Below are positions 1 to 64,000 of a stretch of 64,000 nucleotides of DNA, one piece after another. The notes beneath the pieces are model-generated. The model ran no database searches and had not been told where the DNA came from. It saw only the letters and a program-made list of their open reading frames with translations. A program made the position numbers and the translations under genes. Positions within the stretch are counted from its first letter, which is position 1, and each line of letters begins with the position of its first letter. The stretch is from NCBI RefSeq assembly GCF_015265475.1, contig NZ_CP054493.1:2170001-2234000 (forward strand). Direction: 5' to 3'. Source of the stretch: Candidatus Sulfurimonas marisnigri. Lineage in GTDB: Bacteria; Campylobacterota; Campylobacteria; Campylobacterales; Sulfurimonadaceae.

Positions 1-45
1 TTGATAGGAAAATTATAACACTTCAGTGTAAGCGATATGTTAGTG
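1..45 (-). promoter_or_regulatory. Promoter of a third secreted-peptide gene, gene itself cut off by the left edge
   Basis: These bases match, almost without change, the block upstream of the peptide gene at 625-759. They include a minus-strand -10 TATAAT (12-17), the near-palindrome ACACT-N2-AGTGT just upstream, and the conserved AGCGATATGTTAG. By analogy the start codon would lie about 15-20 bases beyond the left edge. The existence of the third gene is inferred from the promoter only. Confidence 0.55.
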
Positions 46-186
46 CTATGAATAATCAAATAATACATAATAATCTTGATAATACTTTTACAGTTGAAAC
101 AACCGTGAGTCAAAAATAAGCTAAAATTTAAAGGTTAATGATTTATTTAATGAAAGTTAATTGCATACTGAATGTAAATACCTCAC

Positions 187-240
187 ATGAAGCGTAAAAG
201 TAGGAGAGAATTTATGCCCCAAGGAGGAGATGACACTTAG
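187..240 (+). other. 17-codon micro-ORF running into a hairpin (doubtful gene)
   Basis: An ATG at 187 opens 17 codons that begin MKRKSRREF and end PQGGDDT. The SRREF stretch resembles a twin-arginine motif but no hydrophobic segment follows. An internal ATG at 214 has a good ribosome site (AGGAGA, 201-207) and would give only eight codons. The stop codon lies inside the hairpin at 231-250. Otherwise the stretch 46-285 shows nothing recognisable. It could be a remnant of a Tat-dependent gene, a leader, or chance. Confidence 0.15.
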
Positions 241-250
241 AAAAGTGTCA
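231..250. terminator. Perfect 8-bp hairpin downstream of the first peptide gene
   Basis: TGACACTT and AAGTGTCA flank a four-base loop. It lies about 35 bases beyond the stop of the minus-strand gene at 286-420. Neither side has a T-run, so it is a weak intrinsic terminator at best; it could instead protect a transcript end. Confidence 0.35.
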
Positions 251-285
251 CATCTTGAAAGTTTAAAAAGTTTTAGAACGTATTC

Positions 286-420
286 TTAAAACACCATATC
301 TAAATGCGGAGACGTACTAGGAATATTAATACCTGCATCATCGTAAACCGACATGTGGTGAGCGAATGCGCTAGAAGCTAATGCTCCAAATAAAAGTGCT
401 ACTGTAATAATTTTTTTCAT
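286..420 (-). CDS. Small secreted peptide, family copy B (44 aa)
   Basis: The product has a clear Sec signal peptide (MKK, hydrophobic core, then SSAFA) with predicted cleavage after residue 20, leaving a 24-residue peptide that starts HH. It is 14/24 identical in the mature part to the product of 625-759; the shared residues are HH, S, D, AG, NI, TS, HLD and a final F. AAAGGAT lies 6-7 bases before the ATG. No function or family is recognised. Two histidines at the new N-terminus, a third near the C-terminus and conserved acidic residues would suit metal binding, but that is a guess. The gene is shorter than usual annotation cut-offs and easily missed. Confidence 0.75.
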   Translation of the reverse strand: MKKIITVALLFGALASSAFAHHMSVYDDAGINIPSTSPHLDMVF

Positions 421-480
421 GTTAATCCTTTGTTTTTTGATAGGTAAATTATAACAGTTCTGCGTAAGCGATATGTTAGC
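421..480 (-). promoter_or_regulatory. Promoter block of peptide gene B
   Basis: The -10 TATAAT reads leftward at 448-453 and the ribosome site AAAGGAT lies next to the start codon. The block upstream of the start is nearly identical to that at 760-820, including AGCGATATGTTAG at the -35 side. The ACACT/AGTGT inverted repeat seen in the other two copies is degraded here. Beyond it, 481-600 holds nothing recognisable. Confidence 0.6.
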
Positions 481-600
481 AGTTGCTAGAAAAATATTGA
501 AATAAGAGAAGCTCTTTTAGGTGTATTTAGAATAATAAAAAAGTATGAAAATATTAAATAAGAAGATTATATATATGAGAAAAGAAGAATGATTAAAGGC

Positions 601-615
601 GTGGCTTAGAGCCAC
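601..615 (-). terminator. Hairpin after peptide gene A
   Basis: GTGGCT-TAG-AGCCAC forms a 6-bp stem 10 bases past the stop of the minus-strand gene at 625-759. Reading leftward it is followed by GCCTTTAATC, a weak T-rich tail. Probable terminator. Confidence 0.5.
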
Positions 616-624
616 ACCATAGTA

Positions 625-759
625 TTAAAAAGTTAAATCTAAGTGCCCAGAAGTATCCGCTATATTTCCACCTGCTGTGTCAGACGGTGACGGATGATGT
701 GCAAACGCACTTGAAGCTAAAGCTGCTAATACTAATAGAGTTGCTGTAATTTTTTTCAT
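625..759 (-). CDS. Small secreted peptide, family copy A (44 aa)
   Basis: The Sec signal peptide (MKKITATLLV..SSAFA) is followed by a mature 24-residue peptide beginning HHPSPSD and ending HLDLTF. It has the same length and pattern as the product of 286-420, so the two are paralogues from tandem duplication. A longer reading to 834 would add 25 residues encoded by the promoter, including the -10, so the ATG at 759 with AAAGGAT before it is chosen. Function unknown; export to the periplasm or beyond is inferred from the signal peptide. Confidence 0.75.
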   Translation of the reverse strand: MKKITATLLVLAALASSAFAHHPSPSDTAGGNIADTSGHLDLTF

Positions 760-820
760 GTTAATCCTTTGTTTTTTGATAGGAAAATTATAACACTTCA
801 GTGTAAGCGATATGTTAGTG
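760..820 (-). promoter_or_regulatory. Promoter block of peptide gene A
   Basis: The leftward -10 TATAAT is at 787-792. Directly upstream is an inverted repeat, ACACT-TC-AGTGT (793-805), and then AGCGATATGTTAG. The block is shared by all three copies, so it is probably both promoter and operator. The rest of the divergent gap to 1107 is AT-rich with no further clear element. Confidence 0.6.
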
Positions 821-1107
821 ACATAAGAAATCAAAAAACATTTATCTAGAAGAGTAAAAATATTGTAGTGTTAGCGACGTCATATAAAAAATATGCTAAA
901 ATCCAAAAAAATTATTTATAAAATAAAATTTAAGAAAAACTAAATATACAATAAAGTCTTCTTACTAAGCCTCCGTCTTGCTGCTATTGTTTACTCTTTT
1001 TTCCAATAAAGAGTGTGCTTCGTATTAATAATAAAAGCTTGATGCTAGTACAAAAGCATTTAGCCATAAAACTACACAATAAATTTAAAAGAAATGAGAA
1101 AACAATA

Positions 1108-2313
1108 TTGAGCAAACATGTAGTAATTATAGGTGGTGGATATGGTGGTCTTCGTGCCATAGAGTTTTTAGATAAATATGAAGATGTAAAGTTAACACTA
1201 ATTGACAAAAATCCATATCACTATCTTCAAACTGAAGCTTATGGATATGTAGCTGGAAGGTTTAATATGCATGACATTGCTATTAATCTCAGCAGTTGGT
1301 GTAGTGGCTTTAAAGAGAAAGTTCGTTTCATACACAAAGAAGTGACAACAATCGACTTCCAAAAGCAGAATATAGATTTAGAGAATATGGAAATAGCTTA
1401 TGACTATCTAATAATTGCAACAGGTGCTCAGACTAACTTTTTTTCATTTATAGATGGACTAAAAGAGCATAGTTATGGCGTTAAAAATCTAAAAAGAGCC
1501 TATTCATTCAGACAAAAATTTGAAGATATAATATATAAAAAACTACTAAATACAAAAGACACAAATGATGGTGAAGTAAATATCGTTATTGGCGGTGCCG
1601 GACTAAGTGGAGTTGAGATTGCTGCTGAAATGGCACATGTTATTGATGTTCACAGCAAAACAATTGGTGAAGCGGCAAAAGACATTAAAATATATCTTGT
1701 TGATGCAAGTGAAACCATACTTCCTGGTATGGGCAAATATACTATCTCTCATACAAAAAAAAGATTAGAAAAACTAGATGTAATAATTCTTACAAATACT
1801 TTCATAAACAATCTTGACGACTCGTATATATACTTTAGAGATGGTCAAAAACTGAACTACTCTTTCATGGTTTTTACTGGGGGAATTAAAGCAACCAAGC
1901 TAAACACTACAATCAATCATGACAAAAATAGAGTTGATCAACTTATCCCAGATTCAGAGCTAAATATACAAGGTAAAAAGAATGTGTTTGCTTTAGGTGA
2001 TTGCGTAGAGCTTAGAGATAGAAATGGCAATATACTTCCACCCACAGCACAAATAGCGGAAAAAAGTGCCGAGTATGTAGCAAAAACAATCAGAAAAAGA
2101 ATAGATGGCAATAAAACAAAACCATTCAACGGAAGTGTCGCTGGTGTTTTTGTTGCGCTTGGCGGCAATTATGCTGTTGGAGAGATGTTTAAATTTATAA
2201 AAGTAAAAGGCTACAAAGCCTATTTGCTTAAAAAAGCGATAACTAGTGCGTATCATTTTGGACTTCGTCTACGTATAAACAGCGGTTTTAAAAACAGAAT
2301 AAAAGAAACATAG
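1108..2313 (+). CDS. ndh: Type II NADH:quinone oxidoreductase (NDH-2-like flavoprotein)
   Basis: NDH-2 passes electrons from NADH to quinone without pumping protons, on the inner face of the membrane. The N-terminal FAD-binding glycine motif VVIIGGGYGG and a second dinucleotide motif (IVIGGAGLSG, near residue 160) are visible, as are ATGAQ and a late GDC..R plus PPTAQIAEKSAEY typical of the family. The C-terminal segment is basic and may touch the membrane. The open frame extends to a GTG at 1015, but those residues precede the FAD fold; the TTG at 1108 gives MSKHVVIIGGG and about 401 residues, the usual size. Start uncertain. A related sulfide:quinone reductase-type role is less likely. Confidence 0.8.
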   Translation: MSKHVVIIGGGYGGLRAIEFLDKYEDVKLTLIDKNPYHYLQTEAYGYVAGRFNMHDIAINLSSWCSGFKEKVRFIHKEVTTIDFQKQNIDLENMEIAYDYLIIATGAQTNFFSFIDGLKEHSYGVKNLKRAYSFRQKFEDIIYKKLLNTKDTNDGEVNIVIGGAGLSGVEIAAEMAHVIDVHSKTIGEAAKDIKIYLVDASETILPGMGKYTISHTKKRLEKLDVIILTNTFINNLDDSYIYFRDGQKLNYSFMVFTGGIKATKLNTTINHDKNRVDQLIPDSELNIQGKKNVFALGDCVELRDRNGNILPPTAQIAEKSAEYVAKTIRKRIDGNKTKPFNGSVAGVFVALGGNYAVGEMFKFIKVKGYKAYLLKKAITSAYHFGLRLRINSGFKNRIKET

Positions 2314-2342
2314 CTACACTAAAAGTTCTATAAGTTTAAAAT

Positions 2343-2386
2343 CCTGAAAATAAAATTATGTTACAATTCTAAAAATATTTTTCAGG
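2343..2386 (+). promoter_or_regulatory. Inverted repeat around the -10 of the multihaem cytochrome gene
   Basis: CCTGAAAA (2343-2350) and TTTTCAGG (2379-2386) are exact reverse complements. Between them is a -10-like TACAAT (2362-2367). The right arm covers the first bases of the ribosome site (AGGA, 2384-2387) before the ATG at 2395. It may be an operator, or in a longer transcript a hairpin that hides the ribosome site. Confidence 0.4.
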
Positions 2387-2394
2387 AAAACTAA

Positions 2395-3540
2395 ATGAAA
2401 AAATCTCATTTTACAAACTTTATCTTTTTATCTTTTTTATTTATATTGTTTACAAACACTCTTTACGCAAAAGAGTCAGCCAAAAAAATGATTAAACATA
2501 AGCCTTATGCAAATAAAGAGTGTGCTTCATGTCATGTAGACAAAAAAGGTGAATCAGGTGAGTTAAAAGAAGATATTCCAACTCTATGTTACACTTGTCA
2601 CGATAACTATGACAACAATAACTTTATTCATGGACCTGTCGGTGCCGGCGGATGTATGTTGTGTCACGACCCGCATGAATCTGAAAATCCAAAGCTTCTT
2701 GTTTACAAGACAATAAATGAACTTTGTACTACATGTCATACTGAAAAAGGCGAGATGTTGGCGACTGTGGACAACATACATCCGCCTGTAAAAGATAGTT
2801 GTATAAACTGTCATGACCCACATGCAGAAAATAACAAGTTTCAGTTAAGAGGCGACAGAACACAAGAGTTATGCCTTATGTGTCATATTGAGAAAAAAGA
2901 GAGAATAAGCAACTCTAAAAATAAACATGGTGCAATTGAGATGGGCGATAAGTGTTTAAACTGCCATGACCCACATGCAACTGGACGTCCTAGAATGCTT
3001 AAAGCGGAAACTCCAAAAGATTTATGTCTGCAGTGTCATAGCAATGAGTGGAATCGTGAAGAAGACGGAACAACTCTTATGAATATGGGAGAGCATCTTG
3101 AAAACAATCCTGATCATCATGGACCTATTTTATGGGGAGATTGTGCTGCTTGTCATAATCCTCACGGATCTGATAATTTAAGAATGCTAAAGCAACCATT
3201 TCCAGAAAAAGCAACACAAAAGTTCTCTCCTGATGGATATATTTGTTTTAAATGTCATGAGCCTAAGAAAATAGAAGAGAAATACACAACAGAATTTACA
3301 AACTTTAGAAAGGAAGAAAAAAATCTTCACTTTATACATGTAAAAGACAAAAGTATTACATGTAAAGCTTGTCATGATTATCATGGAAGTAGGAATCTTC
3401 CGCACCACTTAAGAGAAAAATCTTCTTTTGGCAGTGCGAAGTTTTCACTTCATTTTCTCGAAAAACCTACAGGAGGTTCATGTAACCCAATCTGTCACCA
3501 AAGAAGAGAGTACGATAGAGAAAATCCAAAAGTTAAATAG
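2395..3540 (+). CDS. Periplasmic multihaem cytochrome c (doubled CXXCH family)
   Basis: A signal peptide (residues 1-25, ending TLYA) exports the protein. Eleven CXXCH sites are present, several in the pair pattern CxxCHxPH of the doubled-CXXCH family, plus a twelfth, C-terminal site spaced CNPICH (CX3CH). It should therefore carry up to 12 haems and move electrons in the periplasm; its redox partner is not evident. The gene follows the NDH-2 gene by 81 bases on the same strand. Maturation would need the Ccs systems, two of which lie at 52.8-64 kb. A specific enzymatic role cannot be assigned. Confidence 0.85.
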   Translation: MKKSHFTNFIFLSFLFILFTNTLYAKESAKKMIKHKPYANKECASCHVDKKGESGELKEDIPTLCYTCHDNYDNNNFIHGPVGAGGCMLCHDPHESENPKLLVYKTINELCTTCHTEKGEMLATVDNIHPPVKDSCINCHDPHAENNKFQLRGDRTQELCLMCHIEKKERISNSKNKHGAIEMGDKCLNCHDPHATGRPRMLKAETPKDLCLQCHSNEWNREEDGTTLMNMGEHLENNPDHHGPILWGDCAACHNPHGSDNLRMLKQPFPEKATQKFSPDGYICFKCHEPKKIEEKYTTEFTNFRKEEKNLHFIHVKDKSITCKACHDYHGSRNLPHHLREKSSFGSAKFSLHFLEKPTGGSCNPICHQRREYDRENPKVK

Positions 3541-3543
3541 TTA

Positions 3544-3861
3544 CTAATAATGAACTGCCAACCAGACACTCTCTTGGTTTGGCTTTGTCCAAGATACTCT
3601 ATGTTTTTTATGTGCAGGAATATTAAGATAATCACCAGCTTTTAACCTAACATCATCTTCATTAAAAAAGGAGACGATAGCTTCCCCTTTAAGTAAAATA
3701 ACCCACTCGTAACTATCTTGGTCATACCACTCAGACTCTGCTGTAGTATGTCCATATGAAACTATACGCTCAATTTTTAAGCCATCCTTTGAGATTAGAT
3801 CCTCAAAAAACTCCTCTTTAAGTTGCTTTGGAATTTTTTCAAATATATTTGATTTATTCAT
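3544..3861 (-). CDS. Small cupin-domain protein
   Basis: One cupin barrel of about 105 residues: the segment YEWVILLKGEAIVSF, then LKAGDYLNIPAHKKHRV, carries the two conserved cupin motifs including likely metal-binding His and Glu residues. The start is placed at 3861 because its ATG overlaps the stop of the upstream Memo gene as ATGA, a sign of translational coupling; an ATG three codons earlier is possible. Substrate unknown. Confidence 0.75.
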   Translation of the reverse strand: MNKSNIFEKIPKQLKEEFFEDLISKDGLKIERIVSYGHTTAESEWYDQDSYEWVILLKGEAIVSFFNEDDVRLKAGDYLNIPAHKKHRVSWTKPNQESVWLAVHY

Positions 3862-4643
3862 GAGAAGCATGCACTCATATATCCTACCACCCTCTCTGTA
3901 TCGTCGCTTGCATCAGCACTAGTTTTATAGTCAAGCAGATGAGAAGATAATCCTAGCTTTTTTGCACTTAGCATCATAGCTTCAACGCCAATCATTCCAC
4001 ATGCTTCACACCCTCTATGAAGCATATTTAAATCAAGGCTTTTTACTGCTTCTAAGCAGATATTATCAAGTCTGTTTGCATCTTCAAGATTATAAAAATG
4101 ACTTAAATCTGTGCTAATAATAACTCCGCAATCTTCTTGCTTTAAAACAAAATCTATAATCTCTGAAATATCTTGCGCTCTAGCATTGCTATATACTAAT
4201 TCTACTACATGTACATCTTGCATGTAGTGTTTGATAAAAGGAAACTGCACCTCAGTGGAGTGTTCCGCGTGTGCTTGAGTAAAGCATGAAATCGAAAAGT
4301 TGTCTTGAAGTTTTTTAGCTAAGGTACCTGCTGCTTTTATATCTCCAAATGGAGTTACATAGCTTTCATAATCGCAAAGACTGACTCCTTCAAAACCCAT
4401 CCTGTGAGAAGGTCCAATAACGACAAAATTTTTAACACCTTGTTTTTCTAAAACTCTGTAAGCTATATTGGCTGTATATCCAGAATATATATACCCAGCA
4501 TGTGGCACTATAACCGCCCTGCTTTTTACATCTGGAATTATAAAACTCTCATCATACACATTGGTAAAATGTTCAAAATACCTCTCTAGTTCAACCTCTC
4601 TGGCCGGATAAAATGTCCCTGACACACTCATTTCTCTTTTCAT
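3858..4643 (-). CDS. amrB: AmmeMemoRadiSam system protein B (Memo family)
   Basis: The 261-residue protein matches the Memo family, related to extradiol dioxygenases: SGTFYPA near the N-terminus, VPHAGYIYSGYTA, VIGPSHR, and STDLSHFY with the His and Asp residues expected at the metal site. Bacterial Memo proteins usually accompany an AMMECR1 protein and a radical SAM enzyme; the biochemical role is not settled. Here the AMMECR1 gene lies just upstream (4692-5264) and a cupin gene is coupled downstream. Radical SAM partner not in the neighbourhood. Confidence 0.85.
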   Translation of the reverse strand: MKREMSVSGTFYPAREVELERYFEHFTNVYDESFIIPDVKSRAVIVPHAGYIYSGYTANIAYRVLEKQGVKNFVVIGPSHRMGFEGVSLCDYESYVTPFGDIKAAGTLAKKLQDNFSISCFTQAHAEHSTEVQFPFIKHYMQDVHVVELVYSNARAQDISEIIDFVLKQEDCGVIISTDLSHFYNLEDANRLDNICLEAVKSLDLNMLHRGCEACGMIGVEAMMLSAKKLGLSSHLLDYKTSADASDDTERVVGYMSACFS

Positions 4644-4691
4644 AAGTAAACTCCTCTTATGTTCTTTTTACATGTAACACTGATTATACCT

Positions 4692-5264
4692 CTACAACGG
4701 AAGTATTTCATCGAAATTCGCTTCTATTGCATCAACACTGAATCTGTAGATAGTTGGATGGTCAACGTATATATATGGAGTTGCACCGGCTTTCATACTT
4801 AGATGTTCTAAAAATAGTTTAGGAGTTGGAAGCTGTTCCCAAACTTGAGGTAAAAAGGTTCCGTGGTATGCACGGTGTTTTAAAATAAGTCCATCAACCT
4901 TTGGCTTAACCTTTTCACATAAATCCTCAAAATCTTTATACTCTAAAATTGTAGGTTCACTTAAAACAGAAACTTCTAGCGAGATATTAGAGAGTTCATC
5001 TACATGTATGTGTTCAAATCTGGGGTCACTGAACCCTGCAGAGATGGCGTTATAAACAATATCATCATAAAGTGTACGATGCGCAACTATAGAACCTATA
5101 CAGCCACGTAAATCGTTATTATATTTTAGAGTAACAAATGCAGCTGCATCTTTTTTTAAAAATGGAAATTTACTCAAAACACTCTTTTCATCAAATATAT
5201 ACTTATTATCAAGCTCACTAAGTATTGCACTCTTAGCAATTCTCAAAACAACAGAATTTAGCAT
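4692..5264 (-). CDS. amrA: AmmeMemoRadiSam system protein A (AMMECR1 family)
   Basis: The protein has the AMMECR1 signature: FVTLKYNNDLRGCIGSI, followed by a conserved region AISAGFSDPRF and a C-terminal LPQVWEQLPTPKLFLEHLSMKAG. Length 190 is typical. It is the first gene of a leftward set with the Memo protein (48 bases away) and the cupin. Its molecular function is unknown in the literature I can recall; association with Memo is the main clue. Confidence 0.85.
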   Translation of the reverse strand: MLNSVVLRIAKSAILSELDNKYIFDEKSVLSKFPFLKKDAAAFVTLKYNNDLRGCIGSIVAHRTLYDDIVYNAISAGFSDPRFEHIHVDELSNISLEVSVLSEPTILEYKDFEDLCEKVKPKVDGLILKHRAYHGTFLPQVWEQLPTPKLFLEHLSMKAGATPYIYVDHPTIYRFSVDAIEANFDEILPL

Positions 5265-5311
5265 TTTAACACCTTTAGTATTATTTATAGCCTCTGTGTT
5301 ATTTTACTACT

Positions 5312-6538
5312 TTAAACATTATTAAATATTAAATTCTTCTTTTTTTCAATGTCACCACTCTTTTGTAAAGCATATTTAGTCATAAAAGGTCCTATTATCT
5401 CATGTATTAATGTTGTGGCAATGACTATATTTAAAATAATTGGGGCAACACTTTGAAGTCCTTCATGTTTTTGAATAGACAAGGCAAGCCCTATGGCTAC
5501 GCCGGCTTGGGGGAGAAGAGCCATTCCCATATATTTTTTAACAATCCTATTGCTACCAGATACTATTGCTCCTATATAACAGCCAATAATTTTTCCAAAA
5601 ACTCTCAGAACTACATACAACACTATCGCAATGGGAAGAGTAAAAATTGCGCTTATCTTTAAGTGCATAGCAGATATGATGAAAAACAGCATAAAAATAA
5701 TCTCTACTAAATGGTTATCTATCTCCTCTTCTACTAAATCAAAATCTGGTGACATATTTGTAATTACTACGCCCATAACCATAGAACTAAGAAGAGGCTC
5801 CAGCTTCAAATATTCACTAAGACTGTAAACTATAAAAATAAGCCCAAGAGTAGAAATTGTCTCCATCCCTTTGTGATGTGTAAAAATCTTTTCCATAATA
5901 GTATTTAGAAGTCCAGCTATTATGCCAAGAATAGTGCTAAATAAAATAAGCGATAGAGCCTGGGCAAGATTTGTCCACTCAAACACTCCACTTTCTATAA
6001 GTGTTACTCCTGCAGTCAGTGCCAAAGTAAAAACAATCAAAGATATTGCATCATCAATAGCTATTACTGCTAATAGGGTTGAAGTAAAGTTTCCTTTGGC
6101 TCGTAGTTCATAAACAAGAGCAAGAGCTGTTGCTGGAGCTGTTGCAGCAGCAATACCACCTAATAAAAGTGCAATAAATAGTATCTGTTGCGATGGAAAA
6201 TTTAAAATATTTCCCATTAATATAAACCCAACCACTACAACTATAAAAGCTCCCAAAGACTGAAACACTGTTATGTAAACAACCTCCCTGCCATGCCCTT
6301 TAAGGTTTGATACTTTAAGAGTAGCTCCAACTAATACAGCAATTATAGAGAGTGCCAAATCGGTAATAATATGAGTATTATCAACAAATTCATTAGGAAT
6401 AAGAGCTAGTACCTCAGGTCCTATAATAAGACCAAGCATTAAGTAACCAACTACACGAGGAGTATGTAGTTTCGGGCTAAGCCATTCAGTAAGTGCTCCA
6501 AGGACAAAAATTATCCCTAAGTAAAAAAGTGTTTCCAT
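5312..6538 (-). CDS. Cation:proton antiporter (CPA2 family)
   Basis: An inner-membrane protein of 408 residues with about 11-12 hydrophobic segments. It looks like the KefB/GerN type: a first helix pair with SPKLHTPRVVGYLMLGLIIGP, and a middle segment VIAIDDAISLIVF whose paired Asp residues suit ion binding. There is no C-terminal TrkA-N nucleotide-binding domain, so it is a short form. It probably exchanges Na+ or K+ for H+ in pH or ion balance. Stands alone, divergent from the diguanylate cyclase. Confidence 0.8.
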   Translation of the reverse strand: METLFYLGIIFVLGALTEWLSPKLHTPRVVGYLMLGLIIGPEVLALIPNEFVDNTHIITDLALSIIAVLVGATLKVSNLKGHGREVVYITVFQSLGAFIVVVVGFILMGNILNFPSQQILFIALLLGGIAAATAPATALALVYELRAKGNFTSTLLAVIAIDDAISLIVFTLALTAGVTLIESGVFEWTNLAQALSLILFSTILGIIAGLLNTIMEKIFTHHKGMETISTLGLIFIVYSLSEYLKLEPLLSSMVMGVVITNMSPDFDLVEEEIDNHLVEIIFMLFFIISAMHLKISAIFTLPIAIVLYVVLRVFGKIIGCYIGAIVSGSNRIVKKYMGMALLPQAGVAIGLALSIQKHEGLQSVAPIILNIVIATTLIHEIIGPFMTKYALQKSGDIEKKKNLIFNNV

Positions 6539-6664
6539 ATATACTCTCCTTATAAATACATATTATAGTAGCATAAAAAATAATTTATAATATAATCAGT
6601 TAATATGTATATAAAATAATTTATTTTACGCTAAAATTTTCATTATTAAAAAAAAGGTTGATTG

Positions 6665-8506
6665 ATGGAATCAAAACAAAAAGTTATTGTATCACTAGTT
6701 ATTATTTTTACTCTGTTTTTTATAGCTATGATAGTTAGCACAGTAGTAAATTTTAGAAACTACGGTATAAAAACAGCTGAAGACAAGGCTAGCATTACTG
6801 CAGAAATTGTAAAGATAGGTCTAACTGCACATATGGTTAATGGAATTACAGATCAGAGAGACTATTTTCTAAAACAGATAGGCGATGTAGAGAAGATTAG
6901 TCAACTTTGGATAGCAAGATCTCCTAGCGTTGTAAAACAGTACGGAGAAGGTCATAATAATGAAGTACCAAGGGATGATATAGATAAAGAGGTGCTTGAA
7001 ACTGGAAATACAAAATCAATCACTACGGAAACACTAAGTAAAAGCACAATGCGTGTAACTATCCCTTTTGCTGCATCAGAATTTCAGACTCCAAGCTGTA
7101 TGGGGTGTCATGAGGCAAAAGAGGGGGAAGTTTTAGGTGTTGTAAGTATGGTAATGGATATAACTGAACTTCGTATGGGTAGCATTAGAACCGTTCTTTA
7201 TAATATGGGGCTTACATTGATTGCTGTCTTATTTGTTTTTATAGTAATAAATAGGTTTATCAAACCATTCGTCAGTATATTTTATTCTATAAGGGATGTT
7301 ATGAATGGTGCAAAACATGGTGACTACTCTATCAGAGTTAAAGGTTCTAAGAATGAGGAGAACTCTTCATTGGCAAGCCTTTTAAACTCTCTTCTGGAAA
7401 AACTGCAACATACCTTTGAAGAGCTGGATAAGAAAGTATATGTATTTATAAAAAATAAGAACTATGTGAAAGAGGCTGACCCCCTTAAAAACATCAACTG
7501 TACAATAGATAGACTATCTGACATCTACAAGTTTAAACAGACTATAGAGAATGATAAAGAGCTAGAAGATATATATAACAGAATAGCATACGTTTTGAAA
7601 AATCATTTTAATCTAAATGACTTTACTATTGTTGAAATTGACACTATGAATAAGCTCAAAAAAATCGTTCACTCAGAAAAAGAGTGTCACTGTGATGTCA
7701 TAGAAAACGAGTGTAGAGCAGACCGTATAAATGCAAGTGTAGACTCAACTGTTTTTGCAAACTCCTGTGAACTCTCTAAACTTGAAGAGGGAAAAGAGTA
7801 TATCTGTACTCCGTATACAATATCAAATGAACTGCAACTTGTTCTAACAATTGTTACAAGTGATGAGAAGCAGACTGAATATGTAAGATCTATAATGAGT
7901 GATATAGAAGATTATATAACAACAGCACGGCCTGCAATAGTTGGAAAAAAATTGATGCAAACTCTTAACAAAATAGCAAGAGTTGATCAACTTACTAATA
8001 TGTACAATCGAAAGTTTTTAGACGAATTTGCTGATATATCGGTTCCGCAGGCACTTCGCGCAAATACATCGTATGGTGTTTTAATGATTGATATTGATTA
8101 CTTTAAAATGATAAATGACGACTATGGACACGATGTAGGTGATGAAGCTATTCGCATAGTCTCTGGTGTAATCAGAAAACAGATACGCAAATCTGACCTT
8201 GCGATTCGTTATGGTGGGGAGGAGTTTATAGCACTTCTATACAACTGTAATGAAGAGAATATTATAAAAATCGCAGAATCAATAAGAGTAGAATTTTCTA
8301 AACAAAAGATTCCTGCAGCTGGTAAAACATTTAGTAAAACATTAAGTGTAGGGTGTTCTCGTTTCCCGCAAGACAGTGACAGTATTTGGAAATGTATTAA
8401 ATTTGCTGATATTTCATTGTACCAGGCAAAAGAGGGTGGAAGAAACCAAGTTGTGGCTTTCAAACAAGAGATGCTTGATAACAAAGAGATGGGTGAGAGT
8501 TACTAA
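6665..8506 (+). CDS. Haem-sensor diguanylate cyclase (Tll0287-like periplasmic domain, GGDEF)
   Basis: Makes cyclic di-GMP. Order: one N-terminal membrane helix (about 10-30), a periplasmic sensor with CMGCH (near residue 145) as in Tll0287-like/DUF3365 domains that bind c-type haem, a second helix (about 178-198), a HAMP-like linker, a middle GAF-like region with the cysteine cluster ECHCDVIENEC, and a C-terminal GGDEF domain with an active GGEEF (about 516-520). RKSD five residues before it is a product-inhibition I-site. The ATG at 6665 has AAGG upstream and is chosen over the TTG one codon earlier. It probably senses redox state, NO or O2 through haem. Confidence 0.85.
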   Translation: MESKQKVIVSLVIIFTLFFIAMIVSTVVNFRNYGIKTAEDKASITAEIVKIGLTAHMVNGITDQRDYFLKQIGDVEKISQLWIARSPSVVKQYGEGHNNEVPRDDIDKEVLETGNTKSITTETLSKSTMRVTIPFAASEFQTPSCMGCHEAKEGEVLGVVSMVMDITELRMGSIRTVLYNMGLTLIAVLFVFIVINRFIKPFVSIFYSIRDVMNGAKHGDYSIRVKGSKNEENSSLASLLNSLLEKLQHTFEELDKKVYVFIKNKNYVKEADPLKNINCTIDRLSDIYKFKQTIENDKELEDIYNRIAYVLKNHFNLNDFTIVEIDTMNKLKKIVHSEKECHCDVIENECRADRINASVDSTVFANSCELSKLEEGKEYICTPYTISNELQLVLTIVTSDEKQTEYVRSIMSDIEDYITTARPAIVGKKLMQTLNKIARVDQLTNMYNRKFLDEFADISVPQALRANTSYGVLMIDIDYFKMINDDYGHDVGDEAIRIVSGVIRKQIRKSDLAIRYGGEEFIALLYNCNEENIIKIAESIRVEFSKQKIPAAGKTFSKTLSVGCSRFPQDSDSIWKCIKFADISLYQAKEGGRNQVVAFKQEMLDNKEMGESY

Positions 8507-8515
8507 CTACAACTA

Positions 8516-8544
8516 AAGCAATACGGTGTCTTACCGTGTTGCTT
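8516..8544. terminator. Convergent terminator hairpin
   Basis: AAGCAATACGG and CCGTGTTGCTT pair over 11 bp with one G-U wobble and a seven-base loop. Lies just after the diguanylate cyclase gene and before the end of the opposite-strand epimerase gene, so it can serve both strands; tails are AAAATATTC on one side and TTTAG on the other. Confidence 0.65.
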
Positions 8545-8574
8545 AAAATATTCTACATGAAGAAAATATATTTA

Positions 8575-9447
8575 TTAATTGATTATACTTTCTAAAGCAT
8601 CTTCAAATTTTTCATAATCAAAAGCAAAACCATTTTCAAGTAACTTTGTTGGATACACCTCTTTTGAATCAAGCATAACAGTAGATCCCTCTCCAAAAAC
8701 AAGTTTCAATATAAAAGATGGAACTGTGAAAAAAGTAGGCCTATGTAGCAGTTTTCCTAAGATTTCTGTCTGTTCATTATTCGATATAGGAAATGGTGAG
8801 GTAAAGTTTACAGAGCCTCTGATTTCTGGAGTTTTTATAATAAATTCAATAGCTCTAAGTAAATCATCTATATGTATCCATGAGACCATTTGTGAGCCGT
8901 TACCAATGTTTCCGCCAACTCCCATTTTAAATGGAGGCAACATCTTTTGCATCGCACCACCCTCTTTTGCGTATATAACACCAAACCTCATCTGCACTGA
9001 CCTGACACCATGAAATTCAGCTTTTCTGGCCTCTGCTTCCCAATCTTGACATAAGTTAGATAAAAAATCATCCGCAAAATTTTGAGAATCATCATTGTTT
9101 GAGTAAGTGGAATTATAAATACCTACAGCAGATGCAGTTAAAAAAAGTTTCGGTTTATCTTTACACAGCGCCATAGCATCGACTAGCTTTTTAGTTGTAT
9201 CTATGCGGCTGCTGTAAAGATTTCTCTTATACTCCTCACTCCAACGAGCTAAAATAGTAGTTCCACTTAGGTTAATTAATATGTCACACTTCTCTAGCTG
9301 CTTAGATATACTCTCTATCAGTGTATCTTGGCGTACTTTTATACCAATCACTTCATTGTGTTTTGAATTAAACAGAGTTTCTAATTTTGAGCCAACTAAG
9401 CCGCTTTTGCCGCAAATCACTATTTTTAGTTTATTTCCTATTGACAT
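8575..9447 (-). CDS. TIGR01777-family NAD(P)-dependent epimerase/oxidoreductase
   Basis: A short-chain-type Rossmann protein of 290 residues. The N-terminal nucleotide motif is VICGKSGLVGSKL; LINLSGTTILARWSEEYKR is the family hallmark (YfcH/SulA-like), as are LTASAVGIY with a Ser-x-x-x-Tyr pattern and MVSWIHIDDL. A C-terminal DUF1731-like part (HRPTFFTVPSFILKLVFGE) completes it. Biological substrate is unknown in this family. Single gene between two terminators/neighbours in opposite orientation to the left. Confidence 0.8.
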   Translation of the reverse strand: MSIGNKLKIVICGKSGLVGSKLETLFNSKHNEVIGIKVRQDTLIESISKQLEKCDILINLSGTTILARWSEEYKRNLYSSRIDTTKKLVDAMALCKDKPKLFLTASAVGIYNSTYSNNDDSQNFADDFLSNLCQDWEAEARKAEFHGVRSVQMRFGVIYAKEGGAMQKMLPPFKMGVGGNIGNGSQMVSWIHIDDLLRAIEFIIKTPEIRGSVNFTSPFPISNNEQTEILGKLLHRPTFFTVPSFILKLVFGEGSTVMLDSKEVYPTKLLENGFAFDYEKFEDALESIIN

Positions 9448-9506
9448 GTAATACTCCTCAAAACAAATATTGTTTTGATTATAGAGCGATGTTAATAAAA
9501 AAGCCC

Positions 9507-11744
9507 TTATAGTTCCAAAAGAACGGTATCTCTTCTGGTAACTTCAAATTTCTTGCAGGCACTCTCAAAAGCTCCACTCTCACCAATTAAAATACACTTA
9601 TGCTTAGCTCTAGTAACCGCTGTATAAATCAACTTTGTGTTGTGCATAATAAAGTGAGAGAAACTCATAGGGATAACAACAATGTCGTACTCCATCCCTT
9701 GAACTTTGTGAATGGTAAGAGCATAAGAGAGCATCAAGTGGGACTTTAACTCTTCGTACTCATATACAACTACAACATCCTCATTTGGGTAAAAAACAAA
9801 CACCTGCTCATCTTCTTCTTCTATCTTAAAAAGCAGTCCGCTCATGCCGTTAAATATTCTTCTTTGACTCGACTCTTCCCCGCTCTTAAAACCATCTGTG
9901 CTCCATGAAGTCATGTTCTCATTTTTTGTGTGGACAACTTTGTCCATAAGTCTAAACTCACTCCCCCCTTTTTTAACACACTTTTTAGGGTTTGGATTAA
10001 AGTACTCCTGCAAAACTATGTTAAGATTGTTTGAGCCCAGAGTTCCGCCCTTCATTGGGGTTATAACTTGAAAATAATTCAGATACTCTTTTATCTGCTT
10101 GTTGCTCAGTCTATATCTTGCCTTCTCGATTGACTCTACAACTTTATGCACGATTTGAGTAACAATCTGAGAGGCGTTATCCTCACGCATATCTTGTAAC
10201 TCATTTTGTGAGAGTTGATTTTTCACAGCATAGTAGTTAGCCATACTAACATCAATAAACTCAAAATCCTCATACTGCATCCTATACTCCGGCACAATCC
10301 CTTTTCGTATATCATTAGCTATTAAAGTTATAGCTTGATCTTCGCTCTGTCGGTAGATTTTTGTAAGCTTTACTATCGGTGCCAATTTTAATTCTAAAAC
10401 GTCACTTAAAATATTTCCTGCACCTATTGGCGGTAGTTGTGCATCATCTCCAACAACAATAAGCACGGCTTTATTACTTATCTTTCTCACAAGTCTTGCA
10501 AAAAGAGACGAGTTAATCATGGAAGCTTCATCTATAAGAACAACAGAAAATGGAAAATGGTCCCTATCCTCAAACTTTACTAAAAGAGATTGAATTGTTG
10601 CACTCTCATAACCTGTGGTATCTGCAATTCTCTGAGATGCTATGCCACTTAAAGCACATGTCATTATCTCTTTTGCATCGTATCTTGTATTTAACAAATC
10701 AAGTATAGTTTTTGAGGTTGTACTCTTCCCTGTTCCTGCATACCCGACTAAAAAAAGGAGTGATGCACCTTCATTAATCTTTTGAACTGCCTCTTTTTGC
10801 TGTTCTCCAAGCTGTAATTCACTCTCTTTTAAAAATTCATCCAAATTACCGACTAAACCGCCACTGTCTTTTTTTGCCCGCTCTTTAAAAGTGTCATATA
10901 AATATTTTTCAGAGTCATAAAGCCTAGCTGGAGAAACTCTGCTATTTTTCATAATAACAATACTTTGCTCACTAACTCTCTCAATAAGTGCCACTTCATA
11001 CAGATGGTTTTTATCGCTGAATCCAAGAAGTTCATTAAGTCCGGCAAACAGTATATCTTTTGCTACGCAGCTATTTCCCTGTTGCTCACAGTAATTCATA
11101 AGCACATAATCCATAGCAGAACTTATGCGGTTATCATTTTCTGGAGTAACGCCCATTTTAAGTGCCAACTCATCTGCCCTCTTAAACCCTATAGAGTTTA
11201 TTGAGGTCAAAATATATGGATTGTTTTTTATCTTAGTGCAAGGTTCATCTACGTCTTTCATAGCAGTTGAGATTGTTATAAGCAAAGCCTGAGATACATC
11301 ATAAGGGCTTAAAAACTCGCCAAGTTTTCTCATGGAGCGAAATTTTTTCCAAGACTCTTGAATCTTCTTTAATCTCTTCTCTTTTATCCCGTTGAACTCC
11401 AAAAGTTTTTCTATATCATTATCCAAGATTTCAATAAGCTTCTCATTTCCAAAATGTTCAATGAGTTCAGCGGAGAGCTGTTTAGTAAAACCTTTAACAA
11501 TTTTGTTTAAAAAGAAAAAAAGTTGATTTTGATTTACTTTGATAGATTCAAATTTGAAGGTTTTTCCGTATTTTTTATGCTCTTCCCAGTAACCTTTTAA
11601 GGTTATAGCCGACCCTTTTATATGACTGACTTCGCTCTCATAGTAAGAGCCGCTGACTTTTTCACCGCTTTTTAAAACAGCAATAAAAAAGCCCTCATCC
11701 TCAAAAAGTATTTTGTCTATTTGACCGATGAGTGTATCACTCAA
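9507..11744 (-). CDS. recD2: RecD2/TraA-type ATP-dependent DNA helicase
   Basis: A superfamily 1B 5'-3' DNA helicase of 745 residues, the stand-alone RecD2 type. The N-terminus has the RecD2-specific domain with helix-hairpin-helix-like segments; Walker A GYAGTGKST is near residue 335, Walker B VVLIDEAS near 418, and the C-terminal SALTIHK-type motif appears as YALTIHKVQGMEYD before VTRAK. RecB and RecC are not nearby, as expected for RecD2. Starts three bases after the stop of glyQ, with which it is co-transcribed. Confidence 0.85.
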   Translation of the reverse strand: MSDTLIGQIDKILFEDEGFFIAVLKSGEKVSGSYYESEVSHIKGSAITLKGYWEEHKKYGKTFKFESIKVNQNQLFFFLNKIVKGFTKQLSAELIEHFGNEKLIEILDNDIEKLLEFNGIKEKRLKKIQESWKKFRSMRKLGEFLSPYDVSQALLITISTAMKDVDEPCTKIKNNPYILTSINSIGFKRADELALKMGVTPENDNRISSAMDYVLMNYCEQQGNSCVAKDILFAGLNELLGFSDKNHLYEVALIERVSEQSIVIMKNSRVSPARLYDSEKYLYDTFKERAKKDSGGLVGNLDEFLKESELQLGEQQKEAVQKINEGASLLFLVGYAGTGKSTTSKTILDLLNTRYDAKEIMTCALSGIASQRIADTTGYESATIQSLLVKFEDRDHFPFSVVLIDEASMINSSLFARLVRKISNKAVLIVVGDDAQLPPIGAGNILSDVLELKLAPIVKLTKIYRQSEDQAITLIANDIRKGIVPEYRMQYEDFEFIDVSMANYYAVKNQLSQNELQDMREDNASQIVTQIVHKVVESIEKARYRLSNKQIKEYLNYFQVITPMKGGTLGSNNLNIVLQEYFNPNPKKCVKKGGSEFRLMDKVVHTKNENMTSWSTDGFKSGEESSQRRIFNGMSGLLFKIEEEDEQVFVFYPNEDVVVVYEYEELKSHLMLSYALTIHKVQGMEYDIVVIPMSFSHFIMHNTKLIYTAVTRAKHKCILIGESGAFESACKKFEVTRRDTVLLEL

Positions 11745-11747
11745 GAA

Positions 11748-12629
11748 CTAAGCCTTAACTCTCTCAATTCTCTCAGCTTCTTGTGATTTGTAAAGTTCTG
11801 CGCACCCTTTTGAAAGTTCACGGATTTTTAAAATGTAGTTTTGTCTCTCTGTTTGTGAGATAGCTTTTCTTGCATCCAAAACATTAAATGTATTTGCTGC
11901 TGCCATACATAAATCGTAAGCAGGAAGAGGAAGTCCAGCTTCAATAGTGCGCAAACACTCTTTACTTTTTGCATTAAAATCAGCAAACAACATCTCAACA
12001 TCTGCAACTTCAAAGTTGTACTTTGAGAACTCTATTTCACTCTCTTTATGAACATCTCTATAGTAAGTTTTTCCGTGCTTATTTTCATTCCAAACGATGT
12101 CAAAAATTGTATCAACACCTTGAAGGTACATAGCAAGTCTCTCAGTTCCGTAAGTAATCTCAACAGCCACAGGGCTACACTCTATCCCTCCAACTTGCTG
12201 AAAATAAGTAAACTGAGTAACTTCCATGCCGTTTAGCCAAACTTCCCAACCAAGACCCCATGCACCTAGTGTTGGAGATTCCCAGTTGTCTTCTACAAAA
12301 CGGATATCGTGCTGTGAAACATCAAGCCCTAGGTACTCTAAAGATTTAAGGTAAAGCTCTTGTATATTATCTGGAGAAGGTTTTATAAGTGCCTGAAACT
12401 GATAGTAAGAACCCAATCTATTAGGATTTTCTCCATATCTACCATCTGTCGGTCGGCGAGATGGAGCGACATATGCAACTGACCAAGGGGTTGAATCTAG
12501 TGAACGAAGAAATGTTGCTGGATGAAAAGTTCCAGCTCCTGCTGAAATATCATAAGGTTGAACAATATTGCAACCCTGTTTCATCCAAAATTCTTGTAGT
12601 TTTAGTAGCATTTCGCTAAAAGTTATCAT
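11748..12629 (-). CDS. glyQ: Glycyl-tRNA synthetase alpha subunit
   Basis: Catalytic subunit of the bacterial heterotetrameric glycyl-tRNA synthetase, charging tRNA-Gly with the beta subunit GlyS (gene not in this window). Conserved segments include [60 protein letters not shown] and [10 protein letters not shown]. Length 293 is typical. Upstream, 12630-12798 contains only an AT-rich gap with a possible promoter and no recognisable element. Confidence 0.95.
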
Positions 12630-12798
12630 TTATATACCTTAGTTTTTTTATTACGATATTGAAAGTACTTACGCTATCTACTCTAACACTTTGTTTAACT
12701 CAGCATAAAGCTCACGGCAGAAGTAGCTTTTTTTATTAACTTGTTTATATTTTCGTAATTATACCAAGCTGAGTTAAAAGTTAGATTTATTAAAGTTT

Positions 12799-13656
12799 TT
12801 ATGCCACTTTACAAACAATATCACCAATCTCTTTACCTAAAGAGTTAGCGACAACACTACATTTTACTTTAAGTAAAAAGCAGATATTTTGTCTATGGGA
12901 TGGCCTCATACACTCATAATTACCCATCCCTTTTGAGATAACTAGGTCTGCACTGTCAAAAAGTTTCTGAGAGTAGGAGTTAGCACGATTATATGTAAAT
13001 CCTGGTGTATTCACTCCACTGTCTACCAGCTCACAAAGTTTATCGAACCCAGCTTCTTTTGCCTCTTTCATCGTAACATCATTAATAATCGGATTTCCTC
13101 TAACCATATATGAAAATTCTATATGTGGATATAACTCTTTAAGAGTTTCAATAAACAAATAGTCAAATATATGTTCACCCACGTTATCTCCAATAACCAA
13201 AACTGTTTTTACTGTAGTTAATTTTTCTTTCAGTATCTCAAAGTCATTATATGCGAAGTTGGTGTCAAATATCTTATTTAGTTCATCCTCTAAATCAAAT
13301 TCTACAGCAGCTGCTAAATCTATAACATTTCCAGCTACTGCTATTTTTGTTGCAATTAAAAGCTTATTTCTTGAAGATAATAGTCTATCTTTTAGCAGAG
13401 GTATAAATGAAAGTGCTTTTTTTGTTGAGAGCTCTTTAACCTCATCGTAAAGATCAGTTTTATTTGCAATTTCTGCGAGTTTTTCATAAACATAAGAGGC
13501 AATTTCTGGAGGATTATCTTTAAACGAGAACTCTTTACTCATATGCTCAACTGTCGAAATCATCTCACTTGCTAAAGACTCAGAAGCTTTTATAGCTTTT
13601 GCAACTCTAGCACTTTGATTTATTATACAGCCAACACACTCTTCTTCTATATTCAT
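12799..13656 (-). CDS. DUF89/ARMT1-like damage-control phosphatase family protein
   Basis: A DUF89 protein: N-terminal EECVGCIINQ cysteine pair as in the bacterial subfamily, an Asn/Asp-rich metal-site region (VLVIGDNVGEHIFD) and, further on, RGNPIINDVTM and VISKGMGNYE. Family members remove phosphate from damaged or harmful phosphometabolites with a divalent metal. The start at 13656 (MNIEEECVG, with AAGG upstream) fits the family; the longer frame to 13743 would translate a hairpin-rich intergenic stretch. Confidence 0.75.
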   Translation of the reverse strand: MNIEEECVGCIINQSARVAKAIKASESLASEMISTVEHMSKEFSFKDNPPEIASYVYEKLAEIANKTDLYDEVKELSTKKALSFIPLLKDRLLSSRNKLLIATKIAVAGNVIDLAAAVEFDLEDELNKIFDTNFAYNDFEILKEKLTTVKTVLVIGDNVGEHIFDYLFIETLKELYPHIEFSYMVRGNPIINDVTMKEAKEAGFDKLCELVDSGVNTPGFTYNRANSYSQKLFDSADLVISKGMGNYECMRPSHRQNICFLLKVKCSVVANSLGKEIGDIVCKVA

Positions 13657-13711
13657 ATTTAAATCAACCTTATATATTTTCTCAAAAAAATTATTTTTTG
13701 TAGCTTTAGGG

Positions 13712-13756
13712 GGTTGTAGGGAGTTTGGTCCCTGCCAATACAATGGGCACTATGCT
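13712..13756. repeat. Intergenic stacked hairpins (element 1)
   Basis: Two hairpins lie back to back between the DUF3972 and DUF89 genes: GTAGGGA-N6-TCCCTGC, then ATGGGCA-CTA-TGCTCAT, each with one G-U wobble. The words CCTGCC and CAATGGGC reappear in the gap at 33.0 kb. Could be a terminator/attenuator or a small dispersed repeat. Confidence 0.4.
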
Positions 13757-13770
13757 CATTATATTATTAA

Positions 13771-14241
13771 TCAAGTAGTATGTTCATCTATCGCTTTATT
13801 CCACATAAGTTTATATTTTCTTCTCATAAACTCAACTTCTTGCTGTGAAAGCTTAAGTTGTTCAGTTAAAGTTGCTATAGTTTTTCTGTCTTCATCATAA
13901 AGTTCTTGTAAAGACCCAAGTGCTTCTCTTAAAAATTCATTTTCAGCTCTTACGGCTACAAGAGTTTCATCTTTAGCATCAAGAACTTTCTCATGAAGGT
14001 TAATGATTGTGCCGATTGTTTTTTCAACAAACTGAGGCTGAACTAACATATCATGAGTATTGCGAGCAGAGAGTTCTCTTAGTTGAGCTGGAACTACCTC
14101 ACTTGAACCTTTAGATGGATCAATATATCTAACCCCATCTTCTACCTTTAGAGTGAGTTTTCCTCTATCTGCTAATTCATCAATAGCTGAAAGATCTAAC
14201 CCCGTAAGTTCCATATACTCTTCATCACTCATCCACTTCAT
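13771..14241 (-). CDS. DUF3972 coiled-coil protein
   Basis: A 156-residue protein of the DUF3972 family known in Campylobacterota. The N-terminal 45 residues (MSDEEYMELTGLDLSAIDELADRG broken across a helix-turn-helix-like fold) resemble a DNA-binding or MerR-like adaptor; the C-terminal half is a long predicted coiled coil rich in Glu, Lys and Leu. Function unknown. It follows purE by 20 bases on the same strand, so the two are co-transcribed. Confidence 0.65.
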   Translation of the reverse strand: MKWMSDEEYMELTGLDLSAIDELADRGKLTLKVEDGVRYIDPSKGSSEVVPAQLRELSARNTHDMLVQPQFVEKTIGTIINLHEKVLDAKDETLVAVRAENEFLREALGSLQELYDEDRKTIATLTEQLKLSQQEVEFMRRKYKLMWNKAIDEHTT

Positions 14242-14261
14242 TAATGCCCCTTTTATAAAAA

Positions 14262-14762
14262 CTACAAAGATATAATAGTTTCAATCTCCATAGAGTCCAT
14301 CTCAACTTTTTTAGCTTTTGCGATTCTGTCTTCTTTTAACTTAACTGCTAACTCTTCATTGTCTAGTGCTAATATCTGCATTGCCAAATAAGCTGAATTA
14401 ATAGCTCCGGCTTTTCCTATTGCTACAGTAGCAACTGGCATTCCAGCTGGCATTTGAACAGTTGAAAGAAGTGCATCAATACCAGATAGGGCAGATGCAC
14501 TCATCGGCACACCAATAATAGGTTTGACTGTTTTAGATGACAAAACACCTGCCAAATGTGCGGCCATACCCGCCGCAGCAATGAATACCTGCGCCCCTTT
14601 TTTCTCTGCTGTAATTATATACTCTTTAGTTCTCTCTGGTGAACGGTGAGCAGAAGAGATAATCATCTCATAATTTACTCCAAAAGCCTCGAGTGTATCT
14701 GAACATGATTTCATTACCTCATAATCACTTTTACTACCTATTACAATTGAAACAAACTTCAT
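14262..14762 (-). CDS. purE: N5-carboxyaminoimidazole ribonucleotide mutase
   Basis: Moves the carboxyl group of N5-CAIR to form CAIR in purine synthesis. Visible are VIGSKSDYEVMKSC with the SDxxxM substrate loop, SAHRSPERT with the catalytic His, and AAGMAAHLAGVLSSKT followed by GVPM. Length 166 fits class I PurE. AAGGA precedes the ATG. purF is elsewhere in the window (20.4 kb). Confidence 0.95.
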   Translation of the reverse strand: MKFVSIVIGSKSDYEVMKSCSDTLEAFGVNYEMIISSAHRSPERTKEYIITAEKKGAQVFIAAAGMAAHLAGVLSSKTVKPIIGVPMSASALSGIDALLSTVQMPAGMPVATVAIGKAGAINSAYLAMQILALDNEELAVKLKEDRIAKAKKVEMDSMEIETIISL

Positions 14763-14820
14763 TTAGTTTTCCTTATATTATTTTAGATTATACCGCACAA
14801 AAGGTGCAAGGTGTTAAAAT

Positions 14821-16113
14821 TCACTTCTTTGGCTGAGTTCCCATGTCCTCGTTTGACGGAATTCTTAAAAAAGTATATGGTGGAAGTTTTGTAGGCAAAG
14901 TTATGGGATTTAAATTTCCGCTATGGACTTCATCCCACACTTTTTTATTTTCAGCAAGTAGCTGTTTTAACTTTAAATAGGTTCGTCCATCTCTCTCATA
15001 TATAGTACCTATTTCATTATTTACAATTTCTACATGTGAGTTTAGCGGAGCTACTATTTCAAGTTCATCATTTGGAAGAGTCTTGTACTTACATAAAAAA
15101 TGAGTCCCCTCTTCATTAACGATTCCGCTTACCTGGTGCGTACCAAGCTGCATGCTAAAATCCAAACTTTGTGTATCATGTTTTTCGAATGGACGCGACA
15201 CCAAATAAGCATCTGTATATCCACGATTTTGAAGAGATTGAAGTTCATATTGATATTTATCATTATTCACTCTATCCCCGTAATAATCATCTATAGCCAT
15301 TCTGTAAGCTTTTGCTGTAACCGCTGCATAATATGCTGTTTTTGTGCGACCTTCAACCTTAACAGAATCAACAACACCGCTATCTAGTATCTCTTTCATA
15401 TGAGATGCAAGATTTAAATCTTTTGCATTCATAATATATGTACCAATTCCATCATCCTCTTCTAGCTTAAAAAGAGTTCCCGTTTCTGGATTTGCTGCAT
15501 ACATCTCATAAGGAAATCTACAATCATTAGCGCAGCTTCCACGGTTTGGAACTCTACCACTCTGAAGAGTTGAAATAAGGCATCTGCCACTATATGCAAA
15601 GCACATGGAGCCATGAACAAATACCTCCAGCTCTAAATCTGGAAGCTCTTTTTTTATCTCTTTTAAATCTTTTAATGATATTTCACGAGCTGTTATTATG
15701 CGAGTCGCTCCCATATCATAGTAGACTTTTGCATCGAGAACATTCATTACGTTAGCTTGTGTTGAAAGGTGAAGAGGCATGTCTGGTGCTAACTCGTGAG
15801 CAAGTTTTAAGACTCCAGGAGTTGCAACAATAAAAGCATCAGGGTTAAGTTTTGCCATAGCTAAGATATGTTTTTTCAGTAAATTAAGCTGAGAGTTAAA
15901 AGGGAAGCCATTTATAGTTACATATACTTTTTTGCCCCTTGCATGAGCGTAAGCTATACCTTCTGCAAATTCTTCCATACTAAACTCTTTACCGGAGCGA
16001 ATTCGAAGAGAGAAGTGGCTAACTCCACCATATACAGCGTCTGCACCAAAGTCGAACGCAATTTTTAATTTTTCAAGTGTCCCTGCGGGAGATAGAAGTT
16101 CTACTTTTTTCAT
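14821..16113 (-). CDS. U32-family peptidase-like protein (TrhP/YegQ group)
   Basis: The start MKKVELLSPAGTLEKLKIAFDFGADAVYGG is split here as ELLSPAG and GADAVYGG, both diagnostic of family U32. The conserved cysteine set is present in MCFAYSGRC and GSCANDCRFPY, with VEGRTKT. Such proteins (TrhP/RlhA group) act in prephenate-dependent hydroxylation of tRNA uridine or 23S rRNA cytidine rather than as proven proteases. The ATG overlaps the stop of the CheZ-like gene by 4 bases (ATGA). Confidence 0.85.
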   Translation of the reverse strand: MKKVELLSPAGTLEKLKIAFDFGADAVYGGVSHFSLRIRSGKEFSMEEFAEGIAYAHARGKKVYVTINGFPFNSQLNLLKKHILAMAKLNPDAFIVATPGVLKLAHELAPDMPLHLSTQANVMNVLDAKVYYDMGATRIITAREISLKDLKEIKKELPDLELEVFVHGSMCFAYSGRCLISTLQSGRVPNRGSCANDCRFPYEMYAANPETGTLFKLEEDDGIGTYIMNAKDLNLASHMKEILDSGVVDSVKVEGRTKTAYYAAVTAKAYRMAIDDYYGDRVNNDKYQYELQSLQNRGYTDAYLVSRPFEKHDTQSLDFSMQLGTHQVSGIVNEEGTHFLCKYKTLPNDELEIVAPLNSHVEIVNNEIGTIYERDGRTYLKLKQLLAENKKVWDEVHSGNLNPITLPTKLPPYTFLRIPSNEDMGTQPKK

Positions 16114-16826
16114 TTATTTCCAAACTGCTCCAAAAGTGCCTCAATTTCATCAACTGAAGCTAAATCAGTGTGTGTATCACCAACAATGTGTTGGGCAGAT
16201 GATACTCTTTTTTCATCCTCAATTTTACCCTCAAAAAGAGTGCTCATATATCTTGATAGTGCTCTCATTACATTTATAACACGCTCAATTTTTTGGCGAT
16301 GTATATCTTGATATTGCATAATATCCATAACACTCATAATAGAATCACCACTATTTTGAAGTGCTTCTACAGCTTCATTAGTATCATTTAATGCAGATTT
16401 ATTTTTCTCTAACTGTGTTTTAAAAGCTTCAACATCCGGAAATTTTTCACTAAGTGTCGTAAAAAGTTCAATATTACTATTTAAGACTTCTATAACATTA
16501 TTTACATTTTCCTCTTTTTCCATTAACTCGTTACTGATACCTTCAATAATATCAAAAATTTCGCTGGCTTTTTCTTCGCTCTCTTTTGTAACATCATCCA
16601 GCTGATGCACCATCTTATTCTCTTCGGTTGCTGGCAAAGGCCAATGATGTGCAGTATCTTCACTGTAGCCTGCTGGTCTATCATCAATTTGTTCAGATTC
16701 TTTTTTTACGGATGAATCATCTTCTTCTTCATTTTCTTCCGCTTTATCAGGACCAGCAGCCTCTTCTAAAGTGTCTAAATCGTCAATGTCCCCGTTCATC
16801 AAAGCGTCCAACTCTTCTTGTGTCAT
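16110..16826 (-). CDS. cheZ: CheZ-like chemotaxis phosphatase (Campylobacterota type)
   Basis: Resembles the remote CheZ of Helicobacter (HP0170 type), which dephosphorylates CheY-P. A very acidic linker (residues 15-50) separates an N-terminal peptide MTQEELDALMNG from a long helical region; the helical core holds MDIMQYQDIHRQKIERV, comparable to the CheZ active-site helix with its Asp and Gln. The C-terminal VDEIEALLEQFG resembles the CheY-binding tail of CheZ. The N-terminal peptide also looks like the CheY-binding start of FliM/FliY. Coupled to the U32 gene downstream. Confidence 0.7.
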   Translation of the reverse strand: MTQEELDALMNGDIDDLDTLEEAAGPDKAEENEEEDDSSVKKESEQIDDRPAGYSEDTAHHWPLPATEENKMVHQLDDVTKESEEKASEIFDIIEGISNELMEKEENVNNVIEVLNSNIELFTTLSEKFPDVEAFKTQLEKNKSALNDTNEAVEALQNSGDSIMSVMDIMQYQDIHRQKIERVINVMRALSRYMSTLFEGKIEDEKRVSSAQHIVGDTHTDLASVDEIEALLEQFGNK

Positions 16827-16909
16827 ACAATCTTCTCCGTCTACATAAAATTAGTTAAATTTAATATTTGTCACTATAATATCATAAAAATCTATAAATA
16901 GAGAAAAAA

Positions 16910-17689
16910 ATGATAGTTGATTTACACAACCACACAAAACTTTGTAATCATGCAGAGGGTGAAATTTTTGAATATATTGAAAAAGCAATAGAGTGCAATA
17001 TTAAATATTTTGGTTTTTCTGATCATGCCCCAATGAATTTTGATCCGAAATATCGGATGAGTTTCGAGCAAATGAAAACATATGAAGCTGATGTATTAAA
17101 AGCAAAAGAAAAGTATAAAAACAAAATAGAGATACTACTCGGCTACGAGGTTGATTACCTTGCAGGACATATGGACAAAAGAATTTTAAATGCAGATGTC
17201 GATTATCTTATCGGTTCTGTCCATTTTATTGATGAGTGGGGATTTGACAACCCTGAATTTATAGGTAATTATGAAAATCAAAATATAGATGAAATTTGGC
17301 AAAAATATTTTAATGCGGTAAGAGATATGGCAAAAAGTGGACTATTTGATATTGTAGGACATTTAGACCTGATAAAAGTATTTAAATTTATGCCAAATAA
17401 AAATATTGTATCCCTAGCAAAAGAGGCACTACAAGCTATAAAAGAAGCAGACATGAGTATAGAAATAAATGTAGCAGGATTTAGAAAACCTGTTGCAGAA
17501 GCTTATCCGTCACTATCTCTTTTAAAAGAAGCTTACAAACTTGATATCCCAATTACATTTGCTTCTGATGCTCACCATCCAGAGCAAGTTGGGCTATTTA
17601 GTAACGAGGTTATAGATATTGCAAAAAGTGTCGGCTACACAAAATGTGCACTTTATAGAGGCAGACAGAGAGAGTTTATTGAATTCTAA
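16910..17689 (+). CDS. hisK: PHP-family histidinol-phosphatase
   Basis: Hydrolyses histidinol phosphate in histidine synthesis. The PHP metal motif HNHTKLCNHAEG opens the protein; GFSDHAP, LGYEVDYL, GSVHF, DIVGHLDLIK and FASDAHHP supply the remaining metal ligands. Length 259 matches the HisJ/HisK group. ATG follows AGAGAAAAA. HisIE for the same pathway is at 23.8 kb. Stands alone upstream of the trx cluster. Confidence 0.8.
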   Translation: MIVDLHNHTKLCNHAEGEIFEYIEKAIECNIKYFGFSDHAPMNFDPKYRMSFEQMKTYEADVLKAKEKYKNKIEILLGYEVDYLAGHMDKRILNADVDYLIGSVHFIDEWGFDNPEFIGNYENQNIDEIWQKYFNAVRDMAKSGLFDIVGHLDLIKVFKFMPNKNIVSLAKEALQAIKEADMSIEINVAGFRKPVAEAYPSLSLLKEAYKLDIPITFASDAHHPEQVGLFSNEVIDIAKSVGYTKCALYRGRQREFIEF

Positions 17690-17754
17690 ACTTTTTAAAA
17701 GTTATAATTTATTTTATACCTATAACATAAAGCAATTATAAAGATTTAGGCATG

Positions 17755-17760
17755 TATAAT
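17755..17760 (+). promoter_or_regulatory. -10 element of the trxA operon
   Basis: A consensus TATAAT lies 31 bases upstream of the thioredoxin ATG, followed by AT-rich leader and AAGGA. No convincing -35 is visible, as is common in Campylobacterota. Confidence 0.5.
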
Positions 17761-17791
17761 GTTTTCAAATAAACTTTATAAGGAAATAACA

Positions 17792-18112
17792 ATGGGTAAA
17801 TACATAGAATTAACTGGTTCAGATTTTGAAGCAACTTTGAGTGAAGGTGTATCTTTGGTAGACTTCTGGGCACCTTGGTGTGGACCTTGTCGTATGATAG
17901 CTCCAGTAATAGAAGAATTAGCTGAAGACTTTGATGGGAAGGCTAAAATCTGCAAAGTAAATACTGATGAAGAGCAAGATATTGCTGTTAAATTTGGTAT
18001 TCGTTCTATTCCAACTATTATGTTTTTCAAAAATGGTGAGATGGTGGATCAAGTTGTTGGTGCACAATCTAAAGCTGCTTTAGCTGAAAAAATAAACGCT
18101 CTATTAGCGTAA
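17792..18112 (+). CDS. trxA: Thioredoxin
   Basis: A 106-residue thioredoxin with the active site FWAPWCGPCRM (WCGPC) and the cis-proline region SIPTIMFF. It reduces disulfides using TrxB, encoded two genes downstream. The ATG at 17792 has AAGGA at 17780-17785; an in-frame ATG at 17759 overlaps the -10 and is rejected. Confidence 0.95.
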   Translation: MGKYIELTGSDFEATLSEGVSLVDFWAPWCGPCRMIAPVIEELAEDFDGKAKICKVNTDEEQDIAVKFGIRSIPTIMFFKNGEMVDQVVGAQSKAALAEKINALLA

Positions 18113-18131
18113 TTATAAAAAGATTAGTTTA

Positions 18132-18617
18132 GTGGCAAAGGCAGGTAAGAGCCTCTTCTCACTCTCTACTCTTTTAGCTTCTTTCTTCGGTGCAGCTATG
18201 ATAGCTGCTGCCTTTGCATACTTTAATTACAAGTTTTCTGAATATAAATTTATTGATTTCAAAGAATGGATTTTTTATGAAAAAAAAGATATTTTTACTC
18301 CCAAGCATGATAAATATATTGTAATATTTTATAGTTCTAAAGAAAAAAATGTCGTTGAGCGTTTATCTACAATAGAGTTAAACCTTCCAGTAATTGCAAT
18401 AGATTATTATAATGAAGCATTTGAAAATTCAAAAAATACAACCTTTTTAAGAGCTGGAACAAGAACAAGCCTTAGTTTTATTCAAAGATTTAATATATAT
18501 GAATCACCAACTATTTTTTTTATCACAAAACATAAAGAAGCTATTTATAAACAAGATAGTATGATACGAAAATTAGACAATTTAGAAGAGTTGTCAAAAC
18601 AAATAAATTCACTTTAA
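18132..18617 (+). CDS. Membrane-anchored thioredoxin-like protein without CXXC
   Basis: Not assigned to a family. One N-terminal helix (about residues 9-31, [16 protein letters not shown]) would anchor the protein with a periplasmic domain. That domain has the run of a thioredoxin fold: a strand [10 protein letters not shown], a second strand VIAIDY, and SPTIFFI, where the Pro matches the thioredoxin cis-proline. The cysteine pair is absent; in the position of CxxC the sequence is SSKEKN. The start is GTG. It sits between trxA and trxB, so co-expression with them is very likely. Role unknown; perhaps a scaffold or degenerate reductase. Confidence 0.7.
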
Positions 18618-18631
18618 CAATAGGAACATTT

Positions 18632-19576
18632 ATGATATTAGATTGTGCAATTATTGGTGGTGGGCCTGCTGGACTTACTGCAGGTTTATACACAACCCGC
18701 GGTGGTTTAGAAAATGTAACAATGTTTGAAAAAGGAATGCCTGGAGGTCAAATCACCTCAAGTAGTGAAATAGAAAATTATCCTGGAGTTACTGGTGAAA
18801 TTACAGGTATGGATTTGATGATGCCATGGCCTGAGCAGTGTCAAAAATTTGGGCTTAAACATGAAATGGTAGAAGTCAAACGTATTTCAAAAGATGGCGA
18901 TATCTTTAAAATTCTTAAAGAAGATGGAAGCATAACTGAAGCGCACAGTGTTATTGTTGGTACTGGATCATCTCCTCGTCGTGCAGGTTTTACTGGAGAA
19001 GATGAACTTTTTGGAAAAGGTGTAAGCACATGTGCCACATGTGATGGTTTTTTCTATAAAGGAAAAGAAGTCGCTGTTATTGGTGGTGGGGATACAGCCT
19101 TAGAAGAAGCGCTTTATCTTGCCAAAATATGTACTAAAGTATATTTAATTCACAGGAGAGATACTTTCCGTTCAGCTCCAAATACAGTTGCTAGAATAAA
19201 AAGAACGGAAAATATTGAGCTAGTTTTAAACTCCGTTCCAGATGAAGTATATGGTGATGCTATGGGTGTTACTGGCCTTCGAGTGAAAAACAACAATGGA
19301 GAGCTTAGGGATATTAAAGTTCCAGGTGTTTTCACTTTCGTAGGAAATGATGTAAATAATCAAACTCTTATTCAAGAAGATGGTAGTTTTCTTTGTGATA
19401 TGAATAAATCTGGTCAAGTGATAGTAGATATAAGTATGAAAACTTCTGTGCCTGGGCTTTTCGCAACCGGAGATATGCGTATTTCAGCACCTAAACAAGT
19501 TGTAAGCGCAGCTGGAGACGGTGCAGTCGCAGCTCTTCAAGCTATCTCATATATTGATGAGAAATTAAACGATTAA
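18632..19576 (+). CDS. trxB: Thioredoxin reductase
   Basis: NADPH-dependent flavoenzyme that reduces thioredoxin. The FAD motif [12 protein letters not shown], redox-active CATC (in [12 protein letters not shown]), NADPH motif [13 protein letters not shown] and FATGDMR near the C-terminus are all in order. 314 residues, typical. Third gene of trxA-X-trxB, with 14 bases between the unknown gene and its ATG. Confidence 0.95.
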
Positions 19577-19599
19577 TAATAAAATTAAGGAAGATATTT

Positions 19600-20367
19600 A
19601 TGATAAAAGTTGGTGTTTTTGGTGCAAATGGTAGAGTTGGAAAGCTAATAATAGATGATTTAAAACTTACTAGTGATATCAGCCTTAGCTCTGTATACGT
19701 TCGTAATAGTCTAAACTTCACTATCGATCCTTCTATTTTAGTAACCACAGATATTCAATCATTTTTAAATGGATGTGATATTGTTATAGATTTTTCTCTT
19801 CCTGATGCCTGTGAAATACTACTTGAAGAGTGCCTAAAGATACCAAAACCATTAGTAATTGGTACTACTGGCCTAAATACTCATCAATTAAATCTTCTAA
19901 AACAAGCTAGTGAAAAAATGCCTGTTTTATATGCTACCAATATGTCTTTAGGCGTAGCACTTTTAAACAAGCTTGTATATCAAGCGTCTGCTGCTCTTGA
20001 TGGTTTCAATATAGAAATAGTTGAGATGCATCATAAGCATAAAAAAGATGCTCCAAGTGGAACAGCACTTACCTTAGGTGAGTCTGCGGCTCGTGGTCGC
20101 GGTCTTGATTTAGATAAAGTTCGAGTAAGTGGACGAGATGGAAATATTGGTGAGAGAAGTGAAGACGAGATAGCTGTTATGGCTATCCGTGGTGGGGATA
20201 TTGTTGGTCGTCATACAGTTGGGTTTTACAATGATGGCGAATTCATAGAACTAAACCACACTGCAACTTCAAGGAATACATTTTCTAAGGGTGCAATTAG
20301 AGCTGCTACATGGTTAGCAGATAAAGAAGCTGGTCTTTACTCAATTTCCGATTGTTTAGAGGTATAG
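19600..20367 (+). CDS. dapB: 4-hydroxy-tetrahydrodipicolinate reductase
   Basis: Reduces HTPA in the diaminopimelate/lysine pathway. The nucleotide motif GVFGANGRVGKLI, the catalytic segment EMHHKHKKDAPSGTAL and GERSEDEIAVMAIRGGDIVGRHTV are present. Length 255 is typical. AAGGAAG precedes the ATG, 23 bases after trxB, so it probably shares that transcript. Confidence 0.95.
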   Translation: MIKVGVFGANGRVGKLIIDDLKLTSDISLSSVYVRNSLNFTIDPSILVTTDIQSFLNGCDIVIDFSLPDACEILLEECLKIPKPLVIGTTGLNTHQLNLLKQASEKMPVLYATNMSLGVALLNKLVYQASAALDGFNIEIVEMHHKHKKDAPSGTALTLGESAARGRGLDLDKVRVSGRDGNIGERSEDEIAVMAIRGGDIVGRHTVGFYNDGEFIELNHTATSRNTFSKGAIRAATWLADKEAGLYSISDCLEV

Positions 20368-20401
20368 AATCAACAAAGTTTTACCTTTGATTCAATATAA
20401 T
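20367..20401 (+). promoter_or_regulatory. Hairpin after dapB and -10 of purF
   Basis: GAATCAACAAAG and CTTTGATTC form an imperfect stem (20367-20393) directly after the dapB stop, without a T-run. TATAAT follows at 20396-20401, 29 bases before the purF start. The stem may end the trx-dapB transcript or act in the purF leader. Confidence 0.4.
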
Positions 20402-20429
20402 TCCATAATTATTTTTCGAGGAGAAAAAT

Positions 20430-21785
20430 GTGCGAGAAGATATTAATGAGAAATGTGCAGTTGTTGGGATTTTTGGTCATAAAGAGGCTTCTAAGTTAGC
20501 TTATTTTTCACTGCATGCACTTCAGCATCGTGGTCAAGAAGCAGCTGGTATAAGCTCTTCTGATGGAGAAAAACTTCATACTATCAAAAAACGTGGTTTA
20601 GTTATGCGTATTTTTGATGAGGCTAAACTAAAAACTCTTAGTGGCTCTAGTGCAATAGGTCATACCCGCTATTCAACTGCAGGAGATGATTCTATTCTTG
20701 ATGCACAGCCAGTCTTTGCAAGATATGATCTTGGTGAGATGGCAATTGTTCACAATGGAAATCTAACCAATGCAGAAGATGTCCGCAATAAGCTTATTGA
20801 AAAAGGTGCTATTTTTCAAACATTTATGGACACAGAAAATCTTATTCATCTAATAGCTAAAAGTGAAAAAAAGAAACTACTTGATAGAATTGTAGATGCA
20901 GTTGGAAGAATAGAGGGTGCTTTTTCACTTGTATTTTTGAGTAGAACAAAAATGTTTGCAATGCGAGACCGCTTTGGATTTCGCCCCTTAAGCCTAGGGA
21001 AACTACCAAATGGTGGCTATATTGTAGCAAGCGAAACTTGTGCTTTTGACCTTGTGAGTGCTGAATTTGTTAGAGATGTAGAGCCAGGTGAACTTCTTAT
21101 ATTTGAAGAAGGTAAAGAAATAAAAAGTATTAAAGTTTTTGAGCCAACTCCTAAACACTGTATTTTTGAGTATGTATATTTTGCTAGACCTGATTCAAAA
21201 GTTTTTGGTCAATCAGTCTACCAAACTAGAAAAAATATGGGAAAAGAACTTGCACATATAAAACCAGTTGAAGCTGACATAGTCATACCAGTTCCAGATG
21301 GTGGAGTCCCTTCTGCCATTGGCTACGCTCAAGAGAGTGGAATACCATACGAAATGGGCATTATGAGAAATCATTACATTGGCCGTACATTTATTGAACC
21401 CACTCAAGAGATGCGTGACTTAAAAGTAAAAATGAAACTCTCACCTATGACCGATATAATTAAAGGTAAAAAGGTAGTTGTTGTCGATGACTCAATAGTA
21501 CGTGGAACAACATCAAAAAGAATCGTAAGGATGCTAAAAGAAGCAGGTGCTACAGAGGTTCATATGAGAGTATCATCTCCTCCTACAACTGACCCTTGTT
21601 ACTATGGAGTTGATACACCCAATAAAGACAAGCTCATTGCAGCTAATATGACAATAGATGAAATATGTACGTTTATAGAAGCTGACTCTTTAGCTTATTT
21701 AGATGGGCCGGCTCTTTTAAGAAGTGTAAACACTAAAGAGGACAACTACTGTACTGCTTGCTTTACTGGCGAGTACATAGTTTAA
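20430..21785 (+). CDS. purF: Amidophosphoribosyltransferase
   Basis: First step of purine synthesis: PRPP + glutamine to phosphoribosylamine. The Ntn-hydrolase glutaminase starts at the Cys in KCAVVGIFGHKEA; eight residues precede it and would be removed as a propeptide. HTRYSTAGD and the PRPP motif VVVVDDSIVRGTTSKRI follow. The start is GTG at 20430 behind GAGGAG; an ATG two bases earlier is out of frame. C-terminal Cys residues (NYCTACFTGEY) could be part of an Fe-S site as in Bacillus PurF. Confidence 0.95.
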   Translation: MREDINEKCAVVGIFGHKEASKLAYFSLHALQHRGQEAAGISSSDGEKLHTIKKRGLVMRIFDEAKLKTLSGSSAIGHTRYSTAGDDSILDAQPVFARYDLGEMAIVHNGNLTNAEDVRNKLIEKGAIFQTFMDTENLIHLIAKSEKKKLLDRIVDAVGRIEGAFSLVFLSRTKMFAMRDRFGFRPLSLGKLPNGGYIVASETCAFDLVSAEFVRDVEPGELLIFEEGKEIKSIKVFEPTPKHCIFEYVYFARPDSKVFGQSVYQTRKNMGKELAHIKPVEADIVIPVPDGGVPSAIGYAQESGIPYEMGIMRNHYIGRTFIEPTQEMRDLKVKMKLSPMTDIIKGKKVVVVDDSIVRGTTSKRIVRMLKEAGATEVHMRVSSPPTTDPCYYGVDTPNKDKLIAANMTIDEICTFIEADSLAYLDGPALLRSVNTKEDNYCTACFTGEYIV

Positions 21786-21790
21786 AGTTT

Positions 21791-22750
21791 ATGAATCAAA
21801 TATATACATTTGGCAACTATTTAAAATCTAAGTTTAATAGCAAAGTCTACAAAGTAGGTATCAATATTTCTGGCTTTACCTGTCCAAATATAGATGGGAC
21901 TGTTGCAAAAGGTGGCTGTACTTTTTGTGAAAACGACTCCTTTAGTGCAAGTAGTGGTGAGACTAAAGAGCTAAAAGGTTTTCATCTGAACCTAACTTCA
22001 AAAGAGAATCCAAACCTCCAAAAACAGCTTGAGCAACTGGAATATCAGTTTAACGCTATCAGCAAAAGACAAGCAAGCGAATATGGAGCTGAAAAATTTC
22101 TCGTATACTTTCAATCTTTTACAAATACATATGCCCCTTTTGAAACACTAAAGGCCCTCTACGACAAAGCCCTCTCATTTGAGAATGTAGTAGGACTGAG
22201 TATTGGTACTCGCTCTGACAGCATTACAGAAGAAACACTAGAATATCTTGCCGAGCTCAATAAATATAAAGAGATATGGATTGAGTTTGGAATTCAATCT
22301 GTATATGACGAAACCTTAGAGAAGATAAATCGTGGTCATAGTAGCGATAATGTTAAAGAGTGGATTTTAAAATCAAAGCAAAAAGGTTTAAATGTATGTG
22401 GTCATCTTATCTTTGGATTGCCAGATGAAACAAAAGAGATGATGTTAGAGACTTCAAAAGCTGCTTATGCTTGGGGGATAGATTCTGTTAAATATCATCC
22501 ACTGTATGTAGTAAAAAAAACTTCCTTAGCAAATGATTTCATAAAGGGTAAATTTAACCCAATTAGTGAAGACGATTATCTTGATGTTTTAATTAAATCT
22601 ATTAAAATGAAACCTGACAATGTATCTGTTCAGAGAGTAACAGCTGGAATTAACGATAGCTCACTACTTTCACCAGATTGGTGCAGAGACAAAAACATTC
22701 AAATAAAGAATATAAATAGAGCGCTTAAGCCATTAAATCTTAAATATTAA
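21791..22750 (+). CDS. TIGR01212-family radical SAM protein (YhcC-like)
   Basis: The segment TCPNIDGTVAKGGCTFC holds the Cys residues for the [4Fe-4S] cluster in the spacing of this family. FQSFTNTYAP, GTRSDSI and IWIEFGIQSVYDETLEKINRGH (split by function: barrel strands and SAM contacts) follow. Function unproven in the family; a redox role has been suggested. The ATG at 21791 lies 5 bases after purF; the earlier ATG at 21758 is inside purF. The 3' end overlaps the opposite-strand gene by 4 bases. Confidence 0.8.
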   Translation: MNQIYTFGNYLKSKFNSKVYKVGINISGFTCPNIDGTVAKGGCTFCENDSFSASSGETKELKGFHLNLTSKENPNLQKQLEQLEYQFNAISKRQASEYGAEKFLVYFQSFTNTYAPFETLKALYDKALSFENVVGLSIGTRSDSITEETLEYLAELNKYKEIWIEFGIQSVYDETLEKINRGHSSDNVKEWILKSKQKGLNVCGHLIFGLPDETKEMMLETSKAAYAWGIDSVKYHPLYVVKKTSLANDFIKGKFNPISEDDYLDVLIKSIKMKPDNVSVQRVTAGINDSSLLSPDWCRDKNIQIKNINRALKPLNLKY

Positions 22751-23301
22751 TGAGCATATATTTTTGAAAACTGCGAAGTGCTTCTAAAATATGGCGGGTA
22801 ATTTAAATATACTCTAAAGTCTTTAGCTTCGCCTGGCTTCAGATTTCTAGCAACTATAAACTCTTCTTTAACCTGCTGTGGCTTATACAGTTTACCAGAT
22901 CCTCCAGAGAAAAAATCAAAAAATCCACTAGGGCTGAAGAATGATCCTGCCTTTACATTTCCTGTTACATGACCTTTATTGACTAATTTTATTTCAAAAA
23001 CAACTTCGCCAACTTCATGATTGCCATCATTTTTAACTATCCCGCTATACATAATTTTTTCACTACTCAACATTCTTTTATTATCTAACTTATATAAATT
23101 TACTATTTTTGTATATTTATCAACTGTCACAATAGAAAAGCCAGCTAAGAGTAGTGAGATAAGAGATACAGATATAATCATTGGCGTTCTTAACTTTGGT
23201 TTATCCTGCTTAAATGCAGCAAACACACCACTGACAAATATCAAAAAAATCAAAGCCAAAATAATAAAATGCCAGTAGTTAAATAGTGTAATCATCTGCA
23301 A
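22747..23301 (-). CDS. DUF2393 membrane protein (second of pair)
   Basis: A 184-residue protein with two N-terminal hydrophobic helices (about 8-30 and 39-59) and a periplasmic beta-rich domain. The domain carries YSGIVKNDGNHEVGEVVFEIKL, typical of an Ig-like or FxLYD-like fold, split here by the reading of conserved GIVKN and FEIKL. It matches the DUF2393 type found in Campylobacterota. Function unknown. It overlaps its paralogue at 23292-23804 by 10 bases. Confidence 0.65.
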   Translation of the reverse strand: MQMITLFNYWHFIILALIFLIFVSGVFAAFKQDKPKLRTPMIISVSLISLLLAGFSIVTVDKYTKIVNLYKLDNKRMLSSEKIMYSGIVKNDGNHEVGEVVFEIKLVNKGHVTGNVKAGSFFSPSGFFDFFSGGSGKLYKPQQVKEEFIVARNLKPGEAKDFRVYLNYPPYFRSTSQFSKIYAH

Positions 23302-23804
23302 CTTGCCTCCACTGAAATATTATAATCATTAGAATAAGTGAAAGGCTCCAATATGATTTTAAACTCTCTATCTTCACCTTTTAAAATATCATACTCTAAA
23401 ATCGACATTTTTTTCAATGGCTTAAATTTAAACATGTAATCCTTAACTGCATTATTAGTAACTTTATACGCGCTAGCACTTATTTTACAGTTTTTAAAGT
23501 CAACATTTGAGTTGTTTTTCACTGTTGCATAAACAACAACAGCCTGAGTATAAGTTAATCTCTTTTGACTAACTATTGATGTGGTATTGCTAAACAAATA
23601 TTCGTGCATTTTGGAGTAGCCCAATGTTGAGCCAAAAAGAAGTATCAAAAATGCTGAAGAAATAAAAACAATCGCTTTAACAGGTTTTTTTCTTAAAATT
23701 AAACCTACTATGAAAAAGAGTATAAAAAGTGCAAAAATACTACCAAATAGAATATAATCATATATGATTAGCTCATCTATAAAAGTAGTTAATATACTAT
23801 TCAT
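23292..23804 (-). CDS. DUF2393 membrane protein (first of pair)
   Basis: A 170-residue paralogue of the next gene: two helices (about 17-36 and 43-62), then a periplasmic domain with VVVYATVKNNSNVDFKNCKI and a C-terminal DREFKIILEPF strand. The pair is translated from one transcript with hisIE (2 bases upstream). They may form a hetero-oligomer; no function is known. Confidence 0.65.
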   Translation of the reverse strand: MNSILTTFIDELIIYDYILFGSIFALFILFFIVGLILRKKPVKAIVFISSAFLILLFGSTLGYSKMHEYLFSNTTSIVSQKRLTYTQAVVVYATVKNNSNVDFKNCKISASAYKVTNNAVKDYMFKFKPLKKMSILEYDILKGEDREFKIILEPFTYSNDYNISVEASCR

Positions 23805-23806
23805 AG

Positions 23807-24487
23807 TTATTTATTTCTCGAATTCTTTTCAGATATACCACTCATCTTAAATCTTCTAGCTAGCTCTTGTTTTATTCTATCTGGAGATATATTTTTAGCA
23901 GCAAGTGCTACTAACATATGGTAAGTTAAATCTGCAGCTTCATATATCATCTCACTCTCATCATCATCTTTATATGCAAAGCTAAATTCCCCAGCCTCCT
24001 CTACAACCTTTTTCAAAATTGTATTTTCGCCTTTAGTTAAAAGTTTTGCAGTCCAAGAAGATTCTGGATCGGCACTTTTACGCTCTTGGATTGTATGATA
24101 AAGGGTGTCTATTACCCCATAAAGTGTTTCACTGCTTACTTGAACTTCAGAGTTCACTTCACCGGATTCTAGTTCAGTAAAAAAGCAAGAACGGCGACCA
24201 GTATGACAAGCCACCCCCTCTTGGGTTACTTTTACAAGAAGAGTGTCACTGTCGCAGTCAATATTAAAAGAGTGTATTTTTTGAATATGCCCGCTACTTT
24301 CGCCTTTTTTCCAAATGCGCTGTTTTGAGCGAGAGAAGTAGTGTGCTATTTTTGTTGAGAGGGAGAGTTCTAAGGCCTCTTTATTCATGTAAGCCATCAT
24401 TAGAACTTCGTTATTTTCTATATCTTGAACTATTACTGGCAGAAGATCACTCTTTTGCCAGTCAACTCTATTTACAATCTCTTGCAT
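23807..24487 (-). CDS. hisIE: Bifunctional phosphoribosyl-AMP cyclohydrolase / phosphoribosyl-ATP pyrophosphohydrolase
   Basis: Steps 2 and 3 of histidine synthesis. The N-terminal HisI part has VLMMAYMNKEAL, SRSKQRIWKKGESSG and DCDSDTLLVKV followed by CHTGRRSCFF with the metal-binding cysteines; the C-terminal HisE part has LLTKGENTILKKVVEEAGE and DLTYHMLVAL. Fusion and 226-residue length are normal. It lies 2 bases from the SPFH gene upstream. Confidence 0.95.
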   Translation of the reverse strand: MQEIVNRVDWQKSDLLPVIVQDIENNEVLMMAYMNKEALELSLSTKIAHYFSRSKQRIWKKGESSGHIQKIHSFNIDCDSDTLLVKVTQEGVACHTGRRSCFFTELESGEVNSEVQVSSETLYGVIDTLYHTIQERKSADPESSWTAKLLTKGENTILKKVVEEAGEFSFAYKDDDESEMIYEAADLTYHMLVALAAKNISPDRIKQELARRFKMSGISEKNSRNK

Positions 24488-24489
24488 AT

Positions 24490-25599
24490 CTACTGAGCCG
24501 TAGTTCTCTGTTTAGCATTTTTCATATCAACCCAAATATTTGGAGTTGAACCGCCGGGTGTTAAGAAAATCTTAGCGTCTTTGTTTTCTCTAAGAGCATC
24601 ATTGAACTGGCCTTGAACTTTCATTTGCTCTAATTGAAGCAGTTGAGTTGTTAATGATTTCGAGATAAGAATATTTGCTTTGGCTTTTGCATCTGCTTCA
24701 ATTGTAACAGCATCCGCAATACCTTGTGCTTCAATTCTAGCTTTTTGAGCCATACCTTCTGCTTCTGCTGCACGTTTAAAAGCTTCTTGCTTTGCACGTT
24801 GAACATCCTGTTCTGCTTTTTGAACCTCTTGTTTTGCAACTTGAACACGCTCAATCTGCTCTTTTACTTTGCTAGGTAGTCCTATTTCACGAAGTTGCAC
24901 AGACTGAAGGTCTGCGGGTGAATTTTTAAGACCTGTTACGCTGTCTCTAACAGCCTTATCAATCTCTTGAGCTATTTGATTTCTAAGTTGTGGAAGTGAT
25001 TCTGCATCATACTTACCAACAACGTTACGAACAACATCACGAACAACTGGATTAATAATTTTATCTTCCCAGCTAAATCCCCAGTTAGAGATTGTTTGAG
25101 CTGCAAACTGAGAGTTAAGTCTATACTGAACAGTAAGTTCAATTGAAACAGGAAGACCACGTTTATCAAGAACAGTAATCGCAGGTTTAACGTTGATACC
25201 AGCCGCATTTCCACCACTTGCCTCTATTTGTGAAGCATAATTAATAATACGAACTTTTGTGTCCACTACGTAAACTTTTTGAATCACGGGAACAATAAAG
25301 TGAAGACCTGGCAGAAGTGCTTGGTCTTGATACTTACCATTTGTACTTAGAATTCCGCGCTCACCCTCTTGAATAATTGTAAAAGGTTTTGCTAAAACAA
25401 GTAAAATAACTGCCGCAATTATAAAATAGATTATTCCTGATTTAGCGCCCATGTTAAAATCAAGCTTTGGCATTTGAGGACCACCGCCACCGCCTCCACT
25501 ATTTCCACTATTAGGTTTCTTAAAACCGCCTTCTTCGCTCTTTTTTTTGTTAAAGTAGTCATTCATATCTGATGCCATGTAAATATTCTCTTCTTTCAT
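24490..25599 (-). CDS. SPFH/prohibitin-family membrane protein
   Basis: After a Gly-rich N-terminus (GNSGGGGGGP) comes one transmembrane helix (SGIIYFIIAAVILLVLA), an SPFH/Band 7 domain (IIQEGERGILSTNGKY, LPGLHFIVPVIQKV) and a long Ala/Glu/Lys coiled coil. Such proteins form large membrane-bound rings that influence FtsH proteolysis or membrane microdomains. The ATG at 25599 has AAGGA in front and is preferred; another in-frame ATG with a weaker site lies at 25578. Confidence 0.85.
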   Translation of the reverse strand: MKEENIYMASDMNDYFNKKKSEEGGFKKPNSGNSGGGGGGPQMPKLDFNMGAKSGIIYFIIAAVILLVLAKPFTIIQEGERGILSTNGKYQDQALLPGLHFIVPVIQKVYVVDTKVRIINYASQIEASGGNAAGINVKPAITVLDKRGLPVSIELTVQYRLNSQFAAQTISNWGFSWEDKIINPVVRDVVRNVVGKYDAESLPQLRNQIAQEIDKAVRDSVTGLKNSPADLQSVQLREIGLPSKVKEQIERVQVAKQEVQKAEQDVQRAKQEAFKRAAEAEGMAQKARIEAQGIADAVTIEADAKAKANILISKSLTTQLLQLEQMKVQGQFNDALRENKDAKIFLTPGGSTPNIWVDMKNAKQRTTAQ

Positions 25600-25639
25600 G
25601 TAAATTTTCCTTATAAAATTCTGCTTCCAAAGAAGCAAG

Positions 25640-25691
25640 CTTTAGTCGCCACAGCGGCGCAAGCGAAGTAAAGGGAATAACTTCCCTTTAC
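25640..25691. terminator. Hairpin terminator after ilvE, intergenic repeat element 2
   Basis: GTAAAGGGAA-TAAC-TTCCCTTTAC is a perfect 10-bp stem (25668-25691), 3 bases past the ilvE stop. Beside it lies a second GC-rich stem (CGCC/GGCG, about 25647-25659). The centre GGAATAACTTCC closely matches GGAATTACTTCC in the pstB-phoU gap, suggesting a shared element rather than an ordinary terminator only. Confidence 0.6.
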
Positions 25692-25694
25692 AGA

Positions 25695-26615
25695 CTAATC
25701 AATGTATGTTAAATAATGCTCGTATTTTTCATTACGACCAAAAACAATATCAAAGTACCCACTTTGAATTTCTTCTGTGAATACACCACGAGAACCGCAA
25801 CCAATCTCTCTTGCGTCTATGATTCGAACTGGAGTAATCTCAGCAGCAGTTCCTGTTAAAAATGCCTCATCTGCAATGTAAACTTCTTCTCTTGTAATAC
25901 GTCGGCGTTCTACTTTTAAACCCATATTTTCTGCCATCTCTATAACAGTCTTTTGAGTTATTGATTCAAGTGAATTATCATTTGGTGGAGTTATAAGCAC
26001 ACCATTTTTGACCATGAAGAAGCTAGCTCCGCTTGCTTCTGCAACATAACCTTGATCATCAAGCAGAAGTGCCTCATCATACCCGCAGTCAACAGCTTCA
26101 AATTTTGCCATTTGTGAGTTTAAGTAGTTTGCTGTTGCTTTTGCTTTACCCATGTTTGAGGTGTTTGCAGGTCTTGTCATAGAAGCAATCTTAAGCTTAA
26201 TACCTTTTCTCATACCCTCTTCACCGAGATAAGCGCCCCACTCCCAAGCAGACATAACAGTCTCAACTGGTGCATTTTTATGATAAACACCCATAACACC
26301 GTAACCTAAAAATGCGAAAGGACGAATATATACATTGTCTCCTGTAAACTCGTTTTTTCTCACTAACTCTATTTGAGCTTGATTCATCTCCTCAACCGAG
26401 TAAGGGATATCAATAAGAGTCATCTTAGCAGACTCTTTAAGTCTTTTAGTATGATCATTCAAACGAAAAATAGCGTACCCTTTGTCAGTCTTGTATGCTT
26501 TTGTTCCTTCTATTACACCATTTCCATAATGCAAGGTGTGCGACAGTACATGTACTTTAGCATCTTCCCAAGCTACAAACTCTCCATTCATCCAAATATA
26601 TTTGGCTGCATCCAT
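25695..26615 (-). CDS. ilvE: Branched-chain amino acid aminotransferase
   Basis: Class IV PLP aminotransferase making Leu, Ile and Val. Seen are YIWMNGEFVAWEDAKVHVLSH (N-terminal), YIRPFAFLGYG, KATANYLNSQ with the PLP-binding Lys, and DEALLLDDQGYVAEASGASFF. Length 306. CGGAGAA precedes the ATG. LeuA of the same pathway is at 36.5 kb. Confidence 0.95.
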   Translation of the reverse strand: MDAAKYIWMNGEFVAWEDAKVHVLSHTLHYGNGVIEGTKAYKTDKGYAIFRLNDHTKRLKESAKMTLIDIPYSVEEMNQAQIELVRKNEFTGDNVYIRPFAFLGYGVMGVYHKNAPVETVMSAWEWGAYLGEEGMRKGIKLKIASMTRPANTSNMGKAKATANYLNSQMAKFEAVDCGYDEALLLDDQGYVAEASGASFFMVKNGVLITPPNDNSLESITQKTVIEMAENMGLKVERRRITREEVYIADEAFLTGTAAEITPVRIIDAREIGCGSRGVFTEEIQSGYFDIVFGRNEKYEHYLTYID

Positions 26616-26735
26616 TAAATTCTCCGATAATTTACATAAATTGTTAGTATTTTATCTAAAATGCTGTTTATATTGAGTAATGAATTTAAATAAGTTAAAG
26701 TTTATGGAGTTTAAAATTGTACATGTAGAAAATTT

Positions 26736-26757
26736 ATAGAGCCAAAAAAGGCTCTAT
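26736..26757 (-). terminator. Terminator after the porin gene
   Basis: ATAGAGCC and GGCTCTAT form a perfect 8-bp stem with a six-base loop, 25 bases after the porin stop, followed leftward by AAATTTTC. Confidence 0.65.
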
Positions 26758-26782
26758 TAGGAGAGTAAAATTACTGTATGGT

Positions 26783-28117
26783 TTAGAAAAAGAATTGAGT
26801 AGTTATTTTCATTTTCTCAACATCTTTGTCTCCTGTACTTGCACCGTACTCATCTTTTTGGTACATAAAACCAGCTTTGATTGTATTACCTTTTAGGTAC
26901 CAGTTCACACCGGCCATTTTTGATGTGAATTTATAATCTTCACCGGCAGCAGAATCTTCAAATTTATCCCAGCTCTCATATCTCACAAATGGAGCTATAT
27001 ATCCCAACTCTGGCATAACATATTCACTAAGTACATACCAACCAGATGATTTACCAGTTACGATAGTTGCAGCAGACCAATCTTTTACAACATCATCAAA
27101 TTTGAAGTACTCGCCTTGAATCATAAAGTTCTTATAGTGAGCAGAAGCTTCAAGATTAACTAGTTTATTATTTAATGTAACGCTATCAGCTGCACCATCA
27201 GCTTTAATCTCAGGAACAACCCAGTATGCAGCACCAAAAGAGAAGTGTTTACCTACTCCGAAGTATGTTTCTGTTTTTGAAGTCTCTTCCCAGCCGTCAA
27301 ATGGAGATAGTAGAATTTTACCACCGTAGAAAAAGCTTTGTTCAGTTATCTCTGATGTTTTTTTACCTTTTGCATCTAACAAAGAGGTTTCTTCTGTTGC
27401 ATCACCAAAAGCCAATTGGTAGTGAACTTTTTTATTTAAATCACCAAATACTTGAGCATTTGTACCACGACGGTTATGAGTAATAAACTGTGCTGCAGCA
27501 TCTGCAACTGCAGGGCGGTCATAAGCTATTGTGCGAGCTGATTTTATAGTTTCAGTACGTGAAACATCGATTTTTGCACGGAAAAGTTTAAAATTTACTA
27601 AAGATGAACCAAAAGGTTTTTTGATTTGAACATATGCATCACCAACGTTAAATTCATTCTCACCACTTTGTTGGTAGTTTGCTTTATCATTTCTAACATC
27701 CATTACAAATGAAGTCCACTTGTTAAAGCCGGCTGCAACCTCAAAACGAACACGACGAAGGTATGCATCATTTATACTTGTGTCAGTTTTTGAAACATCA
27801 TTATAATCAGTCTCTACATTTTCAAAAGTACCCTGAATACGAACACCAGCTTTTAACCACATGTCAGAACTATCATCTGCTACAAACTTCATATTGATAT
27901 GTGTTTGTTTACCATAAAGAAAATCTGGAGAATTTTTATCTACAATTGTTATTTTGCTAACATTTGATTTACTCTCATTTGCCATTTCAAAAGCTTTACG
28001 ACCCTCAGCAGGTGTAGTAAAGAGTTGACCTTTGTCATCTACATAAAATTGTGCAGCACTTAAGCTAGCTGAACCAATTGCTAAAACCGCCATTGTTGAA
28101 AGAACTATTTTTTTCAT
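26783..28117 (-). CDS. Outer-membrane porin, phosphate-selective O/P type
   Basis: A 444-residue beta-barrel with a signal peptide (MKKIVLS..SLSA). The barrel has alternating strands and ends with the C-terminal FFF. The pattern VRIQGTFENVETDY then RRVRFEVAAGFNKWTSFVMDVR is that of porin O/P proteins. Downstream of pstS in the same direction but with its own Pho-box-type promoter. Phosphate or polyphosphate uptake across the outer membrane is inferred from the family and the promoter. Confidence 0.75.
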   Translation of the reverse strand: MKKIVLSTMAVLAIGSASLSAAQFYVDDKGQLFTTPAEGRKAFEMANESKSNVSKITIVDKNSPDFLYGKQTHINMKFVADDSSDMWLKAGVRIQGTFENVETDYNDVSKTDTSINDAYLRRVRFEVAAGFNKWTSFVMDVRNDKANYQQSGENEFNVGDAYVQIKKPFGSSLVNFKLFRAKIDVSRTETIKSARTIAYDRPAVADAAAQFITHNRRGTNAQVFGDLNKKVHYQLAFGDATEETSLLDAKGKKTSEITEQSFFYGGKILLSPFDGWEETSKTETYFGVGKHFSFGAAYWVVPEIKADGAADSVTLNNKLVNLEASAHYKNFMIQGEYFKFDDVVKDWSAATIVTGKSSGWYVLSEYVMPELGYIAPFVRYESWDKFEDSAAGEDYKFTSKMAGVNWYLKGNTIKAGFMYQKDEYGASTGDKDVEKMKITTQFFF

Positions 28118-28149
28118 TATTTGTATTTCCCTTGTTTTTTGTTGATAGA

Positions 28150-28182
28150 ATTATAAAATAGTTTGGTTACATAATGATTACA
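28150..28182 (-). promoter_or_regulatory. Pho-box-like promoter of the porin gene
   Basis: Read leftward: TGTAAT-CATTA-TGTAAC (28182-28166), 10 bases, then -10 TATAAT (28155-28150). The two 6-mers repeat every 11 bases and sit where a -35 would be, as in PhoB-activated promoters. Confidence 0.65.
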
Positions 28183-28286
28183 GTTATACACCTACACAAA
28201 ACAGGTTAAAAGAACTATAACAAGGTTGTTTTAGAGAGTTTATGGAATAGGTTGTAGAGTAGTGTTTATGAATACATATAAAGGAG

Positions 28287-28315
28287 GATTCTTGCAATCA
28301 GTAGTTACAAGAATC
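28287..28315. repeat. Hairpin 1 of a tandem pair
   Basis: GATTCTTG / CAAGAATC stem extended by AA/TT past one C-A mismatch, with loop TCAGTAG on the plus strand. Sister of the hairpin 45 bases on; two base pairs differ by compensatory change. Confidence 0.7.
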
Positions 28316-28331
28316 ATAGGAGAATACATGT

Positions 28332-28360
28332 GGTTCTTATAATCAGTAGTTATAAGAACC
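28332..28360. repeat. Hairpin 2 of a tandem pair
   Basis: GGTTCTTATAA / TTATAAGAACC, a perfect 11-bp stem with the same loop TCAGTAG. Followed on the plus strand by TAGGAGAA, as is hairpin 1. It lies 27 bases past the pstS stop in the minus direction. No T-run, so not a normal terminator. Confidence 0.7.
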
Positions 28361-28387
28361 TTAGGAGAAGAAAATGAAATTTAATGA

Positions 28388-29392
28388 TTATTGTATATTT
28401 GCAGCCCAATACTCCCTAATCATGTTTTTTGTAGCTTCAGGAAGAGGAATATAACCTAACTTTTTAGCAGATTTGTCACCATTTTTAAAAGCATAGTCAT
28501 AAAACTCTATTGTTTTTTTATTCATCTCAGATTTTTCTGTTGGAAGCAAGATAAATGTTGCTGCAACAATCGGGTAAGAAGTATCGCCTGGTTGTAGAGC
28601 TAGCATTGCATAGAAGTTATCCTCTTTAGTCCAACTTGCATATTTTGCAGCAGCTTTAAAATTATCTTCGTTTGCTACAACCCATTTGCCGTTCGCAGTT
28701 TTAAGTACAGCAGCAGAGAGGTTGTTTTTCTCTTTATATGCGTTTTCAATGTAACCGATAGAGTAAGGAGTTTGCTTAACCAAGTTAGCAACACCTTCAT
28801 TACCTTTTCCACCAATACCAACAGCCCAGTCAATTGCTTTACCAGTTCCATAAGTATCTTTCCAGTTTTTAGAACTTCCACTTAGGTAATAAGTAAAGTT
28901 AAAAGTAGTCCCTGAACCATCTGAACGGTGAACTACAGTAATTTTTTGGTTTGGTAGCTTAATACCTGCATTGTTAGCAGCTATAGCAGCATCATTCCAC
29001 ATAGTGATTTTTCCCGCAAAAATATCTGCAACAACATCATTGCTTAATTTTAATGTCTCATCAGCAATGCCATCAACATTAAATGCTATAACGATTGAGC
29101 CGATAACTGCTGGAAACTGTAAAAGTTTAGCTTTTGCAAGTTTTTTAGAGTCTAATGGTTTATCAGATGCACCAAAGTCTACAATTCTCTTTGCAATCTG
29201 TTTGATTCCGCCGCCTGAACCGATTGACTGGTAGTTAACACGGTTTTTTGTATCTTTTTTATATGAAAATGCCCAATCATAATACAGGGGAGCTGGGAAA
29301 GATGCGCCTGCACCATTGATTTTATCTGAAGCGAATGACGTACTTATTGAAGCAGCTGTAACAAGTGCAACTAAAGCTAATTTCTTTAACAT
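28388..29392 (-). CDS. pstS: Phosphate ABC transporter substrate-binding protein
   Basis: Periplasmic phosphate receptor. A signal peptide (MLKKLALVAL..TSFA) precedes the family segments INGAGASFPAPLYYDW, YQSIGSGGGI, DFGASDKPL and VHRSDGSGTTFNF, which form the phosphate site. The ATG at 29392 is used; a longer frame to 29422 would begin inside the probable transcription start. It is separated from pstCAB by the ppk2 gene and is transcribed away from them. Confidence 0.9.
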   Translation of the reverse strand: MLKKLALVALVTAASISTSFASDKINGAGASFPAPLYYDWAFSYKKDTKNRVNYQSIGSGGGIKQIAKRIVDFGASDKPLDSKKLAKAKLLQFPAVIGSIVIAFNVDGIADETLKLSNDVVADIFAGKITMWNDAAIAANNAGIKLPNQKITVVHRSDGSGTTFNFTYYLSGSSKNWKDTYGTGKAIDWAVGIGGKGNEGVANLVKQTPYSIGYIENAYKEKNNLSAAVLKTANGKWVVANEDNFKAAAKYASWTKEDNFYAMLALQPGDTSYPIVAATFILLPTEKSEMNKKTIEFYDYAFKNGDKSAKKLGYIPLPEATKNMIREYWAANIQ

Positions 29393-29423
29393 TTTTGTAC
29401 CTTTTGTTTTTTTAAGATGCAAA

Positions 29424-29456
29424 ATTATAAATGCGGAAGGTTACATGTAGATTACC
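29424..29456 (-). promoter_or_regulatory. Pho-box-like promoter of pstS
   Basis: Read leftward: GGTAAT-CTACA-TGTAAC (29456-29440), then 10 bases, then -10 TATAAT (29429-29424). Same repeat, period and spacing as at the porin gene. Confidence 0.65.
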
Positions 29457-29462
29457 AAATTG

Positions 29463-29478
29463 AATAGTTTAAACTATT
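29463..29478. promoter_or_regulatory. 16-bp perfect palindrome between two Pho-like boxes
   Basis: AATAGTTT followed by AAACTATT, seven bases upstream of the pstS box and two bases from the oppositely oriented box at 29481. Possible operator; its AT content means chance is not excluded. Confidence 0.4.
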
Positions 29479-29480
29479 TT

Positions 29481-29507
29481 TGTAACCTACTTGTAATAAA
29501 ACTTATT
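29481..29507 (+). promoter_or_regulatory. Orphan Pho-box copy beside the 3' end of ppk2
   Basis: TGTAAC-CTACT-TGTAAT followed by AAAACTTATT, nearly identical to the pstC promoter at 30464-30490 and in the same orientation, but with no -10 at the matching place (TTTTAA instead of TACAAT). It could add PhoB sites upstream of pstS, or be a leftover of rearrangement. Confidence 0.5.
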
Positions 29508-30399
29508 TTTTAAGCGAGAACTTAAACTCTTTTTCCATTGCAATAGCTTCATCTCGTCCATAAACTATAATCTCTTTATCTACCGAAATATTTTTTGCTT
29601 TTATTTTATTCGGATATTCAACAAAGTTCAAAATATGTTTTATAGTATTGATTCTGGCTTTTTTCTTGTCATCACTCTTTACAATTGTCCATGGTGCTAT
29701 TTCTGTATGGGTAGCACTTAACATCATGAATTTAGCCAAAGAATACTCATCCCATAATTTTTGAGACTCCTTATCAACAGGTGAAAGCTTATATTGCTTT
29801 AGCGGGTCTGTCTCTCTAGCTTTAAATCTTTTTGCCTGCTCATATTTGGATACAGAGAAATAGAATTTAAATATTTTAATATCTTCATCAACTATCATAT
29901 CTTCAAATTCAGGTGCATCTTTTAAAAATTTATGATGTTCTCTCTCTGTACAAAACCCCATAACAGGCTCAACCATTGAGCGGTTATACCAACTTCTGTC
30001 AAAAAGGACTATTTCTCCGGCAGATGGCAGATGTTGCACATATCTTTGAAAATACCACTGAGAGCGCTCTCTATCACTCGGCTTCTCAAGTGCAACCACT
30101 CTCGCACCCCTTGGGTTTAGATGCTCGGTGATTCTTTTTATAGTGCCACCTTTGCCCGCTGCATCACGACCCTCAAAAATCATCAAAATTTTAAGTCCAG
30201 TATCTTTTACATGATTTTGAAATTTCAGAAGTTCGACTTGTAAGCTAGCCAGCTCCTCTTCGTAAGCTATTCTCTCCTCTTTTTTCCAGATTCGCACTTT
30301 ACCATCTTTACTTTTTCTTCTTTCTTTATCCTCTTTTCTTCTTTCTTTATCCTCTTTTCTTCTCTCTTCTTCAAGTTTATCTTTCTTTTTCTCTTTCAT
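29503..30399 (-). CDS. ppk2: Polyphosphate kinase 2
   Basis: PPK2 phosphorylates nucleotides from polyphosphate (or the reverse). The P-loop FEGRDAAGKGGTIKRI, the lid region with LEKPSDRERSQWYFQRY and FDRSWYNRS are characteristic; the length after the N-terminus suits single-domain class I. A charged N-terminal tail of about 40 residues holds the repeated heptad KEDKERR, encoded by two identical 21-bp units (30315-30356). It is placed between pstS and pstC, linking phosphate uptake to polyphosphate. Confidence 0.9.
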   Translation of the reverse strand: MKEKKKDKLEEERRKEDKERRKEDKERRKSKDGKVRIWKKEERIAYEEELASLQVELLKFQNHVKDTGLKILMIFEGRDAAGKGGTIKRITEHLNPRGARVVALEKPSDRERSQWYFQRYVQHLPSAGEIVLFDRSWYNRSMVEPVMGFCTEREHHKFLKDAPEFEDMIVDEDIKIFKFYFSVSKYEQAKRFKARETDPLKQYKLSPVDKESQKLWDEYSLAKFMMLSATHTEIAPWTIVKSDDKKKARINTIKHILNFVEYPNKIKAKNISVDKEIIVYGRDEAIAMEKEFKFSLKK

Positions 30400-30463
30400 A
30401 AAATCCCCTTTTTTCAGTAAGTATACAACTTATAATCTTATCAATTTCTTCATATATATCGTT

Positions 30464-30496
30464 AGTAACCTATTTGTAATAAAATTTATTTACAAT
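30464..30496 (+). promoter_or_regulatory. Pho-box-like promoter of pstCAB-phoU
   Basis: AGTAAC-CTATT-TGTAAT (30464-30480), then exactly 10 bases, then -10 TACAAT (30491-30496). RBS AGAGAGG and ATG at 30527 follow. Third promoter in the island with this arrangement. Confidence 0.65.
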
Positions 30497-30526
30497 TGCA
30501 AACTTTATAAAGAGAGGTTTTGACGA

Positions 30527-31384
30527 ATGAGTATTATCATTGATAAACTATTTGCACATGTAAGTAAATTTATTGCTATCGCCATACTACTATTGGTTGC
30601 TTGGATTTTTACAGTTTTGCTGCAAAACTCTATGGCTTCAATAGAAGCATTTGGTTTTGACTTTATAACAGAGTCGAAATGGGCACCAAACTTAGAGAAG
30701 TTTGGTGCCCTTCCCGCAATTTACGGTTCAGTTGTTTCAACTTTTCTTGCAATGATTTTGGCAGTTCCATTGGCTATAGGTGTTGCAATATTCTTAAGCG
30801 AGCTGGCACCTGCCCGTCTTAAATCACCAGTTGGTGTTTCCATAGAACTTCTAGCAGCTATCCCATCTGTTATATACGGCATGTGGGGTCTGTTTTACTT
30901 TGTCCCTATTGTACGTGACATATTTGGCGGAATTGGTATCAGTATGCTTACAGCTGGAATTGTACTATCTATAATGATACTTCCATTTATGGCAGCAGTT
31001 ACAAGAGATGCAATGAATACAACCCCTGATATCTTAAAAGAGTCTGCGTATGCACTTGGCGGCACAAAATGGGATGTCATAAAAGATATAATTATCCCTT
31101 ACGCTAAAGCTGGAATAATAGGCTCATTTATCTTAGCCCTTGGCCGTGCCATTGGTGAGACTATGGCTGTTACTTTTGTTATGGGTAATGTTCATAAAAT
31201 ATCTACAGATTTAACAGCACCTGCTACATCTATCCCTGTAACACTTGCAAACGAGTTCACAGAAGCAGATACGGAACTTTATTACTCATCACTATTCGAG
31301 CTTTCACTAATGCTACTAGTAATCAGTTTTACGATTATATCTATTGCGAAATTTTACTTTTTACGCAGAAAAAGGACAGCATAA
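30527..31384 (+). CDS. pstC: Phosphate ABC transporter permease PstC
   Basis: One of two inner-membrane permeases of the high-affinity phosphate transporter. Six hydrophobic segments; the segment WAPNLEKFGALPAIYGSVVST is typical of PstC, and EAA-loop residues occur in ALGGTKWDVIKDIIIPYAKAGI. Overlaps pstA by one base. 285 residues. Confidence 0.9.
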   Translation: MSIIIDKLFAHVSKFIAIAILLLVAWIFTVLLQNSMASIEAFGFDFITESKWAPNLEKFGALPAIYGSVVSTFLAMILAVPLAIGVAIFLSELAPARLKSPVGVSIELLAAIPSVIYGMWGLFYFVPIVRDIFGGIGISMLTAGIVLSIMILPFMAAVTRDAMNTTPDILKESAYALGGTKWDVIKDIIIPYAKAGIIGSFILALGRAIGETMAVTFVMGNVHKISTDLTAPATSIPVTLANEFTEADTELYYSSLFELSLMLLVISFTIISIAKFYFLRRKRTA

Positions 31385-32226
31385 TGACTCATACTCAAAA
31401 AAGAATTATTGTCAATAACATTGTTATGTTTCTCTCAACCATGTCTGCTGTAATTGGTATAGGTTTTTTATTCTGGATTTTAAGTGTGCTGATCTTAAAT
31501 GGTGTTGATGCACTTAGTTGGAGTATCTTCTCACAAGAGGGAGCACCCCCAGGCTACGAAGATAGTGGGCTTAAGCATGCACTTATTGGTCAGCTTATGA
31601 TTGTCAGTATTGCAACATTTATTGGTGTTCCTCTTGGAATATTGGCAGGGACATATTTGAGTGAGTATGGACAAAAATCAAAACTAGCAGAGACTATTCG
31701 TGACATATCTGACATTATGATGTCAGCACCCAGTATTGTAATAGGTGCTTTTGTTTATGCAATCGTTGTTGTTCCTATGGGGCACTTTAGTGGCTGGGCC
31801 GGTTCAGTTGCACTTACTATCATAATGCTTCCTATAATTTTAAGAACTACTGATGACATGTTGCAGCTTGTTCCATCCACCCTTAGAGAAGCTGCTTTTG
31901 CTTTAGGTGCTCCAAAGTACAAAGTAATTATTCAAGTTGTTTACCGCGGGGCAAAAGCTGGAATATTAACAGGTGTTTTACTTGGTGTTGCAAGGGTTGC
32001 AGGTGAGACAGCTCCTCTTTTGTTCACATCATTTAATGACAATTTTTTAAATACAGATATGAATGAGCCAATGGCATCACTTACTGTTACTATGTATAAC
32101 TATGCAACCAGCCCTTATGAAGATTGGCAAAAACTTGGGTGGGCTGCAGCATTTATTTTATCTATGTTCATTTTATCTCTAAATATAATTGGACGACTAT
32201 TTTTATTAAAGAAAAAAGGGAAATAA
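31384..32226 (+). CDS. pstA: Phosphate ABC transporter permease PstA
   Basis: Partner permease of PstC. Contains [31 protein letters not shown] (split: ALIGQLMI and [12 protein letters not shown]) and the EAA loop [17 protein letters not shown], then ETAPLLFT. 280 residues. Its stop codon shares a base with the pstB ATG. Confidence 0.9.
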
Positions 32227-33011
32227 TGGCAACTATTGTTGATATAACTAAAGAAAAAGCGCTTGAAGTCAATAACTTTGAGTTTACTTATGCAGGAGTA
32301 GATGAACCAAGTATAAAGACTCTATCTATGCCTATTGCAAAAAACAGCATTACTGCTCTTATTGGACCATCTGGATGTGGCAAAACAACACTTCTTAGAA
32401 GTTTTAACCGCATGCACGACTTGTATCCTGGCAATAAATATAGCGGGGAAATTTTATTTAAAAATAAAAATATTCTAACGAAAAATGAGGATTTGATTAA
32501 CCTAAGAATCCAAATAGGGATGATTTTTCAAAAACCAACAGCTTTTCCTATGAGTATATTTGATAATGTTGCTTATGGTATGAGACTACAAGGTATAAAA
32601 AATAAAACTGAATTAAAAGATAGAGTTGAAAAAGCACTTAAAGATGCAGCAATTTTCAAAGAGGTTAAAGATAGACTAAAACACGATGCAAATGGACTAT
32701 CAGGCGGACAACAGCAAAGACTCTGCATTGCTCGTGCTATTGCTGTTGAACCAGAAGTTTTACTCTTTGATGAGCCCACTTCTGCACTTGATCCAATCTC
32801 TACTGCCGGAATTGAAGAGTTAATAGTTGAGCTTAAACAGAGGGTTTCAATTATTATAGTTACTCATAATATGCAACAAGCTGCGAGAGTAAGCGACTAT
32901 ACAGGTTTTATGTATATGGGTGAGCTTATAGAATTGGGTCTCACAGAAGAACTTTTCGTAACACCAAGAGAGAAGCTTACAGAAGAGTATATAACTGGTA
33001 AATTTGGTTAA
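32226..33011 (+). CDS. pstB: Phosphate ABC transporter ATP-binding protein
   Basis: ATPase of the phosphate transporter: Walker [10 protein letters not shown], signature LSGGQQQR, Walker [14 protein letters not shown], switch His in [10 protein letters not shown]. 261 residues from the ATG at 32226; an in-frame ATG at 32124 lies within pstA. Last gene before the structured gap to phoU. Confidence 0.95.
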
Positions 33012-33012
33012 T

Positions 33013-33113
33013 CGCACTTGTGCAATGGGCTTCCTGCCGAAGGAAACCTAGCGTTAACGTAGGTAGCGGAATTACTTCCGCTACTGTAACAAACAAATGA
33101 GAGGTTTCCTTTC
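33013..33113. repeat. Structured pstB-phoU gap, intergenic repeat element 3
   Basis: Nested inverted repeats: GCAC-TT-GTGC; an outer pair AGGAAACCT (from about 33040) with AGGTTTCCT (about 33103); an imperfect CCTAGCG/CGTAGG; and the perfect stem GTAGCGGAA-TTAC-TTCCGCTAC (33063-33084). It shares GGAATTACTTCC-like core with element 2 and CAATGGGC/CCTGCC with element 1. It may lower phoU expression relative to pstCAB or stabilise the mRNA end. Confidence 0.5.
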
Positions 33114-33145
33114 ATTTTGTGAAATAAAGTTAAAGGAATTTATAC

Positions 33146-33817
33146 ATGTCAACAAAATATAATAATAAAATAGATGAAATCAGAGGTCTTATTGCCACTC
33201 TGCTAGAGAGCATTGTCTCAGCAAGCCAAATATCATTAAATTCTTTTATCCCAATTAGTCAAGATGGTTATAAACTAGCCCTTGAAAAGCTAAATAATAT
33301 TGAACTCCAAGGCGATACAATTGATAATGAGATTATAAAAACTTTTGCTCTGTTTGGTCCAGAAGCTATAGAACTCCGCTCATTAGTTGCTTACTTAAAA
33401 ATGACGAACGAAATAGTTCGCATTGGAGAGGGTACAAGAAAATATGCTCGCAGAATGAGAGATCACTCACAAAGTGAATGTAATCTAGAGCCTCTAAGTT
33501 CGACAATTTCGCAACTTCACAAAAGTACAATAAAAGCATTAGAGTATATTTTAGAGTGTTTTAAAGATTTGGAACAATGCAATATTGAAGATTATTATAG
33601 AAAAATAATGGTTGAAGAGAGCAAAAATGATGATATTTTTTCAATACTAGAAAAAGAGATAATGACATTAATTATAGAAGAAAAAGAGCTATCTCCAGAA
33701 TATGTAAAAGTTCTTGGAACTCTTAGAAAACTAGAGCGATCATGCGACAGAAGTGTTAATATTGCTAACTTGATGATGTATGCAAAAAAAGGTGGAGAAC
33801 TTAGTCTTTACAGATAA
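33146..33817 (+). CDS. phoU: PhoU-family phosphate signalling regulator
   Basis: An all-helical protein of 223 residues. The PhoU metal-site motif pattern E/D-x-x-D-x-x-E/D can be seen in LQGDTIDNEIIKTFA and KLERSCDRSVNIAN. It follows pstB on the same strand, as is usual; PhoU dampens Pho signalling when phosphate is ample. AAAGGAA precedes the ATG. Confidence 0.85.
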   Translation: MSTKYNNKIDEIRGLIATLLESIVSASQISLNSFIPISQDGYKLALEKLNNIELQGDTIDNEIIKTFALFGPEAIELRSLVAYLKMTNEIVRIGEGTRKYARRMRDHSQSECNLEPLSSTISQLHKSTIKALEYILECFKDLEQCNIEDYYRKIMVEESKNDDIFSILEKEIMTLIIEEKELSPEYVKVLGTLRKLERSCDRSVNIANLMMYAKKGGELSLYR

Positions 33818-33897
33818 TATTATAACTTTACGAAACAAATTAAGATATTGATTAAAATTTAATCAGCTATCCTTATTTTTATTAAATGTAATTGAGA

Positions 33898-33903
33898 TAT
33901 ACT
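33898..33903 (+). promoter_or_regulatory. -10 element of glnA
   Basis: TATACT lies 29 bases before the glnA ATG. A 17-base near-palindrome, TGATTAAA-A-TTTAATCA (33849-33865), is upstream and may be the phoU terminator or an operator. Confidence 0.4.
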
Positions 33904-33932
33904 ACTAGCAATTAAATTTCAGGAGAAAATAA

Positions 33933-35363
33933 ATGGGAAAATTTGTTAACAATACAGAAGAGTTTTTTACTTTTTGTGAAGAGAATGATGTTCAATTTGT
34001 AGATTTTAGATTTACAGACATTAAAGGTGCATGGCACCATGTTACATATAGAATGAGTGCTGTAAATGCTGGTCAACTTAATGGTGGACTACCATTTGAC
34101 GGCTCATCTATTGATGCTTGGCAACCAATCAACAAATCAGACATGCTTTTAAAACCTGATGTTGCGTCTGCCTTTTTAGACCCTTTTACTGCTGATCCTA
34201 CCATTATTGTTTTTTGTGATGTTTATGATATTTACAAAAACCAAGCTTATGAGAGATGTCCACGTTCAATCGCTAAAGCCGCTCTTAAACATGCTGACTC
34301 TTTAGGTATCGCTGATGCTGCATACTTTGGTCCGGAAAATGAATTTTTTATGTTTGACAGTGTAACTTTTGTTGATAACATCAATGAAGCTGGTTATAAA
34401 GTAGATAGTGAAGAGGGCGAATGGAACTCTAACAATCCATATCCAGAAAATTACAACACAGGTCACAGACCAGGAACTAAGGGTGGTTACTTCCCAGTAG
34501 CTCCAACTGATAGTGCTGTTGACATTCGTGCTGAAATGATGCAAGTTCTAGAGCAAGTTGGTCTTGAAGTTATTTTGGGTCACCACGAAGTTGCTCAAGC
34601 TCAACATGAAATCGGTATTGTTTTCTCTGATATCATCGGTGCAGCTGACAATGTTCAAAAATACAAATACGTTGTAAAAATGATAGCTCACCTTAATGGT
34701 AAGACTGCTACGTTTATGCCTAAACCAATGTTTGGTGACAACGGTAACGGTATGCATGTTCACCAATCACTATGGAAAGATGGTAAAAACCTTTTCTATA
34801 AAGAGGGAAATTATGCAAATGTTTCTGAGATGGGTCTTAACTATGTTGGCGGTATCTTTAAACATGCACGTTCAGTTGCAGCGTTTACTAATCCAACTAC
34901 AAACTCATACAAAAGATTACTACCAGGATTTGAAGCTCCAAGCGTTTTAACTTACTCTTCTCAAAACCGTTCTGCTGCTTGTCGTATCCCTTATGGCGCT
35001 GGAGAAATGGCAACTCGTGTTGAGATGAGATTCCCAGATTCTACTGCTTGTCCTTATTTAGCTTTCGCAGTTATGATGATGGCTGGACTTGATGGTATCC
35101 AAAACAAAGAGGTTCCAATCGGTCCAATGGATGAGGATTTATATGAGCTTTCTCTTGATGAGATTCGTGAAAAAGGTATTCCTCAAATGCCTCACACACT
35201 TCGTGGTTCATTAGAGGCTCTTATTCGTGATAATGAGTTCTTAAAACCTGTATTTACTGATGAGTTTTTAGATGCTTACAGACACTACAGATTTGAAAGA
35301 GATGTATGGCCTGATGAAGGTCGTCCAACTGCTTACGAGTTTAAAACAACTTACCAGTGTTAG
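33933..35363 (+). CDS. glnA: Glutamine synthetase type I
   Basis: ATP-dependent synthesis of glutamine from glutamate and ammonium. Visible are [54 protein letters not shown], and NRSAACRIP. The Tyr of the adenylylation region appears in [11 protein letters not shown], though less like the enterobacterial NLYDLP. 476 residues. Followed by a strong terminator. Confidence 0.95.
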
Positions 35364-35367
35364 TCTA

Positions 35368-35400
35368 AAGCGGGGCAATGCCTCGCTTCTCTTTTTTTCT
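35368..35400 (+). terminator. Intrinsic terminator of glnA
   Basis: AAGCGGGGC-AAT-GCCTCGCTT, 9 bp with one G-U, followed by CTCTTTTTTTC. The clearest rho-independent terminator in the window. Confidence 0.85.
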
Positions 35401-35436
35401 ATTTTCCTTTTTAAAATTTAGTTATAATCACATATT

Positions 35437-36390
35437 ATGAAATCAAATCCTTTTATAAAACCATCAGTTGAAATAAAACGTCGTAAGAATCCACAAGGTG
35501 AATATTCACACCTCAAAACTGCCGAACTTCTTGACGCGGTTAGAGAGAGCGCAAACTCTACTTATCGTGCAGACTTAGATATACTCCTAGATATTTTTTT
35601 AAAACGATATGATCAACGTCAGCAAGAGTTAGATAATTTAAACAGGGATTTAGAAGCCCGCATTAAAACAGAAGTCAATCTTGGTAAGGTAAACCAAAAA
35701 CGCTTTGAACAACAAGCAAAAATGGCAGCTATGGGTGAGATGATGGATGCTGTCGCTCACCAATGGAAACAACCACTAAACGCACTCTCAATGATGTCTG
35801 ACATGTTAAGATATGACTTTGAAAGTGAACTTGTTGACAAAGCTTATATAGATGAGATGACGAACGATACACAGATTCAAATAGAACATATGATTACAAC
35901 TCTTAATGAGTTTAGAAACTTTTTTAGACCAAGAGAGACAAAAGAGAGTTTTGGTATAAAAAGATGTGTACAATCTGTTATGCTTCTAGTAAATGATGAA
36001 TTTTTAATAAACAATATAAGCATACATGTAGACAGTGATAAAGAGATAATTATACATGGAATTGAAAATGAGTTTAAACATTTAGTTTTAAATATAATCA
36101 ATAATGCAAAAGATGCTTTTAATGAGCGGGATACTAAACAAAGAGATATATTTATTACTTTTAATAAAGAAGATGATTTTGTACATGTAGATATTCAAGA
36201 TACAGCAGGTGGAATTCCATTAAATGTAATCAATGATATATTTAAACCAGAAGTTACTACAAAAGAAGTTGGAAAAGGGACAGGGATAGGTCTGTATATG
36301 AGTATGCAGATAGCTCAAAAACTTGGCGGTTCACTCTCTGTAAAAAATATAAATAGTGGTGCCTGTTTTTCACTCCAAATTCCTTTGTAA
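35437..36390 (+). CDS. Soluble sensor histidine kinase
   Basis: No membrane segment. An N-terminal region of about 95 residues ends in a coiled coil (RQQELDNLNRDLEARIK). Then comes the phosphoacceptor segment AMGEMMDAVAHQWKQPLNAL with the H-box His and a HATPase domain with NIINNAKDAF, DTAGGIP and GKGTGIGLYMS. The cognate regulator is not adjacent; the nearest is at 38189. The type is common in Campylobacterota. Signal unknown; position after glnA does not prove a nitrogen role. Confidence 0.8.
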   Translation: MKSNPFIKPSVEIKRRKNPQGEYSHLKTAELLDAVRESANSTYRADLDILLDIFLKRYDQRQQELDNLNRDLEARIKTEVNLGKVNQKRFEQQAKMAAMGEMMDAVAHQWKQPLNALSMMSDMLRYDFESELVDKAYIDEMTNDTQIQIEHMITTLNEFRNFFRPRETKESFGIKRCVQSVMLLVNDEFLINNISIHVDSDKEIIIHGIENEFKHLVLNIINNAKDAFNERDTKQRDIFITFNKEDDFVHVDIQDTAGGIPLNVINDIFKPEVTTKEVGKGTGIGLYMSMQIAQKLGGSLSVKNINSGACFSLQIPL

Positions 36391-36402
36391 CTGCAAATTC
36401 GA

Positions 36403-36408
36403 TATAAT
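36403..36408 (+). promoter_or_regulatory. -10 element of leuA
   Basis: TATAAT in GATATAATTCC, 62 bases before the leuA ATG. The surrounding string resembles that before purF (AATATAATTCC). Confidence 0.4.
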
Positions 36409-36469
36409 TCCAAAATAATAACAATATGTAAGAGTGCTGTTATTAAAATTTCAAGTTAAAGGTTCAATA

Positions 36470-38134
36470 ATGAATCAAGTTCAACCGGGTAAATATCGCC
36501 CATATCCGCAAATAGATTTGCCAAATAGAAAATGGCCAACTAAAACCATAACGAATGCTCCGGCATGGTGTAGTGTTGATTTACGTGATGGAAATCAGGC
36601 ACTAAAAAATCCAATGGACATGAATAAAAAACTTGAACTTTTTGCACTCTTACTAAAACTCGGATTTAAAGAAATTGAAGTTGGATTTCCATCTGCCTCA
36701 AAAGTAGAGTTTGACTTTTTACGACGTTTAGTTGATGATAAACTTATCCCTGATGATGTAACAATTCAGGTTTTAGTTCAAGCCAGAGAACATCTTATTG
36801 CTAAAACATTTGAGTCTTTAAAAGGTGTTAAAAAAGCAACTGTTCATCTTTATAACTCAACTTCTGTAGCACAACGCAAAATAGTATTTGGAAAAAGCAA
36901 AGAAGAGATTATTGCACTTGCTTTAGAGGGTGTTGATTTAGTAAAAAAATATGAAAAAACTCATGATGGAGAAATATTTTTAGAATATTCGCCTGAGAGC
37001 TTTACAGGAACAGAATTAGAATTTGCCGCAGAGATTTCAAATGCAGTAACATCTCGCTGGGGTATAAGTGATACTAGAAAAGTTATAATTAACTTACCAG
37101 CAACTGTAGAGATGGCTACACCAAATATTTATGCAGACCAAATTGAGTGGATGGCTAATCACTTAGATAACCGTGAAAATGTAATTATCTCAACCCATAC
37201 ACATAATGATAGAGGAACTTCTATAGCTGCTACTGAGTTGGCACTTTTAGCTGGTGCAGATAGAGTTGAGGGAACACTTTTAAGCAACGGTGAGAGAACT
37301 GGTAATGTTGATATGATTACGCTAGCGCTTAACATGTTAACGCAAGGCGTTGATCCTAAGCTAGACTTCTCTGATATTAATGAAGTTTTAGATGTTGTTG
37401 AGAGATGTACAGAAATGGTTACACATGCTCGTCATCCTTATGTTGGTGAACTTGTTTATACTGCATTTTCTGGTTCACACCAAGATGCAATAAACAAAGG
37501 GTTTACTCATAGAAAAACTTCTAATGATAGCTTTTGGGAAGTCCCATACCTTCCAATTGACCCAGAAGATGTTGGAAGAACTTATGAGAGTATTATCCGT
37601 ATAAACTCTCAATCTGGAAAAGGTGGCGTTGCTTATATCTTAGAGAACGATTTTGGTTATCTGCTTCCAAAAGCTATGCACCCTGAAGTTGGAAAAATTG
37701 TTCAAGCTCTTAGTGATAAAAAAGGTAGTGAGCTCAATGGTGTTGAGATACTAGATGTTTTCAAAAAGAACTACTTTATTAAGACAGAAGAAGAGCATTT
37801 ATCATTTATAGACTTTACTTTAACCTCTGTTAAAGGGACCTCTACATGTACTCTTACTTACAAATATAATGATAAAGAGATTGTTGCTAATGGCAAAGGA
37901 AATGGTCCTGTTGATGCATGTAAAGATGCTCTTATGAAGAACTATGCAAATAGTTTTACTATCAAATCTTACGCTGAGCACTCATTTGGAGATAAAAGCT
38001 CTGCAAAAGCAGTTGCTTATATAGAGATACAGACTAAACAAACACCATCTTGTTTCGGTGTTGGTGAAGATAACGATATTGCTACAGCCTCAGTTAAAGC
38101 ACTATTTTGTGCTATTAACAGAGCATTTAATTAA
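36470..38134 (+). CDS. leuA: 2-isopropylmalate synthase (type 2, long N-terminus)
   Basis: First committed step of leucine synthesis. The N-terminus KYRPYPQIDLPNRKWP is that of the longer LeuA type; the catalytic barrel starts at SVDLRDGNQAL, with HTHNDRGTSIA for metal binding and GNVDMITLALN. The C-terminal regulatory domain (from about residue 430) is intact, so leucine feedback is expected. ATG at 36470 follows AAAGG; an earlier in-frame ATG at 36434 is less likely. 554 residues. Confidence 0.9.
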   Translation: MNQVQPGKYRPYPQIDLPNRKWPTKTITNAPAWCSVDLRDGNQALKNPMDMNKKLELFALLLKLGFKEIEVGFPSASKVEFDFLRRLVDDKLIPDDVTIQVLVQAREHLIAKTFESLKGVKKATVHLYNSTSVAQRKIVFGKSKEEIIALALEGVDLVKKYEKTHDGEIFLEYSPESFTGTELEFAAEISNAVTSRWGISDTRKVIINLPATVEMATPNIYADQIEWMANHLDNRENVIISTHTHNDRGTSIAATELALLAGADRVEGTLLSNGERTGNVDMITLALNMLTQGVDPKLDFSDINEVLDVVERCTEMVTHARHPYVGELVYTAFSGSHQDAINKGFTHRKTSNDSFWEVPYLPIDPEDVGRTYESIIRINSQSGKGGVAYILENDFGYLLPKAMHPEVGKIVQALSDKKGSELNGVEILDVFKKNYFIKTEEEHLSFIDFTLTSVKGTSTCTLTYKYNDKEIVANGKGNGPVDACKDALMKNYANSFTIKSYAEHSFGDKSSAKAVAYIEIQTKQTPSCFGVGEDNDIATASVKALFCAINRAFN

Positions 38135-38188
38135 TATAAAAATATTTTAAATTATAATATAATTATATTTAATTAGATATAATTATAT

Positions 38189-38821
38189 ATGAACAAAAAA
38201 ATATTACTTTTAGAAGACGACACTCTTTTGGGTGAGACTCTTCTTGAACTTTTAAGAGGTGTTGGTTATTCTGTTGTATTGGTCACATCTGGAGATGCGG
38301 CGGTAGATGAAACTTATGACAACAGTTATGATCTTTATATATTTGATATAAATGTTCCTGATATCAATGGTCTTGAACTTCTTAAATCACTTAGAGAGGC
38401 AGATGACAAGACTCCTACTATATTTATAAGTGCGCTGGTTGATATTGGTTCAATTTCACAAGCTTTTGAAGTTGGTGGTGATGACTATATTAAGAAGCCG
38501 TTTTTTCCAGAGGAACTACTCATAAGAGTAAACGCAAAACTCTCATCTAAAACTTCAAACATTATATACAATAATTTAGAGTATGAGCCTCAAACGAAAA
38601 CACTTAGAAAAGATGGACATGTAATAGCTCTTGGAGAAGTTCAAGAACAGCTGTTTAATCTTTTTATACATAATATTAACAAAATTCTTGATAAAGATTT
38701 ACTAATGGGGTGCTTAGAAAAACCGTCGCCGACGGCCCTAAGAGTAGCACTTACAAAACTAAAGCAGACAACCGGACTCAACATAAAAAATATTCGCTCC
38801 ATAGGATATATACTTGAGTAG
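38189..38821 (+). CDS. OmpR-type response regulator
   Basis: The receiver has the acidic pair LLEDD, the phospho-Asp in YIFDINVPD, Thr/Ser in FISAL and Lys in YIKKPFFPEE; the C-terminal winged-helix domain (residues 128-210) is short but ends in the typical IRSIGYIL. It overlaps the kinase gene by 8 bases and they form a pair. The upstream 54 bases are nearly pure A/T and contain several TATAAT-like strings. Confidence 0.85.
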   Translation: MNKKILLLEDDTLLGETLLELLRGVGYSVVLVTSGDAAVDETYDNSYDLYIFDINVPDINGLELLKSLREADDKTPTIFISALVDIGSISQAFEVGGDDYIKKPFFPEELLIRVNAKLSSKTSNIIYNNLEYEPQTKTLRKDGHVIALGEVQEQLFNLFIHNINKILDKDLLMGCLEKPSPTALRVALTKLKQTTGLNIKNIRSIGYILE

Positions 38822-39869
38822 AGTAGAACTTGAATCATTTTTAAAAAGTTTTATACTGTTTTTCAGCTCTCTTGGGCTATTGATAGGTATACTTTTTTAT
38901 ATTAACTACACTAAGGAGATTCAAACTCTTGATGAGAAAATATTTTCCCAAATGAGAGTTTGCAGTTTCAATTTGAAATGTGAACAGTTTCAAATAGACT
39001 TTATACCGATGCATAAACATGAACTTTATACGCTGTATAAAGATGAGAGTGGACTAAGTAGCTACTACCCGATTCCAAATTCTAAAAAATATGTAATGTC
39101 TTTTAATTTTAATACACAAAGCTACAAAACAGAGCTTAATAGACTACAAAATAGTGCGCTTTGGAATTTTTTTATAATATTTGGAATAATTTTCATACTG
39201 TCAATTCTATTTTCTTTTTATGCTTTGCATCCACTTAGAAGTGCTTTGCTGCTAACACAGGAGTTTATAAAAGATATACTCCATGATTTTAACACTCCAA
39301 TTGCTTCGCTTAGACTTAACAGCTCTATGCTTAAACACGAACTAAGAGATAACAAAAAAATAGACAGGATTGAGCAGAGTGTTCAAAATATACTAAATCT
39401 ACAACAGCATCTACGTTCATATTTAAATAATCATCTATTAGAAAAAGAGATATTTGAGTTAAAAAGTACTATACAAATTCATATACATATGTTAGAAAAA
39501 AACTACCCTGATATAAAATTTGAGGTAGATATGCAAGATTTAAATATCTCTACATGTAAGGATGCTTTCATCCGAATAATAGATAATATTTTAACAAATG
39601 CAGCCAAGTACAATAAACAAAATGGCTCTGTTAAAATAAATTATGACCATAAAACAAAAAACTTGTATATTATCGATACAGGAAAGGGGATAAAAAACCC
39701 TAAAAGAATGTTTGATAGATTTTATAAAGAGCAAGATAGGGGTATAGGGATAGGTCTTCATATTGTCAAAAAACTATGTGATGAGCTGGGAATAAAAATC
39801 AGTGTCAAAAGTGAACCAAACAAAGGAACAGAGTTTACACTAAACATTTCCAAACTAACACTTGACTAA
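38814..39869 (+). CDS. Membrane sensor histidine kinase
   Basis: Two membrane helices (about 8-28 and 118-140) enclose a small periplasmic loop of about 90 residues with a CSFNLKC cysteine pair. The H-box is ILHDFNTPIASLRLN, a variant with Asp-Phe-Asn in place of the usual His-Glu-Leu arrangement (His is in HDF). The ATPase domain has NILTNAAKYN, DTGKGI and GIGIGLHIVKKL. Starts with TTG inside the regulator gene. The signal is unknown. Confidence 0.8.
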   Translation: MSRVELESFLKSFILFFSSLGLLIGILFYINYTKEIQTLDEKIFSQMRVCSFNLKCEQFQIDFIPMHKHELYTLYKDESGLSSYYPIPNSKKYVMSFNFNTQSYKTELNRLQNSALWNFFIIFGIIFILSILFSFYALHPLRSALLLTQEFIKDILHDFNTPIASLRLNSSMLKHELRDNKKIDRIEQSVQNILNLQQHLRSYLNNHLLEKEIFELKSTIQIHIHMLEKNYPDIKFEVDMQDLNISTCKDAFIRIIDNILTNAAKYNKQNGSVKINYDHKTKNLYIIDTGKGIKNPKRMFDRFYKEQDRGIGIGLHIVKKLCDELGIKISVKSEPNKGTEFTLNISKLTLD

Positions 39870-39912
39870 CAAACATGTGCAATACTTGCAACATCAAAAC
39901 AAAGGATATACA

Positions 39913-40299
39913 ATGAAAACTTTAACATTGGGAGCGACTTTAATGTTGCTAGGGACTTTTACATTAGGTATGTCGGCAACGATAGATGAGCAAATTTCAG
40001 CGATTGAAACAGCAACTACGACACAAGAAAGAGTGAGACTTGTAAATGAGTTTAAAACAACTCTCTCAACTATGAGTGCGCAAGAAAGAGCAGTAGCCAT
40101 TGATCAACTAAGATCAACTATGCAGACGGATGGGGAACAAGTTCAGACAAGAACTCAAACTAGAGAGAGAAGTCGTCTTAATCAAATGGATGAAACTCAA
40201 TTAATGCAACAGAACCAAATAAGAAATCAGAATCAAGTTGGATCACAATATATGCAACAAAATGCTGGTGGTTCTAGTAAATTTATGAATAAAAGATAG
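39913..40299 (+). CDS. Secreted Gln/Arg-rich protein of unknown function
   Basis: After a signal peptide (MKTLTLG..TLGMSA) comes a helical stretch of about 60 residues and a C-terminal tail rich in Gln, Asn, Arg and Met (QMDETQLMQQNQIRNQNQ). No family recognised. The helical part and its place behind a two-component pair recall CpxP/Spy-like periplasmic sensors, but no LTxxQ motif is present. ATG at 39913 follows AAAGGA; 44 bases separate it from the kinase gene. Confidence 0.6.
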   Translation: MKTLTLGATLMLLGTFTLGMSATIDEQISAIETATTTQERVRLVNEFKTTLSTMSAQERAVAIDQLRSTMQTDGEQVQTRTQTRERSRLNQMDETQLMQQNQIRNQNQVGSQYMQQNAGGSSKFMNKR

Positions 40300-40320
40300 G
40301 CTTTACAAAATAACTAGGAA

Positions 40321-40343
40321 TGTATCGTCATTTTGACGATACA
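40321..40343. promoter_or_regulatory. Perfect 10-bp hairpin abutting a ribosome site
   Basis: TGTATCGTCA-TTT-TGACGATACA, followed directly by GGAGGATG before the ATG at 40357. With no T-run it is not a normal terminator. It may be an mRNA element controlling access to the ribosome site or a 23-bp operator. Confidence 0.55.
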
Positions 40344-40356
40344 GGAGGATGTCTAC

Positions 40357-41169
40357 ATGTACAAAAAAATAATAACTCTTTTAGCGATAACCTCGCTTAG
40401 TCTATCTGCTTATAGCGATAAAGATTTGGATGGTGTCGATGACAGCTTAGATCAATGTCCCAATACATACTTTAGTGAGTTGGTGGATATGAATGGTTGT
40501 ACAATTGAAAATTTAAGTGGTGAACATCATTTTGATATTATATATGGTCTTAATTTTACGAAGGCCGATTACACAACTACCGAGAAGACAGATACTACTA
40601 CACAAGATTTACAATTAGATTACTATTATAGAAATTTTTCCCTTCAGATTATTAGTTCTTACTACAACTACAATAATAAAACATACGATAAGAGTGGCAT
40701 GAACGACCTATTTATAGCTGCTTACTATAAACTATCTCCAACAAATGAGTTAACGCTAAGGTTTGGAGCTGGAGTAACTATACCCACTTATGATTCACTG
40801 CTAAATAATAACAATTCTGACTACACAGCATCTATGAATATTGGATACAAACTAGAAAGTATAAATTTATTTGCAGGGTACAGCTACACAATAATAAATG
40901 ATGATGATGTAGCGGGAGTAGCCTCATATCAAAATACAAATTCTTTCACTGCCGGTGCTGGTTTTTACCCACAAAAAAATCTATACGTCAGTGGCTCTTA
41001 CAATAATAGTGACAGCATATACACAAATGTAGATACAATAAGAACCATTTCTCTTTATACTTTTTACAATATAGATGCTAATTGGTTTGCAAGCTTTAGT
41101 TACTCTTATGGAGTAAGTGATAGTGCTAGTGATAGCTCTACATCATTTCGTGTAGGCTATTATTTTTAA
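40357..41169 (+). CDS. Outer-membrane beta-barrel with one TSP3-like calcium repeat
   Basis: A signal peptide (MYKKIITLL..LSAYS) is followed by DKDLDGVDDSLDQCPNT with a later NGC, one thrombospondin type 3-like calcium loop as found at the start of some OmpA-like proteins. The remaining 225 residues show alternating aromatic strands ending in FRVGYYF, a barrel signature. There is no OmpA peptidoglycan domain. GGAGG precedes the ATG. Substrate or role unknown; likely part of the two-component unit. Confidence 0.7.
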   Translation: MYKKIITLLAITSLSLSAYSDKDLDGVDDSLDQCPNTYFSELVDMNGCTIENLSGEHHFDIIYGLNFTKADYTTTEKTDTTTQDLQLDYYYRNFSLQIISSYYNYNNKTYDKSGMNDLFIAAYYKLSPTNELTLRFGAGVTIPTYDSLLNNNNSDYTASMNIGYKLESINLFAGYSYTIINDDDVAGVASYQNTNSFTAGAGFYPQKNLYVSGSYNNSDSIYTNVDTIRTISLYTFYNIDANWFASFSYSYGVSDSASDSSTSFRVGYYF

Positions 41170-43166
41170 AACAATAGTTCCTCTTCTGCTTTTACTTCCG
41201 CCTCAGCGCGAGGTGGCTTGGAGATATCGCTAAAGTACTCTTTTCTACCATTTACATCTACTTCTATTATTCCTTCTGGTGCTTCAAACTTTCTTTTTAT
41301 TTGTGGATATAATCTCAATATATGTTGATAAAACATTGAAAATGCTGGTCCAGATATTCTACCGCCTGTCTCTTTTATATGCATAGGAGTATTGTCATCA
41401 TTTCCAAACCAAACTATAGTCTCAATTGTTGGTGAATAACCTGCAAACCATCCATCCATATTATTATTAGTAGTTCCTGTTTTTCCGGCAAGCTCTATCC
41501 CTTTTGATCTTGCTCTTCTTCCTGTCCCTTTTTTTATAACATCTTTTAATATTGTAGTTATTATATAAGCTTGAGTAGGTTCTGTAATAAAACGTGTTTG
41601 CTCTTTTTTCTCATATATTGTAGTTGATTTTTTATCTATATAGCGTATCAGATGAGGCTCAACTTGAATACCGGCATTTGCAAAAGATGTGTAGTACTTT
41701 GCTAGTTCCAGAGGCGAAAGAGAGATAGTCCCAAGAGAGATAGATAAATCAGGAGGAAGATTTTTAATACCAAATTTTTTAAACTCTCTTAAAAGTTCTC
41801 TAAGGCCTATGTCATTTACGAGATTAATAGTAGCCAGATTTCTTGAGTGAACAAGTGCCTCCCTAAGACTAATAAGACCTTTATAGTTCTCCTCATAGTT
41901 CTGTGGCTGCCACTTCAACTCTTCACCATTTTTTTCGTATGTGTATGTTCTAGCAATATCAACTAGCTCAGTTGCCCCGGAATAGCCTAAATCAACAGCA
42001 ACCTGATATATAAATGGTTTAAACGCCGAGCCAGGCTGACGACGACCTTGCGTTGCACGATTGTATGGAGAAGTTTTATAGTCTATACTGCCTACAAGAG
42101 CTAATATATCTCCACTTTTAGAATCCAGTGAAACCAGAGCTCCGTTTAACTGAGTTATATTTACGTCAGGAGCAACTTTATAATTTGGATTATTAGATAG
42201 TTTTTTTTGTTCCCAAGCCTTGTATTTATCAATTCTTTTTAATGACATATCATAGGCACTTTTAAGCGACTCAATTGCCGCCTTTTGAAGCCGTATATCT
42301 ATTGTAGTATAAATCTCATAACCGCCTGTTTTTATATCACTTATCCCTAAGTTATATGCCCGTCTTGCCACCTCATCTACTATAAAAGGTGCACGATTTT
42401 GTGTCAAAGTGTCATCAAAAACTTCAGGGTTCTCTTCTAATGAACTATTGTAAGTCTCATCATCAATCCATCCAAGAACATGCATTCTGGTTATTACACG
42501 ATTTGCTCTACCCATAGATATCTCATAATTTTTTGTGGGGGCATAAGCACTTGGTGCCTTTGGAAGACCTACTAAAATTGCCATCTCTTTGAGCGTTAAA
42601 TCAGCTAAATTTTTGTGAAAATAACCGTCTGCTGCTGTTTTTATACCATAATATCCGTGACCGAAATATATCTCATTTAAATAGCACTCTAGGATTTTCT
42701 CTTTGCTTAGATTCATCTCTAGCTTAAGAGAATATATAAGCTCTTTTACTTTTCTTGATAGCTTTTTTTCTCTTGTTAAAAGTTTATTTTTCACTAACTG
42801 CTGAGTTATTGTACTCGCTCCCTCAACCATTTTTCCAGCTTTTATATCTTTTATTATTGCTCTGAAAATTGCATCAATATTTATACCTGGATGTTCAAAG
42901 AATGTTGTATCTTCTATTGCTGTAAGGGCTTCAATTATTCTAGGAGGAATCTCTTCAAATGAGGCATAGTATCTATGCTTTTTATCAAAAATATTCGCTA
43001 TTTTATCTCCATTTTTATCATAAATTCTCGTTGTGACATCTGGCTTATAGTTTACTATTGATGATATATCATAACTTTGTCCGACTAAAAAATATCCTAA
43101 AATAATAAAAGGAGTTAAAAAGCCAAGAAGCATCAGTGTAAAAAATATATTTTTAAATAGTTTCAT
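41166..43166 (-). CDS. Class A penicillin-binding protein (PBP1A family)
   Basis: Bifunctional cell-wall synthase. After one N-terminal helix come the glycosyltransferase motifs EDTTFFEHPGI, EGASTITQQLVKN, EILECYLNEIYFGHGYYG; the transpeptidase has SAFKPF (active-site Ser), SRN and KTGTT. 666 residues, usual size. Its 5' end overlaps the stop of the ABC ATPase gene by 4 bases. Confidence 0.95.
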   Translation of the reverse strand: MKLFKNIFFTLMLLGFLTPFIILGYFLVGQSYDISSIVNYKPDVTTRIYDKNGDKIANIFDKKHRYYASFEEIPPRIIEALTAIEDTTFFEHPGINIDAIFRAIIKDIKAGKMVEGASTITQQLVKNKLLTREKKLSRKVKELIYSLKLEMNLSKEKILECYLNEIYFGHGYYGIKTAADGYFHKNLADLTLKEMAILVGLPKAPSAYAPTKNYEISMGRANRVITRMHVLGWIDDETYNSSLEENPEVFDDTLTQNRAPFIVDEVARRAYNLGISDIKTGGYEIYTTIDIRLQKAAIESLKSAYDMSLKRIDKYKAWEQKKLSNNPNYKVAPDVNITQLNGALVSLDSKSGDILALVGSIDYKTSPYNRATQGRRQPGSAFKPFIYQVAVDLGYSGATELVDIARTYTYEKNGEELKWQPQNYEENYKGLISLREALVHSRNLATINLVNDIGLRELLREFKKFGIKNLPPDLSISLGTISLSPLELAKYYTSFANAGIQVEPHLIRYIDKKSTTIYEKKEQTRFITEPTQAYIITTILKDVIKKGTGRRARSKGIELAGKTGTTNNNMDGWFAGYSPTIETIVWFGNDDNTPMHIKETGGRISGPAFSMFYQHILRLYPQIKRKFEAPEGIIEVDVNGRKEYFSDISKPPRAEAEVKAEEELLF

Positions 43167-43852
43167 ATTCTAAAGTTCCTATTGGCAAAATTTGCCTCAA
43201 TCAGTGTTTTTGTATATTTTACAGTTGGATTTTGCAAGATTGTTTGCATATCTCCAATCTCCATTACTTTGCCATTTTTTATAACACATATATCCTCGCA
43301 CAAGCTTTTTGCCGAGTTCATATCATGTGTCACAAAAAGTATTTTAAAGCCAAACTCTTTTTGCAGTTTTTTTAATAATTCTAAAATCATCACTCTCGTC
43401 TTTGGGTCAAGTGCTGTTGTTGGCTCATCTAGTAACAAAAGTTTAGGTTCAGACTCTAGTGCCATAGCAATTATAACACGTTGAAGTTGCCCACCTGAGA
43501 GCTCCGGAGGGAACCTTTGTAAAAGTTCTGCCTCCAACCCAACTTGAGTAAATAGACTTTCTGCTTTCTCAAGAGAGGTAAAAAATTGTTTGTGTATTTT
43601 TGTAAGTGGAGAGAGTGCTGTAAATGGGTTTTGAGGTACAAAAGCCAAACTATCACCTGCTCTTAATTCAAAATCACAATCAAATTCCAATTCAACTTCC
43701 ATACTGCTTGGCAACATACCCAAAAGTGCTTTTAGTGTTAAACTTTTCCCACTTCCACTCTGCCCAACAAGCGCTAAAGAGGATGATATGTTAAAAGATA
43801 TATCAACTAATGTTTTATCATCTAGAGTTATATGCAGCTTTGAGATATTCAT
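43163..43852 (-). CDS. ABC transporter ATP-binding protein (DppD/OppD-like)
   Basis: Walker A VGQSGSGKS, signature ELSGGQLQR, Walker B LLLLDEPTTALDP and switch VTHDM are intact. The FVPQNPFTALSPL Q-loop stretch resembles peptide/nickel transport ATPases. 229 residues is short: the C-terminal oligopeptide domain is missing. No permease or binding protein lies nearby; the gene is embedded between bioF-like and PBP1A genes with 4-base overlaps on both sides. Confidence 0.8.
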   Translation of the reverse strand: MNISKLHITLDDKTLVDISFNISSSLALVGQSGSGKSLTLKALLGMLPSSMEVELEFDCDFELRAGDSLAFVPQNPFTALSPLTKIHKQFFTSLEKAESLFTQVGLEAELLQRFPPELSGGQLQRVIIAMALESEPKLLLLDEPTTALDPKTRVMILELLKKLQKEFGFKILFVTHDMNSAKSLCEDICVIKNGKVMEIGDMQTILQNPTVKYTKTLIEANFANRNFRI

Positions 43853-44958
43853 ATTTTTATTTTAGCTAAATTTATACATAACTCTCTTAACTGCTCACAA
43901 CTGTTGCCTAATCTTGCGATGACTCTTATTATAGCTTTGTCTACTGTTGGCTGTCTTATACCGCCTACAGCGAATCCTTGGCGTTTTAGCTCATCTCGAA
44001 TTTCTATAACTTTTTTGTTATCATCAATAACAATTGGGACAATAAGAGCCTCTGTTTTTATACCGAGTTCTTTAAAAATTATTTCTTTTCTTTGCTCTAT
44101 TTCACCCTTTAAAAACTCTACATTTTTCAACATATAAATTAGAGCATTATGTGCCAAAAGCGTGTCATAAAGAGATAGAGAAGTTGCATATATAATTGGT
44201 TTTGCACGATTAATTAAATACTCTACAATATGCTCTGATGCCAAAATAAATGCACCAAAACTCCCATAAGCTTTTCCTAGTGTTCCCATCTTTATATAAT
44301 TTTGTTTTATATCCACCCCATAGTAATCAAATGCGCCCATTAGCTTGTCACCTATAACTCCACTACTATGTGCTTCATCTACTATAAGAAGTGCATCATA
44401 TCTGTCAGCTATGGAAAAAATATCTTTATGAACTATGTCTCCATCCATTGAGTATATCCCCTCAACTGCGACTATCTTTCTTTTTGCTACTGAGTGCTTT
44501 AGTAAATCTTCCAACTCATCCATGTTATTGTGAGAAAAAAACTCTACATGTAGATTGTTTAGATTGGAAGCCAACACTCCAGAAGCATGGTATTTCTCAT
44601 CCATAAACAAAGTATCGCCTCTTCTAACCAATGACTCAATCAGAGCTATATTTGCATTAAATCCACTACCTACAATAACTGCATCCTCAAAGCCATTAGC
44701 CTCACACAAAGCAGACTCAAAATTTTTATGAATCTGATGATAGCCATTTACCAAAAGCGATGCTTTGGAACTGTGAAGCGGAAGTTTTGAGAGAGCTTTA
44801 CATGTAGCATTATGTAACTCTAGATTGTGTGCTAAACCAAGATAATCATTTGATGCAAAATCTAAAACAGAGTTATCTACCACTTCTCTGCTTCTATATC
44901 TGCCTGACTTTCTAAGAGCCTTTAGTTCATTATCGTAATACATTATATTATTCCCCAT
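43849..44958 (-). CDS. bioF: 8-amino-7-oxononanoate synthase-like enzyme
   Basis: Alpha-oxoamine synthase fold using PLP: FASNDYLGLAHN, LPLHSSKASLLVNG, SGFNANIALI, DEAHSSGVIG and the PLP Lys in KMGTLGKAYGSFGAF. Length 369 fits BioF; a related KBL/CqsA-type enzyme is possible. No other biotin genes nearby. The ATG at 44958 overlaps the GGDEF stop (TAATG); a second ATG at 44943 is better placed behind GGGGAA. Confidence 0.8.
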   Translation of the reverse strand: MGNNIMYYDNELKALRKSGRYRSREVVDNSVLDFASNDYLGLAHNLELHNATCKALSKLPLHSSKASLLVNGYHQIHKNFESALCEANGFEDAVIVGSGFNANIALIESLVRRGDTLFMDEKYHASGVLASNLNNLHVEFFSHNNMDELEDLLKHSVAKRKIVAVEGIYSMDGDIVHKDIFSIADRYDALLIVDEAHSSGVIGDKLMGAFDYYGVDIKQNYIKMGTLGKAYGSFGAFILASEHIVEYLINRAKPIIYATSLSLYDTLLAHNALIYMLKNVEFLKGEIEQRKEIIFKELGIKTEALIVPIVIDDNKKVIEIRDELKRQGFAVGGIRQPTVDKAIIRVIARLGNSCEQLRELCINLAKIKI

Positions 44959-46769
44959 TAACCAACAACAACCCTGTCTCTGCCTGTCTCTTTTGCTTTG
45001 TAGAGTGCATCATCTACTCTTTTGTATAAAAACTCTGCATCTTCTCCATCAACATACTGTGTAACTCCAAAACTCATTGTAATTGGCAGAATTTTCTCAC
45101 TATTCTTTATCTCTATTCTCAGTTTTTCTGCAATTACCTCTGCATTTTCCTTGCTTGCATGTGGTAAAATTATCATAAACTCTTCACCTCCAATTCTGCA
45201 AAAAATATCAACATTTCTAATAAAAGAAGATATAAGTTTTGAATACTCTACAAGTACATTATCACCGACTATATGCCCATGAATATCATTTACTTTTTTA
45301 AAAAAATCTATATCACACATTATAAGAGATAAAGAGTGTCCATATCTTCTTGACTTGGAAATCTCTTCCTTTAATCGTTGATTGAAATACCTGCGATTTT
45401 TAATCCCAGTCAAAGGATCCGTAACTGTTAAATATTCTAATTCTATTTTATATCTTTCTTGCTCTGTAATATCTGTAAGTACTACACTGTAATGATTCTT
45501 CTCAACTGAAATAAGTGATACAGCTACTGAGAAATAGTACTCTTTTTCATTGTATTTAATTTTTACCTTATTATAGCTAGTAGAATTTTGTTCCAAATAT
45601 TCAACCCAATGCTGACCACTCATATCTTTTTGTACACATCCATCTTCTTTTACAAAAAAATCACATATACAAGCATGCTCCATTTTAAACTCTTTAAGGG
45701 ATTTATATCCATCAAAATATTTAAAGAACACTCTGTTTACATCTATTGTTGTATTTTTGTCATTTATTACAACAATATTAGTGGATGAATCTATAATATT
45801 TTTATAGTATTTCTTTTCTCTTCTATTTCCATAAAAAAGAAAGCTACTCACAATAATTGCAATGCTCATAACAATTATAGTTGTAAAAGTAAACCACTTA
45901 AACATTAAAAAATCTAAATCTAAATTTGAAACATTATTTCTCTTTTTAAACATAATATAATAGCCGAGAGACTCCATATTTAGTGTTTTTAACTCATGTG
46001 AGACCACCAAATAGTCATCTTCTACTTTGTATGAGTTGTTAAAGTAGTTTTGTACACCTTTTTTCTCTAAATATTTTAATATCCCTGAGGGTGCATCAAA
46101 ATTTGCAACATAATATTCACTATTGATAAATGTTGCTGTAAATGGGTATTTTAATTTTTCACTATACCTTTTTTTCAAAACAACAACTGAGTCTGTATCA
46201 AACTTCTTTAGCTGCTTTGAAATAGAGTTGAAATGTGATATCACCTCTATTATTCCAATAAAAACATCATCTTTAAAAAGTGGGATTACTGCTTTTATAC
46301 TAAGGTCATAAAGCCCTGCGCTACAACCATATGACGGTTTTTTTGATTTTGAAACGCTTACCAAATCCGGTCTTAGGCCAGCAATATTCTCATGTTTTAT
46401 ATTGCTCCAGCTTTTATAGATAGAGTTTAAATCCTTGTCAATAATATGCACCCATATGTTTTTATATTGTGTATATTCTCTATAATCAGAAATTAGTTTT
46501 TTATAATAATCATTATCTATATTGTTGCTAAAAACATCCTGAACTAATTTTTTATCATTTGCCAAACTAATTGCCATCGCTAAAGTCGCCTTTTGCTTGG
46601 CTAAAATCATAGCCCCAACTTCTTCTTGCATCTCACTGGCTAATAATTTATATTTAATATTTTGCAGGCTATCTTTTTTTTCTTCAAGAAAACCAGTGTA
46701 TGAGAAAGCAATAAGTACTAAAAGTATAAAACCAACAAGTTGATATAAGTATAGCCGATAATGTTTCAA
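44958..46769 (-). CDS. Diguanylate cyclase with periplasmic sensor and PAS domain
   Basis: Two membrane helices (about 7-26 and 292-314) enclose a large periplasmic CACHE-like sensor containing YGCSAGLYDLSIKAVIPLF. A cytoplasmic PAS domain (about 325-440; VINDKNTTIDVNRVFF) has a Cys pair ACIC. The C-terminal GGDEF domain has the active GGEEF near residue 526 and the I-site RNVD. Makes c-di-GMP in answer to a small ligand; ligand unknown. Confidence 0.85.
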   Translation of the reverse strand: MKHYRLYLYQLVGFILLVLIAFSYTGFLEEKKDSLQNIKYKLLASEMQEEVGAMILAKQKATLAMAISLANDKKLVQDVFSNNIDNDYYKKLISDYREYTQYKNIWVHIIDKDLNSIYKSWSNIKHENIAGLRPDLVSVSKSKKPSYGCSAGLYDLSIKAVIPLFKDDVFIGIIEVISHFNSISKQLKKFDTDSVVVLKKRYSEKLKYPFTATFINSEYYVANFDAPSGILKYLEKKGVQNYFNNSYKVEDDYLVVSHELKTLNMESLGYYIMFKKRNNVSNLDLDFLMFKWFTFTTIIVMSIAIIVSSFLFYGNRREKKYYKNIIDSSTNIVVINDKNTTIDVNRVFFKYFDGYKSLKEFKMEHACICDFFVKEDGCVQKDMSGQHWVEYLEQNSTSYNKVKIKYNEKEYYFSVAVSLISVEKNHYSVVLTDITEQERYKIELEYLTVTDPLTGIKNRRYFNQRLKEEISKSRRYGHSLSLIMCDIDFFKKVNDIHGHIVGDNVLVEYSKLISSFIRNVDIFCRIGGEEFMIILPHASKENAEVIAEKLRIEIKNSEKILPITMSFGVTQYVDGEDAEFLYKRVDDALYKAKETGRDRVVVG

Positions 46770-46817
46770 TCTAAATGTCCTTTTATTTACACCATTTTAT
46801 CACTAAATATGTTGAAT

Positions 46818-47363
46818 TTAAATAAAAATTTTTAATAACTCTGTATTCAAACCCATTGCTGTGCTCTCATATCCCCTAATTTCTGTTATATAAGCTTTAC
46901 AAAACCCCTCTACCATACAAGCCCCTGCTTTTCCTTGCCAATCCCCACATCTAAGATAATTTTCTAAATCTTCAAGATTAAACTCACTGAAAATATAATC
47001 AGTAGATGAGATGTCGACTATTTTAATGTTTGGCGCTTGGTAAATCATACATGTAATAATGCTTGTAATATTTCCGCTTAGTGTCATCAGTATATTTCTG
47101 GCATCATCAACACATTTCGCTTTTCTAAGTATTTGCCCCTGAGAACTGACTACAGTGTCAGCTACTAAAAGCGGGTAATCATTGTATCCGAAAGATTTGA
47201 GGTTTGCTTCATATTTTCCAAGTGTAGCGAGGTAAACGAAGTTTTTAGGTGATGAGGCAATAATACTATCTTCATCAAAATCAACACTTTGCTGAATAAA
47301 CTCAATTCCAGCTTCTGTTAAAAGCTGGGCACGTGTAGATGAAGATGAAGCAAGTCTTATCAT
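46818..47363 (-). CDS. maf: Maf-like nucleoside triphosphate pyrophosphatase
   Basis: IRLASSSSTRAQLL at the N-terminus, VADTVVS and the KCVDDARNILMTLSG segment are Maf signatures. Such enzymes cleave non-canonical or m7GTP/dTTP nucleotides; the subfamily cannot be set here. 181 residues. Overlaps the CopD-like gene by one base. Confidence 0.85.
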   Translation of the reverse strand: MIRLASSSSTRAQLLTEAGIEFIQQSVDFDEDSIIASSPKNFVYLATLGKYEANLKSFGYNDYPLLVADTVVSSQGQILRKAKCVDDARNILMTLSGNITSIITCMIYQAPNIKIVDISSTDYIFSEFNLEDLENYLRCGDWQGKAGACMVEGFCKAYITEIRGYESTAMGLNTELLKIFI

Positions 47364-47845
47364 TATAAAGAGCTTGAGAAATAAGTTCCTATCAATATCG
47401 CAATAACACCAAGTACAATATTTAGAGGCACCATAAATTTTCCAATAAGTCCAAGCTGATTTTTAGCACCTACAAAGTCTCCGCTGTTCAATAGTTTCTC
47501 AGCCTTGTTTCTTCTAAGCATCATAACCATCAGGTTTATAAACATAACACTCCATATAGTCTCTTTAATGTAGACTAATGGGCTAAATGCTGATGCGGAG
47601 AGTCCATAACCTTTAATCATAAAAATCGCAGTAATCATTAAGATAATTACAAAAGGTAAAACTATACTAAAGAGTCTTTTAAGAGCATGAGAAATTCTCT
47701 CTAATCTTTTTTGAGGTGATTCAATCTCTAAAAATGATTGATGAGCAGCATAACGCATAGCTATCATACCGCCAACCCACACAACCGCACTTATTACATG
47801 TAAAAAAACTATAATAACTTTATACTCTAAAAATATATCTTGCAT
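47363..47845 (-). CDS. CopD-like four-helix membrane protein
   Basis: 160 residues with four hydrophobic helices. The first carries HVISAVVWVGGM, the His-x-Trp-Gly-Gly pattern of CopD and HemJ-like proteins, which often bind haem or copper. Function not established. It shares one base with the alaS stop and one with the maf start, so it belongs to the alaS-X-maf transcript. Confidence 0.65.
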   Translation of the reverse strand: MQDIFLEYKVIIVFLHVISAVVWVGGMIAMRYAAHQSFLEIESPQKRLERISHALKRLFSIVLPFVIILMITAIFMIKGYGLSASAFSPLVYIKETIWSVMFINLMVMMLRRNKAEKLLNSGDFVGAKNQLGLIGKFMVPLNIVLGVIAILIGTYFSSSL

Positions 47846-50394
47846 TATGACAGAACCTCCGCAATAAATTTTAATGCCTCTTCTTTAGCTTCTGCCAATT
47901 TTGTTGCATCTTTTCCACCGGCTTGTGCAAAGTCAGGACGACCTCCGCCTCCGCCACCAAGTATTGGAGCAATTTTTTTAATCCAATCACCAGCTTTAGC
48001 ATTTGCATCTTTAACACCAGCAGCAATAAGTACTTTATCACCTTTTACTTGAAAAAGCATTGCGCAAAGTTTTTCATTTTGGTTTTTAAGCTCATCAATT
48101 TTTTCTTTTATATCTCCGCTCAGTAACTCTTCAACAACAACTGTAACACCATTTATATCAGTTGTTCTCATCTCAACTTTAGCACTATTTTGCGCATCTT
48201 GCAATTCGTTCTTTAGCTCAGTAATATTTGATTTAAGCCTTGCAATACCAGAAATAATATCTAAGTTTTTAACTTCGGCTTGAACCTCTTTTAAAAGAGC
48301 TCTTTGCTGCGTAAAGTATTGAAAAGCTGCATTTCCACAAACAGCCTCTATACGACGAACACCTGCAGAGACTCCACTCTCTTTTGTAATAATAAACGAG
48401 CCTATGTTTGCAGAATTATCTACATGTACTCCACCGCAAAACTCTACACTTGCATTGCCAAAACTAACAACGCGAACTTCATCACCGTATTTCTCTCCAA
48501 ACTGAGCTTTTGCACCAGACTTTTTAGCATCTTCAATACCCATAACTTCTGTTTTGCCAGTTATTCCACGAAGAACATCATTGTTTACTCTTTTCTCTAT
48601 TTCAGCTATCTCTACGTTAGTTAACGCTTTTGGATGTGAGAAATCGAATCTTAGCTTATCTGCGTCTACAAGTGAGCCTGCTTGTGAAATATGATCTCCT
48701 AAAACATCATATAAAGTTGCATGAAGAAGGTGTGTAGCGGAGTGATGTTTGATAATTTCTGCTCTGCTTATATCTACATGTGAGTCTACAATATCACCAA
48801 CTTTTAACTCATTTTCTACAGAGATTTGTGACATATTTAGTCCAAAGAACTTTTTCGTATCAAGAACTTTTGCAAAATTGACAAGCTCTCCCATATCACC
48901 AGTTTGTCCACCACTCTCAGCATAAAAAGGTGTAACATCTAAAAGAACCCAGCCTTTAGAACCTACACTTAACTTTTCTACATGTTTAAATTTATCATCT
49001 AAAAGCGCTAAAACTTCCCCTGAGTGTTGTAAAAACTCATATCCGATAAAAGTGTTTTCATTAAACTTCTCTAAAAGTTCTTTGAAATCTCCATGAACTG
49101 CATCATCTCCGCTACCCTTCCAGGCAGCTTTTGCACGAGTTCTTTGCTCAAGCATCAACTCTTCAAACTTAGCAGAATCAAGTTTTAAATTTTTCTCTTT
49201 AAGCATATCTTCTGTTAGGTCAAGCGGGAATCCAAAAGTGTCATAAAGTTTAAAAGCAACCTCTCCGCTAAAGACACCCTTTGTATTTTCAAGTTCAGCA
49301 TTAAAGAGTTCGATTCCAGACTCAATTGTTTTGAAAAATCTAGCCTCTTCTAATTCTATCTGCTCTTTTACGGCAGGAGCTTTAGGAGATAAATAATCAT
49401 ACTCTGCTCCCATAATCTCTACCACATCATCAACCAGTTTATACATAAACGGCTCTCTAAAACCAAGCAAATAACCGTGTCTTACAGCACGACGAAGAAT
49501 ACGACGAAGAACATAGCCACGCCCTTCGTTTGAAAAGTTTATACCTTGAGCCAAAAGAAATAGTGCAGTTCTTATATGGTCTGCTATTACGCGGTAAGAA
49601 GCACCAGTAGCATACTCATACTCTTTGCCTATTAGTCTTTCTACATGTAGAATAATTGGCATAAAAAGTGATGAGTCATAATTGCTTTGTTTCCCCTCTG
49701 CAATTGCGACAACACGCTCAAGACCCATACCCGTATCTATCGATGGTTTTGGAAGTGGCGTCATAGTCCCATCGGCACTTTTTTCATACTGCATGAAAAC
49801 AAGATTCCAAATCTCTAAAAATCTATCTCCCTCACCGCCCATATAATCCTCTGGGCCACTAAAGCTTTCTGCGCCTTGGTCAAAAAAGATTTCACTACAA
49901 GGTCCACATGGTCCTGTATCTCCCATCTGCCAGAAGTTATCAGCATCACCAAGTCTCATAATTCTATCTTTATGAACATGCTTCTGCCAAAGGAGTTCAG
50001 CTTCATCATCGCTCTCATGGACAGTAACCCAGAGCTTCTCAACAGGGAATTTTAAAACTTCAGTTATAAATTCCCAAGCATAATCAATGGCATCTTCTTT
50101 GAAGTAGTTACCAAAACTAAAGTTACCGAGCATCTCAAAAAACGTGTGGTGACGGGCTGTGTGTCCAACATTTTCCAAATCGTTGTGTTTACCGCCTGCA
50201 CGGATACATGTTTGACAAGAAGTAGCTCTAGGGTTTTGTGGAACCGGTATTTCACCTGTAAAAATAGATTTAAAGGGCACCATACCTGCATTGTTAAAAA
50301 GAAGTGTTGCGTCATCTGGTACAAGCGGAGAGCTTGCTACTCTATCGTGATTTTTTTCTTCAAAAAATTTTAAAAATTCTTCTCTAATATTCAT
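47845..50394 (-). CDS. alaS: Alanyl-tRNA synthetase
   Basis: Charges tRNA-Ala. Class II catalytic core: [47 protein letters not shown]. Editing domain: [12 protein letters not shown] and CGGVHVDN. The C-terminal domain has the Gly-rich [15 protein letters not shown]. 849 residues, typical. Confidence 0.95.
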
Positions 50395-50422
50395 AAATAA
50401 TTCTCTCGTATAAAATTACGCG

Positions 50423-50428
50423 ATTATA
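50423..50428 (-). promoter_or_regulatory. -10 element of alaS
   Basis: Leftward TATAAT, 29 bases before the alaS ATG. The intergenic region to the divergent Sel1 gene (50395-50548) also has TTGACT near 50500 but no matching -10 for the right-hand gene that I can defend. Confidence 0.45.
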
Positions 50429-50548
50429 CCTAAAAATTGTACTAAAGAAGATAAAAATACCTGCCTATTTAAGTAAAAAATTTGATAAGTGTAGCTATAA
50501 TTATTGACTTTCAATAATGGTAAATTAAAACAAAAATCGGAGATAATC

Positions 50549-51280
50549 TTGAAGAAATTAATATTGGCTACTGCTTTACAATTATCTTTAGCAACAACTG
50601 TAGTATTAGCAGCACAGCAAACGAATATGAATAACAGAGCGTTTATGTCGGTAAAAGTAAAAGCTGACAAAGGGGAGGCAAATAGTCAATTTGCTTTGGG
50701 TGGCATGTATTTTCAGGGTATTTCAATAGAAAAAGACCATGCTATGGCAGCATCTTTATATCGAAAAGCTGCAATACAAGGGCATGAAAAAGCTATGTTT
50801 AACCTTGCTATGATGTACAAAAAGGGAGATGGCGTAAAACAGGATATGAATGAAGCAATTTCTTTATTTGGTCAAGGGGCTGAAAAAGGGGACCAAAAGT
50901 CTGCCATTCACCTTGCTGAGATATACTACAAAGGTGATGGTGTAAAAAAAGATTTGGGTAAGGCTTTTGAATTATATAAACAAGTTGCAGATAAAAAATA
51001 CCCTATAGCGCAATATCAAGTTGGTTTGATGTACAAAGCTGGCGAAGGTACAAAAATGGATTTATCCAAAGCCATCCTTTACCTAAACAAAGCATCTATG
51101 CAAAACAGCGAAGCAGCGCAATACGTACTTGGTAAGATGTATTACGATGGTGATGGAGTAAAACAAAACAAAAAAGAGGCTGAGGGTCTTCTAAAAAAGG
51201 CTTACTTAAATGGAAAACATGAAGCTAAAGCAATTTTAGATAAAGAAAATTGGATACCAGAACAAAATAAACAAAATTAA
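50549..51280 (+). CDS. Secreted Sel1-repeat protein
   Basis: A signal peptide (MKKLILATAL..VVLAA) precedes five to six Sel1/TPR-like repeats of 36 residues; GEANSQFALGGMYFQG, GHEKAMFNLAMMYKKGDG and SEAAQYVLGKMYYDGDG show the repeat. Such repeats scaffold protein-protein contacts. Cysteines, found in many Helicobacter Sel1 proteins, are absent here. The start is TTG at 50549 behind GGAG; the longer frame to 50504 lacks a signal peptide context. Pairs with the lipoprotein gene 9 bases downstream. Confidence 0.75.
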   Translation: MKKLILATALQLSLATTVVLAAQQTNMNNRAFMSVKVKADKGEANSQFALGGMYFQGISIEKDHAMAASLYRKAAIQGHEKAMFNLAMMYKKGDGVKQDMNEAISLFGQGAEKGDQKSAIHLAEIYYKGDGVKKDLGKAFELYKQVADKKYPIAQYQVGLMYKAGEGTKMDLSKAILYLNKASMQNSEAAQYVLGKMYYDGDGVKQNKKEAEGLLKKAYLNGKHEAKAILDKENWIPEQNKQN

Positions 51281-51289
51281 AGGAAATTT

Positions 51290-52129
51290 ATGAAAAAAAT
51301 ATCTATTGCATTAAGCGTTGCTACACTTCTAATAGTAGGTTGTAGCGATAAGCCAAAAGAGCAAGAAAAAAGTACAAAAGCAGAGATTACTAAAGCAGCT
51401 GTAGAGCCTCAATCAATTTATGGAGCTTCTCCTCAAAAACAAGATACGCCAAACGACAATGAGCTTAAACTTGATGCTCCTCATGTTGGTAAAGTGTTAG
51501 AAACTGTAAATGGTGGTGGTTATACATACGCTAAAGTTGAAGAAGAAGGCAATGTATACTGGATAGCCGGTCCTCAGACAGAAGTAACAGTAGGAAGTAA
51601 AATCTCTTTTCTTGAGCAAATGGTTATGAATGATTTTTCAAGCAAAGCATTAAATAAAACATTTGAGACTCTTGTATTTGTTAGTGCTATTGTATCAACT
51701 GACAAATCAGCTAAGAGTGGTTCTGTAGTAACTACGGCTGCTAAACATACAGATGGAACACATATTGATTGCAACCACGAAGATGAACTTAAACAAACTC
51801 CATCAGCAATCAAGGTATCTAAAAATCCGAATGGGTACAGTGTTGAAGATTTATATACAAAAAAAGCAGAACTTGCTGCTAAAAGTGTAAAAGTTAATGC
51901 TCAAGTAGTTAAGGTGTCAAAAGCAATTATGGGTAAAGATTGGGTTCACTTACAAGATGGTTCTGGTTCCAATGGAACTAATGACATTATAGCTACTTCG
52001 AAAAATTCAACTGTAAAAGTTGGAGATGTAGTTACTACTGAGGGAATAATAAAAACTAAAGTTGATCTTGGTTATGGTTATAAATTTGACGTAATCATCG
52101 AAGAGGCTAAATTTACTGCTATTAAGTAG
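51290..52129 (+). CDS. NrfJ-like OB-fold lipoprotein
   Basis: The lipobox LLIVGC (Cys at about residue 18) marks a lipoprotein. Two similar beta domains follow: GKVLETVNGGGYTYAKVE..YWIAGP and VNAQVVKVSKAIMGKDWVHLQDGSG..VKVGDVVTTEG, both like the OB-type domain named NrfJ. A His/Cys string (HTDGTHIDCNHEDE) in the linker could bind metal. Members occur near nrf nitrite reductase genes, but none is here. Terminated by the hairpin at 52154. Confidence 0.65.
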   Translation: MKKISIALSVATLLIVGCSDKPKEQEKSTKAEITKAAVEPQSIYGASPQKQDTPNDNELKLDAPHVGKVLETVNGGGYTYAKVEEEGNVYWIAGPQTEVTVGSKISFLEQMVMNDFSSKALNKTFETLVFVSAIVSTDKSAKSGSVVTTAAKHTDGTHIDCNHEDELKQTPSAIKVSKNPNGYSVEDLYTKKAELAAKSVKVNAQVVKVSKAIMGKDWVHLQDGSGSNGTNDIIATSKNSTVKVGDVVTTEGIIKTKVDLGYGYKFDVIIEEAKFTAIK

Positions 52130-52153
52130 TATTTATAATAGTAACTAAACTAT

Positions 52154-52176
52154 AGAGCATCCTTAAAAGATGCTCT
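52154..52176. terminator. Bidirectional terminator
   Basis: AGAGCATC-CTTAAAA-GATGCTCT, then AAAAACTTC on the plus side. Lies between converging genes. Confidence 0.7.
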
Positions 52177-52188
52177 AAAAACTTCTAA

Positions 52189-52773
52189 CTATTTATTAGG
52201 AAAATCCTTAAATAACTTTTCAATAACCTTATTTATATAAGCGCTCATCTCTTCTTGTGTATATTCTGCAGATATTTCGTCTTTAGCTATACCCTGCCAA
52301 ACAACTTCCTGCTTTTTAACATCAAAAACTTCTATAATTAGTTTTCCCTCGTCATACTCATAAGTATTAGTAGTGACTCTCATATCTCTCTCATACGGGT
52401 AATAGCTACGATTAACATCTATAAAAGGCGAGTTGTTGTTCCAATAACCATCATAAAATCTAGGTCTTATACTCATATTTTCATAATTAGTCTCAACTTG
52501 ACTCTTAGTTTGAACATCAAGATGTACTGTAAAATAAAAGTCTGCATTACTTTTCTCTACACTTGTGTAACCTTTTTGAATTATATAGCTCTTAAGAGCT
52601 TTACTTATACGACTTCTAGCCAAATCTCTGTTATCGCTTTTCTTGGCATAAACAACTGAAAAGTTTGAGTTTGATTTAAAGTCATACTTCGGGTCATAAT
52701 CAACTTGAACCTGAAGTGTAGAACACCCAATCATAAAAATAGATACAACGACTCCAAACAACAAGTTTCTCAT
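52189..52773 (-). CDS. DUF4136 lipoprotein
   Basis: The lipobox FMIGC anchors a 194-residue protein with the DUF4136 layout: VQVDYDPKYDFKSNSNFSVV near the N-terminus, the middle SNADFYFTVHLDVQTK and the C-terminal EYDEGKLIIEVFDVKKQEVVWQG. Function unknown. It is 13 bases downstream of the giant CcsBA gene on the same strand. Confidence 0.75.
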   Translation of the reverse strand: MRNLLFGVVVSIFMIGCSTLQVQVDYDPKYDFKSNSNFSVVYAKKSDNRDLARSRISKALKSYIIQKGYTSVEKSNADFYFTVHLDVQTKSQVETNYENMSIRPRFYDGYWNNNSPFIDVNRSYYPYERDMRVTTNTYEYDEGKLIIEVFDVKKQEVVWQGIAKDEISAEYTQEEMSAYINKVIEKLFKDFPNK

Positions 52774-52786
52774 AAACTCCCCTTTT

Positions 52787-55700
52787 TTACTGTTTTATAG
52801 GTTTTATATTCACTAACTTATTACGGTTAAACCATGCACTGACAATTAGTATAATTATAACAGATATCACATAATATATCCACTCAGGTACAGGAACAGG
52901 ATCACCAGCAGCATATGAGTGCAATCCAGACAAGTAGTAGTTAACACCAAAGTATGTCATTATAACAGAAGAGTAAGCAACTACTGAAACAGCATTAAAT
53001 GTAAAGTTTGATTTCAGTGCCGGTACAAAACGCATATGTATTACAAATACGTAGACTAAAATAGTTACCAGTGCCCAAGTCTCTTTTGGATCCCATCCCC
53101 AGTAGCGACCCCAAGACTCATTAGCCCAAACACCGCCTAAAAAATTTCCAACTGTAAGAAGTGAAAGTCCAACAATCATAGACATCTCACTAATACGCGT
53201 TGCTTCGAGTATATTTACACTGATTTGCTCACGCTTATCTTTATTAGAGAGCATTATGTAAAATATCAGTGTCACAAAACCAAGGAGTGTACTTAGCCCA
53301 AGAAAACCGTAACTTGCCGTAATAATAGAAACATGGATTGTCAGCCAGTATGACTTAAGGACAGGAACCATTGTTGTTATCTGTGGATTTAGCCAGCTTA
53401 GATGCGCTACAAATAGAGTTATACCTGAAAAAATACCAGTAGTTGCAACTGCCAACTCTGATGAACGTGCAAACAATATTCCAGCAAGAATGATAGTCCA
53501 CGAAATATAAAGCATTGCCTCGTATCCATTACTCCATGGAGCATGACCCGCGATATACCATCTTAGACCCAAGTTCATAGTATGAACAACAAACGCAACA
53601 ACAAAAACTGCTAAAACAATACGTGTAACTACTTCTATATTTATATTTGGCTTTGCAAGGCGGACAAATATCAGCACCAAGAGAACTAAACCTGCAATAA
53701 GGTAGATTGGATACAGTTTATCAAAAACATTCATCTTATTGTAAAGAAGTTCTGCTTCTATCAACATAGGATCTGGGATGATTGAAGGAGAGTACTTTTT
53801 CTGATACTCTTTAATATCATCTATAGCCTTATTTGCTTCTTCCCATGTGCCTCTGTTTATGCCATTTACCAAGCCCATAGAGTTATTTCTAAGCAGAGAC
53901 AGAACCTCTTTTGAAGCTTCTGGCGGAAAACTTTGAAGGGCCTCTTCTGGGTAGTACCATTTATTGTTTACATCGCCTTCAAGAGGGAAAACAGTCATAA
54001 AACGACCTGAGTAAATCATATAAGCTACATTTACTCTCTCATCAACTTTTATAAGCTCTTTATCAAACATATCCCTAGTTGCTGAACGCTTACGAAGAGC
54101 CTGTTCTGCAAGTTCACCTAACTTATATTGACCATTTCTATCAAAAGCATCTCTGTATGCAAATCTTTTTTTAGACTCATCAATACCAAGCAGTTTTTGA
54201 ACTTTCGGGTGTGCTACCTTAATCATATCAATCTGTTTCCAAACATCTGGGTTAGATGCCATACCTAGCAGTATTTGATTATGAGAAAGTCCAAACATAC
54301 TGTCTTTAGCAGATATTTTATTAAGCAGTTCAGTTGCAAAAGAGTCAAGTGGCTTGATTCTACCATCACGACTTTGAACCAGCAAAGTCCCATAGTGATC
54401 TGCATGTCCTGCATCAATATTTTTAACCTTCTCAATTAGTTCAGATGATGCTACAAGTGGCTGTGTACTAAAGAGTGCAAAAAGCATTAACAATGAAGCA
54501 GTCACTCCTGCTTTGTACTCATATTTACTTCGAGCAAGTTTTCCAAAACGACCATTTGGATTAAAAAAATTAAGAAACAGACCAATTGCTAAAAGTGTGT
54601 AGCCCAAATAAGTTGGCCACTTCCCAGGGTCATGATTTACAGACAAGATTGTCCCTTTTTCATCTTTATCATATGATGATTGAAAAAATAGATAACCGCC
54701 ATAATCAAGAACATTATTCATGTAAATTCTGTGCTCCTGCTTAACAAGGTTTTTCTTATCTATTAAAGTTACATGACTCTCATACGATGAAGGACTCATT
54801 GAACCTGGATATTTTATCAGCTTAAAATCTCTAAGTCTAAGAGAGAATGGTAACTCGATAATCTTTGAACCCCACTCTAATGCTATTTCAGTATCAGCTA
54901 TCTTGATATTTTCAGTATAACCTTTATATCGCTTTCCACTCCCCATAAGGGCAACTTCTTTATGCGTTCCGTCATACTCAACATCTACAACCAAAGCAGA
55001 TAGTGATGCAAATTTCATATTCATCTTTGCTGTCGACTTATATGTAGCTTCATCAACTACAGTTACTTTGCCCTTAGCTAAAACCGCTTTAGAGACTAAC
55101 TGAATACCATTAATGTTATAAAGTTTTTTCGCCTCAAAAGGGTACTCTCTGCCAACGTCATAAAGACCTTCTGAGCGGTCTGCCATCTTCATCCAGTTTA
55201 TTTGCACATTTGAGACAAAAGATATTTTATCACCATTACTAATAAGACGAACTATAGGCTTGGGAACTCCTTCTGGCTCTTTATCAAAATAAACAGCCAA
55301 TGGACCTAAGTCTATAAAATCACCACTTTTCAAGAAAAATTTCTCAGGACCTTGCGGTGTTGTAATAACAAAAGAGACTATTGGTACTCCACTTGGGTCT
55401 TCAACAGCAGTTTTTACAGCTTTATCTATAAACTTCTTATATTTAACTGTAATATCTTTACCATCAACATCTAGAGTTGTTTTAAATTCTCTGCCTCCAA
55501 GAGCAGAGATATAAACAATATCCTCTTCATAGTATTTCGTATTATTTTTATTTGCACTAACCTGTAAAAAAGCGTCAGAAGACAACATACGATGTTCAGT
55601 TGATCCCTCTCTTATATTCATAACACCCTCATACCCATAGTAACGAGTGATGCCTGAGCCTAGTAAAACAAATAAAAAGGCAATATGAAATATGAAGGTA

Positions 55701-55939
55701 GGTAATTTTTTCTTAGTATACATTTTATATTTGAAAATATTTCCAATAATACTGATACCTAAAAGTACCTGCACTGCTTCAAACCAACGTGTACTATAAA
55801 CTAGTGCCCATGAAGTATTTATACCATGATCATTCTCTATAAATGTTGCAACTCCACTAGCTACTGCAAATATAAGAATCAAAACTACCATTAATTTCAT
55901 CGAAATTAAAAGTGACCATATCTTTTTAATAAGTGTCAT
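52787..55939 (-). CDS. ccsBA: Fused cytochrome c synthase CcsBA (ResB-CcsA)
   Basis: System II haem lyase that moves haem to the periplasm and joins it to apocytochromes c. The N-terminal half is ResB-like (helices, then a large periplasmic domain); the middle has a second periplasmic part ([17 protein letters not shown]); the C-terminal half is CcsA with [20 protein letters not shown], the haem-handling WWD motif, and several conserved His. The ATG at 55939 with AAGGA is used, giving 1050 residues; the frame extends 44 codons further without support. Related to Wolinella NrfI/CcsA1/CcsA2. Confidence 0.9.
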   Translation of the reverse strand: [1050 protein letters not shown]

Positions 55940-56060
55940 AATTTTTCCTTTATATGAATACAAAACAATAGTTTGAGTGTACCAGATACTTACCACATAA
56001 TGGTTAATGCGTAATAACTTTGAAGATTTTTCGAGATGATTTATAGAGGAGAAAGTACAC

Positions 56061-56098
56061 TTGGACACCAATGATAATGATTAATCACATTGTATCCA
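56061..56098. promoter_or_regulatory. Possible Fur box inside an imperfect hairpin upstream of ccsBA
   Basis: GATAATGAT-T-AATCA (56073-56086) matches the first half of the Fur consensus GATAATGATAATC with one extra base. It sits inside an imperfect stem from TTGGACACCAATG to CATTGTATCCAA. It is about 135 bases upstream of the ccsBA start and 17 bases past the protease stop. The rest of 55940-56114 shows nothing definite. Confidence 0.35.
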
Positions 56099-56114
56099 AA
56101 GCATATTTTTTACA

Positions 56115-59100
56115 TTATTTGTTTCTAACACATCTAGCTATACCAGAGCCTGTCGTTTTATTCGCTGTTCCTGGATCTCCAGAATAAAAGTCTAAATATT
56201 TTACATCTGTAGTTGGTCTCTCTACTGAAGTACTACTCCAATATATATCCATTTCACCTGTTTGAAATACACTATTTAAGAATGGTGTAGTACCTTCATC
56301 ACCACGATCTACTATACTTTCAAGTTCAGTTATTGTTGGAAGTCTCCAGTCTGTAAATGTGGCTAAACTCAATCCTGTACAGTAATCAACAGCACTCTGC
56401 CAGTTTGTTTTAGTATTGTAGTTATTATCTTGCCAAACGAGAGCTGTTGAATTCATATTAACTATACCTGATGGAATATCTGCTTCATCAGCACCTGCTT
56501 CGCTTCCTCTTGAACTTCTAACACATCTTACATAATCACTATTTAATTTTCCATAGTGGTTTACAGAACCATTGTTAAATCTAACATCTAATGCTCTATT
56601 GGAATCACCACTATATGTCTCAGAACTCCAAAAATATCCACTAACTATGTTTTGAAAGATACTTTCATCTTCATCAATCTCATCAGCAAGGCTTTTTAAC
56701 TCATTTACATCTGGAAGATACCAATCATCATACCCGCCTAAAGTGCTATCTGCACAATATGTTTTTGCAGAACTCCATGTTTTTGTTGTTAGCACATCTG
56801 CATCATCCTGCCAGACAAGGCTTGATTCACCAAGTACAACAACTTCTTTTGTGTTATCTCTAACATTATCACCGCTTGAGTCTACTGCTGTTGTAAAAGT
56901 TCTAGTTGCCTGACTTCCCATACCATTACTTGTAGTCGCACCTACTACGCCACCATTTACATTTATTGTGTATGTATGATTATATGTTAGTGATGAGCTT
57001 GGAGTGAATGTAGCAGTGTATCCGTCATATGTAACGGTTCCGGGAATACTTGTGCTTGATTCATTTCTAAGAACAATATTTGAAGTTGACATACCACCGG
57101 CGACCATCGCTTCACTAAATCTAATGCTAATTGATGAGTCTATTAAAACACTGATTGCATCATCCTCTGGGACACTATAGCAAATAGTTGGATTTGCTGT
57201 CTGCGTACAAGCTGAAGCGACTGTAGTAAAAATTGTGTCAGACTGTGAAGCCAAACCATTAGCAGATAAATCTTGGACACCTGTTGTTACTCTAACGCTA
57301 TAGACTTCATCGATAGCATAATTTGCAGTAGGGGTAAAAGTTGCTACATTGTTACTTAAAGATACCGTTCCTGCTACCACATCATTATTAGAATCTTTTA
57401 CTATTATATTAGATGTGGTAATAGTAGAAGCTTTCATCTCTTCACTGAACGTTATTGTAACAGCTGAATTTAAAACTACATCTTCTTCATTATTCGCCGG
57501 AGAAATAGAGCTTATAGTAGGAGGTGTTGTCTCAGGTGCCTGTGTTGTAAAAGTTGATGTGAAAGTTGATGCAAGATTATTTGCAGAAGCATCTTGTACA
57601 CCTGTCTCAACTCTTATGGTATAAGTTTTTGAAAAATCCATATATGCATCAGGTATGAATGTAGCGGTATTTCCGCTCAGACTAACACTTCCGGAGATTG
57701 GCGTAGCACCATCAAGTAACCTTATATTGGTTGTATTTATAGTTGATGCATTCATCGTTTCATTAAATGTGACTTGAACATTTCCTTTGAAGTCTACTCC
57801 GCTAGCTCCATCAGCCGGATTGGTTGAGCTGACAACCGGAGGAACACTCTCTGGTAAAACTGTACTAAAAGAAGAAGTAAAGTTCGATGCTATTGCATTG
57901 CCAAGTGCATCTTTAACCCCTGTTGTTACAGTTAATGTATATGTTGTATTATCAGCCAAATCTACACTAGGTGTAAATGTAACCGTATTTCCGCTGACGC
58001 CGACACTTCCTGTCACTCCATTATCCATTGAAATGTTTGATGTTGTCAACGTAGAAGCATCCATAGCCTCGTTGAATGTAAATACTACAGTAGTATTTTT
58101 AGCAACTAACGTTGCTCCGCTTGCAGGTGAAATAGGAGTGTTTACAGTTGGTCCTGTCTTATCAAATGTAACCGAGCTTCCATCCGTCGTAGTGCTCACT
58201 GCACTTGCAGCATTACCAGCTGTATCTCTAGCTGTTATTAAAAAAGCAATATTTCCGTTATTTGTAGCTGTAGTCATCGTGTATTTAGCTGTATAAGTTG
58301 TACCACTCACAAGTGCTATCGTTGCACTCTGCCCAGCAATAGTAGCTGTAGTCGCACCTACATCTAATGCTTCATTTGCAGTAAATGTTACAGTTATCTG
58401 ATTTGTAGGTCTTGCTTTTGTACTATCGGCACTATTGTTTGATGCCATAGATACTGATGTTAGTGTTGGAGGAGTACTATCTGAAATAGTGGTGAAGTAA
58501 TAATTTCTATTACTACTCAAGTTATCACCGCCACCAGATATACTTGTGGTAAATCTTATTCTATAAGTAGTACCCATTGTTAAAGAAGTAGGAAAAGTAA
58601 CCGTAATATCTCTACCAGAAGAACTATAACTTAATGGAACATTCCAACATGAAGTATTGTTTGTAGTACAAGTAATATCTGCAGTTGACATCTTTACCCA
58701 ACTAGCATTTGCTGTATTAGTAACCGTACTACTAGATAAACTTTGACCAGCTCTACCAACAAAAGTAGGTTGAAGCTCTATCCCTGTTGTTGGACTACCA
58801 CTGCTTGTAGAAAGGCCTGGTGTAATTGATGTCCAACCAAAACTACCTCTATACTCGACATCAACTTCTACCCTATCAGGGTCAGCATTTGTCACCTCTG
58901 CCTCTTCTACAGTAATATCAACCGATGCAGGAACGTCGCCTATCGCCAGTAAAGCTGCATGTGCATTTATCTTACCGTATGCATATTGGCTATTCCAACC
59001 ATTTTCATTATACGTCACATCACCAATCTTGTCTGTGCTATTTATAAGAATATGTCTTATTTGAGCAGGAGATAAATCTGGTTTTTCACTAAGTAATAGC

Positions 59101-60536
59101 GCTACAACTCCTGATACAATTGGTGCAGAAGCAGATGTTCCTTTTAAAAATGTATAGTTTTTGTTAACTATTCCTAAATCACTACCATTTCTACCAGTGT
59201 ATCCCATCTCGTCTGTTGTAACTATACCAATATTATTTCCAGAAGGAGCCAAAATATCTATGTTTTTTCCATAGTTCGAATTTTGAGTTTTATTGTTTGT
59301 TTCACTACTTGCGCCAACACCTATAACCCAAGGAAGTTCAGACTCATCACTAATACCTTCACTATCCAAATCTTTACCTAAGTTACCAGAAGCAAATACA
59401 ACTGTTATACCATCATCATAAAGCTCTTTTATCTTTACACTTACGGCTTCTGACACACTCTCAGTACCCCAACTACAACTAACTACATGTGCGCCATGTA
59501 TTCTAGCATATTCAAAAGCATCTATAAGGGTTAAATCACTGTTATTTTCGCCTTCACCTATTGCTATAAGCAAAAGTTTTGCGTCAGGTGCTACCCCGAC
59601 AACCCCTTTGTTATTTGCAGATGCACCAACAATTCCAGAAACTGCTGTTCCATGAGCAGATGTTAATTCGCTATCAAAAACAATACTTGAGCCTGTTTTT
59701 GCATTGTAAGTCGCTACTATATTGTCTTTTAAGTCTTCGTGTGTTGTGTTAAAACTATCATCAATCACTGCAACTAAAACACCTTGACCTCTTGTTATTT
59801 CCCAAGCTGATTTAATATTTACAGAAGCACTGCTATCTATGCCATTTGAAGTAGTAAAATTATTATTGTGATCTTCAATGTGCCATGCATATTTATAATA
59901 TTCATCTGCAATCGCTTGACCTACTGTAGATATACCAGCAGCAACAAAAGCTTGAATTTCATCAAAGTCAAATAACGAAGTTTCCTCTTCCACTATTTGT
60001 GTTGCATTACTATCAACATCCGCTGGAACAATTCCACCAGCTATTATAATAGCCTCATTCATCGTAGTTCTTGCCTCAGTTTCACTAACTAAAACAATAT
60101 CAAGTGCATCTTGTATTGTTGTATTAAAATCAACATTTGAAAAATTTGTATCAGCAGGTATATTTGCTTCTAAAGCAGTATCTATCACTATAACACCTGA
60201 TACACTACCCGTATCCACAGACTGAAGAAGTCTTGCAAGGTTAATTGCAGCAACATTATTATTAGTAAATAAAGAGTAAGGAGTAATCGCTGTTTCTTGT
60301 GCAGATGATGTACCGATTTCAACTGAGCCTATAAAAAATGTTACACTATCCCCGATGATACATGTATACTCACCATTGGAGTTGGTTGTGCCTGTTGTTC
60401 CAGATGAACATGTATAACCCAAACCTTGAACAGGAGCATCAACAAACTGACCTGTCACAGTCCCTGAACCATCACCTTCGCCACATCCAGTTAATGAAAA
60501 AAGAATTAAAAAAGATATAATTATTGAACGTATCAT
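56115..60536 (-). CDS. Giant lipoprotein subtilase with Ig-like and DUF1566 repeats
   Basis: Lipobox LTGC (Cys18). Order: a carboxypeptidase-regulatory-like beta unit (22-90); an S8 peptidase domain (about 215-530) with the triad Asp259 (AVIDD), His295 (AHGTA) and Ser468 (GTSASAP); beta modules; four to five Big_5 Ig-like repeats with the recurring P..GA..V....V.F.E.M.AST pattern (about 720-1180); and two DUF1566 domains with DWYLPDVNEL and DWRLPTITEL (about 1210-1473). It is probably held in the outer membrane and displays the modules outside. Substrate unknown. No propeptide is present; it appears to be encoded by the overlapping upstream gene. Confidence 0.85.
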   Translation of the reverse strand: MIRSIIISFLILFSLTGCGEGDGSGTVTGQFVDAPVQGLGYTCSSGTTGTTNSNGEYTCIIGDSVTFFIGSVEIGTSSAQETAITPYSLFTNNNVAAINLARLLQSVDTGSVSGVIVIDTALEANIPADTNFSNVDFNTTIQDALDIVLVSETEARTTMNEAIIIAGGIVPADVDSNATQIVEEETSLFDFDEIQAFVAAGISTVGQAIADEYYKYAWHIEDHNNNFTTSNGIDSSASVNIKSAWEITRGQGVLVAVIDDSFNTTHEDLKDNIVATYNAKTGSSIVFDSELTSAHGTAVSGIVGASANNKGVVGVAPDAKLLLIAIGEGENNSDLTLIDAFEYARIHGAHVVSCSWGTESVSEAVSVKIKELYDDGITVVFASGNLGKDLDSEGISDESELPWVIGVGASSETNNKTQNSNYGKNIDILAPSGNNIGIVTTDEMGYTGRNGSDLGIVNKNYTFLKGTSASAPIVSGVVALLLSEKPDLSPAQIRHILINSTDKIGDVTYNENGWNSQYAYGKINAHAALLAIGDVPASVDITVEEAEVTNADPDRVEVDVEYRGSFGWTSITPGLSTSSGSPTTGIELQPTFVGRAGQSLSSSTVTNTANASWVKMSTADITCTTNNTSCWNVPLSYSSSGRDITVTFPTSLTMGTTYRIRFTTSISGGGDNLSSNRNYYFTTISDSTPPTLTSVSMASNNSADSTKARPTNQITVTFTANEALDVGATTATIAGQSATIALVSGTTYTAKYTMTTATNNGNIAFLITARDTAGNAASAVSTTTDGSSVTFDKTGPTVNTPISPASGATLVAKNTTVVFTFNEAMDASTLTTSNISMDNGVTGSVGVSGNTVTFTPSVDLADNTTYTLTVTTGVKDALGNAIASNFTSSFSTVLPESVPPVVSSTNPADGASGVDFKGNVQVTFNETMNASTINTTNIRLLDGATPISGSVSLSGNTATFIPDAYMDFSKTYTIRVETGVQDASANNLASTFTSTFTTQAPETTPPTISSISPANNEEDVVLNSAVTITFSEEMKASTITTSNIIVKDSNNDVVAGTVSLSNNVATFTPTANYAIDEVYSVRVTTGVQDLSANGLASQSDTIFTTVASACTQTANPTICYSVPEDDAISVLIDSSISIRFSEAMVAGGMSTSNIVLRNESSTSIPGTVTYDGYTATFTPSSSLTYNHTYTINVNGGVVGATTSNGMGSQATRTFTTAVDSSGDNVRDNTKEVVVLGESSLVWQDDADVLTTKTWSSAKTYCADSTLGGYDDWYLPDVNELKSLADEIDEDESIFQNIVSGYFWSSETYSGDSNRALDVRFNNGSVNHYGKLNSDYVRCVRSSRGSEAGADEADIPSGIVNMNSTALVWQDNNYNTKTNWQSAVDYCTGLSLATFTDWRLPTITELESIVDRGDEGTTPFLNSVFQTGEMDIYWSSTSVERPTTDVKYLDFYSGDPGTANKTTGSGIARCVRNK

Positions 60537-60922
60537 CTTGCTCTCCTTAACTTAATAAAGTTTGGTTGAGCAAAAACTGTATCGCTGTCTTCATGAAGGA
60601 CAGCAGCGGTTTCAAAAACATTTTCACCACCCAAAACTTTTAGTAGATATAAATCACCACCCAACTTTCTCAAAATCTCGACATTACATTTGGACAAGAG
60701 AGAGTGTATGTCAGAATGACGGCTTAGCTGAACAATTATTTTGTCATCTACTCCGACAACATTAGAATCAGCAGTTTTTTTATAGTAAACAACACCACTT
60801 TGTGACTTAGCATTTACAGCCAACTCTTCTACGAAAACCTTTTGTCCGGAATCATAAAAATACAATGATGAAGCATTCAAAAGAGAGAAAATCGAAACTA
60901 AAATAATTAAAATTTTATTCAT
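60533..60922 (-). CDS. Separate subtilase propeptide-like protein
   Basis: 129 residues with a signal peptide (MNKILIILVSIFSLLNA). The C-terminal half, GGDLYLLKVLGGENVFETAAVL then VFAQPNFIKL, matches the end of subtilase propeptides (fervidolysin-like, with the A-x-PN stretch). In most subtilases this is fused before the catalytic domain. Here it is a separate gene overlapping the protease gene by 4 bases (ATGA). An in-trans folding helper or inhibitor is inferred. Confidence 0.7.
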   Translation of the reverse strand: MNKILIILVSIFSLLNASSLYFYDSGQKVFVEELAVNAKSQSGVVYYKKTADSNVVGVDDKIIVQLSRHSDIHSLLSKCNVEILRKLGGDLYLLKVLGGENVFETAAVLHEDSDTVFAQPNFIKLRRAR

Positions 60923-60955
60923 AACAGAACCCCTTGTTATTAACTTTATCTAACT

Positions 60956-60984
60956 ATCATACCATATTTTTCATAAAGAATCAA
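60956..60984 (-). promoter_or_regulatory. Promoter of the propeptide-protease operon
   Basis: Read leftward: -35 TTGATT (60984-60979), a 17-base spacer, -10 TATGAT (60961-60956), then AAGGGG before the ATG at 60922. One of the few places here with both hexamers. Confidence 0.55.
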
Positions 60985-61011
60985 TATTAGTTATTAATGC
61001 TAATTAAAAAA

Positions 61012-62346
61012 TTATTTTATAACTTTTCTAAAGAGGTTTAACAGTAAGCCAAGAGTAAGTAAAACGTAACCTAAATAAATCCAAAAAATTCCAGGATTAT
61101 AATTTACTGTAAAGATGGTGCTGTTTTTATTCTCAAATTTTGTCTGAAAAAGTCTGTAACCGTTATATGAAAATGGTTCATTTATACTAAGTTTTGCTTC
61201 TATATTTTTACCGCTATCAATTATATTTATATAACTAAAATAGTTCTCTACATCATTAGAACCGGGGTAATGTTTAACCTTAAAATCACTCAAATATACT
61301 TCAAAAGGGAGAGTAGTCATCTTTTTACCCCAGCGAATATTTACTTTTGTATTTTCATTAAGCCATATCTCTTTTGCATATCCACCAAAATATCTATCTT
61401 TTTCTACTAAAACAATCTCTCTCTTTATTCCACCATACTCTATCTTTGCAAGCATTACTGTGTTAGTGTTTTTAGACTTCTCTTCTTGCGGTACGGCTAC
61501 TATACTTCCAATTGTAGTTGCTTCACTTGCCAAAATACCAATGCTGTCAGTTATATAGTACAAAATACCTTGAGAAAAATCATGTATGCTACTTGTGTTG
61601 TACTCTTCGCCAAAATTTGACTTAATGAGTATATTTGATTTAAAATGTTGTGATTTTTTATCATTTGCTTCTATTTTAAAATAAGGTTTAGTTTTATCTT
61701 TTGGCTCCATATTAAAAAGTAATTCAAAGTCATCAAACTGTAGCTTACCCAAATCTTCAAGGTAATATTTTTCTCTTTTAATATTATCTTTTATAATTTC
61801 AAATGCCATAGCCCCTCTTTTTGTCACATCTCCTGAGCCTTTTCTGAGAACTTCAAGCTTTGCATTATTTGAGTAGTACCCGCGTTTTATCTTAAACTCT
61901 CTACCGTCTAAATCAAAACTGCCATCAAAAGCACCATCTTTTCCCTCTTGAGAATAATCTTTTGTTTGTCCATTTTTCGTTACATGTAGACTCATAAAAT
62001 AATCACCGGAGAGCATAATATTTCTACTCATACCTTTTGTAACATACAGGTCTGCTTTATAGCCGTAGTTTTTAGATAAAAAAGAACCGACTAAAATAAT
62101 CAAAAAAGAGATGTGAAATAAAAACAGACCAAGCTTTTTTAACTTGTACATCTTTGCTCTAAAGATAGCTACTATTAAAAACAGAGCTAAAACACCTTGC
62201 AAAGACCAGAACCATAAAGCATCATAGATATACTCTCTTGCCATACTATGTGAAGAGCTGTTTTCTATAAACGTTCCAGTAGCAATAGACAAAGCATAAA
62301 TTGCCACAAAAACAAGTGCCACTTTCATAGAAAAGAGCTTATACAT
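61012..62346 (-). CDS. ccsB: ResB-like cytochrome c assembly protein (CcsB)
   Basis: 444 residues: three helices at the N-terminus, a large periplasmic domain, and a last helix (FWIYLGYVLLTLGLLLNLF). The segment RLFQTKFENKNSTIFTVNYNPGIFWIYLGY parallels [26 protein letters not shown] in the fused CcsBA, here given in pieces. It is the partner of the CcsA protein encoded just upstream, which it overlaps by 8 bases. Confidence 0.85.
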   Translation of the reverse strand: MYKLFSMKVALVFVAIYALSIATGTFIENSSSHSMAREYIYDALWFWSLQGVLALFLIVAIFRAKMYKLKKLGLFLFHISFLIILVGSFLSKNYGYKADLYVTKGMSRNIMLSGDYFMSLHVTKNGQTKDYSQEGKDGAFDGSFDLDGREFKIKRGYYSNNAKLEVLRKGSGDVTKRGAMAFEIIKDNIKREKYYLEDLGKLQFDDFELLFNMEPKDKTKPYFKIEANDKKSQHFKSNILIKSNFGEEYNTSSIHDFSQGILYYITDSIGILASEATTIGSIVAVPQEEKSKNTNTVMLAKIEYGGIKREIVLVEKDRYFGGYAKEIWLNENTKVNIRWGKKMTTLPFEVYLSDFKVKHYPGSNDVENYFSYINIIDSGKNIEAKLSINEPFSYNGYRLFQTKFENKNSTIFTVNYNPGIFWIYLGYVLLTLGLLLNLFRKVIK

Positions 62347-63958
62347 TTTTTCTATCCTTGTACGAAATAGCCACTAAACCAAAGAGGCTTAAAGCACCAA
62401 TATAAGCATACCAAGGTACACGAGAACCACTGTCGCTTGCATATACATGTATAGCGTCAAAAAAGTAGTTTACACCAAAATATGTCATTAAAATAGTACT
62501 AAATCCCAAAACCGACATTACAGAAAAGAGATAAACCCCGCTTCTCTTTGCAATAAATCTAAAATGGAGTATGAACATATAAACTAGTATAGAGATAAAT
62601 GACCAAGCCTCTTTAGGGTCCCATGCCCAGACTCTTCCCCACGATTCATTTGCCCATACGCTTCCAAGCAGTGTACCGATTACCAAAAGAGAGAGACCAA
62701 AAATCATAGATGCTTCATTTGTTTTATAAGACTCTTTGATTTGTTTAGCTACATGTAGAGAGTTTTTAGAAAATTTAAAAAGCACAAGAGTGATAATTCC
62801 AAGCATAAAACTTAAGGCCAAAAATGCGTATGAGGCACTAATAATCGCTACATGTATAACAAGCCAGATAGATTGCAAACTTGAACTAAGTGTTGTTATT
62901 CTAGGGTCAATCCAGCTTAGATGAGCCGCAAAAAGCATAACTCCAGCCATAAATGTAGTAACTCCAAGAGCAAAGTTTGATTTCTTAGAAAATATCAACC
63001 CAACAAGCAAGATTGCCCAAGCTATAAATATCATAGATTCATAAGCATTTGTCCATGGCGCGTGAGTGCTGATGTACCATCTTAGCCCAAGATTAAAACT
63101 ATACAGAGCAAAAAGTCCATATAAAATAAAATTAGCACTTTTTTCAATCAACATGTAGTTTTTTTCTCTAAGCACTTTTATAAAACTTAGAACTAATAAT
63201 AAGAGTCCAACTATTATATAAAATGGATAAATTTTCTCAAATATCAAAATCTTGTTATAAAAAAGTTCAGCGTCCACTTTTTCTTTAGTTAGTAAAACCT
63301 TAGAACCATAAAGCTTTTGAAACTCAGCAATCTTTTTAACCATCTCTTTGGCTAAATCAACATCGCCACTGATTAAAGCTTTTTTATTTAAAACCAAGAT
63401 TTTTTGAACGTCAAACTTTTGTGAACCACTAAATTTTTCTTCATATGTTTTTGGAGACAACCAACTGTTTTTTTCATCATTAGCCAATGGGAAGATTTTT
63501 AAATAGCCTTGAGTGTAAACATACTTAGCAACTTGAAGTTTTTCATCTATTTTTAACAGCTCTTTATCATAAGCTGTTCTTTGGCTTGCCTCTTTTTTGT
63601 TTGCCTCAGCAACTTCAAGCATCAAAGTATAAATACCATCTTTGTAAAAATCATTATAACTTTGCACTTTTGAATTGTATTCAAGCATAGGAACTTTTTT
63701 CCAAAACTCTGGAGCAAAAGTCATCCCTAAAACAACTTGATTATGATTAAGCCCAAACAACTCTTTTTTTCTTGTAAGTTTATTTAAAACATCCATATTT
63801 AGAGTGTCAAGCGGTTTCATACGGCCATCGCCGCTTTGAACACTCAAGCGGGAAAAAACCTCAGCATAACCTTTATCTAACTGGTATTTTAAAACATCAT
63901 CTTTTACGAAAGAAAAAAGCATGGTTGTAAAAAATAATAAAATTAAAAAAAATCGCAT
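62339..63958 (-). CDS. ccsA: CcsA-like cytochrome c haem lyase subunit
   Basis: 539 residues: a signal or anchor helix, a periplasmic part with [19 protein letters not shown] (paralogous to [17 protein letters not shown] of the fused protein), then about eight helices with the WWD motif [20 protein letters not shown]. With the next gene it makes a second system II, probably for a special haem site or cytochrome set. AGAGGAT precedes the ATG. Confidence 0.85.
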   Translation of the reverse strand: [539 protein letters not shown]

Positions 63959-64000
63959 CTATTTATCCTCTATAGGAGTATTAACCTCTTTTATTATCTT
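63959..64000 (-). CDS. 3' end of an upstream gene, cut by the right edge
   Basis: Thirteen codons (KIIKEVNTPIEDK) and a TAG that directly abuts the ccsA ATG. The frame is open to the window edge, and the ccsA ribosome site lies inside it. Too short to identify. Confidence 0.35.
   Translation of the reverse strand, partial: KIIKEVNTPIEDK

Follow-up and report, generated by a model that had tools for sequence, protein, structure and literature searches.

A tandem hairpin with repeated CUCCU motifs in the pstS 3'UTR of Candidatus Sulfurimonas marisnigri, a putative Pho-coexpressed RNA

The window analysed here is a stretch of 64,000 nucleotides from the genome of Candidatus Sulfurimonas marisnigri (NZ_CP054493.1, positions 2,170,001 to 2,234,000), a single contig of 2,488,728 bases (genome G000). 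It carries a gene for a periplasmic phosphate-binding protein, for which PstS is a label taken from the gene neighbourhood, and a phosphate-selective porin gene downstream. Both genes are read from the minus strand, so that its RNA is the relevant one and the gap between them is the pstS 3'UTR followed by the porin promoter region. We took the ATG at 29392 as the start of pstS, where the list of open reading frames had a TTG at 29422. A PstS with 90% identity occurs in a Sulfurimonas MAG. Both genes are preceded by Pho-box-like sites, and strings similar to TGTAATCATTATGTAACC precede the porin gene in relatives. The features, in the order of the minus strand, are as follows.

29439..29456, minus strand: Pho-box-like site GGTAATCTACATGTAACC before pstS, 1 mismatch
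28388..29392, minus strand: pstS (PF12849 PBP_like_2, E 2.5e-38), with the element in its 3'UTR
28363..28368, minus strand: first UCUCCU motif, 20 nt past the pstS stop codon, a motif enriched in pstS 3' flanks
28332..28360, minus strand: proximal hairpin GGTTCTTATAA-CTACTGA-TTATAAGAACC, 11 pairs, from the fold and family covariation
28318..28323, minus strand: second UCUCCU motif, within the 16-nt single-stranded linker separating the hairpins
28287..28315, minus strand: distal hairpin GATTCTTGTAA-CTACTGA-TTGCAAGAATC, 11 pairs including one G-U, from the fold and family covariation
28282..28286, minus strand: third CUCCU, directly after the distal hairpin, at the U-tract place of related terminators
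28165..28182, minus strand: Pho-box-like site TGTAATCATTATGTAACC before the porin gene, downstream of the hairpins, 0 mismatches
26783..28117, minus strand: phosphate-selective porin gene (PF07396 Porin_O_P, E 1.1e-10), downstream of the hairpins
26736..26764, minus strand: porin 3'UTR with UCUCCU, one base and an 8-pair hairpin ATAGAGCC-TTTTTT-GGCTCTAT, an architecture similar to that of the pstS 3'UTR

A sequence-only reading of this DNA had described two hairpins at 28287-28315 and 28332-28360, spaced 45 bases, and both are present as claimed. The copies are 86% alike over a 36-base unit with an identical 7-base loop. The differences between them on the plus strand were confirmed: pair 2 changes from A-T to G-C, pair 8 from G-C to A-T, and pair 9 from C.A to T-A. 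The last had been called a C-A mismatch, which is correct for the plus strand, but in the minus-strand RNA it is a G-U pair and both stems consist of 11 continuous pairs. Similarly, the flank TAGGAGAA is conserved as stated, but it reads UUCUCCUA in the transcribed RNA, with an unpaired CUCCU before, between and after the hairpins. The 112-nt minus-strand RNA (28276-28387) folds at -24.8 kcal/mol, compared with -10.25 ± 2.43 kcal/mol for 200 dinucleotide shuffles (z -5.99), none of which was as stable. Its predicted fold is two stem-loops and nothing else, and all three CUCCU are predicted to be single-stranded in the MFE structure. The reading had also noted that no T-run follows. No strong one is present, but the distal hairpin continues on the minus strand into the weakly U-rich CTCCTTTATA and passes a lenient terminator scan (one found on this strand vs. 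a shuffled mean of 0.3). Both stems are stable; no U-tract follows the proximal hairpin, and many relatives have proper U-tracts.

To analyze the conservation of the element, we searched for PstS in two sets and obtained matches in 43 of 60 genomes and in 102 of 135 from the genus. Regions were fetched for the best 80 of 183 named relatives and for 40 more places, so that part of the matching genomes was read, and 140 pstS 3' flanks were kept after repeated or short rows were dropped. The closer PstS group comprises 62 flanks with at least 73% identity, some of which are not named Sulfurimonas. In many species, the corresponding place holds a hairpin with the related stem CTTGCAA...TTGCAAG, and in many relatives (e.g. 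L029, L165 and L166) this hairpin is a textbook terminator with a U-tract. The window hairpins are related to the pstS Rho-independent terminators of other Sulfurimonas by position and by the CTTGCAA/TTGCAAG core, but are doubled and have no proper U-tract. At four loci (L154, L161, L162 and L172), there is no U-tract and the stem is flanked by CUCCU on each side; at L155, CUCCU is only behind the stem. The loop had been called invariant, which is true of both copies in the window and in the close relative G062, but the loop differs in the other members, and over the whole family the loops include CTACTGA, CTACTA, CTCTCA, CTTCTCA, CTTGACA and others. The sequence-only reading had named loss of pairing in orthologous gaps as grounds for its refutation; none was found within the hairpin family, but several gaps, e.g. 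L025 and L027, are without such a hairpin, and some hold quite different content.

Tandem hairpins were seen in four genomes: that of the window, G062, G104 and G017. These form two sister pairs in an unresolved part of the PstS tree, and one old duplication may lie behind all four. The window and G062 are identical over about 120 nt at this place, with BLAST identity of 90.5% on the pstS side and 88.5% in the piece comprising the hairpins and porin. We count this identity in favour of the preferred reading below, but recombination could also explain it. In G062 (L151), an insert of about 117 bases with two short palindromes lies between the pstS stop and the hairpins. It looks like a small mobile palindromic repeat, and L031 has comparable palindromes in its pstS 3' region. 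Several pstS 3' flanks among L112-L136, mostly from Sulfuricurvum, have a different two-structure region, in which strings such as TTCTCCTTCTTCAAT...CCTTAAGTTT recur ahead of a second hairpin and which may be the Sulfuricurvum counterpart.

For covariation, we aligned 27 hairpins from 24 loci, picked by eye at the corresponding place, so that pairing was partly selected for; hairpins of other sequence in other flanks were omitted. All 11 pairs were changed on both sides, which happened in 0 of 500 shuffles. Cells changed on both sides numbered 59, compared with 17.0 ± 3.9 in shuffles, and 96.6% of cells were paired, compared with 78.5% in shuffles and 34.7-54.2% with partners slid; the genomes compared are related species, and these counts are not independent. 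On the pstS strand, 20 cells in 13 rows were G-U and 3 cells in 3 rows were A-C (binomial 0.0005, kinship ignored), an excess that selection acting on the minus-strand RNA would be expected to produce. The covariance check suggested by the earlier reading, together with this G-U over A-C bias on one strand, supports its proposal of selection on RNA pairing. Among 61 hairpins, not all of one family, in the 62 closer flanks, the window's included, 18 had a sense-side T-rich tail and one had the A-rich lead expected for the other strand. Taken together, the fold stability and the family covariation argue that the hairpins are not due to chance.

We then considered an element acting at the DNA level, be it palindromic sites for transcription factors or a repeat of the dispersed kind (REP, MITE), given that the intergenic gap holds two inverted repeats and leads to a porin gene preceded by a Pho-box-like site. 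However, the stems change with pairing kept and with G-U preferred over A-C on one strand. Moreover, a covariance model, R1, built from the 27 hairpins with their flanks, gave 39 bits for the two hairpins of the window, with the following hits in the same genome at 20.1 and 15.1 bits; a REP or dispersed palindromic repeat with many genomic copies was not found with R1 in this genome. We therefore disfavour a DNA-level element as very improbable. Across the 135 genomes, R1 matched 44, of which 27 at pstS (many being training sequences) and 17 only elsewhere; four of these 17 were inspected and look like unrelated hairpins or terminators. At one of the four, L241 (G079, 1430-1600, minus strand), UCUCCUAC and then a hairpin lie behind a 469-residue outer-membrane-like ORF, with no PstS match adjoining. 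Since L241 carries both UCUCCU and a hairpin, the module may extend past pstS and its porin. Rfam 15 at gathering score gave no matches in the window or in eight loci, seven of them pstS loci, and a search of the region at E up to 1 gave two sub-threshold models, Histone3 and mir-3015. A DNA search of 60 relatives with the 131-base element returned, beyond its own locus, only 17-46-base matches (27 of the 60 genomes, own included), suggesting divergence too rapid for the element to be traced at the DNA level. We also rejected as too unspecific a pattern of loop plus stem allowing 2 mismatches, since it matched all 60 genomes (31 sites in the own genome, 12 in the reversed control).

Next, we examined the motif beside the stems, defining the pstS 3' flank as the first 120 nt after the stop. 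In the 62 closer flanks, CTCCT occurred 50 times, compared with 13.0 ± 3.8 in shuffled flanks (maximum 23), and at least two copies were found in 17 flanks (shuffled mean 1.3, maximum 5); AGGAG occurred once. The motif was present in 30 of these flanks and absent from 32. The distant PstS group (31 flanks) had 19 copies vs. 7.3 shuffled, with at least two in 6 flanks vs. 0.8, and the 23 Sulfuricurvum-type flanks showed no clear excess (12 of 23 vs. a shuffled 7.1, maximum 13). Among the ten possible pentamers composed of three C and two T, the count for CTCCT reached 50 and the overlapping TCTCC 47, and the others ranged from 6 to 27. The most enriched hexamers of the closer group were of three kinds: the terminator stem, CTCCTA/TCTCCT and the Pho-box string. 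CTCCT had a mean predicted unpaired probability of 0.88 over the 50 sites, compared with 0.55 for background and 0.67 for other such pentamers. These comparisons indicate that what is specifically conserved is not the loop but the single-stranded UCUCCU next to the stems. A composite CATT-N0-8-TCTCC, chosen after inspecting the sequences and not leaned on, was present in 8 of 62, 8 of 31 and 12 of 23 flanks (shuffle means 1.6, 0.8 and 0.9; maxima 7, 3 and 5).

Elsewhere the doubled motif was infrequent. A first control gave at least two CTCCT in 2 of 118 flanks. In a second, covering other 3' flanks of the fetched Sulfurimonas loci and including loci fetched via the TTAGGAGA pattern, two CTCCT were present in 6 of 226, five of which follow a porin resembling that of the window by eye. 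The sixth (L264), the sole non-porin case, comes from a pattern-fetched locus, where the TTAGGAGA pattern in reverse complement accounts for one of the two sites; by our reading, its upstream gene is thiol-peroxidase-like. Nine intergenic TCTCCT occur in the window: three follow a same-strand stop (two after pstS, one after the porin gene), two near the window edge were left unassigned, and four of the nine lie 6-7 nt from an opposite-strand ORF start and are reverse complements of ribosome sites. In 45 porin 3' flanks, Sulfuricurvum included, the motif is less strict, with raw counts of 17 flanks holding CTCCT at least once and 6 at least twice. Many porin 3' flanks have other C/U-rich strings in its place, and those of L071, L074, L083, L099 and L106 carry C/U-rich motifs mostly beside or near a small hairpin.

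The last observation bears on a plainer explanation, in which the element only forms or protects the 3' end of the pstS mRNA, as a weak terminator or an exonuclease block after later Rho-dependent termination; the C/U-rich single strands would then serve Rho loading or terminator spacing, with no target in trans. C/U-rich strings in the same place of many porin flanks would fit this, as would the U-tract terminators formed by the related hairpin in many relatives and the terminator-like distal hairpin on the minus strand. Rho prefers C-rich, G-poor unpaired RNA, and RNA of this kind is present here. In the available part of a study of hairpin pairs after stop codons, such pairs are described as common termination units, although its clusters are less than 15 nt apart and the spacing here is 16 nt (PMC8355165). 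However, neither Rho nor an exonuclease block needs the exact CUCCU, and pentamers of the same composition, overlapping TCTCC apart, are rarer: TCCTC, with 6 copies, is below its shuffled mean of 13.7 and CCTCT, with 16, is near its mean of 13.2. In addition, CTCC lies up to 14 nt upstream of 12 of 18 pstS terminators and of 1 of 11 other terminators of the same loci, a small control. We regard 3'-end formation as a serious possibility, short of an even chance and nearly as likely as a trans-acting RNA.

A protein could also read the module. A site for an RNA-binding protein or RNase recognising the hairpin and UCUCCU in Pho mRNAs, and controlling their decay or localisation, would be consistent with a motif that recurs next to stems of differing sequence, in the 3'UTR of pstS as well as in that of the porin gene. 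We consider it unlikely, as no candidate protein emerged: the best Hfq match in the own genome reached 12.9 bits, below the cut-off, in a search that did detect Hfq in 6 of 14 control genomes. A CsrA-type site is itself unlikely, as the transcribed strand is without GGA, and the 112-nt minus-strand RNA, with no GGA, does not resemble a CsrA-sponge RNA. On the plus strand, the region reads AGGAGAAGAAAATGAAA, a perfect-looking start site, raising the question of an antisense feature with small ORFs behind AGGAG ribosome sites. Except for the antisense of PstS itself, these frames keep no constant position, length or sequence in the relatives that we examined. The plus-strand ORFs were rejected for want of conservation, and we hold an antisense feature to be barely credible.

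The reading that we prefer, tentatively and with less than even confidence, is that the pstS 3'UTR is a putative Pho-coexpressed RNA whose anti-Shine-Dalgarno motifs are predicted to act in trans. CUCCU is the complement of the Shine-Dalgarno core AGGAG. The two stem-loops would be a doubled version of the 3'-end hairpin on the pstS mRNA of related species, with CUCCU occupying the place where related terminators have their U-tract. A tail of about 110 nt would be made together with pstS under phosphate starvation. Cleavage or trimming at the hairpins would turn it into a stable RNA, and its unpaired UCUCCU would base-pair with the AGGAG Shine-Dalgarno sequences of other mRNAs, holding back their translation. 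Computation supports the strand, the relation to the 3'-end hairpin, the covariation, the enrichment and accessibility of CUCCU and the linkage to two Pho genes; transcription, release as a discrete RNA and pairing to targets are inferred. The earlier suggestion of a small RNA in the Pho regulon is plausible, since the element follows pstS and Pho-box-like sites precede both genes, but it looks like a duplicated terminator-type 3'-end hairpin rather than a free-standing pair.

To look for targets of an anti-Shine-Dalgarno tail, we searched for complementary start sites. The pattern TTAGGAGA-N4-10-ATG gave 23 matches in the own genome vs. 12 in reversed controls, but over the 14 genomes searched there was no excess (188 vs. 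175 reversed, by our sums). This result led us to place slightly less weight on the trans-acting reading and on the broader proposal below, and slightly more on a protein site. The 22 own-genome matches besides the element fall in 20 stretches, 11 of which have an open frame of at least 180 residues, with perfect pairing of 8-11 nt. The own-genome sites include ORFs that look PNPase-, FrdB-, ThiC- and LepB-like, which would be hypothetical targets. At L310, one of the 20 stretches, near 375503 of the own genome, TTAGGAGA precedes the start codon of the PNPase-like ORF, with a 9-nt complement to the pstS 3'UTR. A 19-base complement allowing 3 mismatches gave 15 sites, one being the element itself, vs. 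11 in the reversed control. AGGAG lies upstream of 6 of 56 window ORFs. The ribosome sites of pstS and porin genes are mostly AAGGA or AAGGG, with AGGAG in 1 of 55 and 0 of 38 (starts picked automatically), making self-pairing of these mRNAs unlikely; pairing of CUCCU with its own pstS or porin ribosome site was set aside on this ground. A broader proposal, which we see as rather unlikely, is that the 3'UTRs of Pho mRNAs in Sulfurimonas (pstS and porin) form a joint Hfq-independent anti-Shine-Dalgarno system, in which abundant CUCCU tails would quench translation of mRNAs with AGGAG sites at phosphate depletion while pstS and porin mRNAs, with AAGGA/AAGGG sites, escape. If true, the tails of nutrient-uptake mRNAs would re-programme translation.

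We compared the element with known systems, each represented by the available part of its report. CJnc230 of Campylobacter jejuni is an sRNA of 98 nt downstream of flgE (PMC11187230). Like the element after pstS, it belongs to this phylum and is encoded downstream of a coding gene. We equate it with the RNA called FlmE in that paper. Its anti-Shine-Dalgarno sequence is CCUU within one 12-nt stretch, whereas in the element CUCCU is repeated and lies beside both hairpins. According to the available part of that paper, CJnc230 has its own promoter downstream of the gene start and serves flagella; the element, a putative RNA, is linked to phosphate. The element shares with it a same-strand position directly downstream of a coding gene and, by prediction, an unpaired anti-Shine-Dalgarno motif flanked by stem-loops; with related hairpins in 24 loci and CTCCT in 30 of the 62 closer flanks, not all relatives have this arrangement. 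NfeR1/alpha-r14 of rhizobia is, as far as its available text describes it, a nutrient-stress RNA with several hairpins whose stems vary and one anti-Shine-Dalgarno motif repeated unpaired, likewise in the element (PMC10746234). It differs in being alphaproteobacterial, with the motif CCUCCUCCC and three hairpins, whereas the motif of the element sits outside the loops, and in its control by LsrB and NtrC, vs. the element as the tail of a Pho mRNA. The CcsR1-4 RNAs of Rhodobacter sphaeroides are likewise consecutive homologues, and they are released from an upstream gene's 3'UTR by processing, as proposed for the element, but, in the available part of the report, are four separate sRNAs that interact with Hfq and are controlled by stress sigma factors (PMC8307010). 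On the best reading, the element would be built like CJnc230 and NfeR1.

The element is a genuine RNA structure that is conserved and linked to Pho genes, and a predicted addition to an already known kind of RNA, the 3'UTR-derived anti-Shine-Dalgarno sRNA. Within our partial coverage of the literature, we found no published report of a pstS 3'UTR RNA, an anti-Shine-Dalgarno CUCCU RNA or a Sulfurimonas sRNA matching it. Our Campylobacterota sRNA comparisons come from partially available accounts of two pathogens, C. jejuni (PMC11187230) and H. pylori, which is described as being without Hfq and ProQ (PMC8322730); the pstS 3'UTR would be a non-pathogen test case. If regulatory, the element would link phosphate limitation to RNA control and show how doubling can make a regulatory module out of a terminator hairpin. 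Should it serve 3'-end formation only, the family still offers a natural series from a terminator to a hairpin without a U-tract. Separately, L243 (G094, 1026-1911) carries two tandem units of about 313 bases and a partial third, each with an AAGCCCT...AGGGCTT hairpin and a T-run on the minus strand. With no ORF of 100 codons and no Rfam match within them, these units are possibly repeated RNA genes.
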